Shown here: positions 1-64,000 of the stretch, one piece after another
Layout: each line of letters begins with the position of its first letter
Numbering within the stretch: position 1 is the stretch's first letter
Assembly (NCBI GenBank): GCA_016182605.1
Contig: JACPGE010000008.1
Span: forward strand, 99,014 to 163,013
From: Candidatus Hydrogenedentota bacterium
GTDB lineage: Bacteria > Hydrogenedentota > Hydrogenedentia > Hydrogenedentales > JAEUWI01
Reading direction: 5' to 3'
Length of the DNA: 64,000 nt
Made by a program: the position numbers and the translations under genes
The notes under the pieces: generated by a model
What the model was told of the DNA's origin: nothing
What the model saw: the letters and a program-made list of their open reading frames with translations, nothing else
The model's database searches: none

Positions 1-293
1 TGCGGCCCATCTTCCACCACAAACCCGAGCGGACCCAGGCGCACATCCTCGTGTGTTTCCTGGCGCTTGTGATGTGGCGCACCCTGCAACAATGGATGGA
101 AGGCGCCGGACTCGGCACCGCCCCGAGAAAACTCCTCGAAGAGATGGCCGAAGTGCGCTCCATGGACGTGGTGCTCCCCACCGGCGCGCATCACGACATC
201 CGGCTGCGCACCGTCAGCCGCCCCGAAAGCCACCTCGCAATCCTGCTGCAGAAACTCGGCCTTCCGCTACCGAACAAACCAAAATCGATCTAA
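1..293 (+). mobile_element. C-terminal part of an IS1634/IS4-type DDE transposase, truncated by the window edge
   Basis: The ORF frame is open from base 3 (RPIFHHKPERTQAHILVCFLALVMWRTLQQWMEGAGLG...RTVSRPESHLAILLQKLGLPLP), resembling IS1634-type transposase C-termini. Stop at 291-293. Confidence 0.7.
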
Positions 294-309
294 AATGTAG
301 TGCAGACTT

Positions 310-336
310 TTTAGGAAAAATGCCGGGTTTCCTAAA
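310..336. repeat. Hairpin downstream of the transposase ORF (9-bp arms tttaggaaa/tttcctaaa)
   Basis: 310-318 tttaggaaa and 328-336 tttcctaaa are exact reverse complements around a 9-nt loop; possible terminator or IS-end structure. Confidence 0.4.
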
Positions 337-491
337 GAATATCAGTTTCATGGTCCGTAACTGCGGAAAATGGGTTAGACTGCTCACCAACACCACCACA
401 ACTCGACAGATTATCACCCCTCAACCGTGAGAGGCAAACAACTTTAAACAGTTATAACAAAACAACTTATGATTACAACTACATTCCCCGC

Positions 492-520
492 TTGACAAAA
501 GAACCGAGATACAACATAAT
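492..520 (+). promoter_or_regulatory. Candidate sigma70-type promoter (TTGACA - 17 bp - CATAAT)
   Basis: TTGACA at 492-497 and CATAAT at 515-520 with 17-bp spacing, upstream of the ORF starting at 572. Confidence 0.55.
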
Positions 521-558
521 TGTTGCGCAACCAACATGTTGCGCAACAATTATGTTGT
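511..558. promoter_or_regulatory. Perfect 21-bp inverted repeat overlapping the candidate -10/start region; candidate operator or 5'UTR hairpin
   Basis: 511-531 ACAACATAATTGTTGCGCAAC and 538-558 GTTGCGCAACAATTATGTTGT are exact reverse complements with a 6-nt spacer CAACAT. Confidence 0.85.
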
Positions 559-571
559 GAAAGGGTAAGTC

Positions 572-1783
572 ATGGGCGTTAATCTAGTCTCCGGTAGCGT
601 ACCACGCGGAAACGACTATTTCGGACGCGAAGCCTTCATCGAGAATCTCTGGCAACTTCTGGACAAAAACAACGTGCTACTGGTGGCGCCCCGGCGTTAT
701 GGAAAGACAGGCGCCATGTATCAATTGCTGGACCACCCCCGATCTCCCTATGTTCCCGCTTACATGAACGTAGAGTATCTCGAATCGGCAGGGGACTTTA
801 TGATCGAACTCATAGCCACCCTGCGCCGGGATCGGCATATGGCAAGGTCCGTAAATGCCCTCTGGGAGGGAGCCAAAGGAATGGGCCACTATCTACGCAA
901 CCTGGCCTCCGATATCGAACTTGGCGACCTTAAGGTCAAATTGCGCGAAGAAACGGACATCGCCAAGAACTGGCTCGATTATGGCTCGCGCATCCTCGAA
1001 CTACTCGCCCAAGAGAAATTTAACGCCCTCCTGATCATTGACGAATTTCCCTTCATGGTCCATCACATCGCGAAACGGGACAAAGCCGAACTGAGCCGGC
1101 TGCTGCGGTGGTTTCGCGCTGCGCGCAACGCCCCCGGCACCCGCACGCGCTTCCTGCTCGGTGGTTCGATCAATTTGGTCAGCACACTCGACGAACTGCA
1201 TCTGGTCGACACAATCAATGATCTCTCGAGCATTCCACTGCTGCCATTCGATGCAGACACAGCCCATAAGTTCATCGAGTCCGCCATGGAAGCGCGGGAG
1301 ATCGCAGTTTCGCCCGCCACGCGCCGGCGGATCATCGATGCAATTGGATCCCCTGTGCCATACCTGTTGTGTGTCCTGATGACTGCACTATCCGATCGGC
1401 ACCGGCTCACCGGGAAGGCGATAACACCCAAGATGGTGGAACAAGTCTTCAGCCAAGAATTGATGGGGCGGGCCGCTCCCTACTTTTGCCATTACTACAC
1501 ACGGCTTGCGGAATACTACAACGACACGGAAGCGCGCCAGGCGAAGGCCGTCCTTGGACACCTCTCCAGGGCAGACCGGCCCATCGCGCGAGACAACCTC
1601 TACGGCATTTTTTTGCGCGCGACAAGTGAAAAGCCATCCACAGCAACGACAGAACGATTTCAGGCCCTCATGCTTCGACTAGAAAACGACTTTTATGTCA
1701 CCGCAACAGATGGTCACTACCACTTCTCCATTCTCGCTGTGCAGCTCTGGTGGAAAAACAACTACGGATTTCAGCATTCATGA
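572..1783 (+). CDS. P-loop ATPase (archaeal-ATPase-like/STAND-type AAA family), first gene of a coupled pair
   Basis: 403 aa; Walker A-like APRRYGKTG, Walker B-like ALLIIDEF, N-terminal GREAFIENL. Confidence 0.75.
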   Translation: MGVNLVSGSVPRGNDYFGREAFIENLWQLLDKNNVLLVAPRRYGKTGAMYQLLDHPRSPYVPAYMNVEYLESAGDFMIELIATLRRDRHMARSVNALWEGAKGMGHYLRNLASDIELGDLKVKLREETDIAKNWLDYGSRILELLAQEKFNALLIIDEFPFMVHHIAKRDKAELSRLLRWFRAARNAPGTRTRFLLGGSINLVSTLDELHLVDTINDLSSIPLLPFDADTAHKFIESAMEAREIAVSPATRRRIIDAIGSPVPYLLCVLMTALSDRHRLTGKAITPKMVEQVFSQELMGRAAPYFCHYYTRLAEYYNDTEARQAKAVLGHLSRADRPIARDNLYGIFLRATSEKPSTATTERFQALMLRLENDFYVTATDGHYHFSILAVQLWWKNNYGFQHS

Positions 1784-3309
1784 GGGGGCCAGGCACGATC
1801 CACTACTACCGGCCTCAGCGCAGCAACCCGGAAGAACTGGAATCCATTCTCGTTGGCCGCGAGCCAATGCTCGAAGAAATGCTGACAAGCCTCGGCCGGT
1901 GGAGCCCAAAGGCCTCCCGAGACCATTTTCTACTTATCGGCCCCCGGGGTATTGGCAAGACGTGTGTGCTGCAAGTACTCGCGCATCGCATTCGCACCGG
2001 CTCCCTTCACGATAAGTGGCAGCCCATAGCCCTATCCGAAGAAGGATACGGGCTCCAGGGAGTGGCCGACATCCTGATTCAGGCGCTGGAGGGCCTTTTG
2101 GAACAGACTCCAGCATGTGACGAACGGGAGACCCTGCGCAAGCTGAAGGCCGATTCGGACGACCAACGCGTCTGCGATCTCGCGCTGGACGCCTTCCGCC
2201 GCTTCCATCGGAGCACGGGCCGCGGCATCGCGCTCATGCTGGAGAATCTGAATCGACTGCTCGATGAGCAATTCAGGCGCAACCGCCAGGCCCATCTACT
2301 CCGCAAGATACTCATAGAAGAGGACTGGCTCGTGCTCATTGCGACTTCCCCAACCTACGTGCAGGCCGTGACCGAAGCTGAGGAGCCGCTCTACGCTTTC
2401 TTCCACCAGATGTACCTCAACGAACTGACATCCAAAGAACAACTGGAGATGCTCAACCGGCTCGCACAGCACGAGAACAACACACAGGCCCAGGTCGATG
2501 TGCGGCGCTTCCGTCCCCGGGCACAGGCGCTCTACCACTTCACCGGCGGCAATCCCCGCCTCACGGTCATGCTTTATCAGATTATCGTTCATCAACAGAT
2601 CGACGACGTGCAACAGGAACTGACCGCGCTGCTGGATCAGTTGAGTCCCTACTACCAGGATTGCATGCGCGATCTTGCGCCCCAGGAACGGGCGCTTATA
2701 GAGTGTATGGCGCTGCTCACGGAAGGCTGCACGCCAACGGAACTGGCGAATGCGTCACGCATGGAGGCCAAGACCGTTCGCGCCCTCCTCACACGGCTGG
2801 AACGTGGGGGCTACGTGCGTCGCGAAGAGCGAAAAAAAAAGCAAACCGTTTACTTCCTCCCAGATCGTTTTTTCCGTATCTGGCACCAATTGGCCTGTTC
2901 GCGTGCATTAGGCGGACAAGTACGGTATCTGCTGGAATATTTTTCCATATGGTACGCCCCGCATGAAGAATGGGAGGCCGGACAGCAGGTGATATTGAAG
3001 CCATTTCACAGCGGTACGGGTGGAAACCATGTTGCTGAACGCAATGCAGCGTATATGGAAAGCTCCGAGTCCGTTTCAATCTTGCGCGCCGCGTTCGTCC
3101 GGCGAGACTTGGCATACGTGCGCGAATATTTGACGCATACAGGGCAGCATCCGATGGAGGGCGCATCTCTAATGGCGCCCTGCATTCTGGCCCTCAATTA
3201 CCTCGACTCCGGCCGGGACGACAGCATCCTCACCCGCTTGCATCCAGAGTTGCGGGAGGCGGTGATGTTGCTGGTCGATGCATATGACGGCAATATCGAG
3301 GCGGCATGA
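1780..3309 (+). CDS. P-loop ATPase with C-terminal winged-helix-like region, second gene of the pair
   Basis: Start ATG at 1780 overlaps the upstream stop (ATGA); the ORF track starts at 1750. Walker A GPRGIGKT; C-terminal CTPTELANASRMEAKTVRALLTRLERGGYVRREERKKKQTVYFLPDRFFRIWH looks like a wHTH. Confidence 0.75.
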   Translation: MRGPGTIHYYRPQRSNPEELESILVGREPMLEEMLTSLGRWSPKASRDHFLLIGPRGIGKTCVLQVLAHRIRTGSLHDKWQPIALSEEGYGLQGVADILIQALEGLLEQTPACDERETLRKLKADSDDQRVCDLALDAFRRFHRSTGRGIALMLENLNRLLDEQFRRNRQAHLLRKILIEEDWLVLIATSPTYVQAVTEAEEPLYAFFHQMYLNELTSKEQLEMLNRLAQHENNTQAQVDVRRFRPRAQALYHFTGGNPRLTVMLYQIIVHQQIDDVQQELTALLDQLSPYYQDCMRDLAPQERALIECMALLTEGCTPTELANASRMEAKTVRALLTRLERGGYVRREERKKKQTVYFLPDRFFRIWHQLACSRALGGQVRYLLEYFSIWYAPHEEWEAGQQVILKPFHSGTGGNHVAERNAAYMESSESVSILRAAFVRRDLAYVREYLTHTGQHPMEGASLMAPCILALNYLDSGRDDSILTRLHPELREAVMLLVDAYDGNIEAA

Positions 3310-3430
3310 TGACCAAAGGCTACATGCAGTTCCGGCAGATACTTTAGGGGCGGTGGATCCAATGGACGTGATGGGTTGTTGATACCGGGGTCCAGGGGGT
3401 GATTCAGTCCATCTCGACCACGATCTGCGT

Positions 3431-4765
3431 TTACTGCGCCAGTTCTTTCACGCGGATGTTGCGGTAGGCGGCGGGATTGCCGTGGTCTTGGAGACCGATG
3501 AAGCCGCTGCGTTTGCGCAGGCGTAGAGCGTCGTGTTCGTCGAAATTGACGTTTTGAACTTCCTGGCCGTTCAAAACCACGCGCACGTGGGGACCCTGGA
3601 CGGTGATTTCGTAGGCGTTCCATTCGCCCACGGGATTGGAGGCATCGGCCGTGGCGGGGAGCACGTCGTAGATAGCGCCGGTGGACTCTTTGGTGGGCTC
3701 GGAGCCGTGATCGCCCATCATCTGCACTTCGAAGCCCATGCGCGACATGCGGTTGGTGCGCGGGCAGCGAAGGAAGACGCCCGCGTTGCCCTTTTCCTTG
3801 TAGACCCGCCATTCGAGGCGAAGCACGAAGTCGCTGTACGTCTTCTGGCTGAGCATGACAAAACCGCCGAGGCCGTTCCAGACGATCGCGCCGTCTTCGA
3901 CAATGAAGCCGTCCTTATTGGGGCCGATGATGGACCAGCCGTTGAGGGTCTTGCCGTCGAAGAGACTGTGAAAACCTTCGGCCTGCTCCTCCGCGCTGAG
4001 GGCATCATCGGGCAGGGTCACGGGCGCCTTTTCCAGCGGACGCAGCATCGCCGCTTCGTGCCGGGCGTAGACAGTGTCACTGAAGGGCACATAGGTGCTG
4101 TAGGCCACGTCGTAGGCCTCGGGCAGGGCGCCCACCACAAGGAAGGGGCGATCCGCCTGGGCCTGCGCGGCAGCGGCGACGAGATCCACATTGCCGCTGC
4201 CGCGGGAGGCGACAATCAAGGTGGGATCCACCTTGTGAAAGAGCGCCGCGAGATCCGCGCTGTCTTCGCCGTCTATCCAGAAGAGCGTTGCGCCCCGGCC
4301 ATTGAAGGCCTGCGCGGCGGTCTTCGCAGCATTCTTCCGGAACTTCGGCGTGGCATCCGGGTAGGCGCCCAGGACATCGCACACAGCGTTCATCCAGTAG
4401 CGGTCCGACTCATCCTTGATCTCAAAGAGCTTATCCAAGTACGCAGAGTCGATGGCGGTACCGTCTTCGTTGAAACCGCGCAGTTGAAACTTGAACCCGG
4501 TAATGCCCGCGCCGGAAGCTTTGACATATTCACCCACCCGCTGGCCGGGAGTGAGTTCGCCGTCGTAGAGGGGCTGGTTATCCGTCACGTGCATGGCGTA
4601 GTAGATGCCATCGACGGAGAGCCGGCCATCCCTCATTTTAAGGACGCGGTAACTAAGATCCTTCCCCGCGGCGGCTGCGCCGGGCACGATGCCAGCCAGT
4701 AGGCATGCGAATAACACAGCAAGTGCGGGCACCAACGTTACGCGGCGAATTTCGGGGCTGTGCAT
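3431..4765 (-). CDS. Secreted DUF1080 (3-keto-disaccharide hydrolase-like) domain protein
   Basis: Likely start MHSPEIRRVTLVPALAVLFACLLAGIVPGAAAA (signal peptide); C-terminal GFHSLFDGKTLNGWSIIGP...GFIGLQDHGNPAAYRNIRVKEL is typical DUF1080. Confidence 0.8.
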   Translation of the reverse strand: MHSPEIRRVTLVPALAVLFACLLAGIVPGAAAAGKDLSYRVLKMRDGRLSVDGIYYAMHVTDNQPLYDGELTPGQRVGEYVKASGAGITGFKFQLRGFNEDGTAIDSAYLDKLFEIKDESDRYWMNAVCDVLGAYPDATPKFRKNAAKTAAQAFNGRGATLFWIDGEDSADLAALFHKVDPTLIVASRGSGNVDLVAAAAQAQADRPFLVVGALPEAYDVAYSTYVPFSDTVYARHEAAMLRPLEKAPVTLPDDALSAEEQAEGFHSLFDGKTLNGWSIIGPNKDGFIVEDGAIVWNGLGGFVMLSQKTYSDFVLRLEWRVYKEKGNAGVFLRCPRTNRMSRMGFEVQMMGDHGSEPTKESTGAIYDVLPATADASNPVGEWNAYEITVQGPHVRVVLNGQEVQNVNFDEHDALRLRKRSGFIGLQDHGNPAAYRNIRVKELAQ

Positions 4766-4912
4766 GGCGACGGATCCCTGTGAGACAACGAATAGGGTTA
4801 ATGGCAAGAAGTGGACGAACCCGTCTTCCATGTAATCACAATCGGCAGCCCGATTCAAGGATGGGACAATTGCCAGTAACAATTCGCAGGCGGTGCTTGG
4901 TATGATACGCGC

Positions 4913-5428
4913 ATGATGAATTACCTGCTCATAGCCCTCTATCTGGGACCCTGGCTGCTGTTCTGGCTCGGTGCGGAGCTGCGGTTGCGCCGCCAGACTT
5001 CCCGGCCCGCGCGCCTGCAGCGCTGGACAGCGCGCGCCATTGTCTTTCTCAATGCGCTCATGATCCTCAATTTCAACCCCCATTTCGGCCTCGACTACTA
5101 TGGCGTAAAGGCCTGGTCCTACCCCTTGCAGGTGGCGGATAGCAGCGTCTTCTGGGTGGGTATGCTCTTGCTGGGCCTGGGCTTCTTTCTTGAGCGCCGG
5201 CCCGGGCCGGGCTTCCAGCCCTGGCCAAAAACTGGAAAGGCCGTGTGCGCGCTTTCTATACTATGCGGACTGTCGCTGGGCTGGTGGGCGTCTCGAAACG
5301 TGCATCTTGCCTGGATCGACCTGCCTTGGAGTATCGCGCGTTTCGTGGCCTCCTTGGGCTTCTGGCCACTGGCCGTGGGGTATTTCCAGTTCAGCCGCCG
5401 GCAACGCCCTGCCCCACTCCCGACCTAA
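4913..5428 (+). CDS. Hypothetical membrane protein (about four TM segments)
   Basis: 171 aa ORF with hydrophobic helices. Confidence 0.6.
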   Translation: MMNYLLIALYLGPWLLFWLGAELRLRRQTSRPARLQRWTARAIVFLNALMILNFNPHFGLDYYGVKAWSYPLQVADSSVFWVGMLLLGLGFFLERRPGPGFQPWPKTGKAVCALSILCGLSLGWWASRNVHLAWIDLPWSIARFVASLGFWPLAVGYFQFSRRQRPAPLPT

Positions 5429-5508
5429 CGCAGACTGGCCGGTGATTTTTTGCCTGCGCCCCGGTGCGGCCAAATCCGCGGCGGCCACAGCAAGGAAAGT
5501 AGATCGCT

Positions 5509-6558
5509 ATGAGCAACACGCAACTCGTTATTGGCATGCCTGCGGGGTCCCTGGCCGATCCCAACCGCGGCGGCAATCTCCTCACCCTGCTGAAGAACGC
5601 CGGCTTCGTATCCAAGGGCTACGATCAGGGCGGCCCGACCAAATTTCCGTTGAACGCCGTGCTTATGGGGTGGGACGGGCGTCCGCAGGAGTTTGGATCG
5701 CAATTGGCGATTGAAGAGGTGGACATTGCCATCGGCGGCGACGACTGGATCCAGGAACGTGTCCTCGAGTTCAAGTACGAGTACCACCAGGACATCCAAT
5801 TGGAGAAGGTGCTTTCCCTGGGCCGAGGCAACGTGCGTATTGTCATCATTGTGAATCCCATTGAGGCGGGAAAGTTTTTCGACGACTACCTGCGCGATCT
5901 GCTGTCGAAGAAGCCGTTGGTGACAATGGTTTCCGAGATGCCCTACCTGGCGCTGGACTGGTTCAAGCAGCGTATCGCCAAGCTGGGCTTTGAGCAGTCG
6001 CACGGCGGCTACAGCGTGCAGAAGTTCAAGACACCGCCCAAGATCGACGCGGGCATTGTGATCTACGAGACGTGGGGCAAGACCGAGGCCAAGGTGGTGA
6101 ACGGTTCGGTGGACTTCGGCATGGAGATCACGCAGAGCGGCAGCGCCCTGCGCAACTATGGCCTCCAGATCGGGGAAGACGTGCTGCACTCCGAAACCGG
6201 GATCTGGGCGAACGCCAGCATCAGGTCCCATCCCGAAAAGTACGAGCTTGCGAAGATGTTTCTGCTGAACATCTACGGGGCGCTCTTTGCGGAGAACAAG
6301 GTGCTGCTGCTTTTCAATGCGCCGAAGAACAATGTGCAGCCCGTGCTCGACTACCTCTCCCAGAACAACCTCTTCGCGGACGAGCCCACGATGAACGAAG
6401 GGGTCAATTTCACCGAGTTCAGCGTGCAGATGGACACCAAGGATCCGAAACTCCCCATTGCGCGTGTCCGCTATGAACTGCTCAAGCTCGGCGCCACGGG
6501 CATCGAGACCATACCCCTCGATTCCTGCATTCCCAGCATCGACGCCATCGGCTTTTGA
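5509..6558 (+). CDS. HisG (ATP phosphoribosyltransferase)-like protein, divergent
   Basis: IGMPAGSLADPNRGGNLLTLLKNAGF, DIAIGGDDWIQE, LGRGNVRIVIIVNP, EITQSGSALRNYGLQIGEDVLHSETGIWAN align by eye with HisG family blocks. Confidence 0.65.
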   Translation: MSNTQLVIGMPAGSLADPNRGGNLLTLLKNAGFVSKGYDQGGPTKFPLNAVLMGWDGRPQEFGSQLAIEEVDIAIGGDDWIQERVLEFKYEYHQDIQLEKVLSLGRGNVRIVIIVNPIEAGKFFDDYLRDLLSKKPLVTMVSEMPYLALDWFKQRIAKLGFEQSHGGYSVQKFKTPPKIDAGIVIYETWGKTEAKVVNGSVDFGMEITQSGSALRNYGLQIGEDVLHSETGIWANASIRSHPEKYELAKMFLLNIYGALFAENKVLLLFNAPKNNVQPVLDYLSQNNLFADEPTMNEGVNFTEFSVQMDTKDPKLPIARVRYELLKLGATGIETIPLDSCIPSIDAIGF

Positions 6559-6674
6559 AACGGCACACGCCGGAACGCTTCCGGGAAGTGCGCTCTTGCG
6601 CATCGGCAGCCGCAGGTTTACTATGAGGGCAAGGGCCGGCACGGCCAGAATCGCCGGAGGATGGATCGAAGCCC

Positions 6675-7175
6675 ATGAAAGAACTGCTGATTCTGCGGCA
6701 CGCAAAGTCGAGTTGGGAGGAACCCGGACTCTCCGACTTTGAGCGGCCCTTGAATGAGCGCGGCAAGCGCGACGCGCCCCGGATGGGACGGCTCTTGCGC
6801 GAGCAGGATCTGCTACCGGATCTCGTGATCAGTTCAGACGCGAAACGCGCAATCAAGACGGCGCGGGCGGTCTGCAAGGAGGCAGGCTACGCGGGTCCCA
6901 TTGAAGAGCGGCACGAATTCTATCTTGCGGAAGCCGGGGTCTATATGGCCGTGTTGCACGACGCCCCGGATGCCGCCGGGCGCATTCTCATTGTGGGGCA
7001 CAATCCCGGGCTGGCCTTCCTGGTCGCCTCGCTCACGCACCAGCACGAAGAGATGCCCACGGGCGCGCTGGCCCACATCGTTTTCCCGATCCGCCATTGG
7101 CGGGAACTTCAACTTTCCACGCCCGGTATGCTTAAATGCGTGTGGCGGCCGAAGGAACTCCCCGGCGGCGCCTGA
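6675..7175 (+). CDS. sixA: SixA-like histidine phosphatase family protein
   Basis: MKELLILRHAKSSW...FERPLNERGKRDAPRMG...SSDAKRAIKTA...LIVGHNPGL. Confidence 0.8.
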   Translation: MKELLILRHAKSSWEEPGLSDFERPLNERGKRDAPRMGRLLREQDLLPDLVISSDAKRAIKTARAVCKEAGYAGPIEERHEFYLAEAGVYMAVLHDAPDAAGRILIVGHNPGLAFLVASLTHQHEEMPTGALAHIVFPIRHWRELQLSTPGMLKCVWRPKELPGGA

Positions 7176-7239
7176 GGGCGGCCCATCCGGGCAGCGCTCC
7201 CTGCGTTCCATCCACCTGTACCGAGTTGAGTAACGCTGC

Positions 7240-9210
7240 ATGCATCATCCTGAGTTCCTGACCAATGCGGTCATTCTTTTTGGCACGGGTCTCGTCGTAT
7301 CCTGGGCCTTCCGCCGCCTGAATGCGCCTGCCGTCATCGGCTATCTCATGACCGGCATGATCATCGGTCCTTCCAGTTTTCAGCTTATCGAGGAAGAGCA
7401 GGTCAACGCCTTCGCCGAAATAGGTTTGGTCTTGCTGCTCTTCACCGTGGGCCTGGAGCTTTCGCCGAAGCCGCTTCTCGCCTCGGGATTGCGCCTGGTG
7501 CTTGCGGCCGCCGGCCAGATCGGGCTCACCGCGGCCGTGGCCGGGCTGGCCAGCTTCCTGGTGGCCGGTGTGACGCCGGTCACCGCGCTCATCACCGGCA
7601 TCGCGGTCTCCCTGAGCAGCACAGCCATTGTACTGAAGTCGCTCAGCGATCGCGGCGAGATCCGCACGGTCATGGGCAATCTTTCCACCGGCTTTCTCCT
7701 CTTGCAGGATGTTTTTGTCATCATTGTGATGATGCTTATTCCCCTCTTTGCCGTGGGCAAGTCCGGCGAAGGCTGGAGTGGCCTGATCGCGCCTCTCGCC
7801 GGCTTGCTCGGCTTCGGCGCGGGCATCGCCGTGTTGCGCCCCGTGCTGCCGCGGCTGCTCCAGTCCATCGTTGCCCGAGGCGGCTCCGAACTTACAACGC
7901 TGCTTGCGGTGTGCATGGCCGCGGGCGGCGCCACCCTCGCGGACATGGCGGGCTTTCCCCTGGCGCTGGGCGCATGCGTTGCCGGGCTTATCCTGGCGGA
8001 CGCCGACATCCGCCACCAGCTCGTGGCCGACATTGCCCCGTTCCGCGATGTGTTCAACGCGCTTTTCTTCATTTCGCTCGGCATGCTGGTCAACTTCGAC
8101 CGCGTGCTCGCCATCTGGCCGTGGCTGCTGCTGGCGGTGCTGCTTACGCTGCTGCTGAAGTCGCTGCTGACCGCGGCGGTGGTCACCCTCTTCAAATGGC
8201 CCTTGCGCATCGGCATCCAGGTGGGGCTGGGCCTCTGCACCGTCAGCGAATTTGGCTATGTGCTCGCGCATGAGGCGAGCGCCTCCGGCCTCATCGACGG
8301 CGCCGTCCTGCCCGTGCTCATCCCGTACGCAGTCGGCACGATGATCATCGGGGCCATGTTCCTGCCGCTCACCGGCCCCATAGCGGACAGGATCACGCGC
8401 CGCGTCAACGCCGTTTCGATCGGCGCGGATGCCCCCCTGGAGAAGGAAGGGTACAGCAATCACGTCATTGTGGTGGGCTACGGGATCTCCGGGCAGAATC
8501 TGGCGAAGGTCTTGCGTGCCACCCGCATCCCCCACATCATTGTCGAGATGAACCCCACGCTCGCGGAGAAGGCCCGGCAGCATGGCGAGGAGGTGCTCGT
8601 GGGGGATGCCACGCGCATGCACATCCTGGAAGAGGCGGGGCTGCGCCAGGCGCGCGCGCTTATCGTGGCGATCAACGACCTGCGCGCCACCCTCCACACC
8701 ATCGCCCAGGCCCGCAATCACCGCCCGGATCTGTACATCCTGGTGCGTTCGCACAATGTGGGTGAACTCGGCACGCTCTACACCAAGGGCGCGGACGTGG
8801 TGGTATCGTCCGATTTTGAGGTGAGCATCAAGATGTTCGCGAGTGTGCTTACGGAATTGCACATTCCGGACAACATCATTCAGGCGCAGATTGCCTCCGT
8901 GCGCGCGGGCGGCTATGGCATGCTGCGCGGCATCGCCCTGGAGAGCCCGGAGCAGCTTCAGGAACTCATGGCGGTCTTCCGGACCACGGCCACGCAGACC
9001 TGGTACATCAACGAAGAGCACCACGCGAACGGGAAGAGTATCGCGGGGCTCAACCTGCGCGCGGAGACCGGTGTAAGCATCATTGCGGTCGTGCGCGATG
9101 GCGAACCCATCACCAACCCCAGCCCGCAACTCGATCTGCACATGGGCGACGTGCTGGTGATGGTGGGCACGCACGCCCAGCTCGACGCGGCGCGGAAATT
9201 TTTGGCGTAG
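7240..9210 (+). CDS. CPA2-family monovalent cation:proton antiporter with TrkA-N and TrkA-C domains (YbaL/KefB-like)
   Basis: Multi-TM N-terminus (VIGYLMTGMIIGPSSF...LLLFTVGLELSPKPL), then NHVIVVGYGISGQNLAKVLR and a C-terminal TrkA-C-like region. Confidence 0.85.
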   Translation: MHHPEFLTNAVILFGTGLVVSWAFRRLNAPAVIGYLMTGMIIGPSSFQLIEEEQVNAFAEIGLVLLLFTVGLELSPKPLLASGLRLVLAAAGQIGLTAAVAGLASFLVAGVTPVTALITGIAVSLSSTAIVLKSLSDRGEIRTVMGNLSTGFLLLQDVFVIIVMMLIPLFAVGKSGEGWSGLIAPLAGLLGFGAGIAVLRPVLPRLLQSIVARGGSELTTLLAVCMAAGGATLADMAGFPLALGACVAGLILADADIRHQLVADIAPFRDVFNALFFISLGMLVNFDRVLAIWPWLLLAVLLTLLLKSLLTAAVVTLFKWPLRIGIQVGLGLCTVSEFGYVLAHEASASGLIDGAVLPVLIPYAVGTMIIGAMFLPLTGPIADRITRRVNAVSIGADAPLEKEGYSNHVIVVGYGISGQNLAKVLRATRIPHIIVEMNPTLAEKARQHGEEVLVGDATRMHILEEAGLRQARALIVAINDLRATLHTIAQARNHRPDLYILVRSHNVGELGTLYTKGADVVVSSDFEVSIKMFASVLTELHIPDNIIQAQIASVRAGGYGMLRGIALESPEQLQELMAVFRTTATQTWYINEEHHANGKSIAGLNLRAETGVSIIAVVRDGEPITNPSPQLDLHMGDVLVMVGTHAQLDAARKFLA

Positions 9211-9245
9211 GCCTGCACAGAGAGATCGGATTGAGGTCCCCGAAC

Positions 9246-10217
9246 TCAGTCCTGATTCGGCGGCACGCGCAAAGTGGCCACCACAGCGCGGTGGTCGGAG
9301 GGGTAGGGTGTGACCACCACATCGGCACGCTCCCGAGACTCGCCCACGATTTCACACTGCACAATCTCCACGCCGGGTGAGGCGTAGACGAAATCGATGC
9401 GATCATGGCGATCAGCCGGATCGTCCTCCCGGGTGGTGGGGGTCCAGGTGCGGCCGGGCTGCGCGGCTTCATCGGGATGGAGCGCTCGGAAAACATCGAT
9501 GAGGCCCAATTCCACGACCGCCCGGGAAGCGGGATAGGCAACGGCCAGCGGCACCACGCCGGCGTCTTGCGCCTTCGCAGTCCAATCGAGGTGGGAGGGT
9601 TCGTTGAAGTCTCCTGTCAGGGCGACACGGGCGCCCGCATCGACGAGCGGCTTCATTTCCTCCAACGCTTCGCGCAATTCGGCGCCGCGCGCCACCTCGG
9701 CCGCGTCGATAAGCTCTTTTTTGGTATGCAGGAAAGGGGCGTCTTCATAGGGAATGTCTAGCAACTGGTAGGGCTGGTAAGGCGCGTGGAAGAGGTGGAC
9801 GTTGAAAAGGTAGAACGCATCGCCGGAGGGCAGCCGCAACTCGGCCCCCTGCTTGTTGGGCGTGAGACGGACGATTTCGTGGCGGCTCAGGATGGCCTTG
9901 CCCCCGCCCTGCGCGGCATAGTTCCAACCCAGAAGTGCGGCGACCTCGCGGCCCCGATCCGGCTTTACGCCATTCTTCTCGCGGCCGTCGGCCTCCTGTA
10001 TGCCGACGATATCGGCGCCCGCGGCACGGATGACGGCGGCGGTGTGCTCCAGCGCAAATTTGCCGCCTTCACCGCCGACCCAAATGTTGAAGGACATGAC
10101 CCGCACGGTTCCGTCCTTCACCGGGCCGTCCTCCGCAGTGGTCTTGCAGCCGGCCAGCGTTCCAAGTACGGTCATTACGGCCGCCGCAATGCCAAGCAAC
10201 CTCGAGACGTTTCGCAT
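9246..10217 (-). CDS. Endonuclease/exonuclease/phosphatase family lipoprotein
   Basis: Lipobox LAGC; VRVMSFNIWVGG, VGIQEADG, LTGDFNEPSHLDW, DRIDFVYA, PSDHRAVVATL. Confidence 0.85.
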   Translation of the reverse strand: MRNVSRLLGIAAAVMTVLGTLAGCKTTAEDGPVKDGTVRVMSFNIWVGGEGGKFALEHTAAVIRAAGADIVGIQEADGREKNGVKPDRGREVAALLGWNYAAQGGGKAILSRHEIVRLTPNKQGAELRLPSGDAFYLFNVHLFHAPYQPYQLLDIPYEDAPFLHTKKELIDAAEVARGAELREALEEMKPLVDAGARVALTGDFNEPSHLDWTAKAQDAGVVPLAVAYPASRAVVELGLIDVFRALHPDEAAQPGRTWTPTTREDDPADRHDRIDFVYASPGVEIVQCEIVGESRERADVVVTPYPSDHRAVVATLRVPPNQD

Positions 10218-10507
10218 CGTAATCTCCAGTTTCCCTATTGGGGGTGCGGTCCCAGGCCCCCCCTGGGATCGCCGTTTGTACTCGCCCTTTCCCTCATTCC
10301 TTCACTCCGCCCCAACAAGCACAACGCCCGGCGACGCCCCCTTGTCATCTCGTACGCAGTGAGAGATCTCCTCCTCCTCCTCTCCCAGATGCGATGGCGT
10401 TCCGATTGGCACAAGTGCTTCGGGCGGCATCAGGTTCGGACGCGGCGCACAAGACGATCTACCTTTGTGATGGGATACAGGCGTGCACTTCGACGTGGAA
10501 TGCCTAC

Positions 10508-10568
10508 GCTCGGCGAGCGAAGGCCTACTTTGGCAGCGAGCCGGAAAGTAGCACGCTGCTCGCCGAGC
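10508..10568. ncRNA. Candidate structured element (nested hairpin) in a non-coding gap
   Basis: Outer 11-bp arms GCTCGGCGAGC (10508-10518)/GCTCGCCGAGC (10558-10568); inner arms CTACTTT (10525-10531)/AAAGTAG (10545-10551); loop holds GGC/GCC. Confidence 0.4.
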
Positions 10569-10755
10569 GGCGTGATTGGGCTAAGACGGCAAAAACCAAG
10601 CACCCTTCGTTACTGTCCGCTATTTTCCTTACTGTCCGCCTGAGCCACTCGCCTTCCTGCGGTTTGCCCACGGGTTCAACGTTGAAGTGCAAGACCTATC
10701 CCTGTTTCGCCTGCGCCGCCTGAGAAACCCCAATCTCCCGTTTCGCGATTTCAGA

Positions 10756-12441
10756 TCAAAGCCCGATCAGCGCAATCTCACCCCAGTAGGCGGCTTCGCA
10801 GAACCAGCCGGTGGGCGCGTTCAGAATTTCGGCCTTTATGGTCTGGCCGGCATAGGGGGCGAGATCGACTTCGACGGTCAGCCAGCCTTCTTGAATGGTC
10901 TTCACGCTGACTTCTTTGTTGAGCACTTCTTCGCCGTTGATCTTTACGACGAGTTGCCAGTCGCCGCCGTCGTGGTGGCTGACGGTGAGGCGCAGCTTGC
11001 CTTTGGAGTTCACGGGAATGGCCCCCTCGCGCCAGATCACACAGGGCGTTGCGCCATCATCGGGGTGGGTGACGAGAACCCGTTCGCGATCCCGGTAAAA
11101 GGCGCGGATGCCGGGGTCCATCTCCAGGCCGCAATCTTCGATCTGCCAGCCCGGCGCGAACTCGGCGATCAACTTGTCCATGTCCGGGCGTCCATTGGAG
11201 AGTTCCGCAGGGCGGATGTGCTCTGCAACTTCGGCTTCCGAGTAGGTGCTGTTCGCGACGGGGCCGGGGCTCCAGCTTTGTTCGAGGGCAAACGGCTTCG
11301 GTTTCTCCACCGGGATCACGAGGATTTCTTTGCCGCCTTCCTCCACGATCTTGCCGCCGGCGCGGACGATGGCGTCGCGCGCGAGCTTTTCGCAGATCGC
11401 GATCAAACCGGTGAAGGAATATTCCGTGTGGGAAAAGACGGTCTCCGGTTTCAGGCCCGACGTGAATTTTTCGGGAATGTTCTTTGGATCGAGGGAGGTG
11501 AAGAGAATGCCGGCGGCACTGGAAGGGTTGCAGTCGGAGTCCTGGCCGCAACGTGTGGCGATCGCCATGGTCTTGTCCGGATCGCGATCGCCGTAGAGCA
11601 ACCCCATGACAATATAGGCGCCGTTGATCTTGGCGTCGATGTTGAAGCTTTTCTTCTTCTCGCCGCAGGAGGCCTTACGGTAGTCGAGGTTCTCGTTGTA
11701 CTTCTCCTCGATAAGCTTCCACGCGGCTTCCCAGTCCGACGGGTGGGCCTTCCACCACGCGATGACATCGCGGATGCAGGCCGCGTACTGACTGTCCGCG
11801 GGAATACACTCCAGCCCGGCAAGCACAATCTTTTCCGGATCGCTCTCGAAGAAGGCCGCCGAATACATGCCGCCCACGAACTGACCGCCGTAGAGACCAT
11901 CGCCATAGTTCATGATGCGGCCAAAGGTCTCGCCAAGCGCGATCGGCAGATTGGGCATGCCCGGCGCGATGAGGCCGGCGTAGTCCGCTTCGATCTGATA
12001 GTCGATATCGTCCGCGTGAGTGTTGAATTGCGGGTGGCCGGAGTCGGGCGGGGCGATGCCCTTGCGCAGGTTCTCGCGCCCGGTGGCGTTGGCGTGCCAA
12101 AGCGGGTAGAGGCTCCGGGCGAAATCGATGCCTGCCTGCTTCTGGGAGACCTCCCAGCCGTAGTTTTCGAGAGTCTTGAGGAAGGTCATCTCCACATAGA
12201 GATCGTCTTGCCAGAATTGATTGACGAATCCGGGCTTCCAGACCGGCAGATCGCTCTCCGGCACGACGCGGCCATTGAACTGAAACTCGGTGGGCGCGCC
12301 AAAGCCGACCCCGGCCATCTGCCCGATCCAGCCCGCCTTCATGCGGCTGAGGTATTCGTCCACCGGCAAGCGGAGGACATTTTCTTGTGCGGCGGCGGCG
12401 CCACAGAGTGCGATGGACAGAGAAAGTACAAACTGCTTCAT
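10756..12441 (-). CDS. Secreted ADP-ribosylglycohydrolase family protein
   Basis: Signal peptide MKQFVLSLSIALCGAAAA; GDGLYGGQFVGGMYSAAF, MGLLYGDRDPDKTMAIATRCGQDSDCNPSSAAGIL. Confidence 0.8.
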   Translation of the reverse strand: MKQFVLSLSIALCGAAAAQENVLRLPVDEYLSRMKAGWIGQMAGVGFGAPTEFQFNGRVVPESDLPVWKPGFVNQFWQDDLYVEMTFLKTLENYGWEVSQKQAGIDFARSLYPLWHANATGRENLRKGIAPPDSGHPQFNTHADDIDYQIEADYAGLIAPGMPNLPIALGETFGRIMNYGDGLYGGQFVGGMYSAAFFESDPEKIVLAGLECIPADSQYAACIRDVIAWWKAHPSDWEAAWKLIEEKYNENLDYRKASCGEKKKSFNIDAKINGAYIVMGLLYGDRDPDKTMAIATRCGQDSDCNPSSAAGILFTSLDPKNIPEKFTSGLKPETVFSHTEYSFTGLIAICEKLARDAIVRAGGKIVEEGGKEILVIPVEKPKPFALEQSWSPGPVANSTYSEAEVAEHIRPAELSNGRPDMDKLIAEFAPGWQIEDCGLEMDPGIRAFYRDRERVLVTHPDDGATPCVIWREGAIPVNSKGKLRLTVSHHDGGDWQLVVKINGEEVLNKEVSVKTIQEGWLTVEVDLAPYAGQTIKAEILNAPTGWFCEAAYWGEIALIGL

Positions 12442-12913
12442 GGTAACCTCCGGAATCGCGCTTGGGATCCGCCGTGAAGCCGGCGGGATCGATGCGCGGT
12501 GAAATAATGGTTCACAGGGCGCATCATTTAATCAGAAAATACGGCCGGGCATCAATGTGGCGCGGGCGATGAGGGACGGCCCGCGTTGCGGGGCCTTCCA
12601 TCTTCCGGTAAGTGCTCACGCCAGAATAATAGCGCCCTTGTTGCGATTGGGGTTCGGGGCGCCCACGGCCCGAAGAATGTGACAACACGATGAGAGTCTG
12701 TCTCCATAGCCGCGTGGCCGGCTGAAGCGTTACCGAAAAACGAGGTTCGCCCTCACGCATAGCAGCGCCCATGAGACACGACAGCAGAAAAGGCGCGGGC
12801 CTTTGGGGGCGCTCTGGGGACCGTGGGAATGAGAGGGCCTGGAAAGTCTTGCCGGCCTCGTCTTCGAAGGGGGACTGAGGGGGGATGTGGGTACGAACAG
12901 GGAGCATCCCGCC

Positions 12914-14461
12914 CTATTCCCACTCAATCGTGCCGGGCGGCTTGGAGGTGACGTCGTAGAGCACGCGGTTGATGTGCTTCACCTCGTTGCAGATGCGGTT
13001 CGCCACCCGCTGCAAGACCTCGGGGGGAAAGCGGTACCAGTCGGCCGTCATGGCGTCCTCGCTGGTGACCGCGCGCAGGCTGCACACTTCTTCGTAGGTG
13101 CGTTCGTCGCCCTGCACGCCCACACTCCGCACGGGCAACAGGCACACCAGCGCCTGCCAGATCGCGTCGTAAAGGCCGTGCTTGCGGATCTCGTCGATGA
13201 AGATCGCGTCGGCCTGGCGCAGGGTGTCGCACCGTTCCTTCGTCACCTCGCCCACGACCCGCACACCGAGGCCCGGCCCCGGGAAAGGGTGACGGCCCAC
13301 GACTTCGTTCGGCAGGCCAAGTTCGCGGCCCAGGGCGCGCACTTCGTCTTTGAAGAGTTCGCGGAGCGGCTCCAGCAGGGCCATGTTCATCTTTTCAGGG
13401 AGGCCGCCCACGTTGTGGTGGCTCTTGATCGTGACCGAAGGCCCGCCCGTGGCGGAGACCGATTCGATCACATCCGGGTATAGCGTGCCCTGCGCGAGAA
13501 AGTCCATGTGGCCGAGTTTCGTGGCTTCCTGCTCAAAGACTTCGACAAACAGGTTGCCGATGATCTTGCGCTTGCGCTCGGGCTCCGTGACGCCCTGGAG
13601 CGCGTCCAGAAACAGCTTCTCCGCATCGACATAGACCAAATTGATGTGGAAGTGATCGCGGAAGACGCGCTGTACGAGTTCGTCTTCGCCCAGGCGCAAA
13701 AGGCCGTTGTTCACGAAGACACACGTGAGCTGATCGCCGATGGCCTTGTGGATCAGCGCCGCCGCAACGGAACTGTCGACGCCGCCGCTCAGACCGCAAA
13801 GCACCTTCTTCTTGCCGACCGCAGCGCGGATCTCGTCAACCGCCTGGTCCACGAAATTGTGCATGGTCCAGGAATCTTTGCACCCGCACACCTCGTGCAC
13901 GAAGTTGTTGAGCATCTTCGTGCCTTCCACGGTGTGGATCACCTCGGGGTGGAATTGCACGCCGAAGCAGCGGCGCTTCGCGTCGGCGATGGCCGCGTAG
14001 GGCGAGTGCTCGGTGGTGCCGATCACCTCGAAGCCCGGGGGCAGTTCCGTGATGCGGTCGCCGTGGCTCATCCACACCTGGGTCTTGGGCGCAATGTGCT
14101 TGAGGAAGCCCTTGCTGTCGCCGTGCTCCAGATGGGCGAGGCCGTATTCCCGCGCGGTGGCGCGCTCCACCTTGCCGCCCAGCATGTCGGCGAAGAGCTG
14201 CACCCCGTAACAGATGCCCAGGATCGGCACGCCAAGATCGTAAACGGCGGGATCGGGCTTCGGCGCGCCCGCGGCATGGACGCCCGCCGGGCCGCCGCTG
14301 AAGATGATGCCCGCGGGCTGGTGCGCGCGCAACTCTTCCGCAGGAATGTTGTAGGGGAGGATGAGGCTGTATACATTCGCCTCACGAACCCGGCGCGCGA
14401 TCAGCTTGCTGTACTGGGCCCCAAAGTCCAGCACCACGATGGGTTGACCTGCTCCTTGCAT
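12914..14461 (-). CDS. guaA: GMP synthase (glutamine-hydrolysing)
   Basis: [65 protein letters not shown]-terminus [13 protein letters not shown]. Likely start MQGAGQP at 14461. Confidence 0.97.
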
Positions 14462-14541
14462 CTTTCTGTTCACCCTCGCCGCCCTGCTCCGGAGACGCCT
14501 CTCCCGCCAGGGGAGGGAAGTCACCCGTATGGGGCTTCTCG

Positions 14542-16014
14542 TTAGTGGGGGATCTGGTAGTTGGGCGCGTCTTCTGTGATCGTCACATCGTGCGGGTGGC
14601 TCTCGCGCAGTCCGGCCGACGTGATCTGAATGAACTTGGTCCGGGTCTGCAGCGCGGCAATGTCCGGGCAGCCGCAGTAGCCCATGGCCGCGCGCAGGCC
14701 GCCCATGAGCTGGTGCACATAATCCGCCAGATAGCCGCGGTAGGGCACGCGCGCTTCGATGCCTTCCGGCACCAGCTTCTGCGGCTCCACATCGAACTGC
14801 ATGTAGCGGGTCTGGCTGCCCTTCTGCATGGCCTTGATGGATCCCATGCCCCGAACCACCTTGTAGGTGCGGCCTTCATACAACAGCTTCTCGCCCGGGC
14901 TCTCTTCCGTGCCGGCAAAGAGGCTGCCTATCATCACACTGTCCGCGCCGCCCGCGATCGCCTTGGCGATGTCGCCGGAATACTTGATGCCGCCATCGGC
15001 AATCACCGGAATACCGCTGGCCTTGCACGCCGCGACCACGTTCATAATGGCCGTGAGCTGCGGCACGCCCACCCCTGCAACAACGCGCGTGGTGCAGATG
15101 GAGCCGGGGCCCACGCCCACTTTGATGGCGTCCACACCGGCGGCAATGAGGTCTTCCGCGCCACACATGGTCACCACATTGCCCGCAATAATCTGTGCCT
15201 GCGGGAAGGCCTCCTTCACCTCGCGCACGGTCTGCGCCACCATCACCGAGTGGCCGTGGGCGCTGTCGATCACGAGCAGGTCCGCCCCGGCGGCAAGCAG
15301 CGCCTGGACGCGATCGAGTTCCGCGGGCCCGACGCCGATGGCCGCCGCCACGCGCAGGCGCGATCGATCGTCGACGCAGCGGTTTGGAAAGTCTTTCGCC
15401 TTCTTGATGTCCTTGATGGTGAGCAGCCCCTGGAGGCGCCCTTCCCCGTCAATGATGGGCAGCTTCTCGATCCGGTGCTTGTGCATCAGCTTCTTGGCTT
15501 CGTCATACGTGGCGCCCGGGGCCATGGTCACCAGCCGCTCTTTGGGCGTCATCACCGTGTGAATCGGCTGGTCAAAATCTTCTTCGAAGCGCAGGTCGCG
15601 GTTCGTGAGTATCCCCACGAGAAGGCCCTTCGCATCGGTAATCGGCACCCCCGAAACGTGGTACTTGCCCATCAGGGCGTCCGCATCCGCCAGGCTTCTG
15701 TCCGGCTGGAGCGTGAAAGGATCGGTAATGATCCCCGCCTGGGAGCGCTTGACCTTGTCCACCTCCGCGGCCTGATCCTCGATCGTGAGGTTCTTGTGAA
15801 TGACGCCGATACCCCCCTCCTGCGCAATCGCAATGGCCAGCCGCGACTCGGTCACGGTGTCCATGGCGGCGCTCATGAGCGGGATATTGAGGTCGATGCT
15901 GCGCGTCAGGCGCGTGCGCAGGGAGACATCCCGGGGGAGAACGTCCGAGCGTGCCGGTTCGAGGAGCACGTCGTCGAAGGAGAGACCTTTCGAGATCCGA
16001 TCAGCGGGTGTCAT
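14542..16014 (-). CDS. guaB: Inosine-5'-monophosphate dehydrogenase
   Basis: [24 protein letters not shown] region, [42 protein letters not shown]. Likely start MTPADRIS at 16014. Confidence 0.97.
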
Positions 16015-16233
16015 CGCAGGTTCCAGAACGGTTGGGGTTGATCCGAGGGCGGTCCCGGAACGAGGCAGGCTCCGAGGGACATAGTATACGGAATTGCGGC
16101 CGGGGAAGCAAAAAGGGGCCACTTTGGGTTCTCCAACCGGATTGCGGACAATATAGCCCCCTTGCTATACTTAGAGCTCTGGAATGGGCCTATTTTAAGT
16201 TATTCGCACCTTGTTTTTTAGGAGTGTACAGGC

Positions 16234-16986
16234 ATGTCAGGTCACAGTAAGTGGAGTACCATCAAGCGGAAGAAGGGCGCCCTTGACGCCAAGCGCGGCA
16301 AGGTCTTCTCCAAGCTCGCCAAGGAAATCACGGTCGCGGCCCGCCTCGGCGGGGGGGATCCCCTGATGAATCCCCGGCTCCGCACGGTCCTGCTCGCGGC
16401 ACGGGCCGAGAACATGCCCAAGGACAACGTCGAGCGCGCCATCAAGAAGGGCACCGGCGAAATCGAGGGCGTGAACTACGAAGAGCAGCGCTACGAGTGC
16501 TACGGCCCCTCCGGCGTCGGCATCATCGTCGACACCCTCACCGACAACAAGAACCGCACCGTCTCCGAAGTGCGCCACACCGTGAGCAAGCACGGCGGCA
16601 GCATGGCGGAAGCCAACGCCGTCATGTGGAACTTCTCCTCCAAGGGCCGCATCACCGTGGACAAGGCGGGCCTGACGGACGACGAGATCTTCGAAAAGGC
16701 CAGCGAAGCCGGCGCGGAAGATGTGGACATGGAAGGCGACATGTACGAGATCATCACCGAACTCGGCGATCTCCATGCCGTGGCCGCCGCCCTCGAAGCC
16801 ATGAAGATCACGCCCAAAGAGGCCAAGCCCACCCTTATTCCCAAGACGACTATCGAGGTCGAAGGCAAGGCCCTCTCCGCCATGCTCAAGATCATCGAGA
16901 CCCTGGAAGACAACGACGATATCCAGGACGTCTACACCAACATCGAATTCAGCGAAGAGGCCCTCGAAGCCGTCATGGCCGACTAA
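16234..16986 (+). CDS. YebC/PmpR-family protein (transcription/translation regulator)
   Basis: MSGHSKWSTIKRKKGALDAKRGKVFSKLAKEITVAAR is the YebC signature. Confidence 0.95.
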   Translation: MSGHSKWSTIKRKKGALDAKRGKVFSKLAKEITVAARLGGGDPLMNPRLRTVLLAARAENMPKDNVERAIKKGTGEIEGVNYEEQRYECYGPSGVGIIVDTLTDNKNRTVSEVRHTVSKHGGSMAEANAVMWNFSSKGRITVDKAGLTDDEIFEKASEAGAEDVDMEGDMYEIITELGDLHAVAAALEAMKITPKEAKPTLIPKTTIEVEGKALSAMLKIIETLEDNDDIQDVYTNIEFSEEALEAVMAD

Positions 16987-17010
16987 GCCGCATTTGCAGT
17001 ATCGACGCTC

Positions 17011-17034
17011 GTTTCCACGGTCCTCCGTGGGAAC
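17011..17034. repeat. REP-like palindrome copy 1 (gtttccacgg-tcct-ccgtgggaac)
   Basis: 10-bp arms with one G-T-type mismatch; same core as at 17062, 58381 and 63242. Confidence 0.75.
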
Positions 17035-17061
17035 GCCCAGCCCGCTGCGAATTCAGTATGC

Positions 17062-17085
17062 GTTCCCACGGCGGTCCGTGGAAAC
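17062..17085. repeat. REP-like palindrome copy 2 (gttcccacgg-cggt-ccgtggaaac), inverted relative to copy 1
   Basis: Same core palindrome, 27 bp after copy 1. Confidence 0.7.
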
Positions 17086-17096
17086 GGGTGATTTTT

Positions 17097-17125
17097 TATA
17101 GGACCTATGTCTTATAGGTCCTATA
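17097..17125. repeat. 11-bp perfect inverted repeat TATAGGACCTA/TAGGTCCTATA followed by degenerate 'cctatatgcc' iterations
   Basis: 17097-17107 and 17115-17125 are exact reverse complements with a 7-nt spacer; further ctatatgcc-type units run to about 17155. Confidence 0.7.
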
Positions 17126-17177
17126 TGCCCCATTCGCCCTATATGCCCTATGCCCTCTCCACCTCCCAGGAGCCCCC

Positions 17178-17657
17178 ATGCGCGTATTGGGTTTCGACCC
17201 CGGAACCGCCACCACCGGCTACGGTGTCGTTGAAAACGCCGGCAGCCGCCTCCTCTACGTGGCCCACGGCACCATCGCCACGCCCGCCCACACCGCCTTC
17301 GAAACGCGCCTCCTCCACATCCACACCGAGGCACGGCGCCTTATCCATGAATACGCCCCCGCCGCCATCGCCATCGAAAAACTCTTCTTCAAGCAAAACG
17401 TCACCACCGGCATCTCCGTCGCCCAGGCCCGCGGCGTCCTCGCCCTCGCGGCCGCGCAGGAAGGCCTGCCCATCTACGAATTCGCCCCCACCGAAGTAAA
17501 GACCGCCGTCACCGGTTACGGCAAGGCCGACAAACGCCAGGTGCAGGACATGATCAAGATCCTCCTCAACCTGGAAAAAGCGCCCCGCCCCGACGACGCC
17601 GCCGACGCCCTCGCCCTCGCCATCTGCGCGATTCACGCCATTCCCCGCACGCGCTGA
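17178..17657 (+). CDS. ruvC: Crossover junction endodeoxyribonuclease RuvC
   Basis: MRVLGFDPGTATTGYGVVE, AIEKLFFKQNVTTGISVAQARGV, KTAVTGYGKADKRQVQDMI, DDAADALALAICA. Confidence 0.95.
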   Translation: MRVLGFDPGTATTGYGVVENAGSRLLYVAHGTIATPAHTAFETRLLHIHTEARRLIHEYAPAAIAIEKLFFKQNVTTGISVAQARGVLALAAAQEGLPIYEFAPTEVKTAVTGYGKADKRQVQDMIKILLNLEKAPRPDDAADALALAICAIHAIPRTR

Positions 17658-17717
17658 GTGGGGGAGTTGCGATTCAGGGTCTCATGGTGCGCCCAGGTGG
17701 CGGAACGCCCGGCGCCG

Positions 17718-18494
17718 TTACGCGTACGGCCAGTCCTCGATGGCGCGGTTCTCGTGCAGCTCGCCGCAGGCACCCATGAGCAAAGTAATCGCACAAAGAA
17801 TCCACAACTGTGCCGCGAGCACCGGCCAGACGTAGAAAAAGTTCACAGTTGCGGCGTGGGTAAATCCCAGCAGCATGCCCGTACTCCAGTAACCAGCGAT
17901 AAAAAATGCCGGAAAGGGAAGGAACGCGAGGGGTATCGCGCGTGCCGATTTCATCAAGAGCGCTTGCGTTGGGCGGCTTTCGTTGCTATTGGTCTGTGCG
18001 CGGTCCACGAAGTCCTGCAAGGGCTGCCACGCAATGAAGAGGCAGAAGAGCCAAGCGAAGAAGAATATCAGCAAGGGCGTTACTTCAATTGCCCGTGTCA
18101 GTGGATTGATGTTGCACCACAGCACTGCTGTGCCCACGCCGATGCCCATCAGGAGGAAGCTGGCCACGGTGGACAACGCCACATACGCCGGTGCCACGCG
18201 GACGGCAAAACGCGCGCGGGATTCTCCCGGCCGTACTGCCGCGCGGCGCCTGAAGGCCAATTCAAGCCGCTCCCGCGGCGTGATCGACGCCTGAAGGGAC
18301 GCACGGAGTTCCGCAGGGTCGCCCAACCGCGACCAGGCCCGTGCGCAGGCCGCATCGTTTCCGCCTTCCTCCTCCGCCAAGGCGAAGAAGTGGGCCCACA
18401 ACTCGCGGCGCATCGTATTCTTCCGGAGGAGCGATGCGTTGATGGGGTGGACGATGGCCTCGATGGGTTGCTTGTAAGGTTCCACGGCACTCAT
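17718..18494 (-). CDS. Hypothetical membrane protein coupled to the PadR regulator
   Basis: Start overlaps the padR stop (ATGA); soluble N-terminus then several TM segments. Confidence 0.7.
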   Translation of the reverse strand: MSAVEPYKQPIEAIVHPINASLLRKNTMRRELWAHFFALAEEEGGNDAACARAWSRLGDPAELRASLQASITPRERLELAFRRRAAVRPGESRARFAVRVAPAYVALSTVASFLLMGIGVGTAVLWCNINPLTRAIEVTPLLIFFFAWLFCLFIAWQPLQDFVDRAQTNSNESRPTQALLMKSARAIPLAFLPFPAFFIAGYWSTGMLLGFTHAATVNFFYVWPVLAAQLWILCAITLLMGACGELHENRAIEDWPYA

Positions 18495-18835
18495 GTTGCG
18501 CCCTCCAGCATGGGTCCCACGGTGGATACAAACAGTTTCCATTGCGTGCGCCGCGCCGCCAGATCGCGCGTGCCCTTGGCGGTGAGCCTGTAAAGCCGCC
18601 GCTTCGGACCCTTGCGCGGCGCGTCGTCCTTTTCCCAGCGCGTGGCCAGCATGCCTTTTTGCTCCAGCCGGTACAGCACGGGATAAAGCGCGCCTTCCCG
18701 CATGTGAAAGACGCCCCGCGCTTCCGCGTTCAGCCGCTGCATCACCTCGTAGCCGTGCGCTTCGCCCGCTTCCAGCGTGGCCAGCACCAGGCCCTCCAGG
18801 TGACCCCGCAGCATATCTCCAGACAGGGGGTTCAT
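18491..18835 (-). CDS. PadR family transcriptional regulator
   Basis: GHLEGLVLATLEAGEAHGYEVMQRLN...FHMREGALYPVLYRLEQKGML...GPKRRLYRLTAKG. Confidence 0.85.
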   Translation of the reverse strand: MNPLSGDMLRGHLEGLVLATLEAGEAHGYEVMQRLNAEARGVFHMREGALYPVLYRLEQKGMLATRWEKDDAPRKGPKRRLYRLTAKGTRDLAARRTQWKLFVSTVGPMLEGAT

Positions 18836-19027
18836 GCCTCTATTTAAGCACACTGAGTAGTTGCTGTCAAGAGGGGTCGGCGCCCGATCTTCTGATGGAG
18901 ATCCCCGGGATGGTGCCGCCTGGGAGCGCCATCCTCGCCTGGGATCGCCGAGTTGCACTCGGCCCGCCACCACGCGCATCCACACCCCTACGCCCGGCCA
19001 ATATTCCGAAATCGTGGATACCCCCGC

Positions 19028-19966
19028 TCACTTCGCGCCCGGCGCTTTGACGGCGCCCAACGCCACATCCCGATCCGCGGGGCCTTCGTAGGTCTGCACA
19101 AAGTAGGGCTCGGCGTCCGATTCCGCGGAGAGTTCGATCGTGACGGCGTCGCGCGTGAGGATACCCCTCGCGTTCAGCCTCCCCGCAGCGTCTGTCTGCG
19201 CGCACAGCCGATGGACTTCCTTGCCATCTGTATCGCGAACAGTAAGCACATACTCTGCATGGGCGAGGACGCGCCCGCCGCTGCCGGTCAGCGTCGCGGA
19301 AATGGCGCCCGGCTTGCGCAGGGTCAGGGTGATCTCCGGCACTTCCTGGCCGCCTTTCACGGTGAAATGGGGCGACGCCGTCCACGTGTAGGAATCCTTC
19401 GAGGCGCTGACCCACACCTCATGGCCCGGCTTGGCCCACCACGTATGGCGCCCCGATCCTCCCGTCCGCGAGGAGATGCTCAGCGCGCCAAAGTCCCCAT
19501 CGTATTCCGGAGTCCTGCGCGAGAGCCGGAGCTCCGCCCCGGAGACGGCCTTTCCCTCAGCGTTTACCACCCGCACATCGACGCGCACGGGATCAATCAT
19601 CGCCAAGGACTCGATCTCAACCGCATCCCCGGCGGCCTCCACGGAGATTTCCTGCTCCGCCCCATCGCGCGCACGATCCCAATGGTCATACCAGAACGGG
19701 GCATAGCTGGGGGTCAGCACATACCTGCCCGCCTCGGGAAGCGCCAGGGAGAATTGCGCTGCCCCCTCCTTCGACAAGGCCTGGGCCGTCCAAGCACCCG
19801 TGGCGGCATGCCGCGCATGCACCCAGGCCTCCATGGGAATCGGCTGCTGCGATTCCGCCCCCACAATCGCGCCCGTCACGACGATAGCTTCGGCCGCAGA
19901 CAGCGCGGGGAAGAGCGCGGCAACTGCCAGCGCAGCGAGCTGGGATCGAATCAGGGTCGTGTTCAT
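19028..19966 (-). CDS. Secreted protein with carboxypeptidase-regulatory/Ig-like domains
   Basis: MNTTLIRSQLAALAVAALFPALSAAEA signal peptide, followed by beta-rich repeats such as RVVNAEGKAVSGAELRLSRR. Confidence 0.55.
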   Translation of the reverse strand: MNTTLIRSQLAALAVAALFPALSAAEAIVVTGAIVGAESQQPIPMEAWVHARHAATGAWTAQALSKEGAAQFSLALPEAGRYVLTPSYAPFWYDHWDRARDGAEQEISVEAAGDAVEIESLAMIDPVRVDVRVVNAEGKAVSGAELRLSRRTPEYDGDFGALSISSRTGGSGRHTWWAKPGHEVWVSASKDSYTWTASPHFTVKGGQEVPEITLTLRKPGAISATLTGSGGRVLAHAEYVLTVRDTDGKEVHRLCAQTDAAGRLNARGILTRDAVTIELSAESDAEPYFVQTYEGPADRDVALGAVKAPGAK

Positions 19967-20045
19967 GGCCGGCCTTTCGCGCGTGTTCACTGGACAAGCA
20001 GTACTACAGTAGTACCCCTGTCATGATACGCGCCACAGCCGCTGC

Positions 20046-20142
20046 CGTCAATCTCCATCCGCCAACGTATCCGCCCGCGCCCCGCCCTCAGATCTCCAGC
20101 GTGGATATCGCGATCCCGCCGCCGAAGCACACGGTCACGTCC
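20046..20142 (-). repeat. Direct repeat copy A: orphan 3' end of surE (17 codons plus stop plus 3' flank)
   Basis: Minus strand encodes DVTVCFGGGIAISTLEI*, as does 22377-22472; a few substitutions and one indel over ~97 bp. Confidence 0.9.
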
Positions 20143-20537
20143 CACACCGCATTGACGGGGCCCAGCAATTTGATTGAGTGGGTCGAATGAACGAAATAAT
20201 CTCCTGGCGCAACATTCCGGGATCATGATCTCACCTTAAAATGATCGTCCTGAAAGAGCCAAACAAATCGCAGTTCCCAAGTGCAGTGCGGGGAGTAAAC
20301 GGATTTGGAGCCTGTCGCACCACTTCAGGGCTGAATCTCTGGCTGTCCAGGCCCCTGAACGGTAATCCGGGGCTATTATATTGACCACTTGGGGCCACGT
20401 AATAGAATCGACCCACCGGAGCGCGGAATTCATCCGTTTGACGAATATAGTTTTGGATACGCGAGGCATGTTCATGGTCCACGACAAGTGATTCGCCAGA
20501 GTATGAGAGAGGGCGGCCGTTCTTCCCCGCACACTTT

Positions 20538-22151
20538 TCAGTCTACCTGCAGTCCGCACACATCCAGCCACTGTCTATTCCAGGCAAAACGCCACCTTCC
20601 AATAGCCTGTACTTTAGAATTCATAATATCGGGCGACTGAATCCGGCCGGCAACCTGATATCGTAGCGTACATATCAAATCACAACCCAGCCCAAATCCT
20701 GCGAGTCGCCGTCGACGGTAGTCTCGTCTGAACAAATTCAATTGAACGAAACCTATAGGCAAGTAGGCTGACAGATGCCAACGATTCTGTTTCCTCGCAC
20801 ACTTTCTCGCAACGCGTACAATGTAGCTGCGGTACATTCGAATCGTTTCCATGACATCAGCGTCGTTCAGGTCATCGATGACCAAGTCGGCCCTGATTAC
20901 AGAATACCAAGAGTTTCTGTGGATCGACACATTTCTGCAGTTTACTTTGGGAAACCCAAAGTCATCGTGCAAACGTTGCATGGTCACTGGCCAATGAATC
21001 TGAAAACTAGTTAGTAAAGTGTCGATTCGACCAAGGAAATGAGGTAATGAAAGCAAGGGAAAATAGTATACGCAATTATTCTCCAGAACCCCCAAGTACC
21101 GGGATATATCATCAATATGCGCTTCCCGCAACTCTCTTAACCGTTGCCCGTCAAAACCGGCCCATCCACGCAGAGCCTTTCGACTATAGAGAGAAAAAAA
21201 ATAGCGATCAAATCCTGGAGCAAAGTACTCCGCAAGTATTCCTGATTGTATCGTCGACCATTGTATCTTCGCGTAGTGCCGTGAATTGGGACGAGCGAAA
21301 ACGACCAACTGGCGTGTGTTCCCTATCTCCTGTTCCAGACACCCTTCAATTGTCCACCACGGGGACTTGGTTTCTTCTTGCAGTTCTTCCACCAGCAATT
21401 GATGTGGACGGATATAGCCGCGATCTTGCGAGACCAACAGGAATGCTTTCATAGCCACAGCAAGGCCGTTGCATGCATCCAGTAGGTCGTCGAATAAGCG
21501 CACTACAGCCCGAACACCGAGAGTCTCCTGTCGTTGACCCCTATCGCGATAACATATTTCATCCTTGCGAAACGTGAATCCGCCGTGCGCTATTCCATTT
21601 CGCACTATGTGTCGGTAGGACCGAGCAAAGCACCTGGTCGCGTCACGGTTGAGTTCTTGTACAACGGACCAAGTGTCAAGCCCTTCGGTCCCCTTGCCCC
21701 GATCACATCGAGAAAACCAGGCAACAGGTCGAGTAAGTGGTGTTAACACCCCTTCGATAAGACGCAGATAGGCAGGATGAATCTTGTCGTCTATGAATCG
21801 AATAGTATCGAACTCGTCACCGATGCCGAATAGTTTATCGTGCCAATCCTGAGAATTAATCTCCCGAAGGAACAAGAAAGCATTGTTGATTTCATCGCTG
21901 AATTGTTCAAGACACTCTCGTAGCCTTACTGTGTCAGTCTCATCTCGATGTTGAAGCCACAATGCAAACGCATCATATACTTCGAGATCAAAAAACTTTT
22001 CTGGGCGTTTGTCCAAATAGTGGCGGAGAGAAAGGCAATGCGATCCAAGTGCGTCGAGGATTAACGGAAATGCCGTAGCAATTCGGACTTTATCACGAGA
22101 ATCGAGTTCCCGTGTTAACGCATTGCACAATCGATTATGAAGTGGGTGCAT
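20538..22151 (-). CDS. Uncharacterised 537-aa protein with a HEPN-like RNGIAH (R-x4-H) motif
   Basis: ORF with RSYRHIVRNGIAHGGFTF; RN-x3-H is the HEPN ribonuclease signature form. No other family recognised. Confidence 0.6.
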   Translation of the reverse strand: MHPLHNRLCNALTRELDSRDKVRIATAFPLILDALGSHCLSLRHYLDKRPEKFFDLEVYDAFALWLQHRDETDTVRLRECLEQFSDEINNAFLFLREINSQDWHDKLFGIGDEFDTIRFIDDKIHPAYLRLIEGVLTPLTRPVAWFSRCDRGKGTEGLDTWSVVQELNRDATRCFARSYRHIVRNGIAHGGFTFRKDEICYRDRGQRQETLGVRAVVRLFDDLLDACNGLAVAMKAFLLVSQDRGYIRPHQLLVEELQEETKSPWWTIEGCLEQEIGNTRQLVVFARPNSRHYAKIQWSTIQSGILAEYFAPGFDRYFFSLYSRKALRGWAGFDGQRLRELREAHIDDISRYLGVLENNCVYYFPLLSLPHFLGRIDTLLTSFQIHWPVTMQRLHDDFGFPKVNCRNVSIHRNSWYSVIRADLVIDDLNDADVMETIRMYRSYIVRVARKCARKQNRWHLSAYLPIGFVQLNLFRRDYRRRRLAGFGLGCDLICTLRYQVAGRIQSPDIMNSKVQAIGRWRFAWNRQWLDVCGLQVD

Positions 22152-22156
22152 TAAAT

Positions 22157-22168
22157 ATACTTAAGTAT
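22157..22168. promoter_or_regulatory. 12-bp perfect palindrome ATACTTAAGTAT just upstream of the HEPN-like ORF start
   Basis: Exact palindrome 5 bp upstream of the start codon (22149-22151 on the minus strand). Confidence 0.45.
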
Positions 22169-22376
22169 GTTAAAGGGAAAGAGTAATCGAGCCGCACTTG
22201 TTAGAACGCGGCCTAAACGAACGTCAAGAGTAAGGCGACGCGCCAGCGCTCTTTTACAGGATTCAAGACGGGTATGCACTCCGACAAGTAATTTCTTAGG
22301 AGTTTCGGGGGCATTGGTGGAGAGCGAAAAAATACTACTGTAACGAGAGTGTTATTTTACGCGCCGGGGATCGTTT

Positions 22377-22472
22377 CGTCAATCCCATACGCCAACGAAT
22401 CCGCCCGCGCCCCGCGCTCAGATCTCCAGCGTGGAGATCGCGATCCCGCCGCCGAAGCACACCGTCACGTCC
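22377..22472 (-). repeat. Direct repeat copy B: 3' end of intact surE plus 3' flank
   Basis: Pairs with 20046-20142; includes the surE stop codon at 22418-22420. Confidence 0.9.
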
Positions 22473-23113
22473 GTGCCGGGGACCTGGTCGCGGCCCTGGT
22501 AGCGGCCGCGCTGGTAGCGGTAGTGTTCGCCCTCCATCTTGTACTCGATCGGCAGGCAGGTGCGGCAGGGCTCGGTCCAGTGGACCTCGGGAATCACCGC
22601 GTCGTCGCGGTGGGGGAAATTGGCGTTCCAGAACCGGCCCCGTTGCCACGCCTGGCCTTCGAGGAGCCCCAACACACGGTGCGCGTGGTCCACGGCGCGT
22701 TCCCAGTTCAGCGGGAAGCCCTCGTGAAAATACTGGGAGAAGGCGACGGCGCGCACCCCGTGAAAGGCGGCCTCCCGCGCCGCGCCGACCGTCCCCGACA
22801 GGTAGATGTCGTGGCCGAGGTTGCCGCCCTCGTTGATGCCCGACACGACCCATGCCGCGTCCTGTGCGAAATAGGCGAGGCCCAGGCGCACGCAATCCGC
22901 GGGCGATCCATGCACGGCGTAGCGGTTTTCGCCGCGCTGCTCCACCTTGATGGGTGTATTCATGGTGGTGAGGTGGCTGCAGCCCGACTGCACCGTGGCG
23001 GGCGCGACAATCACGGGCGTCCAATCGCCCCAGTGCCGTACCGCCGTTTCCAGCGCCTCGATTCCCGGCGCGTCAACACCGTCGTCGTTTGTAATGAGGA
23101 TAATCCGGGACAA
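22418..23113 (-). CDS. surE: 5'/3'-nucleotidase SurE
   Basis: MSRIILITNDDGVDAPGIEALE...VSGINEGGNLGHDIYLSGTVGAAREAAFHG. Confidence 0.95.
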   Translation of the reverse strand: MSRIILITNDDGVDAPGIEALETAVRHWGDWTPVIVAPATVQSGCSHLTTMNTPIKVEQRGENRYAVHGSPADCVRLGLAYFAQDAAWVVSGINEGGNLGHDIYLSGTVGAAREAAFHGVRAVAFSQYFHEGFPLNWERAVDHAHRVLGLLEGQAWQRGRFWNANFPHRDDAVIPEVHWTEPCRTCLPIEYKMEGEHYRYQRGRYQGRDQVPGTDVTVCFGGGIAISTLEI

Positions 23114-23488
23114 ATCCTGTGCGCTCCTTTGGGGTGGCTTCGGTTGCGGTGCGCCGCGTTCCCGGCCTGGCGCTCGCGGGTCCGGTTAAGCGCCTGGCGC
23201 GGGTTCGACAGTCAGCGGGGCCGCGCTTTGCCGCACCGCATCATAGAAGAGACGCGCCATGGTAGCGCGTTTCCCGGTGGCAATTCAGCCTGCCTCCCGC
23301 CCCGAAATCGGTGCTTGCATAATTCCGCCCTCGAAACTACTATATATGCCACCGGCCCATCGTCGCAGCTACCAGATGTGCCGAATCCGGGCTGCTGCGG
23401 CGTTTACTTGCTCCTGCCGCCTCCGTTATCATGTTCTTGCTGGCTGTACCCGGTCCCCTTTCAATGTCCTGCTGGAGAACGTCCCACA

Positions 23489-24541
23489 ATGGATATCCAA
23501 GACCTCTTTGATCTTGTCGCCCAGGAAAAGGCCTCCGACCTGATTATCAGCGCGGGGGCGCCCCCGATACTGCGCATCAACGGCCAGCTCTTCCGCAGCC
23601 GCACCGACTCGCTCACCCCGGAGCAAACGCAGGCCCTCATCTATGGCTTCCTCACCGAGGAACAGCAGGCCCGTTTCGAAAAGAACCGCGAACTGGATTT
23701 TTCCCTGGCCGTAGGGCGCAAGCACCGCTTTCGCGTCAATGTGTACCGGCAGAAGGGGGCGGTTACGGCCGCGCTCCGGCCCATACCGGAGAAGATACCC
23801 AATCTCGAAGATCTTGGCTTTCCCAAAGGGCTGAAAGAGATCGCGAATGCCAAACAGGGCCTGGTGCTGGTGACTGGCCCGACGGGACACGGCAAAACGA
23901 CGACGCAGGCGGCGCTAATCGACCAGATCAACAACAAGCGGGCGTGTCATATAATTACCATCGAAGACCCCATCGAGTACGTCCATACCCACAAGCGCAG
24001 CATTGTGGACCAGCGCGAAGTGGGAGACGACACCATGAGCTTCCCCAACGCCCTCAAGTATGTGCTCCGCCAGGACCCGGACGTCATCCTCATTGGGGAA
24101 ATGCGCGACCTGGAGACCATCAAGGCGGCCCTGACCGCGGCGGAAACGGGGCATCTCGTCTTTGCCACCCTGCATACCAACGACGCCATCCAGACGGTGG
24201 ACCGCATCATCGACGTGTTCCCGGGCGGGGAGCAGACGCAGATCCGGTTTCAGCTCTCGATGACGCTCTTAGCCATTGTGGCACAACGGCTTATACCTAC
24301 AGCGGACCACACGGGGCGGGTCCTCGCCTGCGAATTGCTCAAGAACAATACGGCCATTGCCAACCTGATTCGTGAGGGAAAGACCCACCAGGTGTACAGT
24401 GTGGTGGAGACCAGCGCCCGCGAAGGCATGATCACCATGGATCGCTCCATCAAGAAGCTCTACATGGACGGCGCCATCAGCTACGAGGACGCCCTGGCGA
24501 ACATGCGGAACACCAAGGAACTCGAAGAGGTCGAAAAGTAA
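23489..24541 (+). CDS. pilT: Type IV pilus twitching motility protein PilT
   Basis: MDIQDLFDLVAQEKASDLIISAGAPP, GPTGHGKTTTQAALID, IGEMRDLETIKAALTAAETGHLVFATLHT. Start ATG at 23489 (ORF track starts at 22349). Confidence 0.92.
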   Translation: MDIQDLFDLVAQEKASDLIISAGAPPILRINGQLFRSRTDSLTPEQTQALIYGFLTEEQQARFEKNRELDFSLAVGRKHRFRVNVYRQKGAVTAALRPIPEKIPNLEDLGFPKGLKEIANAKQGLVLVTGPTGHGKTTTQAALIDQINNKRACHIITIEDPIEYVHTHKRSIVDQREVGDDTMSFPNALKYVLRQDPDVILIGEMRDLETIKAALTAAETGHLVFATLHTNDAIQTVDRIIDVFPGGEQTQIRFQLSMTLLAIVAQRLIPTADHTGRVLACELLKNNTAIANLIREGKTHQVYSVVETSAREGMITMDRSIKKLYMDGAISYEDALANMRNTKELEEVEK

Positions 24542-24583
24542 GGGGCCCCCCGGCACCCGATTTTTGCTATACTGTAAAAAAAG

Positions 24584-25336
24584 ATGGAACCCCCTGCACC
24601 TTGCGGGGATACACATACGTACACGGAAGCAGCAGTTCTGCTGAAAGCGAGAACAAGAGTCATGGCGGAAGGCTTGGAAAACGTCGTCGCGCTCCCCCAG
24701 AAGCAACACCTCAAAGTGCTGGACAAGTCCGGCGTTCCGGTGCGGGAATGGGCGGATGAGACCCTCATGCTCGAACACGGGCGGGGCTCCGAAGCTGCGT
24801 ATGAGGAGTTGGTCCGCCGCCACCAGCGGGGGGTGCTGAACTATACCTTCCGCATGGTGAACAACCGCCAGGTCGCGGAAGAATTGACCCAGGAAGTGTT
24901 TATTGCGCTGGTGAAGAACGCGGGGCGCTATCAGCCCACCGCAAAGTTCACCACGTACCTCTATACGATTGCCTCCAATATCGTCTCCAAGGAATGGGCG
25001 CGCCAAAAACGCCGCCCGAAACTGTTCAGCCTCTCCTCGTGGTGGAACGGCCACGACGACGAAGACGGGCTCAACCCCATGGAACATATTGGCGACGAGC
25101 GGGCCAGCGTGATGGCGGCGTTCCGGCGCGGCGAGATCTCGGAGGCGGTTAATGCCGCCCTGCGCCACTTGCCGGCCCACCAGCGGGAAGCCTTTGTGCT
25201 GCGGCGCTTCCAGGACCTGTCGTACGAGGAAATTGCCGATGTGATGGAGGTGCCCGTGGGCACCATCAAGTCGCGGATCGTGCGTGCCGAACGCGCGTTG
25301 CGCCCCTATTTGGAAAAGTACCGGGAATACGTGTGA
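24584..25336 (+). CDS. ECF-type RNA polymerase sigma factor (alternative start 24662)
   Basis: YEELVRRHQRGVLNYTFRMVNNRQVAEELTQEVFIALVKNAGRY; sigma4 LPAHQREAFVLRRFQDLSYEEIADVMEVPVGTIKSRIVRAE. Confidence 0.9.
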   Translation: MEPPAPCGDTHTYTEAAVLLKARTRVMAEGLENVVALPQKQHLKVLDKSGVPVREWADETLMLEHGRGSEAAYEELVRRHQRGVLNYTFRMVNNRQVAEELTQEVFIALVKNAGRYQPTAKFTTYLYTIASNIVSKEWARQKRRPKLFSLSSWWNGHDDEDGLNPMEHIGDERASVMAAFRRGEISEAVNAALRHLPAHQREAFVLRRFQDLSYEEIADVMEVPVGTIKSRIVRAERALRPYLEKYREYV

Positions 25337-25431
25337 TTGCCCGGTGGTGATACTGGCTGCGGGTTGTTAACTTGGGAACGATACGCCTGCTGCACGGATA
25401 CTTGGCTGTGTGCAGCGGCGCCTAACGTGGA

Positions 25432-26148
25432 TTGAGTCCGATGAAACTGGAGCATAAATTACAGCGGCATCCCTTCCGGTACCAATTGATGGCGTGGGCT
25501 GAGTCCCACGTCAATCCCGGTATCCCCGTGCCTGCCGCCATCGCCGCGCACCTGGCCGAGTGCCCTGAATGCGCCGAAGAAGCCCGCGAAATGCGCGCCT
25601 CCCTCGAATTCGTCGCGTTGGCCCCCGCACTGGAGCCCTCGGAAGAACTGACCTCCAGCATTCTCCTTCACGCCAAGGCCACGCGCAAGGCCGTCGCCCG
25701 CGAAGCCCGCCGCAATGCCGCGCCCATGGCCGCACTGCGCGGTCTCGGCTATGCCGCCGCCCTTTTCCTCGTCACCGGCCTCGTCTTTGGCGCCGTGCTC
25801 GGCAATCCCGCGCGCGAAACCGGCCAGACCGAGATCCAGCTCACCCACGCCCCCATGATGATTACCGAAGAGGCCGATCCTGGCGTCTCCCCCGAATCGA
25901 TCCGCAAGGCGAACGCCGAAGTGCGCACGCTCTCCGCGGCGGTGCAGGTGGCCGCGCGCAAGCAGACCCAGCCTCCGGAAATCCAGCAGCAGATCCGCAA
26001 CGTCAGCGCGCTCGACGTGGACATCGCGGCGGCCATCAAGGCCCTGGAACGCAACCCCGGCTGCGTCCGTGCCACGCACATCGTGCACGCGAACCTCAAG
26101 CGCCAGGCGGAAACCCTGCGCTCGCTGTACAAGCGCCAGACCCTCTAA
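25432..26148 (+). CDS. Anti-sigma factor-like membrane protein with putative zinc finger (alternative start 25441)
   Basis: HLAECPECAEE (H-x3-C-x2-C), one TM segment, located directly after the sigma gene. Confidence 0.75.
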   Translation: MSPMKLEHKLQRHPFRYQLMAWAESHVNPGIPVPAAIAAHLAECPECAEEAREMRASLEFVALAPALEPSEELTSSILLHAKATRKAVAREARRNAAPMAALRGLGYAAALFLVTGLVFGAVLGNPARETGQTEIQLTHAPMMITEEADPGVSPESIRKANAEVRTLSAAVQVAARKQTQPPEIQQQIRNVSALDVDIAAAIKALERNPGCVRATHIVHANLKRQAETLRSLYKRQTL

Positions 26149-26175
26149 ACGGGCCGCTATAACGCAGCGGATTCT

Positions 26176-27303
26176 TCAGGCACTCGCTGCGGCCACGCTC
26201 CGGAAAATCTCCAGCGATTTCACCGCCGTCTTCTCCCAACTGAACGCGCGCGCCCGGGCTATCCCCTGTGCCGCCAGCCGCTGCCGCAAGGCCTCATCGG
26301 TCAACAGCAGCGCAAGCTGATCCGCCATCTCCTCCACCGACCAGGGATCCGCGAGCAGTCCCGCGCCGTCGAGCACTTCCGGCAAGGCGCACGTGGTGGG
26401 GCCGAGCACCGGCGTGCCCGAGGCCATCGCCTCCACGGCGGGTATCCCGAAGGACTCGCAGAGCGACACGAAGAACAGCGCTTCCGCCTCGCGCATGAGC
26501 GCGGGCATGTCTTCACGGCCCACATGGCCGATGAAATGGATGCGTTCCGGATGGGGGACGGCCTTCGCCGCACGCATCACGGGAGCGGTGCTTGCCGTTG
26601 CCGCGTCTTGCGCGCCCGCGATCACAAAGTGTTGGGGCAGTTCCGGATGCTGTGCCATGCACCGGCCAAAGGCCTCGATCATGCGCACCAGATTCTTTCG
26701 CGGCGAGAGGCGGCCCGTGAACAGTACAAAACGTTCCGGCAGCCGGTAGGTCTCCCGCACGTGCGCGGCTGCGACGGCGTCGTGCACGGCGGAGAAGGCC
26801 GGGGCGCATGCGTGGTGCGTCATTGAAATGCGATTCAGGGGAATGCCCGACAAGGCCGCGAGCTGTTGCCGCGAATCTTCACTCACTACAATGACATGCT
26901 GCGCAAAGCACCGCGCCATCCGCGTGGCACGCGCCAGGCCGCGGCGATCCCGGGCGCTCAGGCATTCCGCCTGCTCCCGGTAGAGGCCGTGATGCGTGAC
27001 CACCACGGGACACGGACAACCGAGCGGCGTCTGCAATACGGGCGCGAAGAAGAGGTCTGGCGGCTCGCGGCGCAGTTCACGGGAGAGCCGCAGGAGCGTC
27101 CAATAACGCCCTGCGGGCAGCACGCGGATCTCCGCGCGGGGCGGCGCGATGGGAAAGCCCGGCAGGGGCGGACGATCGAGGTAGATCCGGAAGCGGCAAC
27201 CGGTGTCCATTGCGGCGAAGGCCCGGAGCAATTCGTAACAATAGACCCCGGCGCCCAGCGGATTCGGCGAGTTTGCCGCGCGGCCATCAATGCCGATGAG
27301 CAT
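26176..27303 (-). CDS. Glycosyltransferase (GT4 family)
   Basis: LFTGRLSPRKNLVRMIEAF...RIHFIGHVGREDMPALMREAEALFFVSLCESFGIPAVEAMASGTPVL. Confidence 0.9.
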   Translation of the reverse strand: MLIGIDGRAANSPNPLGAGVYCYELLRAFAAMDTGCRFRIYLDRPPLPGFPIAPPRAEIRVLPAGRYWTLLRLSRELRREPPDLFFAPVLQTPLGCPCPVVVTHHGLYREQAECLSARDRRGLARATRMARCFAQHVIVVSEDSRQQLAALSGIPLNRISMTHHACAPAFSAVHDAVAAAHVRETYRLPERFVLFTGRLSPRKNLVRMIEAFGRCMAQHPELPQHFVIAGAQDAATASTAPVMRAAKAVPHPERIHFIGHVGREDMPALMREAEALFFVSLCESFGIPAVEAMASGTPVLGPTTCALPEVLDGAGLLADPWSVEEMADQLALLLTDEALRQRLAAQGIARARAFSWEKTAVKSLEIFRSVAAASA

Positions 27304-27317
27304 GGGCGGGCCTCCCT

Positions 27318-28121
27318 TCAGGCCGTTTTCTCAATGCAGAGGAACTGGCCGGCGAAGGGGTAGGGCTTAATCGCCGAGTAGGCCCCGGCATGCGCCGCCA
27401 GGAACTCGTCCACGGCGGTCTGCGCCCCGGCGGAGAAGCAGCCGTAGTCGTCCACGATCAGGTGGCCGCCCACGGGCATGGTTTCATGCAGGAAATTCAG
27501 CGCGATCAGGATCGGCTCGTAAAAATCGAAATCGATGTATGCAAAAGCCACCTGCGCCGGCAATGCGGTGGAATGGATCGTCTTCTCGATGAAGCCCGGC
27601 ACAATCATCGTGCGCGCCGGCGGAAAATTCAGTTCCCGAAGGCGTCCGCGCACCTCCTCGATTGGAAAGGCCATCCGGCCCTCATAGGCCTCCATGGAGC
27701 CCACGCCGAGAATGTCGTCGATCAGCACGTCCTTCTCCGTGGGCCTGGGCAGTCCCTGGAAGGAATCGAAGAGCCACAGCTTGCGGTCCGTGTCCTGAAT
27801 CTCGTTCGCCATCAGCGCCGACGTCGCGCCCGCCGCCACACCAAACTCGCAGATATCGCCCGGAACCTTCAGGGCCCGCCGCAGGTGCTCCAGCACATAG
27901 ATCGCCTCGCTCACGTTGGTGCCCGTCAGACGCGCCATCAGTTCGGCGCGCCGGGGCGAAGGGGGCAGGGGCGCAAAGCCCAGTTCCCGGTAACAGCCTA
28001 TCGTCTCTTCAATCAGGGCCAGGTGCTTGCGCGAATCCACCTTGGGGCGCTCGATGTGCCGCACTTCCAATTGCAGCGGTGACAGGCACCCGTTAATGAG
28101 GCTCTTGATCATTTCTTTCAT
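27318..28121 (-). CDS. TylF/MycF-type O-methyltransferase family protein
   Basis: VPGDICEFGVAAGATSALMANEIQDTDRKLWLFDSFQGLPRPT...FAYIDFDFYEPI...GGHLIVDDYG. Confidence 0.85.
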   Translation of the reverse strand: MKEMIKSLINGCLSPLQLEVRHIERPKVDSRKHLALIEETIGCYRELGFAPLPPSPRRAELMARLTGTNVSEAIYVLEHLRRALKVPGDICEFGVAAGATSALMANEIQDTDRKLWLFDSFQGLPRPTEKDVLIDDILGVGSMEAYEGRMAFPIEEVRGRLRELNFPPARTMIVPGFIEKTIHSTALPAQVAFAYIDFDFYEPILIALNFLHETMPVGGHLIVDDYGCFSAGAQTAVDEFLAAHAGAYSAIKPYPFAGQFLCIEKTA

Positions 28122-28243
28122 GGGACCCCGCCGTCTGGGCGCACGGCCGTCTTCCGCGCGCGTTGGGAAAAATAGAGTGTACCCGCAGGACCGCGCACGG
28201 CGCAATTGCGCGGGCACAGGGCAACGCATCAATCCCCCTGACG

Positions 28244-29713
28244 TCATCCACCCCGCGTTCGCGGCCTCATCGCGCGGGCGAGTTCCCGGAATTCCTTGGG
28301 ACGCATCACCCCCGTACCCAGAGAGAGCGCCACAAAGAGGGCCAGTGCCGCCGCGCCGCTCCACAGTGTGGCGTCATACCACCACCGCAGGGCAAGGGCG
28401 GCCGCCAGAAACACCTGCGGCAAAATCAACGCGCGAAGGGGCACCGCGAGCCCCAGATACAGCACGTACGCGCTCTGAGTCACCGCACCAAATCCCACCG
28501 CCACAACATAGGCCCAGCCCGCGCCGGCCATGCCGTAGTGCGGCAACAGCAGCAGATTGCCCAGCACGCTGACACTGGCCGTGGCAATGTTCAACAGGGT
28601 CATGGCGCCGGGACGCCCCAACGCAACGATGCTCAGACCGACAATCCCCGACTGCACGGCCAAGCAGGTGCCCGCGAGCAGCGCCCACAACACGGCCGTC
28701 ATTGGGAGGTAGTCCTCTGAGAACAGCAGCCTGATCACGGGCTGCTCCACCGCAAGCAGGGCGAGCACACCGCAATAACTGAGAAAAGCCACAAGCGAAA
28801 GCGTGCGATGCAGGAGCCGCGCGGCGCCTTCGCGATCGCCCTGTGCTATGCGCTCGGAGATTCCCGGAAGATAGGGCACCAGTGCCGCGCTCAGCAGGCG
28901 GCTGATCGCGCCCGGCACGCGCTTGGCCATCTCGTAGGTGGCCACCGCGCCCGCCGCAATGGCGGGATCCAGGAGCCAGAACAGCAAGAGCGAATCGAGG
29001 CGTTGCGTGGTAAACGAGAGCAGGTTGTTCCAATGCAGCGGCCAACTGAAGCGCACCGCATCCCGGTAGCGCCGCCACTGCACGTCTGCGAGCCGCAGGC
29101 GGGGCAGCCCGGCAAAGCTCGCGGCGGCTCCCACGGCATAGGAGAGGATCGTGCCGATCAGCAGCGCGTTCAGCCCCAGCCCCAGGCCCCAGAGCAGCAG
29201 CGATACGAGGAACATTTGCACGATCGACGCCACACCGATCGCAGCCGCGCGGTGCGCATAGCGGTTCAGGCCCGCGGTGGCGCCCATCGCCGAGTCGCGC
29301 TGTGTGGCAAACAGCATCAACGGCGCGAGCGCCCACAGATAGGGGAAGAGGTGCCTCCAGTTGGGATTGGCAGCATACCGTGCGGGGTCGCCCGCCGCCA
29401 TCCACGCCACTAACAACGCGCCGCCCAGCGCCAGCGAAATCAGCGCCTGCACGCCCAGCACGGACGTGATGAGGCCAGGCCGCTCTTCTTCGCGCGCCGC
29501 GGAGACCAGCTTGGGCAGCGCGGTATAGAGCCCGAAATTGTTGAGGATAAGCAGCAGATCGGCGCCGAGGATCAACAGGGTGAACGTGCCGACGTCATGC
29601 TGGGGCAGGGAATTCGTCAAGACCTTGCCGATCACCAGCACCGCCGCCATCGAGACCGCCATGCCCGCGATGGAGAGCACGGCGCCATGAATCATCGTGC
29701 GCCCGCTGCTCAT
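28244..29713 (-). CDS. Polysaccharide flippase (Wzx/MATE-like) family protein
   Basis: 489 aa multi-TM protein with RVPGAISRLLSAALVPYLPGISERIAQGD. Confidence 0.8.
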   Translation of the reverse strand: MSSGRTMIHGAVLSIAGMAVSMAAVLVIGKVLTNSLPQHDVGTFTLLILGADLLLILNNFGLYTALPKLVSAAREEERPGLITSVLGVQALISLALGGALLVAWMAAGDPARYAANPNWRHLFPYLWALAPLMLFATQRDSAMGATAGLNRYAHRAAAIGVASIVQMFLVSLLLWGLGLGLNALLIGTILSYAVGAAASFAGLPRLRLADVQWRRYRDAVRFSWPLHWNNLLSFTTQRLDSLLLFWLLDPAIAAGAVATYEMAKRVPGAISRLLSAALVPYLPGISERIAQGDREGAARLLHRTLSLVAFLSYCGVLALLAVEQPVIRLLFSEDYLPMTAVLWALLAGTCLAVQSGIVGLSIVALGRPGAMTLLNIATASVSVLGNLLLLPHYGMAGAGWAYVVAVGFGAVTQSAYVLYLGLAVPLRALILPQVFLAAALALRWWYDATLWSGAAALALFVALSLGTGVMRPKEFRELARAMRPRTRGG

Positions 29714-29735
29714 GCCGGGATGCTCTCTGGGCCCA

Positions 29736-31061
29736 TCAATCGTGTTGCGCCATCGCCGGCGCCTCCGTCCGCCGTGCAGGCCCCTGCAAGGCCCGCTGAA
29801 GCAGCGTCAACAAGACGGCAGCCACGCCCGCAATGGCCGTGACGCCCGCCACAATGCGCGCGCGGTGCGGACCCGCCGCGCTTTCCGGCGCAGGCGCAAG
29901 CGCCGCCTGCGTAAACGCCGGTCCGGAAGCACCCATCATCGATTCGACGCCTTCCAGCGCGTCCAGCGATCGGCGCAAGGTCCCCTCCACGCGCTCCAGG
30001 CCGTCCCGATCGGTCTTCGCATGGGCAAGCTGCACCCGCAGGGCGTCGGCATCCGTGCGCAACGATTTCCTGGACACGTCCAACTGCACCAGTTCCTCCT
30101 TGATACCGGCCAAGTGCAAGCGGCGTTCCACCGACAGCTTTTCCTTCCAGTCCGGCCCGGTTACCGGCGTATCCACCGGGGCCTCTTCCTCCTGCGGCGG
30201 ATACGACGTGGTGCGGCGGCGGGGTTGCGCAGTGCCCCCGGCGTAATGCAATGCGGCCAGCTCCGCGCCCACCACCTTCTCGTCGCGCTGACGTTCGACC
30301 AGGGCCAGATCCGTTTCGGTGACCTGCTGCTCCAACGCGGTCAGCCGTGCCTCATTCGCGGCCACGTCAAACGTGGAACGGAAGCGTTCCAGGTTCTTCT
30401 GGTTCTCGTCCCATGCCGTTTGCAGCGCGGCCTTGCGTTCTTCCACAAACTGCCGCGTGCCCGCCATCCGCGACTCGTGGATGGCGTCCGCCGCTGCCAG
30501 GCAAAGCGACGCCCACGTGTTCGCGGCAAACGCCGCGGCCTCCGGTGTGGACGCCGTATACGACAATTCCAGCACCTCTTGATAGACCGCATCGTCAGGG
30601 GTTTGCAGGGCGATGCGCGCGCGTGTGTTCATCGCCGAGGCCACCCGCTCCAGGGTGGGGCGCGTCTCGGGATACTTCTCTTGCAGCGCCGTGCGCAACG
30701 ATTGCACCACATCGCTGCCCTGGAAAAGCAGGGCAAAGTCCGGCATGCTCAGGCGTGTGCGGTGCGCACGTTGCGGCGATGCGTTCATGGCGATTCGCGC
30801 GTCCTCCGGCAGGGCAAGCGTCTCCAGGACCCGCAGCGCCGCCAGTCCATCGCGCCCACGGGATCCGTTTCCAGACAGGGTCTGGCCTTCGATGCCCTGC
30901 ATGACTTCGAAGGGCGTCGGTGTCACGACGAGTTGCACCGTGCAGCGGAATCGATCCTCCAGCCGCAGCACAAACAGCAGCGACAGCCCGGCCGCAATCA
31001 CCATGGCCGCGGCACACCGGAACACCAGAGAACCGGATCCAGGGGATGTTCTTTGAGACAT
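29736..31061 (-). CDS. Wzz/chain-length-determinant-like polysaccharide co-polymerase
   Basis: N- and C-terminal TM segments with a long coiled-coil; adjacent to flippase and glycosyltransferase genes. Start MSQRTSPGSG at 31061. Confidence 0.6.
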   Translation of the reverse strand: MSQRTSPGSGSLVFRCAAAMVIAAGLSLLFVLRLEDRFRCTVQLVVTPTPFEVMQGIEGQTLSGNGSRGRDGLAALRVLETLALPEDARIAMNASPQRAHRTRLSMPDFALLFQGSDVVQSLRTALQEKYPETRPTLERVASAMNTRARIALQTPDDAVYQEVLELSYTASTPEAAAFAANTWASLCLAAADAIHESRMAGTRQFVEERKAALQTAWDENQKNLERFRSTFDVAANEARLTALEQQVTETDLALVERQRDEKVVGAELAALHYAGGTAQPRRRTTSYPPQEEEAPVDTPVTGPDWKEKLSVERRLHLAGIKEELVQLDVSRKSLRTDADALRVQLAHAKTDRDGLERVEGTLRRSLDALEGVESMMGASGPAFTQAALAPAPESAAGPHRARIVAGVTAIAGVAAVLLTLLQRALQGPARRTEAPAMAQHD

Positions 31062-31238
31062 GGGGCTTTCCTCGCTGCGTGACGACCCGGGCGAGTATAA
31101 CAACCGGCGCGGCCCTTCCGGTACCCCTTCGTGATGGCGGGGCGCACCACGCTGGACCAGGCGCAATGCCTGCCGCAATGAAACCGCCACGGCGGCATGT
31201 TATGATACGGCCTTCAAAACCGCAGCGCGAGGTATTCC

Positions 31239-31487
31239 ATGTTCCGGGTGGGCTTTGGCGAGATCCTGGTGATCATAATCATCGCGGGGATGGTGTACCT
31301 GCGCTACCGCACGCAGAAGGCCATGGCCGAGGCCAAGGTGCACGAATACGTGCGCTATATCGCGCCGGTTTCGCGCGGCGGGCAGGGCGCCTGGAAGATC
31401 GTAGTCTCCGCCTTTGCCGCCGGTATCGCCGTGAGCGCCGGCCTCGTCTATCTCGTCTGGCGCTATTTCCTGTCGAACCAGGGCTAA
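31239..31487 (+). CDS. Small hypothetical membrane protein
   Basis: 82 aa with two hydrophobic segments. Confidence 0.5.
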   Translation: MFRVGFGEILVIIIIAGMVYLRYRTQKAMAEAKVHEYVRYIAPVSRGGQGAWKIVVSAFAAGIAVSAGLVYLVWRYFLSNQG

Positions 31488-31496
31488 GCCACGGCC

Positions 31497-32903
31497 TCAG
31501 ACACTGCCGTCGCCCGCCACTGGAAAGAGCGCCGAGGGCACCCGCGCCGATTGGAACAGCGCCTCGAATGCCGCCACCTTCTCCGGATGCGCGCCCGCAA
31601 GATCGCGGGTCTCACCCGGGTCCTCATCCAGCCGGTACAGCTCGATTGCGCTCCCGGCCTTGCCCGGGCGCACCGCTTTCCAGTCTCCCTGGCGGAGGGC
31701 CTGCGCAAAGCCGCCCTCGTGAAACTCCCAATAGAGGTAGTCGTGTTGCTGCTGGTCCCGCGGCCTGCCAAGCAGCGTGGGCGCCACGGAAAGCCCGTCG
31801 AGCCCCGCGGGCGCTTTCGCGTGCGCCAGCGCCGCCGCCGTGGGCAGGAAGTCCCAGTGACTCCACACCAGATCGCTCTCCGCGCCTCCGGGAATCGTGC
31901 CGGGCCACCACGCGATCATCGGCGCGCGTATGCCGCCTTCGTACAAGGCGCGTTTGTATCCCCGCAGGGGGCCGCTGCTCTGGAAAAACTCCGGGTCGCC
32001 ACCGCCCTCTTTGTGCGTGCCGTTGTCGCTAGTGAAGAAGACCAGCGTTTCCTCCGCGATACCGAGCGCCTGAAGGGTGTCGATGACACGCCCCACCTGC
32101 GCATCCAGCAGGGCGATCATGGCCGCGTGGCCCTTCTGCGGATCGGGCCAGTCCCGGTCTTGGTAGATGCCGTAGTCTGGAATCTCCATGCCGTCTTTCA
32201 GCTTGGCGCCGCGCTCGTTGTTCGCATGCGGGAGCGTAGGCGTAAAATAGAGAAAGAAGGGCGAACGCTGGTGGCGCTCGATGAAGCCGATGGCCTGGTC
32301 TGCGATCAGGTACGGGGCGTACTCGTTGCGCTCCACCGCCACATTTTCGTGTTCGCCGTCTTTGTTGTTGAGCGGCGCCTGCTTGTCATTGTCCCAGAGG
32401 TACTCGGGATAATAGGTGTGCGCGTGATGCTGGTTCAGGTAACCGAAGAACTCGTCGAAGCCTTTGCGGTTGGGAATGCCGGCCGTTTCGGGTTCGCCCA
32501 GACCCCACTTGCCGAAGAGGCCCGTGCGGTAGCCCGCATTCCGCAAGATCTCCGCCACGGTGCGATCCCCCGGCTCCAGCGGCACGAGCTTGTTGCCCCG
32601 AACGCGCGCATGGCCCATGTGCAGCCCCGTCATCAGCGCGCAACGCGACGGCGCGCAGACCGTGCTGCCCGCGTAACACTGCGTAAAGCGCAGCCCCTCG
32701 CGCGCCATCCGATCGATGCGCGGGGTCTGGATCGTTTTCTGGCCGTAGCAGCCCAGATCGCCGTAGCCCAGATCATCCGCCAGGATGAAGACGATGTTGG
32801 GCGGGCGCAGACCGGGCTGCGCTGTGGCGGGCGCGCCCAGGATCAACGCACCCGCGCCACAAGCCGTTTGGAGCAGCCATTCCCTGCGGTTCATGTTGCG
32901 CAT
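31497..32903 (-). CDS. Sulfatase with Tat-like signal
   Basis: NRREWLLQTACGAGALILGAPATAQP; PNIVFILADDLGYGDLGCYG; formylglycine motif VCAPSRCALMTG. Confidence 0.92.
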   Translation of the reverse strand: MRNMNRREWLLQTACGAGALILGAPATAQPGLRPPNIVFILADDLGYGDLGCYGQKTIQTPRIDRMAREGLRFTQCYAGSTVCAPSRCALMTGLHMGHARVRGNKLVPLEPGDRTVAEILRNAGYRTGLFGKWGLGEPETAGIPNRKGFDEFFGYLNQHHAHTYYPEYLWDNDKQAPLNNKDGEHENVAVERNEYAPYLIADQAIGFIERHQRSPFFLYFTPTLPHANNERGAKLKDGMEIPDYGIYQDRDWPDPQKGHAAMIALLDAQVGRVIDTLQALGIAEETLVFFTSDNGTHKEGGGDPEFFQSSGPLRGYKRALYEGGIRAPMIAWWPGTIPGGAESDLVWSHWDFLPTAAALAHAKAPAGLDGLSVAPTLLGRPRDQQQHDYLYWEFHEGGFAQALRQGDWKAVRPGKAGSAIELYRLDEDPGETRDLAGAHPEKVAAFEALFQSARVPSALFPVAGDGSV

Positions 32904-32907
32904 GCGA

Positions 32908-33492
32908 TCACTTGGGTCCCACGACGAGGTTGAGCATCGAGCCGCTGTCCTGCTTCATCAGCGTTACCGACAGTACCCGATCGTCCTTCTCGTAATGCAG
33001 CATTTCCATCGTGCCCGCCGTGGACATCGTCTGCGTTTCGGTCCAGCCCTGCTCTTTGCACGCCTTCACGTAATAGTCTTTCGCAGCGGCAAGATCGGCG
33101 CTGAGCGTCGCCTGCACCACCATGTTTCCCGATTCGGTCATACTGCTGATCAACTTCATCCCCTCATACTGCGGCACGTCTTTCGGGAAGTCCGCCGGCA
33201 GTTTTGTGTTCTCGCCGTAATGCGCCTCCGCGCCGTCCGCGCCCTTGATGTGCATTTCTGCCGTGCCGCCCTCCTGTTTCGTCTCAATATTGATCGCGTT
33301 GCCCTCCGCATCCGTGCCGGAAATCTTTACATTGCCCCCCTCCAGGTTTACATCAAGATTGTGCCCCTCCTTCGCCGCCGCCTGCTCCGCGGCCACTTCC
33401 GCCGCCTCATCCGCCGCCTTGCCGCAGCCGGAAGCGGCCAGGATCAGTGTGGCGGCCAACGCGGCCGGCGCCAAATATCTCAGTGGGTTCAT
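32908..33492 (-). CDS. Hypothetical lipoprotein
   Basis: Lipobox LAASGCGKAADEAAE. Confidence 0.65.
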   Translation of the reverse strand: MNPLRYLAPAALAATLILAASGCGKAADEAAEVAAEQAAAKEGHNLDVNLEGGNVKISGTDAEGNAINIETKQEGGTAEMHIKGADGAEAHYGENTKLPADFPKDVPQYEGMKLISSMTESGNMVVQATLSADLAAAKDYYVKACKEQGWTETQTMSTAGTMEMLHYEKDDRVLSVTLMKQDSGSMLNLVVGPK

Positions 33493-33632
33493 GGTCTTCC
33501 TCCTTCAGGTCGGTGCATGCCGGGTCCCTGCCGCCACAGACAATACCCATGCCGCGGCGGCGGACCCCGCCAGTATAGTACATGCCCGTGCCGTTCGAAT
33601 AGTGCTACGCCGCGCCCCGGCTTTGCGCTACA

Positions 33633-34475
33633 ATGGGGTTCATGGCGCAATCCCCACAGATACCTGCGGAAGCCCTGCTTTGCGGGGGCGGCCCGCCGCG
33701 TCCCACCCGGGAGACCCTCGCGGCGGAGGCGCTCCTGCAAATAAAGATCAACGGCGCCGCCTGGATGACGACCGTGCAGACCCCGGGCATGGAAGCGGCC
33801 CTGGTGCGCGGGCTGCTCCTTTCCGAGGGGGTGATCGCCGCGGACACGCCGGTATCGCTGCATACCGTGAACGATCCGGAGAGCGGGTGGGTGGCCTGTG
33901 TGGAAGCCGCCATTCCTTCGGCTTGGCTCCGCAAGGACATCGCGGATCTGCGCAGCAACGTGGCGTCGGCCTCCTGCGGTTTCTGCGGCGTGCGCAGCGT
34001 CGAAGATCTCAAGCTCGACGGCGCCGCCCTGCTCCACACGATGGAGGCCCGCTACACGCCCGCGCAGATCGCCGCCATGATGGACGCGCTCACCCAGGGG
34101 CAAGGCCTCTTCCAGGCCACGGGCGGCTGCCATGGCGCGGCCCTCTTCGACGCGAACGCCACCCTCCTGTGTCTCGCGGAGGACATCGGCCGGCACAACG
34201 CCGTGGATAAATGCATCGGCGCGCTGCTCCTGGAAAAACGAATCGGCGCCGCACGCTGCCTCGTGGTCAGTGGCCGCCTCTCTTACGAAATCGTTTTCAA
34301 GGCCGTGCAGGCGCGCGTCCCCGTGGTTGCCGCCGTCTCCGCGCCGTCCTCGCTCGCCGTGGATACCGCGCGCCAGTATGGCATCACGCTGCTCGGGTTC
34401 TGCCGTCCGCCACGCTCCACCGTCTACAGCCACCAACACCGGATCGCGGCCTCCGTCTGCGCCGGGGAAAGCTGA
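33633..34475 (+). CDS. fdhD: Formate dehydrogenase accessory sulfurtransferase FdhD
   Basis: ASCGFCGVRSVEDL (CxxC), TGGCHGAALFD, CLAEDIGRHNAVDKCIGALL, VVSGRLSYEIVFKAVQARVPVVAAVSAPSSLAVD. Confidence 0.92.
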   Translation: MGFMAQSPQIPAEALLCGGGPPRPTRETLAAEALLQIKINGAAWMTTVQTPGMEAALVRGLLLSEGVIAADTPVSLHTVNDPESGWVACVEAAIPSAWLRKDIADLRSNVASASCGFCGVRSVEDLKLDGAALLHTMEARYTPAQIAAMMDALTQGQGLFQATGGCHGAALFDANATLLCLAEDIGRHNAVDKCIGALLLEKRIGAARCLVVSGRLSYEIVFKAVQARVPVVAAVSAPSSLAVDTARQYGITLLGFCRPPRSTVYSHQHRIAASVCAGES

Positions 34476-34477
34476 CT

Positions 34478-36703
34478 ATGTCCCCCATCAAGAAACAATG
34501 GACGCCCGCAAACTGGGCGGGCCTCATGCCCTTCGGCCTCGGCGAACAGGCGCCCAACAACTACAAGGAACTGATCCGCGCCCTGCGCGAGAACAGCCAC
34601 GACCTCCCCTTTGCCTGGCGCATCCTACGCGACGGCGTGTGCGATGGCTGCGCGCTCGGCACGAGCGGCATGACGGACTGGACCCTGGAGGGCGTGCACC
34701 TCTGCAACATCCGGCTGCGGCTCCTCAAGCTCAACACCATGCCCGCCGTCAACGCAAACGCCCTCGCGGATGTGGACTGGCTTTTGGAGAAATCCAACGC
34801 GGAGTTGCAGGACCTGGGCCGTCTGCCCTATCCCATGATCCGCCACGCGGGCGATCGCGGCTTCACCCGCATCAGTTGGGACGATGCCCTCGATTTCATT
34901 GCGGCGCGCATCCGGGACACGGCGCCGGATCGATCGGGCTTCTATCTCACCAGCCGCGGCATGCCAAACGAGGCCTACTACGCCGCGCAGAAGGCCGTGC
35001 GCGCCATGGGCACGAACAACATCGACAATGCGGCGCGCATCTGCCACTCTCCCAGCACATCGGCCCTCAAGGGCGGCGTGGGCGCGGGCGCGAGCACGTG
35101 TTCCTACACCGACTGGATCGAGAGCGATCTCATCGTGTTCTTCGGCTCGAACGTGGCCAACAACCAGCCCGTCGCCACGAAGTACATTCACTACGCGCGC
35201 AAAAACGGCGCAAAGGTCGTCTGCGTCAACAACTACCGCGAGCCGGGCATGGACCGCTACTGGATTCCCTCCATCCCCGAAAGCGCGATCTTCGGCACCG
35301 TGCTTACGGACGCTTTCTACCTGGTGAATGTCGGCGCGGACATCGCTTTTATCAATGGCGCGCTCAAACACATTTTCGCAAACGGCTGGGAGGATCCCGG
35401 CTTCGTGGAGCAGCACACCGAAGGCGTTGGCGCCCTGAAAGATGCCCTCGCCGCGGAGTCCTGGGACGAACTCGAACGCGTCAGCGGGGTGAGCCGCGAC
35501 GAGATGCTCGATTTCGCGCGCATGATAGGCAAGGCGAAGAAAGCCGTCTTCGTGTGGAGCATGGGCATCACCCAGCACACCCACGGCGTGGACAACGTGC
35601 GCGCCATCATCAACCTGGCGCTCACGCGCGGCTTCGTGGGCAAGAAGGGATCCGGCCTCATGCCCATACGCGGCCACAGCGGCGTGCAGGGCGGCGCGGA
35701 AATGGGCGCCTATGCCACGGCCTTCCCCGGCGGCCTGCCCATCAACGCGGAAAATGCCGCGGCCCTCGCCGCGCAGTGGGGCTTCGACGTGCCCGCGGCG
35801 CCCGGCCTCTCCGCGCCCGAGATGATCGACCGCGCTTCCACCGGCGCGCTCGACGTGCTCTTCTCCGTCGGCGGCAATTTCCTGGAGGTGCTCCCCGAAC
35901 CGGACTACGTGCGCGCCGCCCTGAACAACACCCCCCTGCGCGTACACATGGACATCGTGCTCTCCAACCAGATACTGCTCGACCCGAAAGAGACCGTCAT
36001 CCTCTTGCCCGCATGCACGCGCTACGAAACGCCCGGCGGCGTCACCGAGACCAGCACCGAACGCCGCATTATCTTCAGCCCGGAGATTCCCGGACGCCGC
36101 ATCGGCGAGGCGCGCCCCGAGTGGGAGGTCTTCTTCGACCTCGCGCGGCGGGTGGCGCCGGAAAAATCCGCTGCATTGACCTGCGCGAACACCGCCGCGC
36201 TGCGCGAAGAAATTGCCCGCGTCGTGCCCTTCTACGACGGCATCCAGCACCTCAAGAAAAAAGGCGATCAGTTTCAATACGGCGGCGCGCACCTCTGCGC
36301 CGATTGGAATTTCAAGACGGCGGACGGCAAGGCCCACTTCACCCCCGTGCAATTCACGCGCGAAGAACTGCCCGCCGGCCACTTCCACGTCAGCACCCGG
36401 CGCGGCAAACAGTTCAACAGCATGATCCACGAAAACGCCGACGCCATCACCGGGGCCATGCGCGAAGCCGTCCTGATCAACGCGTCCGACGCCGCCGCCC
36501 TGGGTCTGCAACCCGGCGACCGCGTCACCCTGAAAAACGAGATCGGCGCCTATACCGGGAAGGTCTACATCGCCCCCGTGAAACCCGGCAACGTCCAGGT
36601 CCACTGGCCCGAAGGCAACGTGCTCCTCGATCGCCACAAACGATCCGCGGAGGCCGGCGTGCCGGACTACAACGCCGTGGTAAAACTGATCAAAGCGGAA
36701 TGA
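34478..36703 (+). CDS. FdhF/YdeP-family molybdopterin oxidoreductase
   Basis: GVCDGCALGTSGMTDWTLEGVHLCNIRL, GFTRISWDDALDFIAARI, ICHSPSTSALKGGVGAGASTCSY, RGHSGVQGGAEMGAYATAFPGG. Start ATG at 34478. Confidence 0.88.
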   Translation: MSPIKKQWTPANWAGLMPFGLGEQAPNNYKELIRALRENSHDLPFAWRILRDGVCDGCALGTSGMTDWTLEGVHLCNIRLRLLKLNTMPAVNANALADVDWLLEKSNAELQDLGRLPYPMIRHAGDRGFTRISWDDALDFIAARIRDTAPDRSGFYLTSRGMPNEAYYAAQKAVRAMGTNNIDNAARICHSPSTSALKGGVGAGASTCSYTDWIESDLIVFFGSNVANNQPVATKYIHYARKNGAKVVCVNNYREPGMDRYWIPSIPESAIFGTVLTDAFYLVNVGADIAFINGALKHIFANGWEDPGFVEQHTEGVGALKDALAAESWDELERVSGVSRDEMLDFARMIGKAKKAVFVWSMGITQHTHGVDNVRAIINLALTRGFVGKKGSGLMPIRGHSGVQGGAEMGAYATAFPGGLPINAENAAALAAQWGFDVPAAPGLSAPEMIDRASTGALDVLFSVGGNFLEVLPEPDYVRAALNNTPLRVHMDIVLSNQILLDPKETVILLPACTRYETPGGVTETSTERRIIFSPEIPGRRIGEARPEWEVFFDLARRVAPEKSAALTCANTAALREEIARVVPFYDGIQHLKKKGDQFQYGGAHLCADWNFKTADGKAHFTPVQFTREELPAGHFHVSTRRGKQFNSMIHENADAITGAMREAVLINASDAAALGLQPGDRVTLKNEIGAYTGKVYIAPVKPGNVQVHWPEGNVLLDRHKRSAEAGVPDYNAVVKLIKAE

Positions 36704-36956
36704 GCAGACGCCCGGTCCCGGCAGAACAGAGTTCGCGAAGTCCGCCCCTACCCCGGATAAATCACGGGCTCCAAGCGCCTGTTCCGTAACTCCTTCTTAG
36801 ATCCACAATGGCCACGGCATTCACGGCGGCATCGCCAGACAGCCCGTGGTTTGGCCTGCCCGGTGAACGCCAGCACCATCGTCACGCCGAGCATATTTCA
36901 TCACGTTCCAAGACGATCTCGTTGTCAATAAGCTTTGAAGTGGTGAAATATGCGGG

Positions 36957-37727
36957 CTACCGCAGCGGCGCCTTCCGCAACCTGCCACTGAACTGCACGT
37001 TTTTCTCGAGCCACCCCGCGCGGGTCTGGGGGAAGCGCGCCGCCTCCGCCTTCCAGCACGCGCAGATCAGTTCATTCTGGTTGCAGCGGGGATGACGCGC
37101 CAGCACCGCTCCGATCGCTGCCTTCGGCATCCGCCACAGCCGCAGCCCCGTGGTATCCACCGCCGTGGCCAGGTTCAGCAGGTGCGCCTCGGGACCATAG
37201 GCCAGGTCCACCCCGATATTCAGGTGCAGCGTAATGGCCTCGCACACCGTGTCGATGGCGCGCGCGCTGTATTCCGCCGCCGTCATGGCCTGCGCCGCAA
37301 CGTCCGCCCCTATAAGCGAGAAGCAGGCGGGACGCCCCTGGGCGCCGCCGTGCGTTTCCGTGAGGCCCATGTCGTGGTACATCGCCGCGAGGTAGAGCAG
37401 TTCGGGGTCGGGCTTCAGCCCAAGCTGCGCACCGAAGATGCGCCCCCACGCGTAGCTGCGCGCGCAGTGATTAAACAGATACTCGGGCGAAAGATTGCGG
37501 CAGGCGCTCTCGGCCGCCCTGGCGAGGGCCGAATCGGGCGGGGTCAGCGCATCCAGGTCCGGCGGCACCGCCGCGGCCCGACGCAGGCTCAGTTTGTGGA
37601 GCCATTCCTCCGGGATGAGGGTCAACTGGGCGAGCAGCACCTCCTTGAACAGGGTGCGCGACTCGGCGGCCGTCAACACACCGCCGCCGGCGCGCGTCCA
37701 CGCCAGGGATCCGATGGGGCTTGTCAT
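36957..37727 (-). CDS. HD-domain phosphohydrolase-like protein
   Basis: HCARSYAWGRIFG...LYLAAMYHDMGLTETH...ALHLNIGVD-type HD pattern. Confidence 0.75.
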   Translation of the reverse strand: MTSPIGSLAWTRAGGGVLTAAESRTLFKEVLLAQLTLIPEEWLHKLSLRRAAAVPPDLDALTPPDSALARAAESACRNLSPEYLFNHCARSYAWGRIFGAQLGLKPDPELLYLAAMYHDMGLTETHGGAQGRPACFSLIGADVAAQAMTAAEYSARAIDTVCEAITLHLNIGVDLAYGPEAHLLNLATAVDTTGLRLWRMPKAAIGAVLARHPRCNQNELICACWKAEAARFPQTRAGWLEKNVQFSGRLRKAPLR

Positions 37728-37846
37728 GGCTGGGGTCCTCTCGCTGCACTGGAAACCAGGACGCCTGGACTGGAAATCTACCGTGGGAAATGTGCCTAAT
37801 AGGACCTTCGCTTTGCAAGAGGAAAATAGCGAGGAGTATCCCCGTC

Positions 37847-38944
37847 ATGCGCCGTCTGATTGCGGCTGGATTGCTTTGTTTGGCGGCATCCCCCGCCGTT
37901 GCCGCCGGGTTCAAGACCGAAAACGTCATCATCATGACGGCGGACGGCATCCGCGTCCAGGAATTCTTCGGCGGGGTGGACCCCGTCATCTTCGACAGCG
38001 GCGACCAGGCCGGCATCGAGAACATCGTCTCCCTGCGCAAGGAATTCTGGCGCGATACCCCCGAGGCGCGCCGCGAAGCCCTCATGCCCTTCCTGTGGAC
38101 CGAACTGCTGAAGGAGGGCATCCTCTTGGGGAATCCGGCGAAAAACAGCCCCGTAACCGTGACCAACCTGCACAAGGTCTCCTACCCGGGCTATGCCGAG
38201 ATCCTCACCGGTTTCGCGCAGGCGCGCATCATCAACAACAACAAGATCCCCAACCCGAGCCACACCGTGCTCGAGTTTGTGCAGAACGAATTCAAGCTCG
38301 GCTACACCGGCGTGGGCGCCTTTGGCTCCTGGGAACTCTTCAACTGGATCTGCGCCCGGGAGAAAGACCCCTTCTACATCAACGCCGGTTACGAGGCCGT
38401 GCCGAAGAAACTGCTCACCCCCGGCATGCACCCGCTCAACGAGCTTCAATTTCAGATGTTGACGCCTTGGGACTCCGTCCGCTTCGACATGGTCACCCTC
38501 ACCCTGGGCTTGGAATATCTCAAGAAGTACGCGCCCCGTATCTTCTTCCTCTCCCTCGGCGAGACCGACGACTGGGCGCACAACCGCCGCTATGATCGCG
38601 TGGTGCAGACGGCCCGCCTCTTCGACGACGCATTGAAGACGGTTTGGGAAACGGTTCAATCCACCAAAGCCTACCGCGGCAAGACCACGCTGATTATCAC
38701 CGGCGACCATGGCCGCGGCATCACGCCGGAAGACTGGACCTCCCACAAGGGAACGATTCCCGGCTCCGAGTTCATCTGGATGGGCGTCTTCGGCCCCGAC
38801 ACCCCGAAGCAGGGCGAACTCGGCGATACCCCGGCCACGCAATCGCAGGTGGCCGCCACCGCCGCTAAATTCCTCGGGCTCGATTACAACGCCGCCGTGC
38901 CGGAAGCGGCCCCCCCTGTCGACGCCGCCTTTTCAAAGCCGTAA
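37847..38944 (+). CDS. Secreted alkaline phosphatase/sulfatase-superfamily protein
   Basis: Signal peptide MRRLIAAGLLCLAASPAVAA; KTENVIIMTADGIRVQEFF; TLIITGDHGRGITPEDWTSHKG. Confidence 0.8.
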   Translation: MRRLIAAGLLCLAASPAVAAGFKTENVIIMTADGIRVQEFFGGVDPVIFDSGDQAGIENIVSLRKEFWRDTPEARREALMPFLWTELLKEGILLGNPAKNSPVTVTNLHKVSYPGYAEILTGFAQARIINNNKIPNPSHTVLEFVQNEFKLGYTGVGAFGSWELFNWICAREKDPFYINAGYEAVPKKLLTPGMHPLNELQFQMLTPWDSVRFDMVTLTLGLEYLKKYAPRIFFLSLGETDDWAHNRRYDRVVQTARLFDDALKTVWETVQSTKAYRGKTTLIITGDHGRGITPEDWTSHKGTIPGSEFIWMGVFGPDTPKQGELGDTPATQSQVAATAAKFLGLDYNAAVPEAAPPVDAAFSKP

Positions 38945-39100
38945 GCTGTTGGCACGGTCAAGCACTTTGGGACATCGCTGCTGATATTCGACCGGCTTCT
39001 TCTGCAATGTGTTGCGGTGCATTCCAAGGATCCGCGCCGCCGGCTGGAAGCGCCGCGAACCGCGTTGCGCCAGGCCGTAGACACTCCATCCCAACGCCAT
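38933..39100 (-). pseudogene. Remnant of a Fis-type HTH (C-terminus of an NtrC-like regulator)
   Basis: GLAQRGSRRFQPAARILGMHRNTLQKKPVEYQQ matches the Fis HTH pattern AAxxLGxxRNTLxxKxxEY; no upstream regulator domains. Confidence 0.5.
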
Positions 39101-39113
39101 GATGGATCCCGGG

Positions 39114-40517
39114 CTATATGGAGTCGTAGCCGAAGAGGCGGTGGGCCACGATGGCCTGATAGACCGGTTCCGGCACCCCGAGCCTCCAATCACCGTCGCC
39201 CCGCTTCAGATCTTCCAGAATGGTGCGGGAGAAATGGGCCATGACGCTTTCGTCGTGCCCGGTGAGTGGCACGATGAATCCGTTCTCGCGCAGATGGGCA
39301 TAGAGATGGCGCAGATGCGCGGGCAGCACGACATTGTCCGCGGTGGCGAGGGGGCCGTTCTCCACGAGCTTCGGATAGACATAGAGTTTCGTATTGCCGG
39401 GGAAGAGCTTGCCAAACGCTTCGAGAATGCCTCCTTCGAGTTCTTCATAGTACTGTTCATTAAAGATGTCGACGATGTTGTCCACGCCGAGCACGATGCC
39501 GATTCTGCGGCCGGTGAACTGGTTCAGGTAGGCACGGAGCCGGAAGAAGCGGCCATAGTTCGAGATGAGGACGTTGAAACCCAGTGAGCTGAGAATGTCG
39601 ACGCGGGCGAGAAAGTCTTTGGTGTCGATGTCGCCGCCGGTCATGAGTTTGGCCATGGTGATCTCGGCCAGCAGCATGGACTGGTCGGGATTGAGATTGG
39701 GCTCTTCCAGGAAGGTGCGCATCCCGCACCGCACCATGTCCATGGAGACATGGGTGACGGGCCGGAAGCTGCCCCGGTAGACGAGGATTTCCTTCTTGTA
39801 GAGGGCTTCCGCGGGCTGCACGACGGTTCCGGGGGGCGTGAAGAGGACGGCGTTGGTCAGCCCGGACTTGACGAGTTGGAGCGCCATGAGCCGGTTGTCG
39901 ACTTCTTCAAAGTACGGTCCGGAGAAGTGGATCATGTCCACTTCGAGGCGCTTCACGCCGAGAAAGTCATTGAGCGATTCAATGAGCTGGACCGGATTGC
40001 GGTAGTAGTAATACGCGCCATAGATGAGGTTCACCCCGATGATACCAAGGGCCTCCTGCTGCTGGCGGTTGCTTTCATCAAGCATGCGGACGTGAACGAT
40101 GATCTCGCTGGGCGGCGCCTGGGGGTAGAGCTGCAGGCGCACACCGAGCCAGCCGTGGCAGTTGTCCCGTTTCTTAAAGCCCTGGGCGGCGACGGAATCG
40201 GCGAAGACGAAGAAGGTCGTGTTTTTGGGGCGGGAAGCGCCGAGGCGCTCCAGCAGGAGATCGAATTCGCGGCGGAGCATTTTTTCCACACGCGAACGGC
40301 TAACGTAGCGGCCGTCCTCCTCGGCGCCGTAGATGGCGTCGCTGAACTGCATGTCATAGGCCGACATGGTCTTTGCGATGGTGCCCGCGGCGCCGCCGGC
40401 CTGGAAGAAACAGCGGGCAACTTCCTGACCGGCGCCGATCTCGGCGATGGTGCCATATACGGCCGGGTCCAGGTTGATCTCGAGGGCCTTTTGTTGAAGA
40501 CTCGATTTGTCCGACAT
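39114..40517 (-). CDS. Conserved-looking protein of unknown function (possible nucleotidyltransferase-like C-terminus)
   Basis: 467 aa intact ORF; no catalytic motif securely recognised. Confidence 0.6.
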   Translation of the reverse strand: MSDKSSLQQKALEINLDPAVYGTIAEIGAGQEVARCFFQAGGAAGTIAKTMSAYDMQFSDAIYGAEEDGRYVSRSRVEKMLRREFDLLLERLGASRPKNTTFFVFADSVAAQGFKKRDNCHGWLGVRLQLYPQAPPSEIIVHVRMLDESNRQQQEALGIIGVNLIYGAYYYYRNPVQLIESLNDFLGVKRLEVDMIHFSGPYFEEVDNRLMALQLVKSGLTNAVLFTPPGTVVQPAEALYKKEILVYRGSFRPVTHVSMDMVRCGMRTFLEEPNLNPDQSMLLAEITMAKLMTGGDIDTKDFLARVDILSSLGFNVLISNYGRFFRLRAYLNQFTGRRIGIVLGVDNIVDIFNEQYYEELEGGILEAFGKLFPGNTKLYVYPKLVENGPLATADNVVLPAHLRHLYAHLRENGFIVPLTGHDESVMAHFSRTILEDLKRGDGDWRLGVPEPVYQAIVAHRLFGYDSI

Positions 40518-40571
40518 GGATCGCGTTCCCTTTCTTGAGGGCGCCCAGCATGGCGCCCGTACGAGATTCGA

Positions 40572-41102
40572 TCAGCGCGGTTTCCGGAACTTTGGGAAGC
40601 CGTTCATCGCGGCGATGATCTTGCCGATGGATTCCCGCTCATCGAACTCGGCCGTGTTGATATGGAGGTCGGCCTTGAATGTCTTGATACCCGCCGTGAC
40701 ATCGCTGAGCCAAGTGGCATCGCGATCGCGCATGGGGTTGGGCATGGGGCGGCTGGAGATCCGTTTCAGGAGTGTGTCGACATCGCCGGAGAGGACGACG
40801 CGCATGACGGGCCATTTGCAGGCTTCCAGCCGCGAGACGAAGCCGTTCATGCGATGCTCCACCGTGAAGATCCACGTCATAAACAGAAAGGAGGCGCCCC
40901 AAACCGAGAAGTTGTGCGCGCAGGCGATAAGATTGCGTTCGACCAGATCGAGGCGGCGGTGGTTCGCGCCGCCGGGATGGGTCATGGAAACGGCGTCGCC
41001 CTCAATGCATCCGGTGGGTTCATTGAGTTTCGCACGGCAGAGCCGGTGGGCGAGCGTGCTCTTGCCGCTTCCCATGGGCCCGGTTAACAAGACAATATTC
41101 AT
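40572..41102 (-). CDS. P-loop kinase-like NTPase
   Basis: MNIVLLTGPMGSGKSTLAHRLC Walker A. Start at 41102. Confidence 0.75.
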   Translation of the reverse strand: MNIVLLTGPMGSGKSTLAHRLCRAKLNEPTGCIEGDAVSMTHPGGANHRRLDLVERNLIACAHNFSVWGASFLFMTWIFTVEHRMNGFVSRLEACKWPVMRVVLSGDVDTLLKRISSRPMPNPMRDRDATWLSDVTAGIKTFKADLHINTAEFDERESIGKIIAAMNGFPKFRKPR

Positions 41103-41287
41103 TGAATTCTCTCCTGAGGTTGCAGAACACACACCTTACAGGAGGAATGCCGGAAGCATACCTTAGAAGCGAAGTATATCAGGCGGCGCGCGAAAAATAC
41201 ATCCGCGCCCGGGCAAAGACGGACGCACGGGCGAGAGGAAAATTGACTCGGGCATTTTCCATTGTGTACCATACTGCCTCCATTCGG

Positions 41288-41374
41288 GCCCGGGTGGTGA
41301 AATTGGCAGACACGCATGGTTCAGGTCCATGTGCTCGCAAGGGCATGGAGGTTCAAGTCCTCTCCCGGGCACCA
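41288..41374 (+). tRNA. tRNA-Leu (anticodon CAG), CCA encoded
   Basis: Acceptor GCCCGGG/CCCGGGC, anticodon stem-loop CATGG-TTCAGGT-CCATG, long variable arm, GTTCAAGTC T-loop, 3' ACCA. Confidence 0.95.
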
Positions 41375-41617
41375 TAAGAGAGTTCGCGGGCGGCGCATCC
41401 CAAAGGAAGCGCTGCCCGTTTTCATTTTCAGGCGCACGCGGCGAGGCGGTGCTTATTCAGGAAACCTGACGGGGCCGCGGGGTATTGCATATAGGGTTGG
41501 CCGTGGCGCGCTTGCGCCAACGGGCGGCACTTCAAAAAATTTGCAATCCGAGCGCGGCATCCGCAGACTGGGCAGGCTCCCTGATGGCAGCGGGCCCTTC
41601 CCCAGAAGGAAACACCA

Positions 41618-42508
41618 ATGGACACGATGAACCGGCGTAATTTCATGAAAGTGACCGCGCTTGGCGCCGCGGCGGCGCTGACGCCGGGCGCTGCAATGGC
41701 GGAAGCAGCGCCGGAGAACCCTTTTCCCAAGGCGGCCCAGTGGGGCAAGATTCCCGGGGAGGGCACCGACGAAGAGAAGATCCGGCTCACCCGCGACGCG
41801 GGATTCGATGGCATCGAGGCCTACCCCATGGACGACCTCGAAGCGGCCCGGGCGCGCGGGGAATTGGCGCGGAGCCTGAATTGCCCGATCCATTCCATAA
41901 CGTATGGCGGCTGGGACGCGCCCATGTCGAGCCCGGACCCCGCGGCGATCAAGCAGGGGCATGCCGGGATCGAGAATGCGCTGCGCACGGCAAAGGCGGT
42001 GGGCGCGGAGACGATGCTGCTGGTGCCGGCGGTGGTGACCGAATCGGTAAGTTATGCGCAGGCTTGGGAGAACTCGCAGAAGAATATCCGGCCCATGATA
42101 CCGCTTGCGGAAGAGCTGGGTATCATGATTGCGATCGAGAATGTATGGAACAAGTTTCTGTTGAGTCCGCTGGAATTTGCGAAATACATCGATGAATTCG
42201 AAAGCCCGTGGGTGCAGGCCTATTTCGACGTGGGCAACGTGGTGGCCTTTGGCTATCCCGAGGACTGGATCCGCACCCTGGGCAAGCGCATCCACAAGGT
42301 GCAGTGGAAAGACTTCAAGCGCAAGACCAATGAGTGGTGCAAGCTTCCGTATGAGGGCGATGTGAACTGGCCCGTGGTGCGCCAGGCGCTGGACGAGATC
42401 GGTTACCGGAGCTGGGGCACGGAAGAGTTTCCCAAGGGCGATGAAGCACAGTTTCGTGAACTGGCCCGGCGCATGGATCTGCTTGGGAAGGGCGCTGCCT
42501 CGGCCTGA
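41618..42508 (+). CDS. Sugar phosphate isomerase/epimerase (TIM barrel) with Tat-like signal
   Basis: MNRRNFMKVTALGAAAALTPGAAMA; AGFDGIEAYP; WVQAYFDVGNVVAFGYPEDWI. Confidence 0.85.
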   Translation: MDTMNRRNFMKVTALGAAAALTPGAAMAEAAPENPFPKAAQWGKIPGEGTDEEKIRLTRDAGFDGIEAYPMDDLEAARARGELARSLNCPIHSITYGGWDAPMSSPDPAAIKQGHAGIENALRTAKAVGAETMLLVPAVVTESVSYAQAWENSQKNIRPMIPLAEELGIMIAIENVWNKFLLSPLEFAKYIDEFESPWVQAYFDVGNVVAFGYPEDWIRTLGKRIHKVQWKDFKRKTNEWCKLPYEGDVNWPVVRQALDEIGYRSWGTEEFPKGDEAQFRELARRMDLLGKGAASA

Positions 42509-42519
42509 GAAAGGGTATC

Positions 42520-43521
42520 ATGCCGCCAACGCCATCCAACACCGGTGCGACGCCGCAGGGCAGTGGCCCGCGCATCGATCACGTGGCGTTGCGCGATCGC
42601 GTCGGCGCGTTTCACTACCGGATGCGGATTAACCTGCAGACCTATCACGCGCGCGGCGTGATAGGCGTGGGCCGCACGCGCTTTCACCCGGAAAACCTGT
42701 GGCAGATCAAGTTTGCGCTCACATTGCTGCTCAAACTTACCGGACTCTACGGAATTGGCCGCAGGAACACGAAGCGCTTTGAAGTGGTGGAGAACGAGGT
42801 GCAGCTCCGGCGGCTGCCGGATGCCTTTCAGGGCTACCGGGTGCTTCACCTCAGCGACCTCCACCTCGACATAGACCCCGGTATCACGGACGCCCTGATC
42901 GAAGCATTGCGGGGCCTGGAATACGATGTGTGCGTCATCACGGGCGATTTCCGGGGGGAGACCTGGGGGGACATCGGGCCTGCCCTGCACGAGACCACGC
43001 GGCTGCTGCCGCATATCACCGCGCCGGTCTATGCGATACTGGGCAATCACGATTTCATGGAGATTGTGCCGCCGCTCGAAGCGCAGGGGGTGCAATTCCT
43101 GTTGAATGAGACGGCGGCACTTGAGAAAGACGGCGCAACGATCTATCTCTCCGGAGTGGACGATCCTCACTTTTATGAACTTCAAAACTTTGAGAAGATC
43201 TGCGAGGGCGTGCCCATCAACGCCACGAAGATCCTCCTGAGCCATTCCGCGGAGCCCTATCGCGCGGCATTGGCTTGCGGCTTCGACATCATGCTTTCCG
43301 GCCACACGCATGGCGGCCAGATCTGTCTTCCCGGGCGCATCCCCCTGATCTGCAACGCGGATCACCCCCGCTACATGATGCAAGGCCATTGGCGCTTTCA
43401 CGAATTGCTCGGCTATACCTCGCGGGGCACGGGGGTGTGCCTGGTGCCGGTGCGCTTCTTCTGTCCCCCCGAGATCACCCTCCATCGGCTCCACCGGCGA
43501 TCGGGAAGCCGTGTTGGCTAG
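42520..43521 (+). CDS. Metallophosphoesterase
   Basis: GYRVLHLSDLHLDIDPG, VCVITGDFRG, YAILGNHDFM, IMLSGHTHGGQICLPG. Confidence 0.92.
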   Translation: MPPTPSNTGATPQGSGPRIDHVALRDRVGAFHYRMRINLQTYHARGVIGVGRTRFHPENLWQIKFALTLLLKLTGLYGIGRRNTKRFEVVENEVQLRRLPDAFQGYRVLHLSDLHLDIDPGITDALIEALRGLEYDVCVITGDFRGETWGDIGPALHETTRLLPHITAPVYAILGNHDFMEIVPPLEAQGVQFLLNETAALEKDGATIYLSGVDDPHFYELQNFEKICEGVPINATKILLSHSAEPYRAALACGFDIMLSGHTHGGQICLPGRIPLICNADHPRYMMQGHWRFHELLGYTSRGTGVCLVPVRFFCPPEITLHRLHRRSGSRVG

Positions 43522-44497
43522 GGCGTTGGATCCCGAGGAGGCCCTGGCGCTCGTGCGTGCGTATGGCCGCTTTTCGTTGTCCTATTCCATACTCCAGCCC
43601 GGCATGGAATACTTCGGCGAACCCGGACTGGGCGTCATTGCCTACCGCCGCAGGATGGGTCAATGTACGGTTCTGGGCGACCCGGTGGTTTCGGAGGAGC
43701 TCCGGCTTGCACTGATAGAAGTTTTCCTGGATCGCTTCCCAAACGCATTGTTCATGCAGGTGCACCGCGAAACCGGGGAACTGCTGCGTCCGCGCGGCTA
43801 CCACCTGACGCCAGTGGGCGTGGAGAATGAAATCCAGACCAGTGCGTTCAGCCTGCGCGGGAAGCAGAAGGCCGACTTGCGCCACTACCGCAACCGCGCT
43901 TTGGCGGGCGGCGTCACGGTGCATGAAGCGTGCGACACCCGGGCACTGCGTCTGGAATTGAAGCCCGTGTCGGATTCCTGGCTGCCGATGAAGTCATGGT
44001 TTCACCATGAGCTGGAATTCCTGGCGCGGCCCTTTGTGCTGGAGCCCGAGCCCGATGTGCGCATCTTCACCGCGCGTATCGGCGCGCGCGCCGTGGGGTT
44101 TGTGGTGCTGGATCCCATCTACGAATCCGGCAAGGTGATGGGCTATACGGTGACCATACTCCGGCACTATCCAGATGCGCCCGAGGGCACCGTGGATTAC
44201 ATCAACCTGTGCGTGCTCGAAACCCTGCGAAACGACGGCGTGGCGCTGCTCTCCTTGGGCGTGAGCCCCTTCCATCACATCGACGAGACGGCGCGCGAGG
44301 AAGGGCCCGGCGCCCTGCCCGTATATTTGCTCTACCGCATGTTGCGGCGCTTCGGAGACCCCATCTATCACTTCCGCGGTCTCAGCTTTCACAAGAGCCG
44401 CTACCGTGCGGCCGAGGCGCCCGTGTATACCGCCGTGCGCGGCCGCCTGGGGCTCTTGCCGGTCTATGCCGCTTCGCGGGCCTGCCGCATGCTGTAG
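43511..44497 (+). CDS. DUF2156-type protein (phosphatidylglycerol lysyltransferase C-domain-like)
   Basis: GTG start; QCTVLGDPVV...LRGKQKADLRHYRNRAL...VSDSWL...GTVDYINLCVLETLRNDGVALLSLGVSPF. Confidence 0.7.
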   Translation: MLARALDPEEALALVRAYGRFSLSYSILQPGMEYFGEPGLGVIAYRRRMGQCTVLGDPVVSEELRLALIEVFLDRFPNALFMQVHRETGELLRPRGYHLTPVGVENEIQTSAFSLRGKQKADLRHYRNRALAGGVTVHEACDTRALRLELKPVSDSWLPMKSWFHHELEFLARPFVLEPEPDVRIFTARIGARAVGFVVLDPIYESGKVMGYTVTILRHYPDAPEGTVDYINLCVLETLRNDGVALLSLGVSPFHHIDETAREEGPGALPVYLLYRMLRRFGDPIYHFRGLSFHKSRYRAAEAPVYTAVRGRLGLLPVYAASRACRML

Positions 44498-44506
44498 CGA
44501 TTCCTC

Positions 44507-45709
44507 TCAGCCGTGTTTCTTAATTTCGATCTTGGCGATGGTTTCCAGGTGAACGGCGTCGGGGCCGTCGGCGATACGCAGGGTGCGGGAATTGGCCCAG
44601 GCGCTTGCCAGGTGGAAGTCCTGGCAGACGCCACCGCCACCATGGGCCTGAATGGCGCGATCGATGACGCGGAGGGCCATGTTGGGCGCGATGACCTTGA
44701 TCATGGCGATCTCGGAGCGCGCAACGCGGTTGCCGTGTTTGTCCATCATGCCGGCCGCCTTGAGAACGAGCAGCCGCGCCTGTTCGATTTCGATACGGGA
44801 CTGCGCGATGTCTTCGCGGATCGATCCGAACTCGGCGAGGGTGCGCCCGAAGGCGACGCGGCTGGTGACGCGCGCGCACATGGACTCCAGGGCGCGCTCG
44901 GCCACGCCGATGAGGCGCATGCAATGGTGGATGCGGCCGGGGCCAAGGCGTCCCTGGGCGATTTCGAAGCCGCGCCCTTCGCCCAGGAGGAGGTTGGACG
45001 CGGGCACGCGCACGTCTTCGAAGAGGACTTCCATATGGCCGTGGGGCGCGTCGTCGTAGCCGAAGACGGTGAGGGGCCGCAGCACCTTCACGCCGGGCGC
45101 ATCCATGGGGACCAGGATCATGCTCTGTTGGGCGTGTCTTGGCGCCTCGGGGTTGCTCTTGCCCATGAAGATGGCGATCTTGCAACGCGGATCGCCCGCG
45201 CCGGAGGTCCACCATTTGCGGCCGTTGATGACGTATTCATCGCCCACGCGGCGTATGCTGGATTCAATGTTCGTTGCATCGGACGAGGCGACAGCGGGTT
45301 CGGTCATGGCGAAGCACGAACGGATCTCGCCGTTGAGCAGCGGCTCAAGCCACCGCTTCTTGTGTTCCGGCGTGCCATAACGCTCGATGACTTCCATGTT
45401 CCCCGTGTCGGGTGCGCTGCAATTGAAGGCTTCCGGCGCCCAGGGCACGCGGCCCATGATCTCGCAAAGCGGCGCATACTCCAGATTCGTGAGACCGGCG
45501 CCCCGCTCCGACTCGGGCAGGAAGAGATTCCACAGCCCCTCGGCGCGGGCCTTCACCTTGAGTTCTTCAATGATCGGCAACGGCTGCCAGCGATCGCCCT
45601 CCTGCACTTGCTGGTGTGCCGTGGCCTCGTTGGGGTAAACATGTTTGTCCATGAAACCGGAGACGCGCGCTTGCAGTTCCCGGACCTTGGGGGTAAAATC
45701 GAAATCCAT
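44507..45709 (-). CDS. Acyl-CoA dehydrogenase
   Basis: [82 protein letters not shown]. Confidence 0.92.
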
Positions 45710-45874
45710 GATCGCTCCTTTCGTGCCGTGCCTGGAAAGACGCAGTATGCGGAAAAGCGGGGCAAATGGCAACGTTGCCGTGCCGCCCGGGAATCCGCTT
45801 GCGCGGGGCCGCGCGTCCCGGTAGACTGAGCGCGACATTGAGCGCCCGTCGCGGCACAAAGGGACACGCATGCC

Positions 45875-47248
45875 ATGAACCTTAACGAACCGAAATCAAC
45901 GCTTTCCGCTTCTCCCGTCTCGCGGCGCACGTTTCTGAAGTCGTCTGCGCTTGGCGCAGGGTTGGCCACGTTCGGCATGCCCGCCATCGTGCGGGGGCAG
46001 GGGCTGAACGAGAAGCTGAACATTGCCATCATCGGCGCGGGCGGCCGTGGGGGCGCGAATCTGGAGGGCGTCTCCTCGGAGAATATCGTGGCCTTGTGCG
46101 ATGTGAACGGCTCAAGTCTTGCGGCCGCCGCGGCCAGGTATCCCAAGGCGATCCAGGAGACCGATTTCCGGAAGATTTTCGATCATGCGAAGGACTTCGA
46201 CGCGGTGGTGGTGAGCACCTGCGAGCACACGCACGCGTTTGCGACACTGCCCGCGCTGCAATTGGGAAAGCACGTCTATTGCGAGAAACCGCTGACCCAC
46301 AACATCTGGGAGGCGCGCAAGATCCGGGAGGCTGCGGCATCGGCGAAAGTGGCGACACAGATGGGCACCCAGATTCACGCGGATGACAACTACCGGCGCG
46401 TGGTGGAGCTGATACAGGCGGGCGCGATTGGCGCGGTGAGCGAGGTGCACGTGTGGGTTTCCCGCGTGTGGGGCTGGCATGCCTCCGAAGCGGCATTCAA
46501 GGAGGCGCAGGACATCGTGTTTGTTCAGGATCGCCCTGCGGTGGAGGAGCCCGTTCCCGCGGATCTCGACTGGGATCTCTGGATAGGTCCCGCCCCCATG
46601 CGTCCCTTCAACAATGTGTATGTACCGGGACCAAAGTGGTACCGCTGGTGGGATTTTGGCAATGGCACGATGTCGGACCTGGGGAGCCACTGGATCGATC
46701 TGCCGTTCTGGGCGCTGAATCTCGATCATCCCCTGACCATCGAAGCCGAGGGCCCGCCGATCCATCCCGAGATTGCACCGGCGTCTATGCAGGCGCGCTA
46801 CACCTATGGCGCGCGCGATGGCCGCGGTCCGCTGGCACTCACGTGGTACCAGGGCACGCACCGGCCGCAGCTTTGGACGGAGCGCGCGATTCCCCAATGG
46901 GACAGCGGCGTGCTCTTTGTGGGGAGCAAGGGCATGCTGCTCTCCGACTATGGCAAGCATCTTCTGTTGCCGGAAGAGCAGTTCAAGGATTATGAGCGGC
47001 CCGCGGAAAGTATTCCCAAATCCCTCGGGCATTACGCCGAGTGGATACACGCATGCAAGACCGGAGCGCCCACCACGTGCCGCTTCGAGTATTCCGGGTG
47101 GCTGACCGAGGCGAATCATCTGGGCAACGTGGCGTTCCGCACCGGCAAGAAACTGGAGTGGGATGCGGCGCAGTTGCGCGCAACGAATGCGCCAGAGGCC
47201 GATCAGTACATCAAGCGTGAGTACCGCAAGGGATGGGAACTCGCCTGA
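45875..47248 (+). CDS. Gfo/Idh/MocA family oxidoreductase with Tat-like signal
   Basis: [67 protein letters not shown]. Confidence 0.92.
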
Positions 47249-47304
47249 TACGGAATGGGCGCAACTGGCGGATTCACCGGAAGAAGCTGCTGCGCGAACG
47301 GAAC

Positions 47305-47955
47305 TCAGAGCCCCGCGTTTTCTCCGGCCTCGGCCGCAGTGCGCATGGCCTTAATCTTCATGAGCCGGACCGTGTTTGAGCGTTCCATCTCATCGAGTTT
47401 GCCGGCGATGAAACGCACCGTGGTCTGGATGCGGGGAATGACCGTGTGCTCCAGGGCGTTCACCCGCCGCCGCGTGCGTTCGATTTCGCGGGCGAGCAGG
47501 CGCACGGCCTGTTCCGACTCGGCCAATTGCAGCAGCACCGGGAAAAGCGCCAGCGTTTCGGTGATGGCGGTGTCCAACTGTACGGGGGTATGAACGAGCG
47601 AGCAGGCACCCGCGGGCGCGCCGAATTCCGCCCGGAATTGGGGCAGGGGCACACCCATGATACGCTGCGTTTCCATGCGCAACGTGAGTGGCCGGTGCTC
47701 CGCCTCGAGGGCATCTCCGATGATGGCTGGCGAAGAAAGGGCGAGCGCGGCGCCGAACTCCTGGCGCACTTCCGGCCAGGCTTTTGCCACGGCCTTGCGT
47801 TGCGCCTTGTAGTTGCCCGCGAGACGCACAAAGTCCTTCATCATGCCTTCCAGCTTGTCTTTCAAGAGCTTGTGCCCGCGCTGCGCCACCACGAGACGCT
47901 TTCGCATCCGCAGCAGTTCCATGCGCGTGGGATTGACGGGCAGACGATTGGCCAT
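47305..47955 (-). CDS. atpD: V/A-type ATP synthase subunit D
   Basis: NPTRMELLRMRKRLVVAQRGHKLLKDKLEGMMKDFV...IERTRRRVNALEHTVIPRIQTTVRFI. Confidence 0.92.
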   Translation of the reverse strand: MANRLPVNPTRMELLRMRKRLVVAQRGHKLLKDKLEGMMKDFVRLAGNYKAQRKAVAKAWPEVRQEFGAALALSSPAIIGDALEAEHRPLTLRMETQRIMGVPLPQFRAEFGAPAGACSLVHTPVQLDTAITETLALFPVLLQLAESEQAVRLLAREIERTRRRVNALEHTVIPRIQTTVRFIAGKLDEMERSNTVRLMKIKAMRTAAEAGENAGL

Positions 47956-47963
47956 GGTCTTGC

Positions 47964-49394
47964 TTAGTGCTCCGCGGCGCCCGGGTCCGAACCCTGGTAG
48001 TACTTGTCGATGATATTCTGATGAATGCGTTTCAGTTCGGTTCTTGGGAGCATGCTCAGCAAGGCCCAGCCCAGATTGAGGCTCTCTTCGATGGAGCGGT
48101 TCTCGTGATCGCCCTGGCGTACCAAGCGATCTTCGAAGGCATCGGCGAAGCGCACGTAAATCAGGTCTATCTCGCTCAGGGCCGATTCACCGAGCACGAC
48201 CGCAAGTTCCTTGGCGTTCTTTCCCCGCGCATAGGCGGAGTACAACTGATTCATGACCCCTGCGTGATCTTCGCGGGTCTTGTCCGCGCCGATACCCTTG
48301 TCCTTCAGGCGCGAGAGGGAGGGGAGCACATCCACGGGCGGATAGATGCCCTGGGTATGGATCGAACGGCTCAGCAGGATCTGTCCCTCGGTGATATAAC
48401 CGGTGAGATCGGGAATGGGATGGGTCTTGTCGTCTTCGGGCATGGTAAGCACGGGGATCTGCGTGATGGAGCCCGGCTTCCCCTTGATGCGTCCCGCGCG
48501 TTCGTAGATGGACGAAAGATCGGTGTAGAGATAGCCGGGATAGCCGCGGCGCCCGGGGACTTCCTTGCGCGCCGCGGAGATTTCCCGGAGCGCTTCGCAG
48601 TAGTTGGTCATGTCGGAAAGAATGACCAGGACGTGCATGCCCTTCTCGTACGCGAGGTATTCCGCGGCGGTGAGGGCCACGCGAGGCACGGCGACCCGCT
48701 CCACGGGTGGATTGTCGGCGAGGTTGAGAAAGAGCACGGTGCGCTCCAGGGCGCCGGTGCGGCGGAAGTCTTCGATGAAGTATTCAGCCTCTTCAAAGGT
48801 GATACCCATCGCGCCGAAGACGACGGCGAAGCGTTCGCCACTCTTGCGCACGGAGGCCTGGCGCGCGATCTGTGCGGCCAAGGGCCCGTGGGGCAGACCG
48901 GAGCCCGAAAAGATGGGCAGCTTCTGTCCGCGCACGAGTGTGTTCAGCATGTCGATGGTGGTAATGCCGGTCTGGATGAATTCGTTGGGATAATCGCGCG
49001 CCCAGGGATTGAGTGGGTTGCCGTTGATGTTGCGCGACTCTTCGGGGATGATGGCCGGGCCGCCGTCCGCAGGCAGGCCGAAGCCGTTGAAGATGCGCCC
49101 CAGCATATCGGTGGAGACGCCCATTTCCATGGGGCGGCCGAGAAATTTTACCTGAAGGCCGGCGGGCGTCATGCCGCTGGTGCCTTCGAAAACCTGAATG
49201 AGCGCCTTGTCCCGGTGAATCTCAAGCACGCGGCCCCGGCGGATCTCTCCATCTGCGCAGCGGATGGAGGTCAGTTCGCCGTAGGTGGCGTCTTCCACCT
49301 GATCCAGGAGGATCAACGGCCCGACCACTTCGCGCACCGTGCGGTATTCCCGGGTGATCGGCAGCGATGAGGAGTTTGGAATCGCCGTGGTCAT
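47964..49394 (-). CDS. atpB: V/A-type ATP synthase subunit B
   Basis: [28 protein letters not shown]...[24 protein letters not shown]...[27 protein letters not shown]. Confidence 0.95.
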
Positions 49395-51205
49395 GATGCT
49401 TGTGCTCCTTCGGTGGGAATGGTGGCCAGGGCGGCCTGGTCTACGCGCGCCCGCAACTGCGTCAATTCATCGAGGCGCTCGTTATCCAACAGCCGTGCCC
49501 GTGCGATGTCTTCGAGCACGGAGAGTTGAATGAGCTTGGACAGGGGCGCGCCCTTCGCCAGCGCGCCGCGGCAGGCCGCGTAGTAATGCAGGATGAGGCG
49601 CAACAGTTCGAACTGTTTGCGGAGCGGGGTGTAGGTGTCGCGATCGTCGAAGGCGTTCTGGTGGAGGAAGTCTTCGCGAATCATCCGGGCCACCTGCAAG
49701 AGGAGGCGGTCGTCCGCCGCGAGGGCATCCACGCCCACGAGCCGCGCGATTTCGTCGAGATCGCTTTCCCGCTGGAGAATGGCGAGCGACTGTTTCCGCA
49801 CATTGGCCCAGTCTTTGTCGATACGCTCGCCGAGAATCTGTCCGATGGTGTCTTGATAGAGGGAATAGGAGGTGAGCCAGTTGATGGCGGGGAAATGGCG
49901 CGCAAAGGCGAGCTTGTCATCGAGGCCCCAGAATACCTTCACGACGCGCAGGGTGGCCTGAACGACCGGCTCGGAGAGGTCGCCGCCGGGAGGGGAAACC
50001 GCGCCGATGATCGAGACCGAACCGGTGCGTCCGTCGTTGCCCTGGCAAGCGACATAGCCCGCGCGTTCATAGAACATGGCGATGCGCGAACTGAGGTAGG
50101 CGGGGTAGCCTTCTTCGCCGGGCATTTCCTCGAGGCGGCCTGAGATTTCGCGCATGGCCTCGGCCCAGCGGCTCGTGGAATCGGCCATGAGTGCCACGGA
50201 ATAGCCCATGTCGCGGTAGTACTCGGCGATGGTGATTCCGGTAAACACACTCGCCTCCCGCGCGGCCACGGGCATGTTGGAGGTGTTGGCAATGAGGACG
50301 GTGCGTTCCATGAGCGGCCGCCCCGAGGCCGGGTCGGTCAGTTCAGGCAGCTCCATCAGCACGTCGGTCATTTCATTGCCGCGCTCGCCACAGCCAACGT
50401 AGACAACAATCTGCGCGTCGGCCCATTTCGCAAGCTGGTGCTGCACGACGGTCTTGCCACTGCCGAAGGGGCCGGGCACGCATGCGGTGCCGCCCTTGGC
50501 AATGGGGAAGAACATGTCAATCACGCGCTGCCCTGTAATCAGGGGCTCCAGCGGCAGGTGCTTTCGCGTGACAGGGCGGGGCGTGCGCACGGGCCAGCGC
50601 TGCACCATGGTGACGGAGACGGGCCCATCCTCGGAGTCTATGAGCGCCACCTGTCCATCGACGGTTGCGGAGACGGGGGCGATCTGCATGACCTTGCCGC
50701 GCAGCTTGGGCGGCACCATGATCTTGTGTTGAATGAGTTCGGTTTCCTGAACCACGCCGAGCACGTCACCGGGTCCCACGGCATCGCCCACTTTTGCGAC
50801 GGGCTCGAAGTTCCAAATGCGGGTGCGGTTCAGCGCGGGCCGTTCGGCGCCGCGCACGATATAGTCGCCGAAGTCCTCATATAGTGTGTCGAGCGGACGT
50901 TGCACGCCATCATAGATGGACTGCAAGAGACCAGGACCCAACTCCACGCTGAGGGCTTCCCCGGTGCGGTAGACGGGCTGGCCCGGACCGACGCCCTCGG
51001 TCTCTTCGTAGACCTGGATAGCGCACTGGCCGCGGCGAATTTCGATCACCTCGCCAAAGAGCCGCAGATCGCTCACACGGACCATTTCATACATGAAGGC
51101 GCCGTCCAGGTTTTCCGCCACCACGAGGGGGCCCGAAACCTTTACGACCCGGCCGTGCCGCTCTGCTGTATTGACGGCGCCGATGGGCGCCAACTCTGCA
51201 CTCAT
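49391..51205 (-). CDS. atpA: V/A-type ATP synthase catalytic subunit A
   Basis: Walker [72 protein letters not shown]. Confidence 0.96.
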
Positions 51206-51525
51206 TCAATGTCTCCTAACATGTCAACCCCAAGCGCCCGTTCGACCGAGCGCCGGACCGATACATAGCCGGCATCTTGCGTGTTGGAATCGTCGGGCAA
51301 TACCATAAGCACCGCGGAAGTTGCTGCGCGGAAATCCTCCAGGGCCTGACTGGCGCCCGCGGCCAGATTTCCCGGAACGAGCACCAGCGCCACGTCTGGA
51401 TCGCGCACGATATGCATCAATTCGGCGGCAAGCGCCGTTGCCGAATCGGCCTCGCGATAGTGGCAACCGGCCACGCGCCAGCACAGGAAGCTGTGCAATT
51501 CGCCTATTGCCACCACTTTTTTCAT
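51202..51525 (-). CDS. atpF: V/A-type ATP synthase subunit F
   Basis: Small ORF MKKVVAIGELHSFLCWRVAGC...GVDMLGDIE in the operon position of subunit F. Confidence 0.7.
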   Translation of the reverse strand: MKKVVAIGELHSFLCWRVAGCHYREADSATALAAELMHIVRDPDVALVLVPGNLAAGASQALEDFRAATSAVLMVLPDDSNTQDAGYVSVRRSVERALGVDMLGDIE

Positions 51526-52559
51526 GGGCGCGTCTTTTCCAAGAGGGCCGCGCCGTCCTGCGCGGTCCCCATCTCCGCAAAGCACAATTGCCGCCGCAGA
51601 TCCGCCAGGGGACGCTGCACTTTGAGGCCCCACAGGAGCAGCCGGACATTGCGCATCTCCACCATCATCCCGAACAAGAAACCGAAGACGCGTTCGGGTC
51701 CGGCGGTCTGGCTGTGGCTCACGGCCACGCTGCGCAGCAGGCAAAGCATGGCGCGCCGCTCGAACTCGGCGGCGCGCAGGACCGGCGATGCTTCACTGAG
51801 ATTGCCTGCAACGATGCCCAGTTCTCCGGTCAAACCGGCAATTTCGGTTCCGCCGGACAACTCGAAGCGGTGAAAGAGGGATTCAAAAGCCGGTTCGTTC
51901 AACGCCGTTTTCAGGTGGATCGCATCCTGGCTGCCGCGCGACGCGAGACGCAGCAGGATGCACACGCATTGAATCAGGACCCATTCCGTCACCCACGTGA
52001 GGATCGCGGCCGAGCCAATTTGGCGCGCGAGCCTCAATTGATGGCGCAGGAAGGCGCCATCGAGCGCGAGGGAAACATGTGCGGCGTTGCCTTCATTGAG
52101 CGCAGTCCGCACTGCGGATTGAAGATCATCGGGCAGCAGGGTCAGGGGGGTATGCTCTCCGACGGGCACCACATCGGGGACTTCTGCGCCGTTGTAAATG
52201 GTTTCCGCCTCGCCCCGCAGCGCGCGGCCGAGATTGAGATAGTCTTCATTCGCCAGGAAAAGGTTGGCGGCTTCGGGAGCTGGCGAGTTCTCGCGCAGAT
52301 CGATAATCCGGCCACGGTAGGCCTTCTCGATGCGGTCAAACCACGGCAGGGACTCAGAGGTGGGCACGCCCCGGGCGGAGAAAGCCGCCGCACTCAATTG
52401 CTGGAAGGAGTCGCCGGCAGACGGCGCATTCAGGGCCTGGGTGAAGACTTCCCGTGAGACACGCCGCCCTTCGAGCGCGCTGATGCGCCCGCAGACGAAG
52501 CCCCAACGGGCATCATGTTGCAGGGGTGTGTACACGGCCGGCCGCCCCCTCCGGTGCAA
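51522..52559 (-). CDS. atpC: V/A-type ATP synthase subunit C (AC39-like)
   Basis: 345 aa, position between E and F; N-terminal RWGFVCGRISALEGRRVSREVF, typical of V0D/AC39. Confidence 0.7.
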   Translation of the reverse strand: MHRRGRPAVYTPLQHDARWGFVCGRISALEGRRVSREVFTQALNAPSAGDSFQQLSAAAFSARGVPTSESLPWFDRIEKAYRGRIIDLRENSPAPEAANLFLANEDYLNLGRALRGEAETIYNGAEVPDVVPVGEHTPLTLLPDDLQSAVRTALNEGNAAHVSLALDGAFLRHQLRLARQIGSAAILTWVTEWVLIQCVCILLRLASRGSQDAIHLKTALNEPAFESLFHRFELSGGTEIAGLTGELGIVAGNLSEASPVLRAAEFERRAMLCLLRSVAVSHSQTAGPERVFGFLFGMMVEMRNVRLLLWGLKVQRPLADLRRQLCFAEMGTAQDGAALLEKTRP

Positions 52560-53139
52560 ACAAGCGCGCCGCCACGGTTGGCCCCAGCACGTCGCGCAAT
52601 TCCTCCGAAACGGTTGTCAGGGTGCGATCCACCTCGAAGGTGCCGCTGTCGTAAATGAAGCCGCCGCGAACGTCGAGCGGACGTGCAGGGTCGACGCGCA
52701 ACCGGCCGATCTCCTCCCGCGAGGCGTTCAGCGCTGCAAGTATCTGTTCAAAGAGTTCCGCCTCCTCCGGATGGACACGCACTGCGCCGCCGCGATCGGG
52801 CGCCACGGCGGTCAGCAGGCGTTTCATGACATCGCGATAGACGTCTGGCGGCCATTCGAGCGCGACCAGCCGGGCGCGGTGAAACACGCCGTTCAGGAGC
52901 GCCGTGCGCCGTGCGAGGATTTCCATGTTCATTTCGCTGCGTGCCTGCGCGAGCTGGCCGGCGAGCGCCTGGGCGACGATTTGCGCCTCGTGCTGAAACT
53001 GGGTTTCCAGCTCCGCACGGCGGGCATCCAGGGCGGCTTGCAGCATCGAATCTGCCGCATGCTGCGCCTCGGAAAGCAAAGTATCTGCCTGGGCCTGAGC
53101 GGCAGCCAGCACGGTTCCCTCTATGGCATCGAGTCCCAT
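52513..53139 (-). CDS. atpE: V/A-type ATP synthase subunit E
   Basis: MGLDAIEGTVLAAAQAQADTLLSEAQHAADSMLQAALDARR helical stalk sequence. Confidence 0.8.
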   Translation of the reverse strand: MGLDAIEGTVLAAAQAQADTLLSEAQHAADSMLQAALDARRAELETQFQHEAQIVAQALAGQLAQARSEMNMEILARRTALLNGVFHRARLVALEWPPDVYRDVMKRLLTAVAPDRGGAVRVHPEEAELFEQILAALNASREEIGRLRVDPARPLDVRGGFIYDSGTFEVDRTLTTVSEELRDVLGPTVAARLFAPEGAAGRVHTPAT

Positions 53140-53149
53140 GGCTGGCGCC

Positions 53150-53677
53150 TTATCCCGCTTCTGGAGGCAGGACCGCGCCCACACGGGTCAGCCAATTGAT
53201 GAAGAGGATGGCTGCGAGCAGGGCGACAACCGCGTAGGTTTCCACGAGGGCCGGGAAAAGCAGCGCACGGCCGCTTTCCTCGGGGCGCCGCGCGACGAGC
53301 GAAATACCCGCGGCGGAGGCCTCCCCCTGTTTGATGGCGCTTATCAACTGTACGGCGCCACAACCGATGCCGAGCATGAGCAGGGCGAAGCCCACACCCA
53401 CGCTCACATCCCACTTGCCGTCGGTAAGGCCGGTGTTGATGGCCATGAGTATGGCGATGATGAAACCGTAGAAGCCCTGGGTGCCGGGCAGCGCGACCAT
53501 GACGAGAAGGCGCCCGAACAATTCGGGCTTCTCGCTGAGCACGCCCGCGGCCGATTGTGACGCCGTGGCAATGCCCCGTGCGGACCCGGCGCCGCTCAAT
53601 GCCACAACAATCGCCGCCCCAGCATAAGTCATGCTTGGTCCGGCTTCCGCCGCAAAACTTTGCCACCATGTTTCCAT
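53150..53677 (-). CDS. atpK: V/A-type ATP synthase proteolipid subunit K (two hairpins)
   Basis: LPGTQGFYGFIIAILMAIN in the first hairpin, KQGEASAAGISLVARRPE and FPALVETYAVVALL in the second. Confidence 0.92.
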   Translation of the reverse strand: METWWQSFAAEAGPSMTYAGAAIVVALSGAGSARGIATASQSAAGVLSEKPELFGRLLVMVALPGTQGFYGFIIAILMAINTGLTDGKWDVSVGVGFALLMLGIGCGAVQLISAIKQGEASAAGISLVARRPEESGRALLFPALVETYAVVALLAAILFINWLTRVGAVLPPEAG

Positions 53678-53694
53678 GCGCGTCTTCCCTCTAT

Positions 53695-55716
53695 TTAGTT
53701 GGACGAAACGGCAGACTTTTCCGGCCTGGAAACCTTGATCGAAGCAGAGTCGATGCCAAGGGGCTGGAACGGTTTGCCGCCACCAGTGTAAAAACGGCCA
53801 AAGAACTCGACAAAAATCAGCCGCGCCGAGTGGATAAAGGCGCCCAGCAAACTGATTATGAAGTTGAAGAGATGCCCGCCTGTGAGTAGCGCCACCCCGA
53901 GCACGGGCCCCGCATAGGGGATTTCACTCAGCATGGAGGCCATGAGATTGATGGACATGGCCACGATGCCGGTCGTCAAGCCGAGTGCGAGCAGACGGCA
54001 GTAGGACAGGGTGTCGCCGATGAAGGCGGTGCAGCCGTAGGAGCCTACAATGCCGTAGAGGCTGACCACGCCGACGACGGCCTTGCCGGTCAGCGTGGAT
54101 TCGCCCCGCCCCTGGGTGAGGACCAGGCCGATGGCGCCGCCCGCGAAGATGAGGGTGGCCGCCGTGGCGAGCCAGGCGGGCAGACTGACGAACAGCATGG
54201 AAATCAGCACGGCCATGGCCGGGAGCGTGATGAGCCAGAGCAGGCCGTCGAAAACGGCCGCGGCCAGGTCGCCCTGCCGGATGGAATCGTACATTTTGAT
54301 GGCAATGCCGTAGAGCTGATTGATCATGCCGATGCCGAGGGCCATCACGAGGGCCACGACCGGTTTGCTCATGGGATCGAAAAGCTGGAAGGTCTCGCGC
54401 AGGCGGATGAGGGGATTGCCCGCGCCGATGTAGCGCTCCTGGAACAAGTCGCCGAACCAGGCGCCGAGCATGGCGCCGAAGATGACGGTCGACACGCCGG
54501 AATAGAAGAAGAGCATCGCGAAGTTTTCCATCGTCTCGATGCCGCGGTTCTTCCGTGCGATGTAGAGGCTCAACGCAATCAGCAGGGCGCCGTAGCCCAC
54601 GTCGCTGAAGCAGATGCCGAAGAAGATGTAGAAACTCATCATGAGAAACGCGGACGGATCAAAGTCGGTGTAACGCGGCAGGCCATACATGTGCACGAGA
54701 AAGGAAATGGGCCGCACCATGCGCGGCAGATTCAAGAGCACGGGCACGTCCTCGTCTGTGCCGGGCTTCTGCACGTCGAGCGTGGCCCCTGGAAAGCGCA
54801 GCGCAATCAACTGTTCCAAGGCAGCCACATCGCGGGCGCGGGCGTAGCCACTGACCACATGCGTCCAGGATCCCACAAAGGATTTGTCACGGGATTCCAC
54901 TTCACGCCGCCGGCTTTCCCAGTGGCCCAGGACGATGCGGAGCGCCCGGCGGAAGCCGGCCAGGACTACGGCTTCTTCGACGCCCGCGGCGAGCTTTTCG
55001 GCGCAGGTTTCCCGTTCCGCCGCAAGTTGAGCAAGATACGCGGGCATGTTCAAGGGAGAATTGGGAAAGGCGATCTCGGCCATGCCCAGTGCGGCAAGGA
55101 GGGCCAGCAATGCCGCTTCGTCTTCGGACTTGGCGGCAAGGCACACGCAGATTGCGTCCGCGGCCCTTTGGGCTTCGTAAACAAAGGCGCTCTGATTCTG
55201 GAGTTCGGCTTCGATGGCCGGCCAGCGCCGCGCGGAGACCTGCACGAATGCCAGGCGAGTCCAATGGCCGGGGCGAAGCCGCTCCAGCGGCGTATCCAGG
55301 AAGGCCCACGGGGTGTATTCCCGCACTTCGCGGGCGATTTCATCCATCCGGTGCCGGGCTTCTTTTGTGCTGCGGTGAATGCCGACGGCGTCCCGGTAGA
55401 TAAGTTCCACGGGCGTCTCAGCGAGGGCCTGCTCTAGTTCGGCCTCCTGCGTCATCAGGGGTACGGAGACCAGCTTGCTGAAGAACGATGCGGGAGCAGG
55501 CGCCAAGGAATCGATTACTTCGAGGCTGAGTGTCAGTTCCTGAATGCGCACGGCGATCCCGGCCATTTCTGCCCGGGGCGGCCTCGCTCCGGGAAGCGCG
55601 GAATCGGGCTCTGCCGTGATCTGCACACACCCAAGCGCACGGAGTTCCGAGAGCATTCTGGGGCCCTCGTCCGCGGCAACGGCGATGCCGATCTTGCGCA
55701 TGGGCTCAATGGCCAT
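53695..55716 (-). CDS. atpI: V/A-type ATP synthase subunit I
   Basis: Large soluble N-domain followed by SFYIFFGICFSDVGYGALLIALSLYI and HLFNFIISLLGAFIHSARLIFVEFFGRFYTGGGKPFQPL. Start at 55716. Confidence 0.92.
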   Translation of the reverse strand: MAIEPMRKIGIAVAADEGPRMLSELRALGCVQITAEPDSALPGARPPRAEMAGIAVRIQELTLSLEVIDSLAPAPASFFSKLVSVPLMTQEAELEQALAETPVELIYRDAVGIHRSTKEARHRMDEIAREVREYTPWAFLDTPLERLRPGHWTRLAFVQVSARRWPAIEAELQNQSAFVYEAQRAADAICVCLAAKSEDEAALLALLAALGMAEIAFPNSPLNMPAYLAQLAAERETCAEKLAAGVEEAVVLAGFRRALRIVLGHWESRRREVESRDKSFVGSWTHVVSGYARARDVAALEQLIALRFPGATLDVQKPGTDEDVPVLLNLPRMVRPISFLVHMYGLPRYTDFDPSAFLMMSFYIFFGICFSDVGYGALLIALSLYIARKNRGIETMENFAMLFFYSGVSTVIFGAMLGAWFGDLFQERYIGAGNPLIRLRETFQLFDPMSKPVVALVMALGIGMINQLYGIAIKMYDSIRQGDLAAAVFDGLLWLITLPAMAVLISMLFVSLPAWLATAATLIFAGGAIGLVLTQGRGESTLTGKAVVGVVSLYGIVGSYGCTAFIGDTLSYCRLLALGLTTGIVAMSINLMASMLSEIPYAGPVLGVALLTGGHLFNFIISLLGAFIHSARLIFVEFFGRFYTGGGKPFQPLGIDSASIKVSRPEKSAVSSN

Positions 55717-56032
55717 GGATTCCCCCGCTTGCCAGGGACTGCGCCACGAACACGGACATTTCGTCGAGTCGATCTTCGCTGATGGCGTCCACCCGGGCCA
55801 GGGCATCCGCCCGCTCTTTGGCCAGATCCTGCAGGGCCTGCGCATGGGCCGCTTCCTGCTCCGCCCGGAGGGCCGACAGGCGCGCGTCGAACCCGGTGTC
55901 CAAACGAACGAGTTCGTCTTTAAGCCGGGATTCCGCGCCGGTGCGCAGCGACAGCGCCTTTGCAGCGGCATCGGCCACCAGCGCGTCGGCACGCTGCTCC
56001 AGCTCCTGCACTCGGTGGATCAAGGTTGACAT
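55706..56032 (-). CDS. V/A-type ATP synthase subunit G/H-like stalk protein
   Basis: MSTLIHRVQELEQRADALVADAAAKALSLRTGAESRLKDELVRLD, coiled coil, first gene of the operon. Confidence 0.7.
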   Translation of the reverse strand: MSTLIHRVQELEQRADALVADAAAKALSLRTGAESRLKDELVRLDTGFDARLSALRAEQEAAHAQALQDLAKERADALARVDAISEDRLDEMSVFVAQSLASGGIHGH

Positions 56033-56369
56033 AGGAATTCCATCCCCAAGACGAAGTAAATCGCTCGCGTGGTTCGCGTTCCAATGCGATAAGCTGCGCC
56101 GGACGCAGGACACCCGTCTTGCTTGATCGCAACTCACCCCTTGCACAGTATAGCGCACGGTCACAGTCATTACAAAATTGCGGGCTTCGAGCGGGTTTCC
56201 GGCAGGGATCGCGGGTCTTGGCGAGGCGGGAATTACGGCAATTTCAGATGGAAAAGGGGCGCCACTATACTCTCCCCCGCCCTCCGGTGTGCGGCGCCAG
56301 CCCCGTTCATGGTATACGTTGGCAGGCGGGAAACCCGCGTGCTGCCCGGGACCCCAGTCAATCGACGCC

Positions 56370-58295
56370 ATGAGGATACGACCGATGCCCTGTTTCCACC
56401 GGTTTTGGTGTATTTGCCCTGCCTTAATCCTGGCGCTGGGCGCCACTGCGGAACTTGCCGCGCCGTTCGAATCCCTCGGCATTCCCGTGCGCAAGGCGGG
56501 TCTGATGGGCACGATCGTAGGTCCCGGCCCGACGGAAGGCTCGGAGCGCATCTACATCAATATGCGGCAAGACGGGGGCAAGCTCTTCCTGGTGTCCATC
56601 GACCCCGAGACCGGCGCGACCGAGCAGTTTCAATCGCCGGTGGGCACGGGCGCCTGGGGGTTTATGACCGGCCCGGACGGGCGCATCTACCTCGGCACCC
56701 ACGAGGGACCCGATGCCAACGACAGCGGCATGCTGCTGGTCTTCGACCCGAAGCAGCCCGAGAAGCAGATTCAGGCGATCGGGAAACCATCTGACACGGA
56801 ATCCTACCTCTGGATGTTCTGCACCGGCGCCGACCAGAAGATCTACGGCTGCACCTTCCCCGGCGCAAAAATTGTGTCCTATGACCCGGCCACCGGCGCC
56901 ATGGCCGATCATGGTGTGATGGATGAGACGCAGCAATACTCGCGCAACATCTGCACGGGCCCGGATGGGATGATTTACGTGGGCATCGGGTACGGGCGCG
57001 CCAACGTGGTGCGTTTCGACCCGAAGACCGGCGCCCATGAGTCGATCCTTCCCGAGCAATACCGCGCGGATCCGAAACAGACCACCGCAAGCGTTTGGCG
57101 CGGCGTGGACGGCGCCGTATATGTAAGCGCGATTTCGATGACGGCGGGCGCCGATGGTCAGCCCGAGGCCGGATCCGCCACCCTGCGCGTGGAGAAGGCA
57201 GGGCTGGTCGAGGTTGCGAACGCGCCGGCCGCGGTGACCCATACCACCCTGCGCGACGGCCGCCACGTAAGCAACGTCACCATTGACGGCGCCTACGACC
57301 TCGTGAGCCCCGATGGCGCCGTGGAGAAGCGCACCTTCACGTATGCCAGCGCGGGCTGCGGCCTTTTCATGGTGGACAACGGGCCCCTGGGACGCATCTA
57401 CGGCGGCACCTTCATGCCCAACGAGTTGTTTCACTATGACCCCGCCACGGGCGCGCTGGAGAACCCGGGGAATCCCACGGAGGTGGGCGGCGAAATCTAC
57501 AGTATGCTCGATCACAATGGCCTGCTCTACGTGTGCGCCTATCCGGGCTCGTTTCTCTCCAGGTGGGATCCCAAACTGCCCTGGAACTACGGCCGGGAAG
57601 CCACGAACAATCCGCGCGGTTTCGGCAATCTTGGACCGGGCCACCTGCGTCCCCGCGCCATGATTCACGGTCCCGGGCAGCAGATCTACATCGGCAGTTT
57701 TCCGGAGTACGGCATGCTGGGCGGTTCCCTGGGCGTGTGGGACCCGGTGGAAGACCGGCTGATCGAGAACTACCCCCAGCTCATCCGGAACCAGTCCATC
57801 ACCACTCTCGTGTGGGATGAGAAGACTGGCCTGATCTTTGGCGGCAGCAGCACCCAGGGCGGTGGCGGATCCACGCCGAGTGAGCCGTCGGCCAAGTTCT
57901 TTGCCTTTGACTCCACTGCGAAGCAACTCAAGTTTGAGATCGTTGTTGCGGACGACGTGCCCTACATTCGCGCGATGTGTCCGGTGGGGCGAAAGATTTA
58001 TGGCGTGGGCAAGGGCGACACCCTCTTTGTCTATGACATCGATGCGGAAAAGCTGGTGCATCAGGCGGATCTCGGGGTGGGCAGCGTGTGCGACGTGTCC
58101 CTGCGCCCGTGGAAGGACGGCATGATCTATGGCGTCGCTTCGCGGAAGATCTTCAAGCTGGATCCCGAATCTTACGCATGCACCACACTCGCGGAGTATC
58201 CGAACACGATCCGGTGCGGCTTCGCCATCGACGATCACGGCATTTACTTCGGCGATCGCGCGGAACTGATCCGATACAACTGGCCGGCACACTAG
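56370..58295 (+). CDS. Secreted beta-propeller-like protein
   Basis: Signal-like CFHRFWCICPALILALGATAELAA; repeated blades (GPDGRIYLGTHEG, GADQKIYGCTFPGAKIVSYDPATG, GPDGMIYVGIGYGRANVVRFDPKTG). Confidence 0.7.
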   Translation: MRIRPMPCFHRFWCICPALILALGATAELAAPFESLGIPVRKAGLMGTIVGPGPTEGSERIYINMRQDGGKLFLVSIDPETGATEQFQSPVGTGAWGFMTGPDGRIYLGTHEGPDANDSGMLLVFDPKQPEKQIQAIGKPSDTESYLWMFCTGADQKIYGCTFPGAKIVSYDPATGAMADHGVMDETQQYSRNICTGPDGMIYVGIGYGRANVVRFDPKTGAHESILPEQYRADPKQTTASVWRGVDGAVYVSAISMTAGADGQPEAGSATLRVEKAGLVEVANAPAAVTHTTLRDGRHVSNVTIDGAYDLVSPDGAVEKRTFTYASAGCGLFMVDNGPLGRIYGGTFMPNELFHYDPATGALENPGNPTEVGGEIYSMLDHNGLLYVCAYPGSFLSRWDPKLPWNYGREATNNPRGFGNLGPGHLRPRAMIHGPGQQIYIGSFPEYGMLGGSLGVWDPVEDRLIENYPQLIRNQSITTLVWDEKTGLIFGGSSTQGGGGSTPSEPSAKFFAFDSTAKQLKFEIVVADDVPYIRAMCPVGRKIYGVGKGDTLFVYDIDAEKLVHQADLGVGSVCDVSLRPWKDGMIYGVASRKIFKLDPESYACTTLAEYPNTIRCGFAIDDHGIYFGDRAELIRYNWPAH

Positions 58296-58380
58296 AGGTC
58301 TGCGATGAACAGTTCTTACAACCAGGGTTTGCGAAGCGAAGCACCGGAGTATCTGATGTGCGCTGAGAAGGTGCGTATGC

Positions 58381-58404
58381 ATTCCCACGGAGGACCGTGG
58401 GAAC
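58381..58404. repeat. REP-like palindrome copy (attcccacgg-agga-ccgtgggaac)
   Basis: Reverse orientation of the core at 17011 and 63242. Confidence 0.75.
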
Positions 58405-58436
58405 GAGAGATTGCATCTTGTGCGTTGATACAAGCG

Positions 58437-59762
58437 ATGGCGATGGGCTGCGTTCTTCTCATCGGTATTTCCGCGCTGGCGGCGCCCGCACCGGAAGGCT
58501 GGGAGACGATCTCCATCCGCGAGGAAACGCGCCCGGCCTTCACCTATGAACCCGAAGGCGGCCCGGATCGCAGCAGCGCGTTTATCATCACGTCAGACGA
58601 GCGCGAGGGCCTGGACGGGCGTTGGGCCAGGTCCTTCCCCGTGGAAGGCGGTCAGCACTACCACTTCAGCGCCCTGCGCAAACTGGAGCATGTCGCCTAC
58701 CCCCGGCGTTCCGCCTTCGCCCGCATCATCTGGAGCGATGCCAAGGGCCAAACGGTCCGGCACGCCGTGGAGGGCGCCAAGACCTTTGACGGAGACGCGC
58801 CGCCCGTCGCGGAGCCCGAGTATCCGCTGGAGGGCGCAACGCGGGACGATGGCTGGACCGAAATCAATGCCATCTATCTCGCCCCGCCCACGGCCACCCA
58901 GGCCCGGGTGGAGCTTCATTTCCGCTGGGCGGCGCAGGCCACAGCCACCTGGGCGGGAGTGCGTTTTGAGAAGGGCGCTGCGCCGGAATCGCGCATCGTG
59001 CGGCTCGCGGCCATCCATTACATTCCCACTGGCGGCACGAGCGCCGCGGAGAACTGCCGCCTCTTCGCGCCCCTGGTGGCCGAAGCAGCGGCGCAGCGCG
59101 CCGATCTGGTCGTGCTGCCCGAAACGCTGACCTGCACGAACAATGGCCTGAGCTACGCCGACGTGGCCGAGCCCGTCCCGGGCCCCTCCACGGAATACTT
59201 CGGCGGCCTGGCGAAAGAGCACGGAGTCTATCTTGTAGCGGGCATTGTGGAGCGCGTCGATCGCCTGCTCTACAATGTGGCGGTGCTCCTCGATCCCGAG
59301 GGCGCGCTCGCGGGGAAGTACCGCAAGGTCACCCTGCCGCGCACGGAGATCGACATGGGCATTTACCCCGGCAATGAATATCCAGTGTTCGAGACACGCT
59401 TCGGGAAGCTCGGCATGATGATCTGTTACGACGGCTTCTTCCCCGAGGTGGCGCGCCAGCTCACGAACAACGGCGCGGAAGTCATCGCCTTTCCTGTGGC
59501 CGGTTGCAACCCCCTGTTGGCCTCGGCGCGCGCCTGCGAGAATCACGTTTACGTCGTGAGCAGCACCTACTGCGACCCGGGCCTGAACTGGATGATTACG
59601 GGCATCTTCGATCGGGAGGGCCGCATCATCGCGCAGGCAAAAGAATGGGGCACGGTCACCGTCACGAAGGTCGACCTGAACAAACGCCTCTACTGGACCA
59701 GCCTGGGCGATTTCGGCGCGGAACTTCCCCACAACCGGCCCGTACTGCCGGAGGAGCGTTGA
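58437..59762 (+). CDS. Secreted carbon-nitrogen hydrolase (nitrilase superfamily) with N-terminal beta-sandwich-like domain
   Basis: Signal [20 protein letters not shown] (start at 58437 avoids translating the REP element). Catalytic E/K/C context: [28 protein letters not shown]. Confidence 0.85.
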
Positions 59763-60547
59763 TGGAAATCTGGGATGGCCACTGCCACCTCTCCGGGTAC
59801 GCCGGCACGCCCGACGAGCGCGTGGGAAAGCTGGTCGCGCTGGCGGATCGCATGGGCGTGGACCGGCTCTGCATCTTCATGGGCGCCAACTTCCACTACG
59901 ATCCCACACCGGAAGAAATGCGCGCGGCCAACGACGAGGTGCTCGACGGCCTGCGGAACTGGCACCACCACGCTTTCGGCTTTGTCTATCTCAATCCTAA
60001 TCACCTCGACGCGAGCCTCGCCGAGTTTGCCCGGTGTGTGGAGCAGGGTCCCATGGTCGCGATCAAACTGTGGGTTGCACAGCATTGCGATTCGCCGGAT
60101 GTGGATGCGATTGTGACGCGTGCCGCAGCCGCGAAGGCGCCCATCTTTCAACACACCTGGCAGAAGATCACGGGCAACCTGCCCGGCGAATCCACCGCGG
60201 AAGAACTGGCCCGCCTGGCCGCGCGCCATCCGGAGGCCACCTTTATTTGCGGCCACGCGGGCGGCGACTGGGAGAACGGCATACGGGCCATTCGTCCACA
60301 CGCCAACGTCTACGCGGACCTCGGCGGCGGCGATCCCACGGCGGGCTTCACGGAGATGGCCGTGCGCGAACTGGGCGCGGAGCGCGTGATCTTTGGCAGC
60401 GACATTCCGGGACGCAGCTATGCCTCCCAATTGGCGAAGGTGTATGGCGCGCAGATCACGGAAGAGGCAAAGCGTCTCATCTTCAGCGAAAACCTCAAGC
60501 GCCTCTTGACTCCCATCTTGAAACTGAAGGGTGTGCCCGTCTACTGA
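59762..60547 (+). CDS. Amidohydrolase family protein (TIM-barrel metal-dependent hydrolase)
   Basis: [15 protein letters not shown]...AKAPIFQHTW...ATFICGHAGGDWE...RVIFGSDIPGRSY. TGATG overlap with the upstream gene. Confidence 0.85.
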   Translation: MEIWDGHCHLSGYAGTPDERVGKLVALADRMGVDRLCIFMGANFHYDPTPEEMRAANDEVLDGLRNWHHHAFGFVYLNPNHLDASLAEFARCVEQGPMVAIKLWVAQHCDSPDVDAIVTRAAAAKAPIFQHTWQKITGNLPGESTAEELARLAARHPEATFICGHAGGDWENGIRAIRPHANVYADLGGGDPTAGFTEMAVRELGAERVIFGSDIPGRSYASQLAKVYGAQITEEAKRLIFSENLKRLLTPILKLKGVPVY

Positions 60548-60551
60548 CAGG

Positions 60552-61340
60552 ATGAATCGAGTGACCCAGGAACTCATCGATACCAATGTCTACATCGGCC
60601 CTTGGCCCACACGTCGCGTGCCGGGCGACGATTCCGCCGCGCTGACGGAAATGCTGCGCGGCCACGGCGTGACCCAGGCGTGGGCGGGCAGCTTTGATTC
60701 GCTCCTGCACAAGGACATCGCCGGGGTGAACGCACGCCTGGCGCAGGCCTGTGCCGCCTCGGGCGGCCTCCTCGTGCCCTTCGGCGCGATCAACCCCGCG
60801 CTGCCCCAGTGGGAAGACGACGTGCGGCGTTGCGCGGAGGAGCACCGCATGCCCGGCATCCGGCTCCATCCCAACTACCACGGTTACGCGCTCGACGATC
60901 CCCGCTTCACCGCCCTGCTGCAGGCCGCGGCCGATCGCAAGCTCCTCGTGCAGATCGCCATCACGATGGAGGATGAACGCATGATGCACCCGCTGATGCA
61001 GGTGCCCCACGTGGATGTGCTGCCCCTGCCGGATCTTCTCGCGGTCCATCCCGGATTGCGCGTGGTGCTCCTGAACGCCTTCCGTGGCGTGCCCATGCCC
61101 CTCGTCCAGCGGCTTGCGGAAACGAAACAGGTGTGCTTCGATTTGGCATGGCTCGAGGGCGCTGCCGGACTCGAGGTGCTCAAGAAACAGATCCCCCTGG
61201 AACGGGTGCTCTTCGGTTCTTACGCGCCCCTGTTTTATTTCGCCTCGTCCTGGCTTAAACTGGCGGAGTCGCCGTTGAGCGAAACGGAACGGGCGGCGTT
61301 GATGTGCAACAACGCGGCAGGCCTCTTGGCCGCCCCATAA
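60552..61340 (+). CDS. Amidohydrolase family protein, second copy
   Basis: ELIDTNVYIGPWPTRR...MPGIRLHPNYHGYALDDPRF...RVLFGSYAPLFYFASSWLKL. Confidence 0.8.
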   Translation: MNRVTQELIDTNVYIGPWPTRRVPGDDSAALTEMLRGHGVTQAWAGSFDSLLHKDIAGVNARLAQACAASGGLLVPFGAINPALPQWEDDVRRCAEEHRMPGIRLHPNYHGYALDDPRFTALLQAAADRKLLVQIAITMEDERMMHPLMQVPHVDVLPLPDLLAVHPGLRVVLLNAFRGVPMPLVQRLAETKQVCFDLAWLEGAAGLEVLKKQIPLERVLFGSYAPLFYFASSWLKLAESPLSETERAALMCNNAAGLLAAP

Positions 61341-61358
61341 CGAAAAGGAATTTCAGGC

Positions 61359-62678
61359 ATGGGCCCGAACGGAAACATGGATCGCCGGCGTTTTCTTTCC
61401 AGCACCGCGGGCTTGGGCCTGGCAGGGCTTGCCGCGGCGCAGACCGGCCACGGGCAGGAACCCGCCAAGCTCGCCATCAATGGCGGCGAGAAGGCGGTGA
61501 CCCTTTCCAGCAAGCAACCGCCACGCTTCGGCGAACCGGAAAAGGTGCAGCTCGACGCCATGATCCAACAGGACACGCTCTTCTACTGGAAGGGACCGCA
61601 GACCACGGCGTTTACCGAACGCTTCCAGCAAATCGGCGGCCACACGCATGTCATGACCTGCTCATCGGGCACGGCGGCCCTGCACATCGCCGTGGGCGCC
61701 GCGGGCATCGGGCCGGGCGACGAGGTGATCACCGCGCCCATCACGGACGTGGGCACCATTATCGGCGTCATCTACCAGCAGGGCGTGCCCGTCTTCGCGG
61801 ATTTGGGCGCGGGCACCTACAACCTCGATCCCGCCGGCGTGGAGCGCCGCATCACCCCGAAAACGAAGGCCATTATCGCGGTGCACCTCGGCGGCAACCC
61901 CTGTGACATGGACGCGCTGCGGAAGATTGCCGATGCCCACGGGCTCATCCTCATTGAGGACTGTGCCCAGGCCTGGGGGGCGCAATACCGCGGCCGGCCC
62001 ATCGGCACCGTGGGCGACATCGCGTGCTGGTCGCTGCAAAACTCCAAGCACATTACCTGCGGCGACGGCGGCGTGGTGGCTTCCAACCACGAAAGCTTCG
62101 GACCGAAGATCCAGCAATACGGGGACAAGGGTTTCAACCGCATCAGCGGGGTCTTCGAATCCTTCTCCACGAACTACCGCATGAGCGAGACCCAGGCCGC
62201 CGTGGCCGCGGGGCAACTGACGCGCCTGGAGGGCATCGTGGCGGCACGTGCACGGCTCGGCAACCTGCTCACGGAAAAGATCGCGGGCGCGCCCGGCATC
62301 ACGCCGCATGAAGTGCACCCCGAAGACCGCTGCGTCTACTGGTTCTACATGTTGCGCGTTGATTCCACGAAACTGAAGTGCAGCCGTGACGAGTTCCACA
62401 AAGCCCTCAGCGCCGAAGGCGTTGGCTGCAGCCCCGGCTACATCCCCACCACGGTGCACAAGAGCCCGGTCTTCCAGAACCATGCGTTCTTCAACGGACC
62501 CTGGCCCGTGAAACTCGCGGGACTCACGGATATGGACTACACGAAGCAGGAGACTCCCGAGGCCGAAGCCATTCTCAAAACCAGCGTCCGCGTCGTCATC
62601 ACCGAGTCCATGCCGGAAGAGCAGATCCTGCAAACGGCGGAGGCGATAAGGAAAGTTGCAGCCTACTACTCCGTGTAG
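61359..62678 (+). CDS. DegT/DnrJ/EryC1/StrS-family PLP aminotransferase with Tat-like signal
   Basis: DRRRFLSSTAGLGLAGLAAAQTGHG; AINGGEKAVT; CSSGTAALHIAVGAAGIGPGDEVI; Lys context WSLQNSKHITCGDGGVV. Confidence 0.9.
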   Translation: MGPNGNMDRRRFLSSTAGLGLAGLAAAQTGHGQEPAKLAINGGEKAVTLSSKQPPRFGEPEKVQLDAMIQQDTLFYWKGPQTTAFTERFQQIGGHTHVMTCSSGTAALHIAVGAAGIGPGDEVITAPITDVGTIIGVIYQQGVPVFADLGAGTYNLDPAGVERRITPKTKAIIAVHLGGNPCDMDALRKIADAHGLILIEDCAQAWGAQYRGRPIGTVGDIACWSLQNSKHITCGDGGVVASNHESFGPKIQQYGDKGFNRISGVFESFSTNYRMSETQAAVAAGQLTRLEGIVAARARLGNLLTEKIAGAPGITPHEVHPEDRCVYWFYMLRVDSTKLKCSRDEFHKALSAEGVGCSPGYIPTTVHKSPVFQNHAFFNGPWPVKLAGLTDMDYTKQETPEAEAILKTSVRVVITESMPEEQILQTAEAIRKVAAYYSV

Positions 62679-62689
62679 AGTATGCCTGC

Positions 62690-62699
62690 ATTCCCACGG
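62690..62699. repeat. Half REP-like element (attcccacgg)
   Basis: Left arm only, within the gtatgc..attcccacgg context shared with 58375-58390. Confidence 0.4.
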
Positions 62700-62736
62700 G
62701 GAGAATGAAATGGCGGGGCGATGCTTGGCGCGCCGT

Positions 62737-63135
62737 TTATTTTGGATCCGTGGACTCCCCCACGTCCGGCAACAGATCCTTCAATTTCGCGAAGGCTTCA
62801 AAGCCCAGCCCGCCGCTGCTGCTGTTGGCCGGGGCTTCCGCCTCGTTCGCCAGCGCGTCCACATCGTGGTGTTCGCGGTCGTGGCAGGCGCGGCAGAGCA
62901 ACTCCCAGTGGCTGCCGGCGGGCGGGTTGTTGTTGTGGTCGTTGTCCTTGTGGTGGACGGTCAACTCGCTGATTCGCGCGCCGGTGAACTCGCGGCCGCA
63001 GCGCCCGCAGAGGTGGGGAAAGAGCCGCAGGGCCCGTTCGCGGTAGCCCTGCTCCCGGCCCGCCTTGCTCTTGAGCGCGTCGGCCAGCACTTGGGCGCGT
63101 TTTTCCGGGTCGACGGACTGTTTACGCAGACGCAT
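62737..63135 (-). CDS. HNH endonuclease (YajD-like)
   Basis: HLCGRCGREFTGARISELTVHHKDNDHNNNPPAGSHWELLCRACHDREHHDV. Start MRLRKQ at 63135. Confidence 0.9.
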   Translation of the reverse strand: MRLRKQSVDPEKRAQVLADALKSKAGREQGYRERALRLFPHLCGRCGREFTGARISELTVHHKDNDHNNNPPAGSHWELLCRACHDREHHDVDALANEAEAPANSSSGGLGFEAFAKLKDLLPDVGESTDPK

Positions 63136-63241
63136 TCCTTTTCCCTCATGATGCCGGTATGGTTTCGGGTAAGCGTCCCTTTGGACAGGTGCACCCCCTC
63201 CCATTTGGAAGATGGAACCGAAAAAACGTCCAAGCGCGCCC

Positions 63242-63265
63242 GTTCCCACGGTCCTCCGTGGGAAC
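63242..63265. repeat. REP-like palindrome copy (gttcccacgg-tcct-ccgtgggaac), perfect arms
   Basis: 10-bp perfect inverted repeat with a 4-nt loop. Confidence 0.8.
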
Positions 63266-63566
63266 GGGAATTCCTTTCGGGACTTTTACCGGCCTCATCT
63301 CGGAAATGGAGGCAACGCAGGCCAAGATACTGTTTTTGCACTCAGCTTGGCAAGATTGCCCTTGCCGGATGGGCGGCTTCGCGGTAGACTTAATAGGGTG
63401 GTGCCTTTGGGAAACGGGTGTTTCCTGAAACACGACTTGGCGCCACGGAAAATACACGGGTTCCACAATGTGGGCTTCGAGGCGGCGCCCAAGACGCTGT
63501 CGCCCGGTGTGCGCCAGCACACCGCCCGATACGGTTCCGCCGCTCCTCCGCCCAGGAGGTTTGACT

Positions 63567-63770
63567 GTGACCAAACACAAAGCTCCCTCCACCCAGCAGG
63601 TCAAGCGGCGCCGCCGTGCCGAAGGCGCCGAAGGCCGCAGCCTGCTTCCGTCCGGCATTGCCGGGGGCCAGGGGATCGTCCCCTCCCCCGCCATGGCCGC
63701 TTCGGGCCGCCGTGCTGCGGGTGGCCACCGGAAGGATCGTCAGATCCAGCACATACCGCGCAAGGGCTAA
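63567..63770 (+). CDS. Small basic hypothetical protein
   Basis: GTG start 8-9 nt after AGGAGG; VTKHKAPSTQQVKRRRRAEGAEGR...HRKDRQIQHIPRKG. Confidence 0.45.
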   Translation: MTKHKAPSTQQVKRRRRAEGAEGRSLLPSGIAGGQGIVPSPAMAASGRRAAGGHRKDRQIQHIPRKG

Positions 63771-63780
63771 CACATGAAAA

Positions 63781-63814
63781 CGCGTCGTGAGAAGGGCTTT
63801 CCTTTCACGACGCG
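63781..63814 (+). terminator. Strong hairpin downstream of the small ORF (terminator-like, no clear T-tract)
   Basis: cgcgtcgtga (63781-63790)/tcacgacgcg (63805-63814) exact 10-bp stem, plus inner aagg/cctt. Confidence 0.5.
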
Positions 63815-64000
63815 CTGAGGGCTGTTGCCCGTCAACCGGCCGTGGTGCGGCCGGGCGGCGGGCTTAGGGGTCGTGACAAAACAAGTCGATCATTTTGGCG
63901 GTGTGTTTGCATGGATAGTGTAGTTCCATTCACCGTGAAATTCGTGTGGGTGGATGTTGATTTCTGCCATCTCCGCGTTACTTACCTTCCTGGCTTTCTC

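What the first reader, a model, noticed from the sequence alone, without database searches (positions are those of the whole stretch)
20046..22472. surE 3'-end duplication brackets a 2.2-kb foreign-looking insert
A ~97-bp segment (last 17 surE codons, stop, ~42 bp downstream) occurs at 22377-22472 (intact surE) and in the same orientation at 20046-20142, where it is orphaned. The two coding differences are both synonymous (ACC/ACG, ATA/ATC), while the rest fall after the stop. This suggests both copies descended from functional surE genes rather than one being a decaying duplicate. The geometry matches integration into a gene 3' end with restoration of the reading frame (as known for elements entering icd or tRNA genes), but no integrase lies within the insert. 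Integration as the mechanism is inference; acquisition by homologous recombination from a relative is an alternative.
Basis: partly seen in the sequence, partly recalled or inferred. Interest (0 to 1): 0.78.

Follow-up and report, generated by a model that had tools for sequence, protein, structure and literature searches.

The report
Gene insert behind duplicated surE end
A foreign single-gene insert sits directly behind a housekeeping gene and is bracketed by two copies of that gene's tail; the same genome carries at least four similar unrelated inserts, one a restriction-modification system, so this looks like a known recombination-driven way of gaining defence-type genes rather than a new integrase element.

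Summary
The last 17 surE codons, the stop and ~41 nt more occur at 22377-22472 (intact surE) and orphaned at 20046-20142 (94%). These are the only two copies in the 6.76-Mb genome. The 2234 bp between them are foreign (GC 0.48 against 0.63; GC3 0.47 against 0.87 in surE). They hold one real gene, a rare 537-aa protein with two conserved Rx4H motifs and only two relatives found.

The integrase reading is not supported. No integrase lies in the insert, the genome has five tyrosine recombinases (none on this contig) and no resolvase-type one. In 1.97 Mb of this genome I found four more low-GC inserts, each bracketed by a different, unique copy of a neighbouring gene's 3' end. They carry a type II restriction-modification system, a DUF3800 gene, an SDH/ClpP-like protease and a small membrane ORF. 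Unique direct repeats bracket 5 of 152 low-GC islands against 1 of 760 random intervals (p = 6e-4).

This matches 'insertion with long target duplication'. The copies look like diverged orthologues (synonymous changes, conserved promoter with a diverged spacer). A single crossover with a fragment from a relative carrying [surE end + cargo] therefore fits best. No close relative was available to show the empty site.

The parts
22418..23113 (-). surE (231 aa), intact; on the best model its last 17 codons are donor-derived
   Evidence: PF01975 E 4.8e-49; ORF
22377..22472 (-). copy B of the surE 3'-end repeat: last 17 codons, stop, 41 nt
   Evidence: 93.8% to copy A over 97 columns
22354..22382 (-). 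promoter-like TTGACG-17-TAAAAT in copy B and just beyond it, facing the cargo gene
   Evidence: 10 of 12 consensus matches, same position relative to surE as in copy A; consensus only
20143..22376 (.). foreign insert, 2234 bp, GC 0.48 against 0.64 in the flanks
   Evidence: no DNA relative in 67 other genomes of the phylum apart from one 58-nt stretch of the cargo gene in G026
20538..22151 (-). cargo gene, 537 aa, unknown family with conserved RNGIAH (184) and R[NE]xxIH (406) motifs; GC3 0.47
   Evidence: no hit in Pfam, PADLOC, PHROGs, NCBIfam or PDB
20046..20142 (-). copy A, orphan surE 3' end (17 codons, stop, downstream); on the best model the recipient's native surE end
   Evidence: sharp 5' edge at 20142/20143
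20023..20051 (-). promoter-like TTGACG-17-TATCAT overlapping the end of copy A, facing the 19028-19966 operon
20001..20015 (.). perfect palindrome GTACTACAGTAGTAC, probable operator; copy B keeps only TTACAGTAGTA at 22333-22343
   Evidence: regulator assignment is inference
19028..19966 (-). native downstream gene (carboxypeptidase-regulatory-like domain), followed by a PadR regulator (18491-18985) and a membrane protein
   Evidence: PF13620 E 9e-8, PF03551 E 6e-21

Best explanation
A DNA fragment from a related lineage, carrying the end of surE, its downstream promoter region and a cargo gene, recombined with the resident surE through homology at one end only. Most simply the fragment was circularised and entered by one crossover within the surE 3' end, a Campbell-type event. 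This leaves an intact surE whose tail is the donor's, then the cargo, then the recipient's original surE tail as an orphan in front of its old downstream operon. The product has the form known as 'insertion with long target duplication', and the same genome shows it at least four more times at other genes. Shown: both repeats, their uniqueness, the foreign insert, the lack of an integrase, and the recurrence with other repeats and cargo. Inferred: the donor origin of copy B, the single crossover, and that the cargo is a defence-type RNase.
For: Unique repeat pair and foreign GC/GC3. Four more gene-3'-end brackets in 29% of the genome with unrelated repeats of 75-229 nt: XcyI-type REase plus MTase behind a VWA gene, DUF3800 behind a PfkB kinase, SDH-type protease behind a 232-aa gene, small membrane ORF behind a ceramidase-like gene. 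Enrichment at low-GC islands: 5/152 against 1/760 random, p 6e-4, with no unique inverted pairs. Divergence looks pre-existing and selected: surE 2/2 differences synonymous; restriction-modification locus third-position bias [5,3,17] over 76 codons; surE promoter hexamers largely kept while the spacer is 8/17 identical; the PfkB tails differ in frame. The mechanism has an experimental precedent: 56 of 60 E. coli clones expected to come from one-sided recombination instead carried duplications (109-950 bp in 14 sequenced), attributed to a single crossover of a shortened circular molecule (PMC3240628). ComEC is present.
Against: No donor genome and no empty site seen. Homology of only about 100 bp is short for efficient RecA recombination. 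With purifying selection on the intact copy alone, about half of the differences would fall at third positions, and 17/25 is only p = 0.054 against that. The C2 and C35 brackets show no third-position bias. The similarity beyond the block rests on a 1-in-200 shuffle test. Ku is absent, so end-joining circularisation would need another route.
Confidence: 0.5

Rival explanations
1. Insertion with long target duplication in the strict sense: the cargo inserted into one surE end and the insertion itself duplicated ~100-170 bp of target, for example by repair of a staggered or nuclease-made break; the copies then diverged in place.
For: Repeat length, lack of mobility genes and a restriction-modification system inserted the same way in the same genome match the published description of long, variable, ~100-bp duplications (PMC3874152, PMC3031569, PMC1643837). 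The SDH bracket is about 96-97% identical, with no clean coding substitution.
Against: In-place decay should not leave the orphan codons at 53/55 identical while the neighbouring promoter spacer is 8/17, nor give the third-position bias at the restriction-modification locus.
Confidence: 0.2
2. Site-specific integration at the surE 3' end by a recombinase supplied in trans, with the element's attachment site restoring the reading frame, as for elements at icd or tRNA genes.
For: Exact 3'-end geometry with surE restored; five tyrosine recombinases exist in the genome; integrase-less islands with imperfect direct repeats are known (microcin H47, PMC3191183).
Against: No recombinase in or near the insert, no resolvase-type gene in the genome, unrelated repeats at the other brackets, and relatives of the cargo behind recG and ruvB without gene-end repeats.
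Confidence: 0.15
3. Relic of a tandem surE duplication (or divergent paralogue) in which the 5' part of the second copy was replaced by the cargo region.
For: Both copies have surE ends followed by related promoter regions.
Against: No trace of surE upstream of copy A (extension score 0); the repeated pattern at unrelated genes would need the same accident each time.
Confidence: 0.1
4. Assembly artefact: a low-GC contig from another organism joined at a short shared sequence.
For: The genome is probably metagenome-assembled (130 contigs); reads were not available.
Against: The repeats are imperfect, so they share only short exact runs; the two junctions, in-frame surE and several independent brackets would all have to be errors.
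Confidence: 0.05

Closest known systems
Insertion with long target duplication (Nobusato et al. 2000; Furuta et al. 2010)
   Same: Non-transposon cargo bracketed by long, variable direct repeats (order of 100 bp) of target sequence; a type II restriction-modification system is inserted this way in the same genome.
   Different: Here the cargo is mostly not restriction-modification, the copies differ by up to ~15%, all five confirmed sites keep an intact gene by its 3' end, and no empty-site genome could be compared. The two defining papers are not held; described from PMC3874152, PMC3031569 and PMC1643837.
Single-crossover products seen in homology-facilitated illegitimate recombination experiments in E. 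coli (PMC3240628)
   Same: Foreign DNA joined to a gene, with a 109-950-bp duplication of the homologous gene segment.
   Different: A laboratory plasmid under selection with cloned homology; here ~100 bp of diverged homology in a natural genome.
Microcin H47 genomic island (PMC3191183)
   Same: Integrase-less island flanked by imperfect direct repeats.
   Different: 13 kb with excision shown by experiment; here 2.2 kb with no excision evidence.
Integrase-borne islands in gene 3' ends (icd, tRNA genes; own knowledge)
   Same: Gene 3' end duplicated and reading frame restored.
   Different: No integrase, and different target sequences at each site.

Membership tests
Insertion with long target duplication | Long, variable direct repeats of target sequence bracket the insert | tested here: met
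   97 columns at 93.8%, unique in genome; other sites 75-229 nt
Insertion with long target duplication | No transposase or integrase in the insert | tested here: met
   Single ORF without family hits; integrases lie on other contigs
Insertion with long target duplication | Restriction-modification cargo (typical, not obligatory) | tested here: not met
   surE cargo has no restriction-modification match; met at the sister site C34
[quoted passage not shown]
   No same-genus genome; family surE about 50% identical and not syntenic
Insertion with long target duplication | Both copies derive from the recipient's single target | tested here: inconclusive
   Divergence pattern suggests a donor-borne copy; p about 0.05 against in-place decay
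Integrase-type island in a gene 3' end | Site-specific recombinase encoded by the element | tested here: not met
Integrase-type island in a gene 3' end | Target gene 3' end restored | tested here: met
   surE intact, orphan end downstream
HEPN RNase (cargo protein) | Conserved Rx4-6H catalytic motif | tested here: met
   RNGIAH and R[NE]xxIH kept in all three relatives
HEPN RNase (cargo protein) | HEPN helical-bundle fold or profile match | tested here: inconclusive
   Models at pLDDT 38 and 58; no meaningful fold match; no Pfam match

The most novel reading that the evidence does not exclude
A dedicated, recurrent process in this lineage moves single defence-type genes by using the 3' ends of arbitrary genes as landing sites and reconstructing the target gene each time, without any known recombinase.
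Probability: 0.1. Interest if true: 0.8.

Novelty: new member of a known kind. Interest (0 to 1): 0.42.

Why it matters
It adds four clear cases without restriction-modification cargo, and one with it, to a mobility pattern described mainly for restriction-modification systems. It also suggests that the duplicated 'target' may be a relative's diverged gene end brought in with the cargo, so that single-ended homologous recombination, not a special insertion enzyme, explains the pattern. That can be tested with close relatives or long reads. It also gives a simple scan (unique direct repeats around low-GC islands, here five clean cases in 29% of one genome) for finding orphan defence candidates such as this 537-aa protein.

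Tried and rejected
Cargo relatives in viral contigs, plasmids and phages, 386 genomes of wide spread and PDB (20, 111): none beyond two (G026, L049). AlphaFold on 2 and 3 sequences: too poor to use; Foldseek hits are noise. Empty site at surE in the family: synteny lost. Empty recG site in G021/G015 for the G026 relative: homology stops at the recG end, uninformative. Brackets at C24:16658 and C10:16770 rejected as dispersed repeats (10 and 24 copies in the sample), C5:18293 as paralogues. Apparent upstream extension at C34 rejected as a chance alignment. Rfam and tRNA scans: nothing. G001:C2, 400 kb: two-copy repeats exist but not around clearly low-GC inserts. C35 and C29 brackets left out of the core count as ambiguous.

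Full report
Observation. The window is G000:C24:99014-163013 of a 6.76-Mb, 130-contig genome. The nearest named relative carrying the same cargo is a Candidatus Hydrogenedentota MAG. surE (PF01975) is intact at 22418-23113 minus. The orphan copy starts sharply at 20142: nothing of surE lies beyond it. Both coding differences are synonymous.

Insert. The 2234 bp between the copies have GC 0.48 against 0.64 in the flanks. The one convincing gene, 20538-22151 minus, has GC3 0.47 against 0.87 in surE. It has no match in Pfam, PADLOC, PHROGs, NCBIfam, PDB, plasmids, phages or viral contigs. Only two relatives were found: 45% identity in G026 behind recG and 40% in a MAG contig behind ruvB (recG and ruvB named by reading the translations, not by a family search). 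All three genes lie downstream of, and on the same strand as, a housekeeping gene, but only the surE case shows a gene-end repeat. Two Rx4H motifs are kept in all three. That is a lead towards HEPN RNases, not a test passed: the structure models are too poor.

What lies past the stop. Weaker similarity continues for ~74 nt beyond the block (1 of 200 dinucleotide shuffles as good). Each copy carries or runs into TTGACG-17-TA(AA/TC)AT on the minus strand. Identity is 53/55 in the codons, 32/36 from stop to -35, 6/6 in the -35, 8/17 in the spacer, 4/6 in the -10 and 12/21 beyond. Copy A's promoter has a perfect palindrome behind it (20001-20015) and faces a three-gene operon that includes a PadR regulator. 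Copy B's promoter faces the cargo. This is the divergence expected between two orthologous surE-promoter regions, not a uniform young duplicate.

Is it unique? No. I joined 1.97 Mb of the genome (29%) from fetched pieces and looked for repeat pairs. Apart from surE, four clean cases have a gene 3' end repeated as an orphan around a low-GC insert: C34:100383-103158, ~229 nt, cargo XcyI-type restriction enzyme (PF09571, E 2.7e-110) plus methyltransferase; C18:45214-46658, ~75 nt, DUF3800; C24:34867-36134, ~79 nt, SDH-type protease; C2:130897-131687, ~100 nt, a small membrane ORF. Their repeats are unrelated. Cargo runs with the host gene in surE, C34, C18 and the C24 protease case, against it in C2. 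Of 152 low-GC islands, 6 have unique direct repeats at their edges (one of them a paralogue pair; a seventh hit was a short local repeat), against 1 of 760 random intervals and no unique inverted pairs; Fisher p = 6e-4 with 5.

Mechanism. Different repeats at each site, no integrase in any insert annotated here, five tyrosine recombinases elsewhere and no resolvase family speak against one site-specific enzyme. The shape is that of insertion with long target duplication, described for restriction-modification systems with duplications of the order of 100 bp (PMC3874152; PMC3031569; PMC1643837). The divergence between copies adds a clue. At C34, 17 of 25 differences are at third codon positions over 76 codons, with 18 synonymous against 5 nonsynonymous changed codons: p 4e-4 against no selection on either copy, 0.054 if only the intact copy was under selection. 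At C18 the two PfkB tails differ in frame with a length change. So at several sites the intact gene seems to carry a relative's end. A single crossover of a shortened, recircularised fragment gives this product, and was inferred for most of 60 clones in an E. coli experiment, with 109-950-bp duplications in the 14 sequenced (PMC3240628). ComEC is present; Ku is not.

Limits. No same-genus genome was available, so the empty site and the donor are unseen. Reads were not available. The C2 and C35 brackets show no third-position bias. Repeat uniqueness was tested genome-wide only for surE; for the others only within the sample. Extrapolation to the rest of the genome is not tested.

Verdict. Real, foreign and bracketed as described, but a member of a known pattern rather than a new integrase element. 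Its value lies in the recurrence in one genome and in the hint that the duplicated end was brought in with the cargo.

Noticed in passing
G000:C34:100383-103158 (L180:383-3158): XcyI-type restriction enzyme plus methyltransferase inserted behind an 870-aa VWA gene with a ~229-nt 3'-end duplication; the host gene now ends a few nt past the repeat, at a stop supplied by the insert.
   Followed up: yes
G000:C18:45214-46658; C24:34867-36134; C2:130897-131687: Three more gene-3'-end brackets around DUF3800, SDH-type protease and a small membrane ORF.
   Followed up: partly
G000:C35:9215-10200 and C29:63778-66655: Further two-copy repeats, the first at a gene 3' end with a hairpin, the second at a gene 5' end around an AbiEii-like nucleotidyltransferase; ambiguous.
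   Followed up: partly
G000:C24:16658-17995: A ~206-nt dispersed element with inverted ends (about 10 copies in the sample), two copies of which flank a low-GC membrane ORF; MITE-like.
   Followed up: no
G000:C10:16770-16983 and others: A ~214-nt dispersed repeat with about 24 copies in 1.97 Mb.
   Followed up: no
L047:5610-9365: Large gene with WD40-like repeats, a GTPase-like stretch and a metallophosphoesterase-like end directly behind the cargo relative in G026 (by eye); possible defence neighbour.
   Followed up: no
L049:5668-5890: Short direct and inverted repeats (CTGATGTACTGTCAAAC...) between ruvB and the cargo relative.
   Followed up: no
window 20001-20015: Perfect palindrome GTACTACAGTAGTAC behind the promoter of the PadR-containing operon; likely operator.
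   Followed up: partly

What the first reader, a model, noticed from the sequence alone, without database searches (positions are those of the whole stretch)
20538..22151. Solo 537-aa ORF with a HEPN-type RNGIAH motif: candidate stand-alone defence or toxin RNase
The cargo ORF of the surE-flanked insert contains RSYRHIVRNGIAHGG, matching R-[N/D/H]-x3-H of HEPN ribonucleases. No other family was recognisable. It lies in a low-GC insert, in the same orientation as surE, with a perfect 12-bp palindrome just upstream of its start. HEPN proteins on small islands are often antiviral or toxin RNases (established for the superfamily); the function here is inference.
Basis: partly seen in the sequence, partly recalled or inferred. 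Interest (0 to 1): 0.72.

Follow-up and report, generated by a model that had tools for sequence, protein, structure and literature searches.

The report
Orphan HEPN-type RNase on mobile insert
A foreign, inserted bacterial gene encodes a previously unclassified protein whose most conserved patch looks like the active site of HEPN RNA-cutting enzymes; relatives in distant bacteria also sit in inserts or beside defence-type genes, so it is probably a self-contained RNA-cutting defence or toxin effector.

Summary
The ORF is real: 537 aa on the MINUS strand (22151..20538), on a 2.24-kb GC-poor insert bounded by two 94%-identical 88-bp copies of the surE 3' end. The motif alone is weak evidence (24% of shuffles contain R[NDH]x3H); its conservation is strong evidence. 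I found six homologues: 45% and 40% identity, three at about 40% from one group, and one at 20% on an IMG/VR contig. VRNGIAHGG is the longest invariant block in the first three sequences; R184, N185, A188, H189 and G190 are invariant in all seven. AlphaFold of residues 50-262 (pLDDT 76.5, pTM 0.79) puts the motif at the end of a helix, after a long helix with invariant E133 and before a beta-hairpin and a long helix: the published HEPN topology, with a hairpin as in Csx1. No HEPN profile or fold search gives a significant hit, so membership rests on motif, topology and conservation. The gene is rare, patchy, under purifying selection (dN/dS about 0.2) and without a constant partner; neighbours include an AAA ATPase, HNH-TPR-PIN, HicB and WD40-Roc genes. 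One copy lies in an insert that two sister genomes lack. Best reading: new HEPN-type family, probably a single-gene RNase effector. Function untested.

The parts
20538..22151 (-). 537-aa ORF (P0001), candidate stand-alone HEPN-type RNase effector
   Evidence: six homologues; no Pfam, PADLOC or PDB family, one sub-threshold NCBIfam hit (E 0.15)
21432..21815 (-). predicted HEPN core (residues 113-240): long helix with H125/P126/R130/E133, motif helix, beta-hairpin, long helix
   Evidence: AlphaFold of residues 50-262, pLDDT 76.5, pTM 0.79
21585..21602 (-). R184-N-G-I-A-H189 motif, predicted active site
   Evidence: longest invariant block (VRNGIAHGG) in three sequences; R, N, A, H, G invariant in seven
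20541..21365 (-). conserved C-terminal region of unknown fold (residues 263-537); candidate sensor or regulatory domain
   Evidence: invariant D315 R316 E357 H411 R412 D477 R479 R481; dN/dS about 0.19-0.24 in the three related homologues; no family match
20143..22384 (.). 2.24-kb low-GC single-cargo insert, single copy in the genome
22385..22472 (-). 88-bp repeat copy at the intact surE 3' end
   Evidence: the only full matches in the genome are this and the remnant
20055..20142 (-). 88-bp repeat copy: orphan surE 3' remnant on the far side of the insert
   Evidence: 94% identity
22418..23113 (-). surE (231 aa), left intact by the insertion
22354..22382 (-). promoter-like TTGACG-17-TAAAAT upstream of the HEPN ORF; a matching element TTGACG-17-TATCAT lies beyond the other repeat at 20051-20023
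   Evidence: consensus match only (4 found, 2.8 expected), but hexamers are kept while the spacer has diverged
22157..22168 (.). perfect 12-bp palindrome ATACTTAAGTAT 5 bp before the start codon
   Evidence: not conserved in homologues

Best explanation
The ORF belongs to a new, rare family of about 540-aa single-gene effectors spread as cargo of small chromosomal inserts. Shown by sequence: the family exists, related copies are under purifying selection, the gene is foreign and inserted here, and it is built around an invariant R-N-x-x-A-H-G patch. Inferred from the model and the literature: residues 113-240 form a HEPN-type bundle (E133 in helix 2, RNGIAH at the end of helix 3, a Csx1-like beta-hairpin, then helix 4), and R184, N185 and H189 form a metal-independent RNase active site. 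Inferred more weakly: the conserved C-terminal half keeps the nuclease silent and senses an infection or stress cue; on activation the enzyme cleaves cellular RNA and stops growth, protecting the population from phage or stabilising the insert.
For: Homologues at 45, 40 and 20% identity and three at about 40% keep R184, N185, A188, H189 and G190. The model of residues 50-262 has pLDDT 76.5 and pTM 0.79, with helix 113-150, motif helix ending at residue 188, hairpin and helix 213-240. This matches the HEPN description: Rx4-6H at the end of helix 3 with a polar residue after R, a conserved acidic residue in helix 2, inserts between helices 2 and 3, and a beta-hairpin after the motif in Csx1 (PMC3710099). 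Csx1 (6qzt), HepT (7ae9) and the AF0298 HEPN (2hsb) rank 6, 11 and 25 in the PDB fold search, none significantly. dN/dS is about 0.2 in both halves. The gene is foreign and inserted here. In G773 an insert of about 5.1 kb with an AAA ATPase plus this gene splits oppD-oppF, which abut in two sister genomes. Neighbours elsewhere: HNH-TPR-PIN 2-kaa proteins and HicB-like ORFs, a WD40-Roc protein with a C-terminal region like PADLOC effectors, and an IMG/VR contig. Occurrence is 2 of about 68 genomes of the order. No partner is shared by all loci.
Against: No HEPN family profile matched any of seven members, and no PDB fold hit is below E = 0.09. The full-length model is poor (pLDDT 46), so the C-terminal role is conjecture. 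The Ex3[KR] form of the acidic motif is not present (E133 has no basic residue at +4 in the window protein). One homologue (L005, after ruvB) has no defence-type neighbour. Defence association is by neighbourhood only.
Confidence: 0.6

Rival explanations
1. Toxin of a toxin-antitoxin or addiction module: the HEPN RNase is neutralised by a separate antitoxin and serves to keep the insert in the genome.
For: HEPN toxins such as HepT work this way (PMC7641770). HicB-like antitoxin ORFs sit next to the homologue in two genomes. In L011 a second ORF with a YRSQALHGG motif is directly adjacent.
Against: No partner ORF is conserved across the loci, and in the window the insert has no second convincing gene. 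At about 540 aa with a conserved C-terminal half, it is much larger than typical TA toxins (own knowledge).
Confidence: 0.17
2. A HEPN-fold or other helical RNA-binding or regulatory protein without nuclease activity.
For: No significant HEPN match by profile or fold. Many other residues are invariant, including H411/R412 and D477/R479/R481. Some HEPN domains are predicted inactive (PMC3710099).
Against: R, N and H of the motif are all retained down to 20% identity, whereas HEPN domains predicted inactive lack the conserved charged and polar residues (PMC3710099).
Confidence: 0.15
3. Not HEPN at all: the motif is a coincidence inside an unrelated enzyme whose active site lies in the C-terminal half.
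For: R[NDH]x3H occurs in 24% of shuffled versions of the protein. The C-terminal half is conserved about as well as the N-terminal half.
Against: The motif block is the best conserved in the family and its predicted structural position is the one HEPN requires.
Confidence: 0.08

Closest known systems
Csx1 / Csm6 HEPN ribonucleases of type III CRISPR systems
   Same: Rx4H-type motif with, in Csx1, a beta-hairpin immediately after it (PMC3710099; model here); 6qzt is the best HEPN entry in the fold search, though at E 0.87
   Different: No CARF match and no cas gene seen among the ORFs read at the loci; HEPN-type part first, unknown region after; no significant sequence or fold match
HepT (HEPN-MNT toxin-antitoxin)
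   Same: HEPN-type motif, candidate RNase toxin
   Different: HepT is small and paired with an MNT nucleotidyltransferase; here there is no MNT partner and the protein is about 540 aa
Abortive-infection HEPN proteins (Abi_C, AbiU2, ApeA)
   Same: Proteins with HEPN motifs in defence contexts (own knowledge of the families)
   Different: None of their Pfam or PADLOC models matches

Membership tests
HEPN superfamily | Conserved Rx4-6H motif with a polar residue after R | tested here: met
   R184-N185-x3-H189 invariant in seven members down to 20% identity
[quoted passage not shown]
HEPN superfamily | Conserved acidic residue in helix 2 (often Ex3[KR]; present in many, not all, families) | tested here: inconclusive
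   E133 in the long helix is invariant, but the +4 basic residue is missing
HEPN superfamily | Statistically supported profile or fold similarity to a known HEPN family | tested here: not met
   No HEPN match in Pfam, PADLOC, NCBIfam or PDB sequences; best HEPN fold hit E 0.87; profile-profile comparison with HEPN families was not run
HEPN superfamily | Metal-independent RNase activity that needs R and H | not testable with these tools
   needs an experiment
Csx1/Csm6 | CARF sensor domain and type III CRISPR locus | tested here: not met
   No CARF-family match to any member; no cas gene seen among ORFs read at the loci; the C-terminal fold itself is unknown
Two-gene toxin-antitoxin module | Conserved adjacent antitoxin gene | tested here: not met
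   Neighbours differ between loci
Known anti-phage system in PADLOC-DB 2.0.0 | Match to a system protein | tested here: not met
   no match for the window protein, L005, L008 or L011 homologues

The most novel reading that the evidence does not exclude
A one-gene immune system: the conserved C-terminal domain is a new type of infection sensor that releases its own HEPN RNase, the whole unit moving between phyla as minimal cargo inserted at gene 3' ends or inside operons.
Probability: 0.3. Interest if true: 0.6.

Novelty: new member of a known kind. Interest (0 to 1): 0.42.

Why it matters
If right, it adds an undetected family to the HEPN ribonucleases, with a conserved C-terminal region of unknown fold that could be a new sensor. 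It also gives a concrete, testable single-gene defence candidate in little-studied bacteria. The method point is general: the motif alone was near chance level, and only the distant homologues made the case.

Tried and rejected
Family scans of the protein and six homologues against Pfam, PADLOC, NCBIfam, PHROGs and PDB sequences gave nothing usable. No relatives in phage or plasmid records; most IMG/VR scans were empty, and one found the contig holding the 20% homologue. The full-length AlphaFold model was too poor to use. The viral fold search gave no significant match. I looked for Abi_C and ApeA sequences to build a profile-profile test; five Abi_C hits and no ApeA hits made it not worth running. 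L015 (E 3.5e-4) was rejected: the short match lies in an ORF of about 605 aa that does not resemble the family otherwise. The palindrome as a shared operator was rejected. No Rfam match in the region. Tail repeats at recG (L003) and ruvB (L005) were looked for and not found. No strong tail repeat was found downstream of surE in seven relatives. The papers search for surE as an integration site gave nothing relevant.

Full report
Observation. The given coordinates hold a 537-aa ORF on the minus strand, 22151..20538, not on the plus strand. The motif RSYRHIVRNGIAHGG is residues 177-191. The ORF lies in a GC-poor stretch (about 0.48 against 0.60-0.66 nearby) and its third-position GC is 0.47 against 0.87 for surE and 0.78 for the next gene. 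An 88-bp sequence spanning the last 55 bp of surE and 33 bp downstream occurs at 22385-22472 and, 94% identical, at 20055-20142; no other full copy exists in the 6.76-Mb genome, and the 2.24-kb segment between them is single-copy. So surE is intact and an orphan copy of its 3' end marks the far side of the insert.

How the insert may have arrived. The two differences inside the surE coding part of the repeat fall at third codon positions by my reading of the coordinates, which suggests (weakly, with two sites) that the two tails come from functional surE genes of related lineages. Similarity continues weakly past the 88 bp and includes a promoter-like pair at matching places: TTGACG-17-TAAAAT at 22382-22354 and TTGACG-17-TATCAT at 20051-20023, with the hexamers kept and the spacer diverged. 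I infer that the duplication carries the intergenic promoter, leaving one copy before the HEPN ORF and one before the native downstream gene. I saw no integrase gene in the insert, and the mechanism is not resolved.

Is the motif more than chance? Alone, no: 24% of shuffles of this protein contain R[NDH]x3H, and about 5.5 Rx4-6H matches are expected against 7 seen. The homologues decide it. I found L004 (a Hydrogenedentota MAG, 45%), L005 (JABMRV010000077.1, 40%), L008, L013 and L014 (three related small genomes, about 40%) and L009/L040 (20%). In the first three-way alignment VRNGIAHGG is the longest invariant block; with all seven sequences the invariant residues at the motif are R184, N185, A188, H189 and G190. 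Other invariant residues include H125, P126, R130, E133, D221 and C227 in the same region, and D315, R316, E357, H411, R412, D477, R479 and R481 in the C-terminal half.

Structure. The full-length AlphaFold model with three sequences is poor (pLDDT 46). The segment 50-262 with four sequences is usable (pLDDT 76.5, pTM 0.79): helix 113-150 with E133, a variable linker, a helix ending at residue 188 with the motif at its end, a beta-hairpin, and helix 213-240. [quoted passage not shown] The agreement is good. Foldseek against the PDB gave no significant match; Csx1 (E 0.87), HepT (2.3) and AF0298 HEPN (3.4) are among the top 25 of a weak list. I therefore call it HEPN-type with good but not conclusive support.

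Distribution and neighbourhood. Two of about 68 genomes of the order have it, including the window's own, and homologues occur in other lineages, so it is rare and patchy. Neighbours: after surE here; after recG and before a WD40-Roc ORF in L003, whose last part matches PADLOC effector and PDC-S60 models; after ruvB with no defence gene in L005; beside HicB-like ORFs and a 2-kaa HNH-TPR-PIN protein in L010 and L048, with a TnpB-like ORF nearby in L010; in L047 with an AAA ATPase in an insert of about 5.1 kb between oppD and oppF. In two sister genomes (L050, L052) oppD and oppF abut, which shows the empty site. The 20% homologue lies on an IMG/VR contig with ThiF, JAB and ubiquitin-like ORFs, a protein kinase and a neighbouring ORF that also carries a HEPN-like YRSQALHGG. 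The three related copies show dN/dS about 0.2 in both halves: the protein is functional and its C-terminal half matters too.

Mechanism. Shown: a conserved, selected, mobile gene with an invariant R-N-x-x-A-H-G patch. Inferred: HEPN-type, metal-independent RNA cleavage by R184/N185/H189. Inferred more weakly: because no partner gene is constant, regulation is probably internal, through the conserved C-terminal half, with activation by infection or stress and growth arrest as outcome. A two-gene toxin-antitoxin reading is possible but no antitoxin is conserved.

Verdict. Novelty: a new family within a known kind of ribonuclease, of moderate interest, with an unknown C-terminal region as the most interesting part.

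Noticed in passing
L011:10308-11450 (minus) next to L011:8533-10293: A 380-aa ORF directly upstream of the 20% homologue carries YRSQALHGG, another HEPN-like motif; the two may form a two-protein module. No Pfam or PADLOC match.
   Followed up: partly
L047 about 6293-11402 versus L050 and L052: The oppD-oppF junction carries an insert of about 5.1 kb with an AAA ATPase and the HEPN-type gene in one genome and is empty in two sisters; a third (L053) has a different gap of about 1 kb, so it may be an insertion hotspot.
   Followed up: partly
L003:5610-9365: WD40-Roc protein of 1251 aa with a C-terminal region that matches PADLOC effector and PDC-S60 models, next to the recG-linked homologue; looks like a bacterial NLR-like sensor protein.
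   Followed up: partly
L010:1102-7128 and L048:2414-8476: Proteins of about 2,010 aa with HNH, PIN-TPR-GreABC and permuted GreAB-C regions (Pfam scan of the L010 copy) beside the HEPN-type gene in two genomes.
   Followed up: partly
window 20143-20537: 395 bp of the insert downstream of the ORF with only short ORFs (83 and 111 aa) and no family match; origin unknown.
   Followed up: partly
window 22354-22382 and 20023-20051: Promoter-like pairs at matching places beyond both surE-tail repeats, hexamers kept and spacer diverged.
   Followed up: partly
L008:590-1414 and L048:8836-9663: HicB-like ORFs of 274-275 aa, longer than usual HicB, next to the HEPN-type gene.
   Followed up: no
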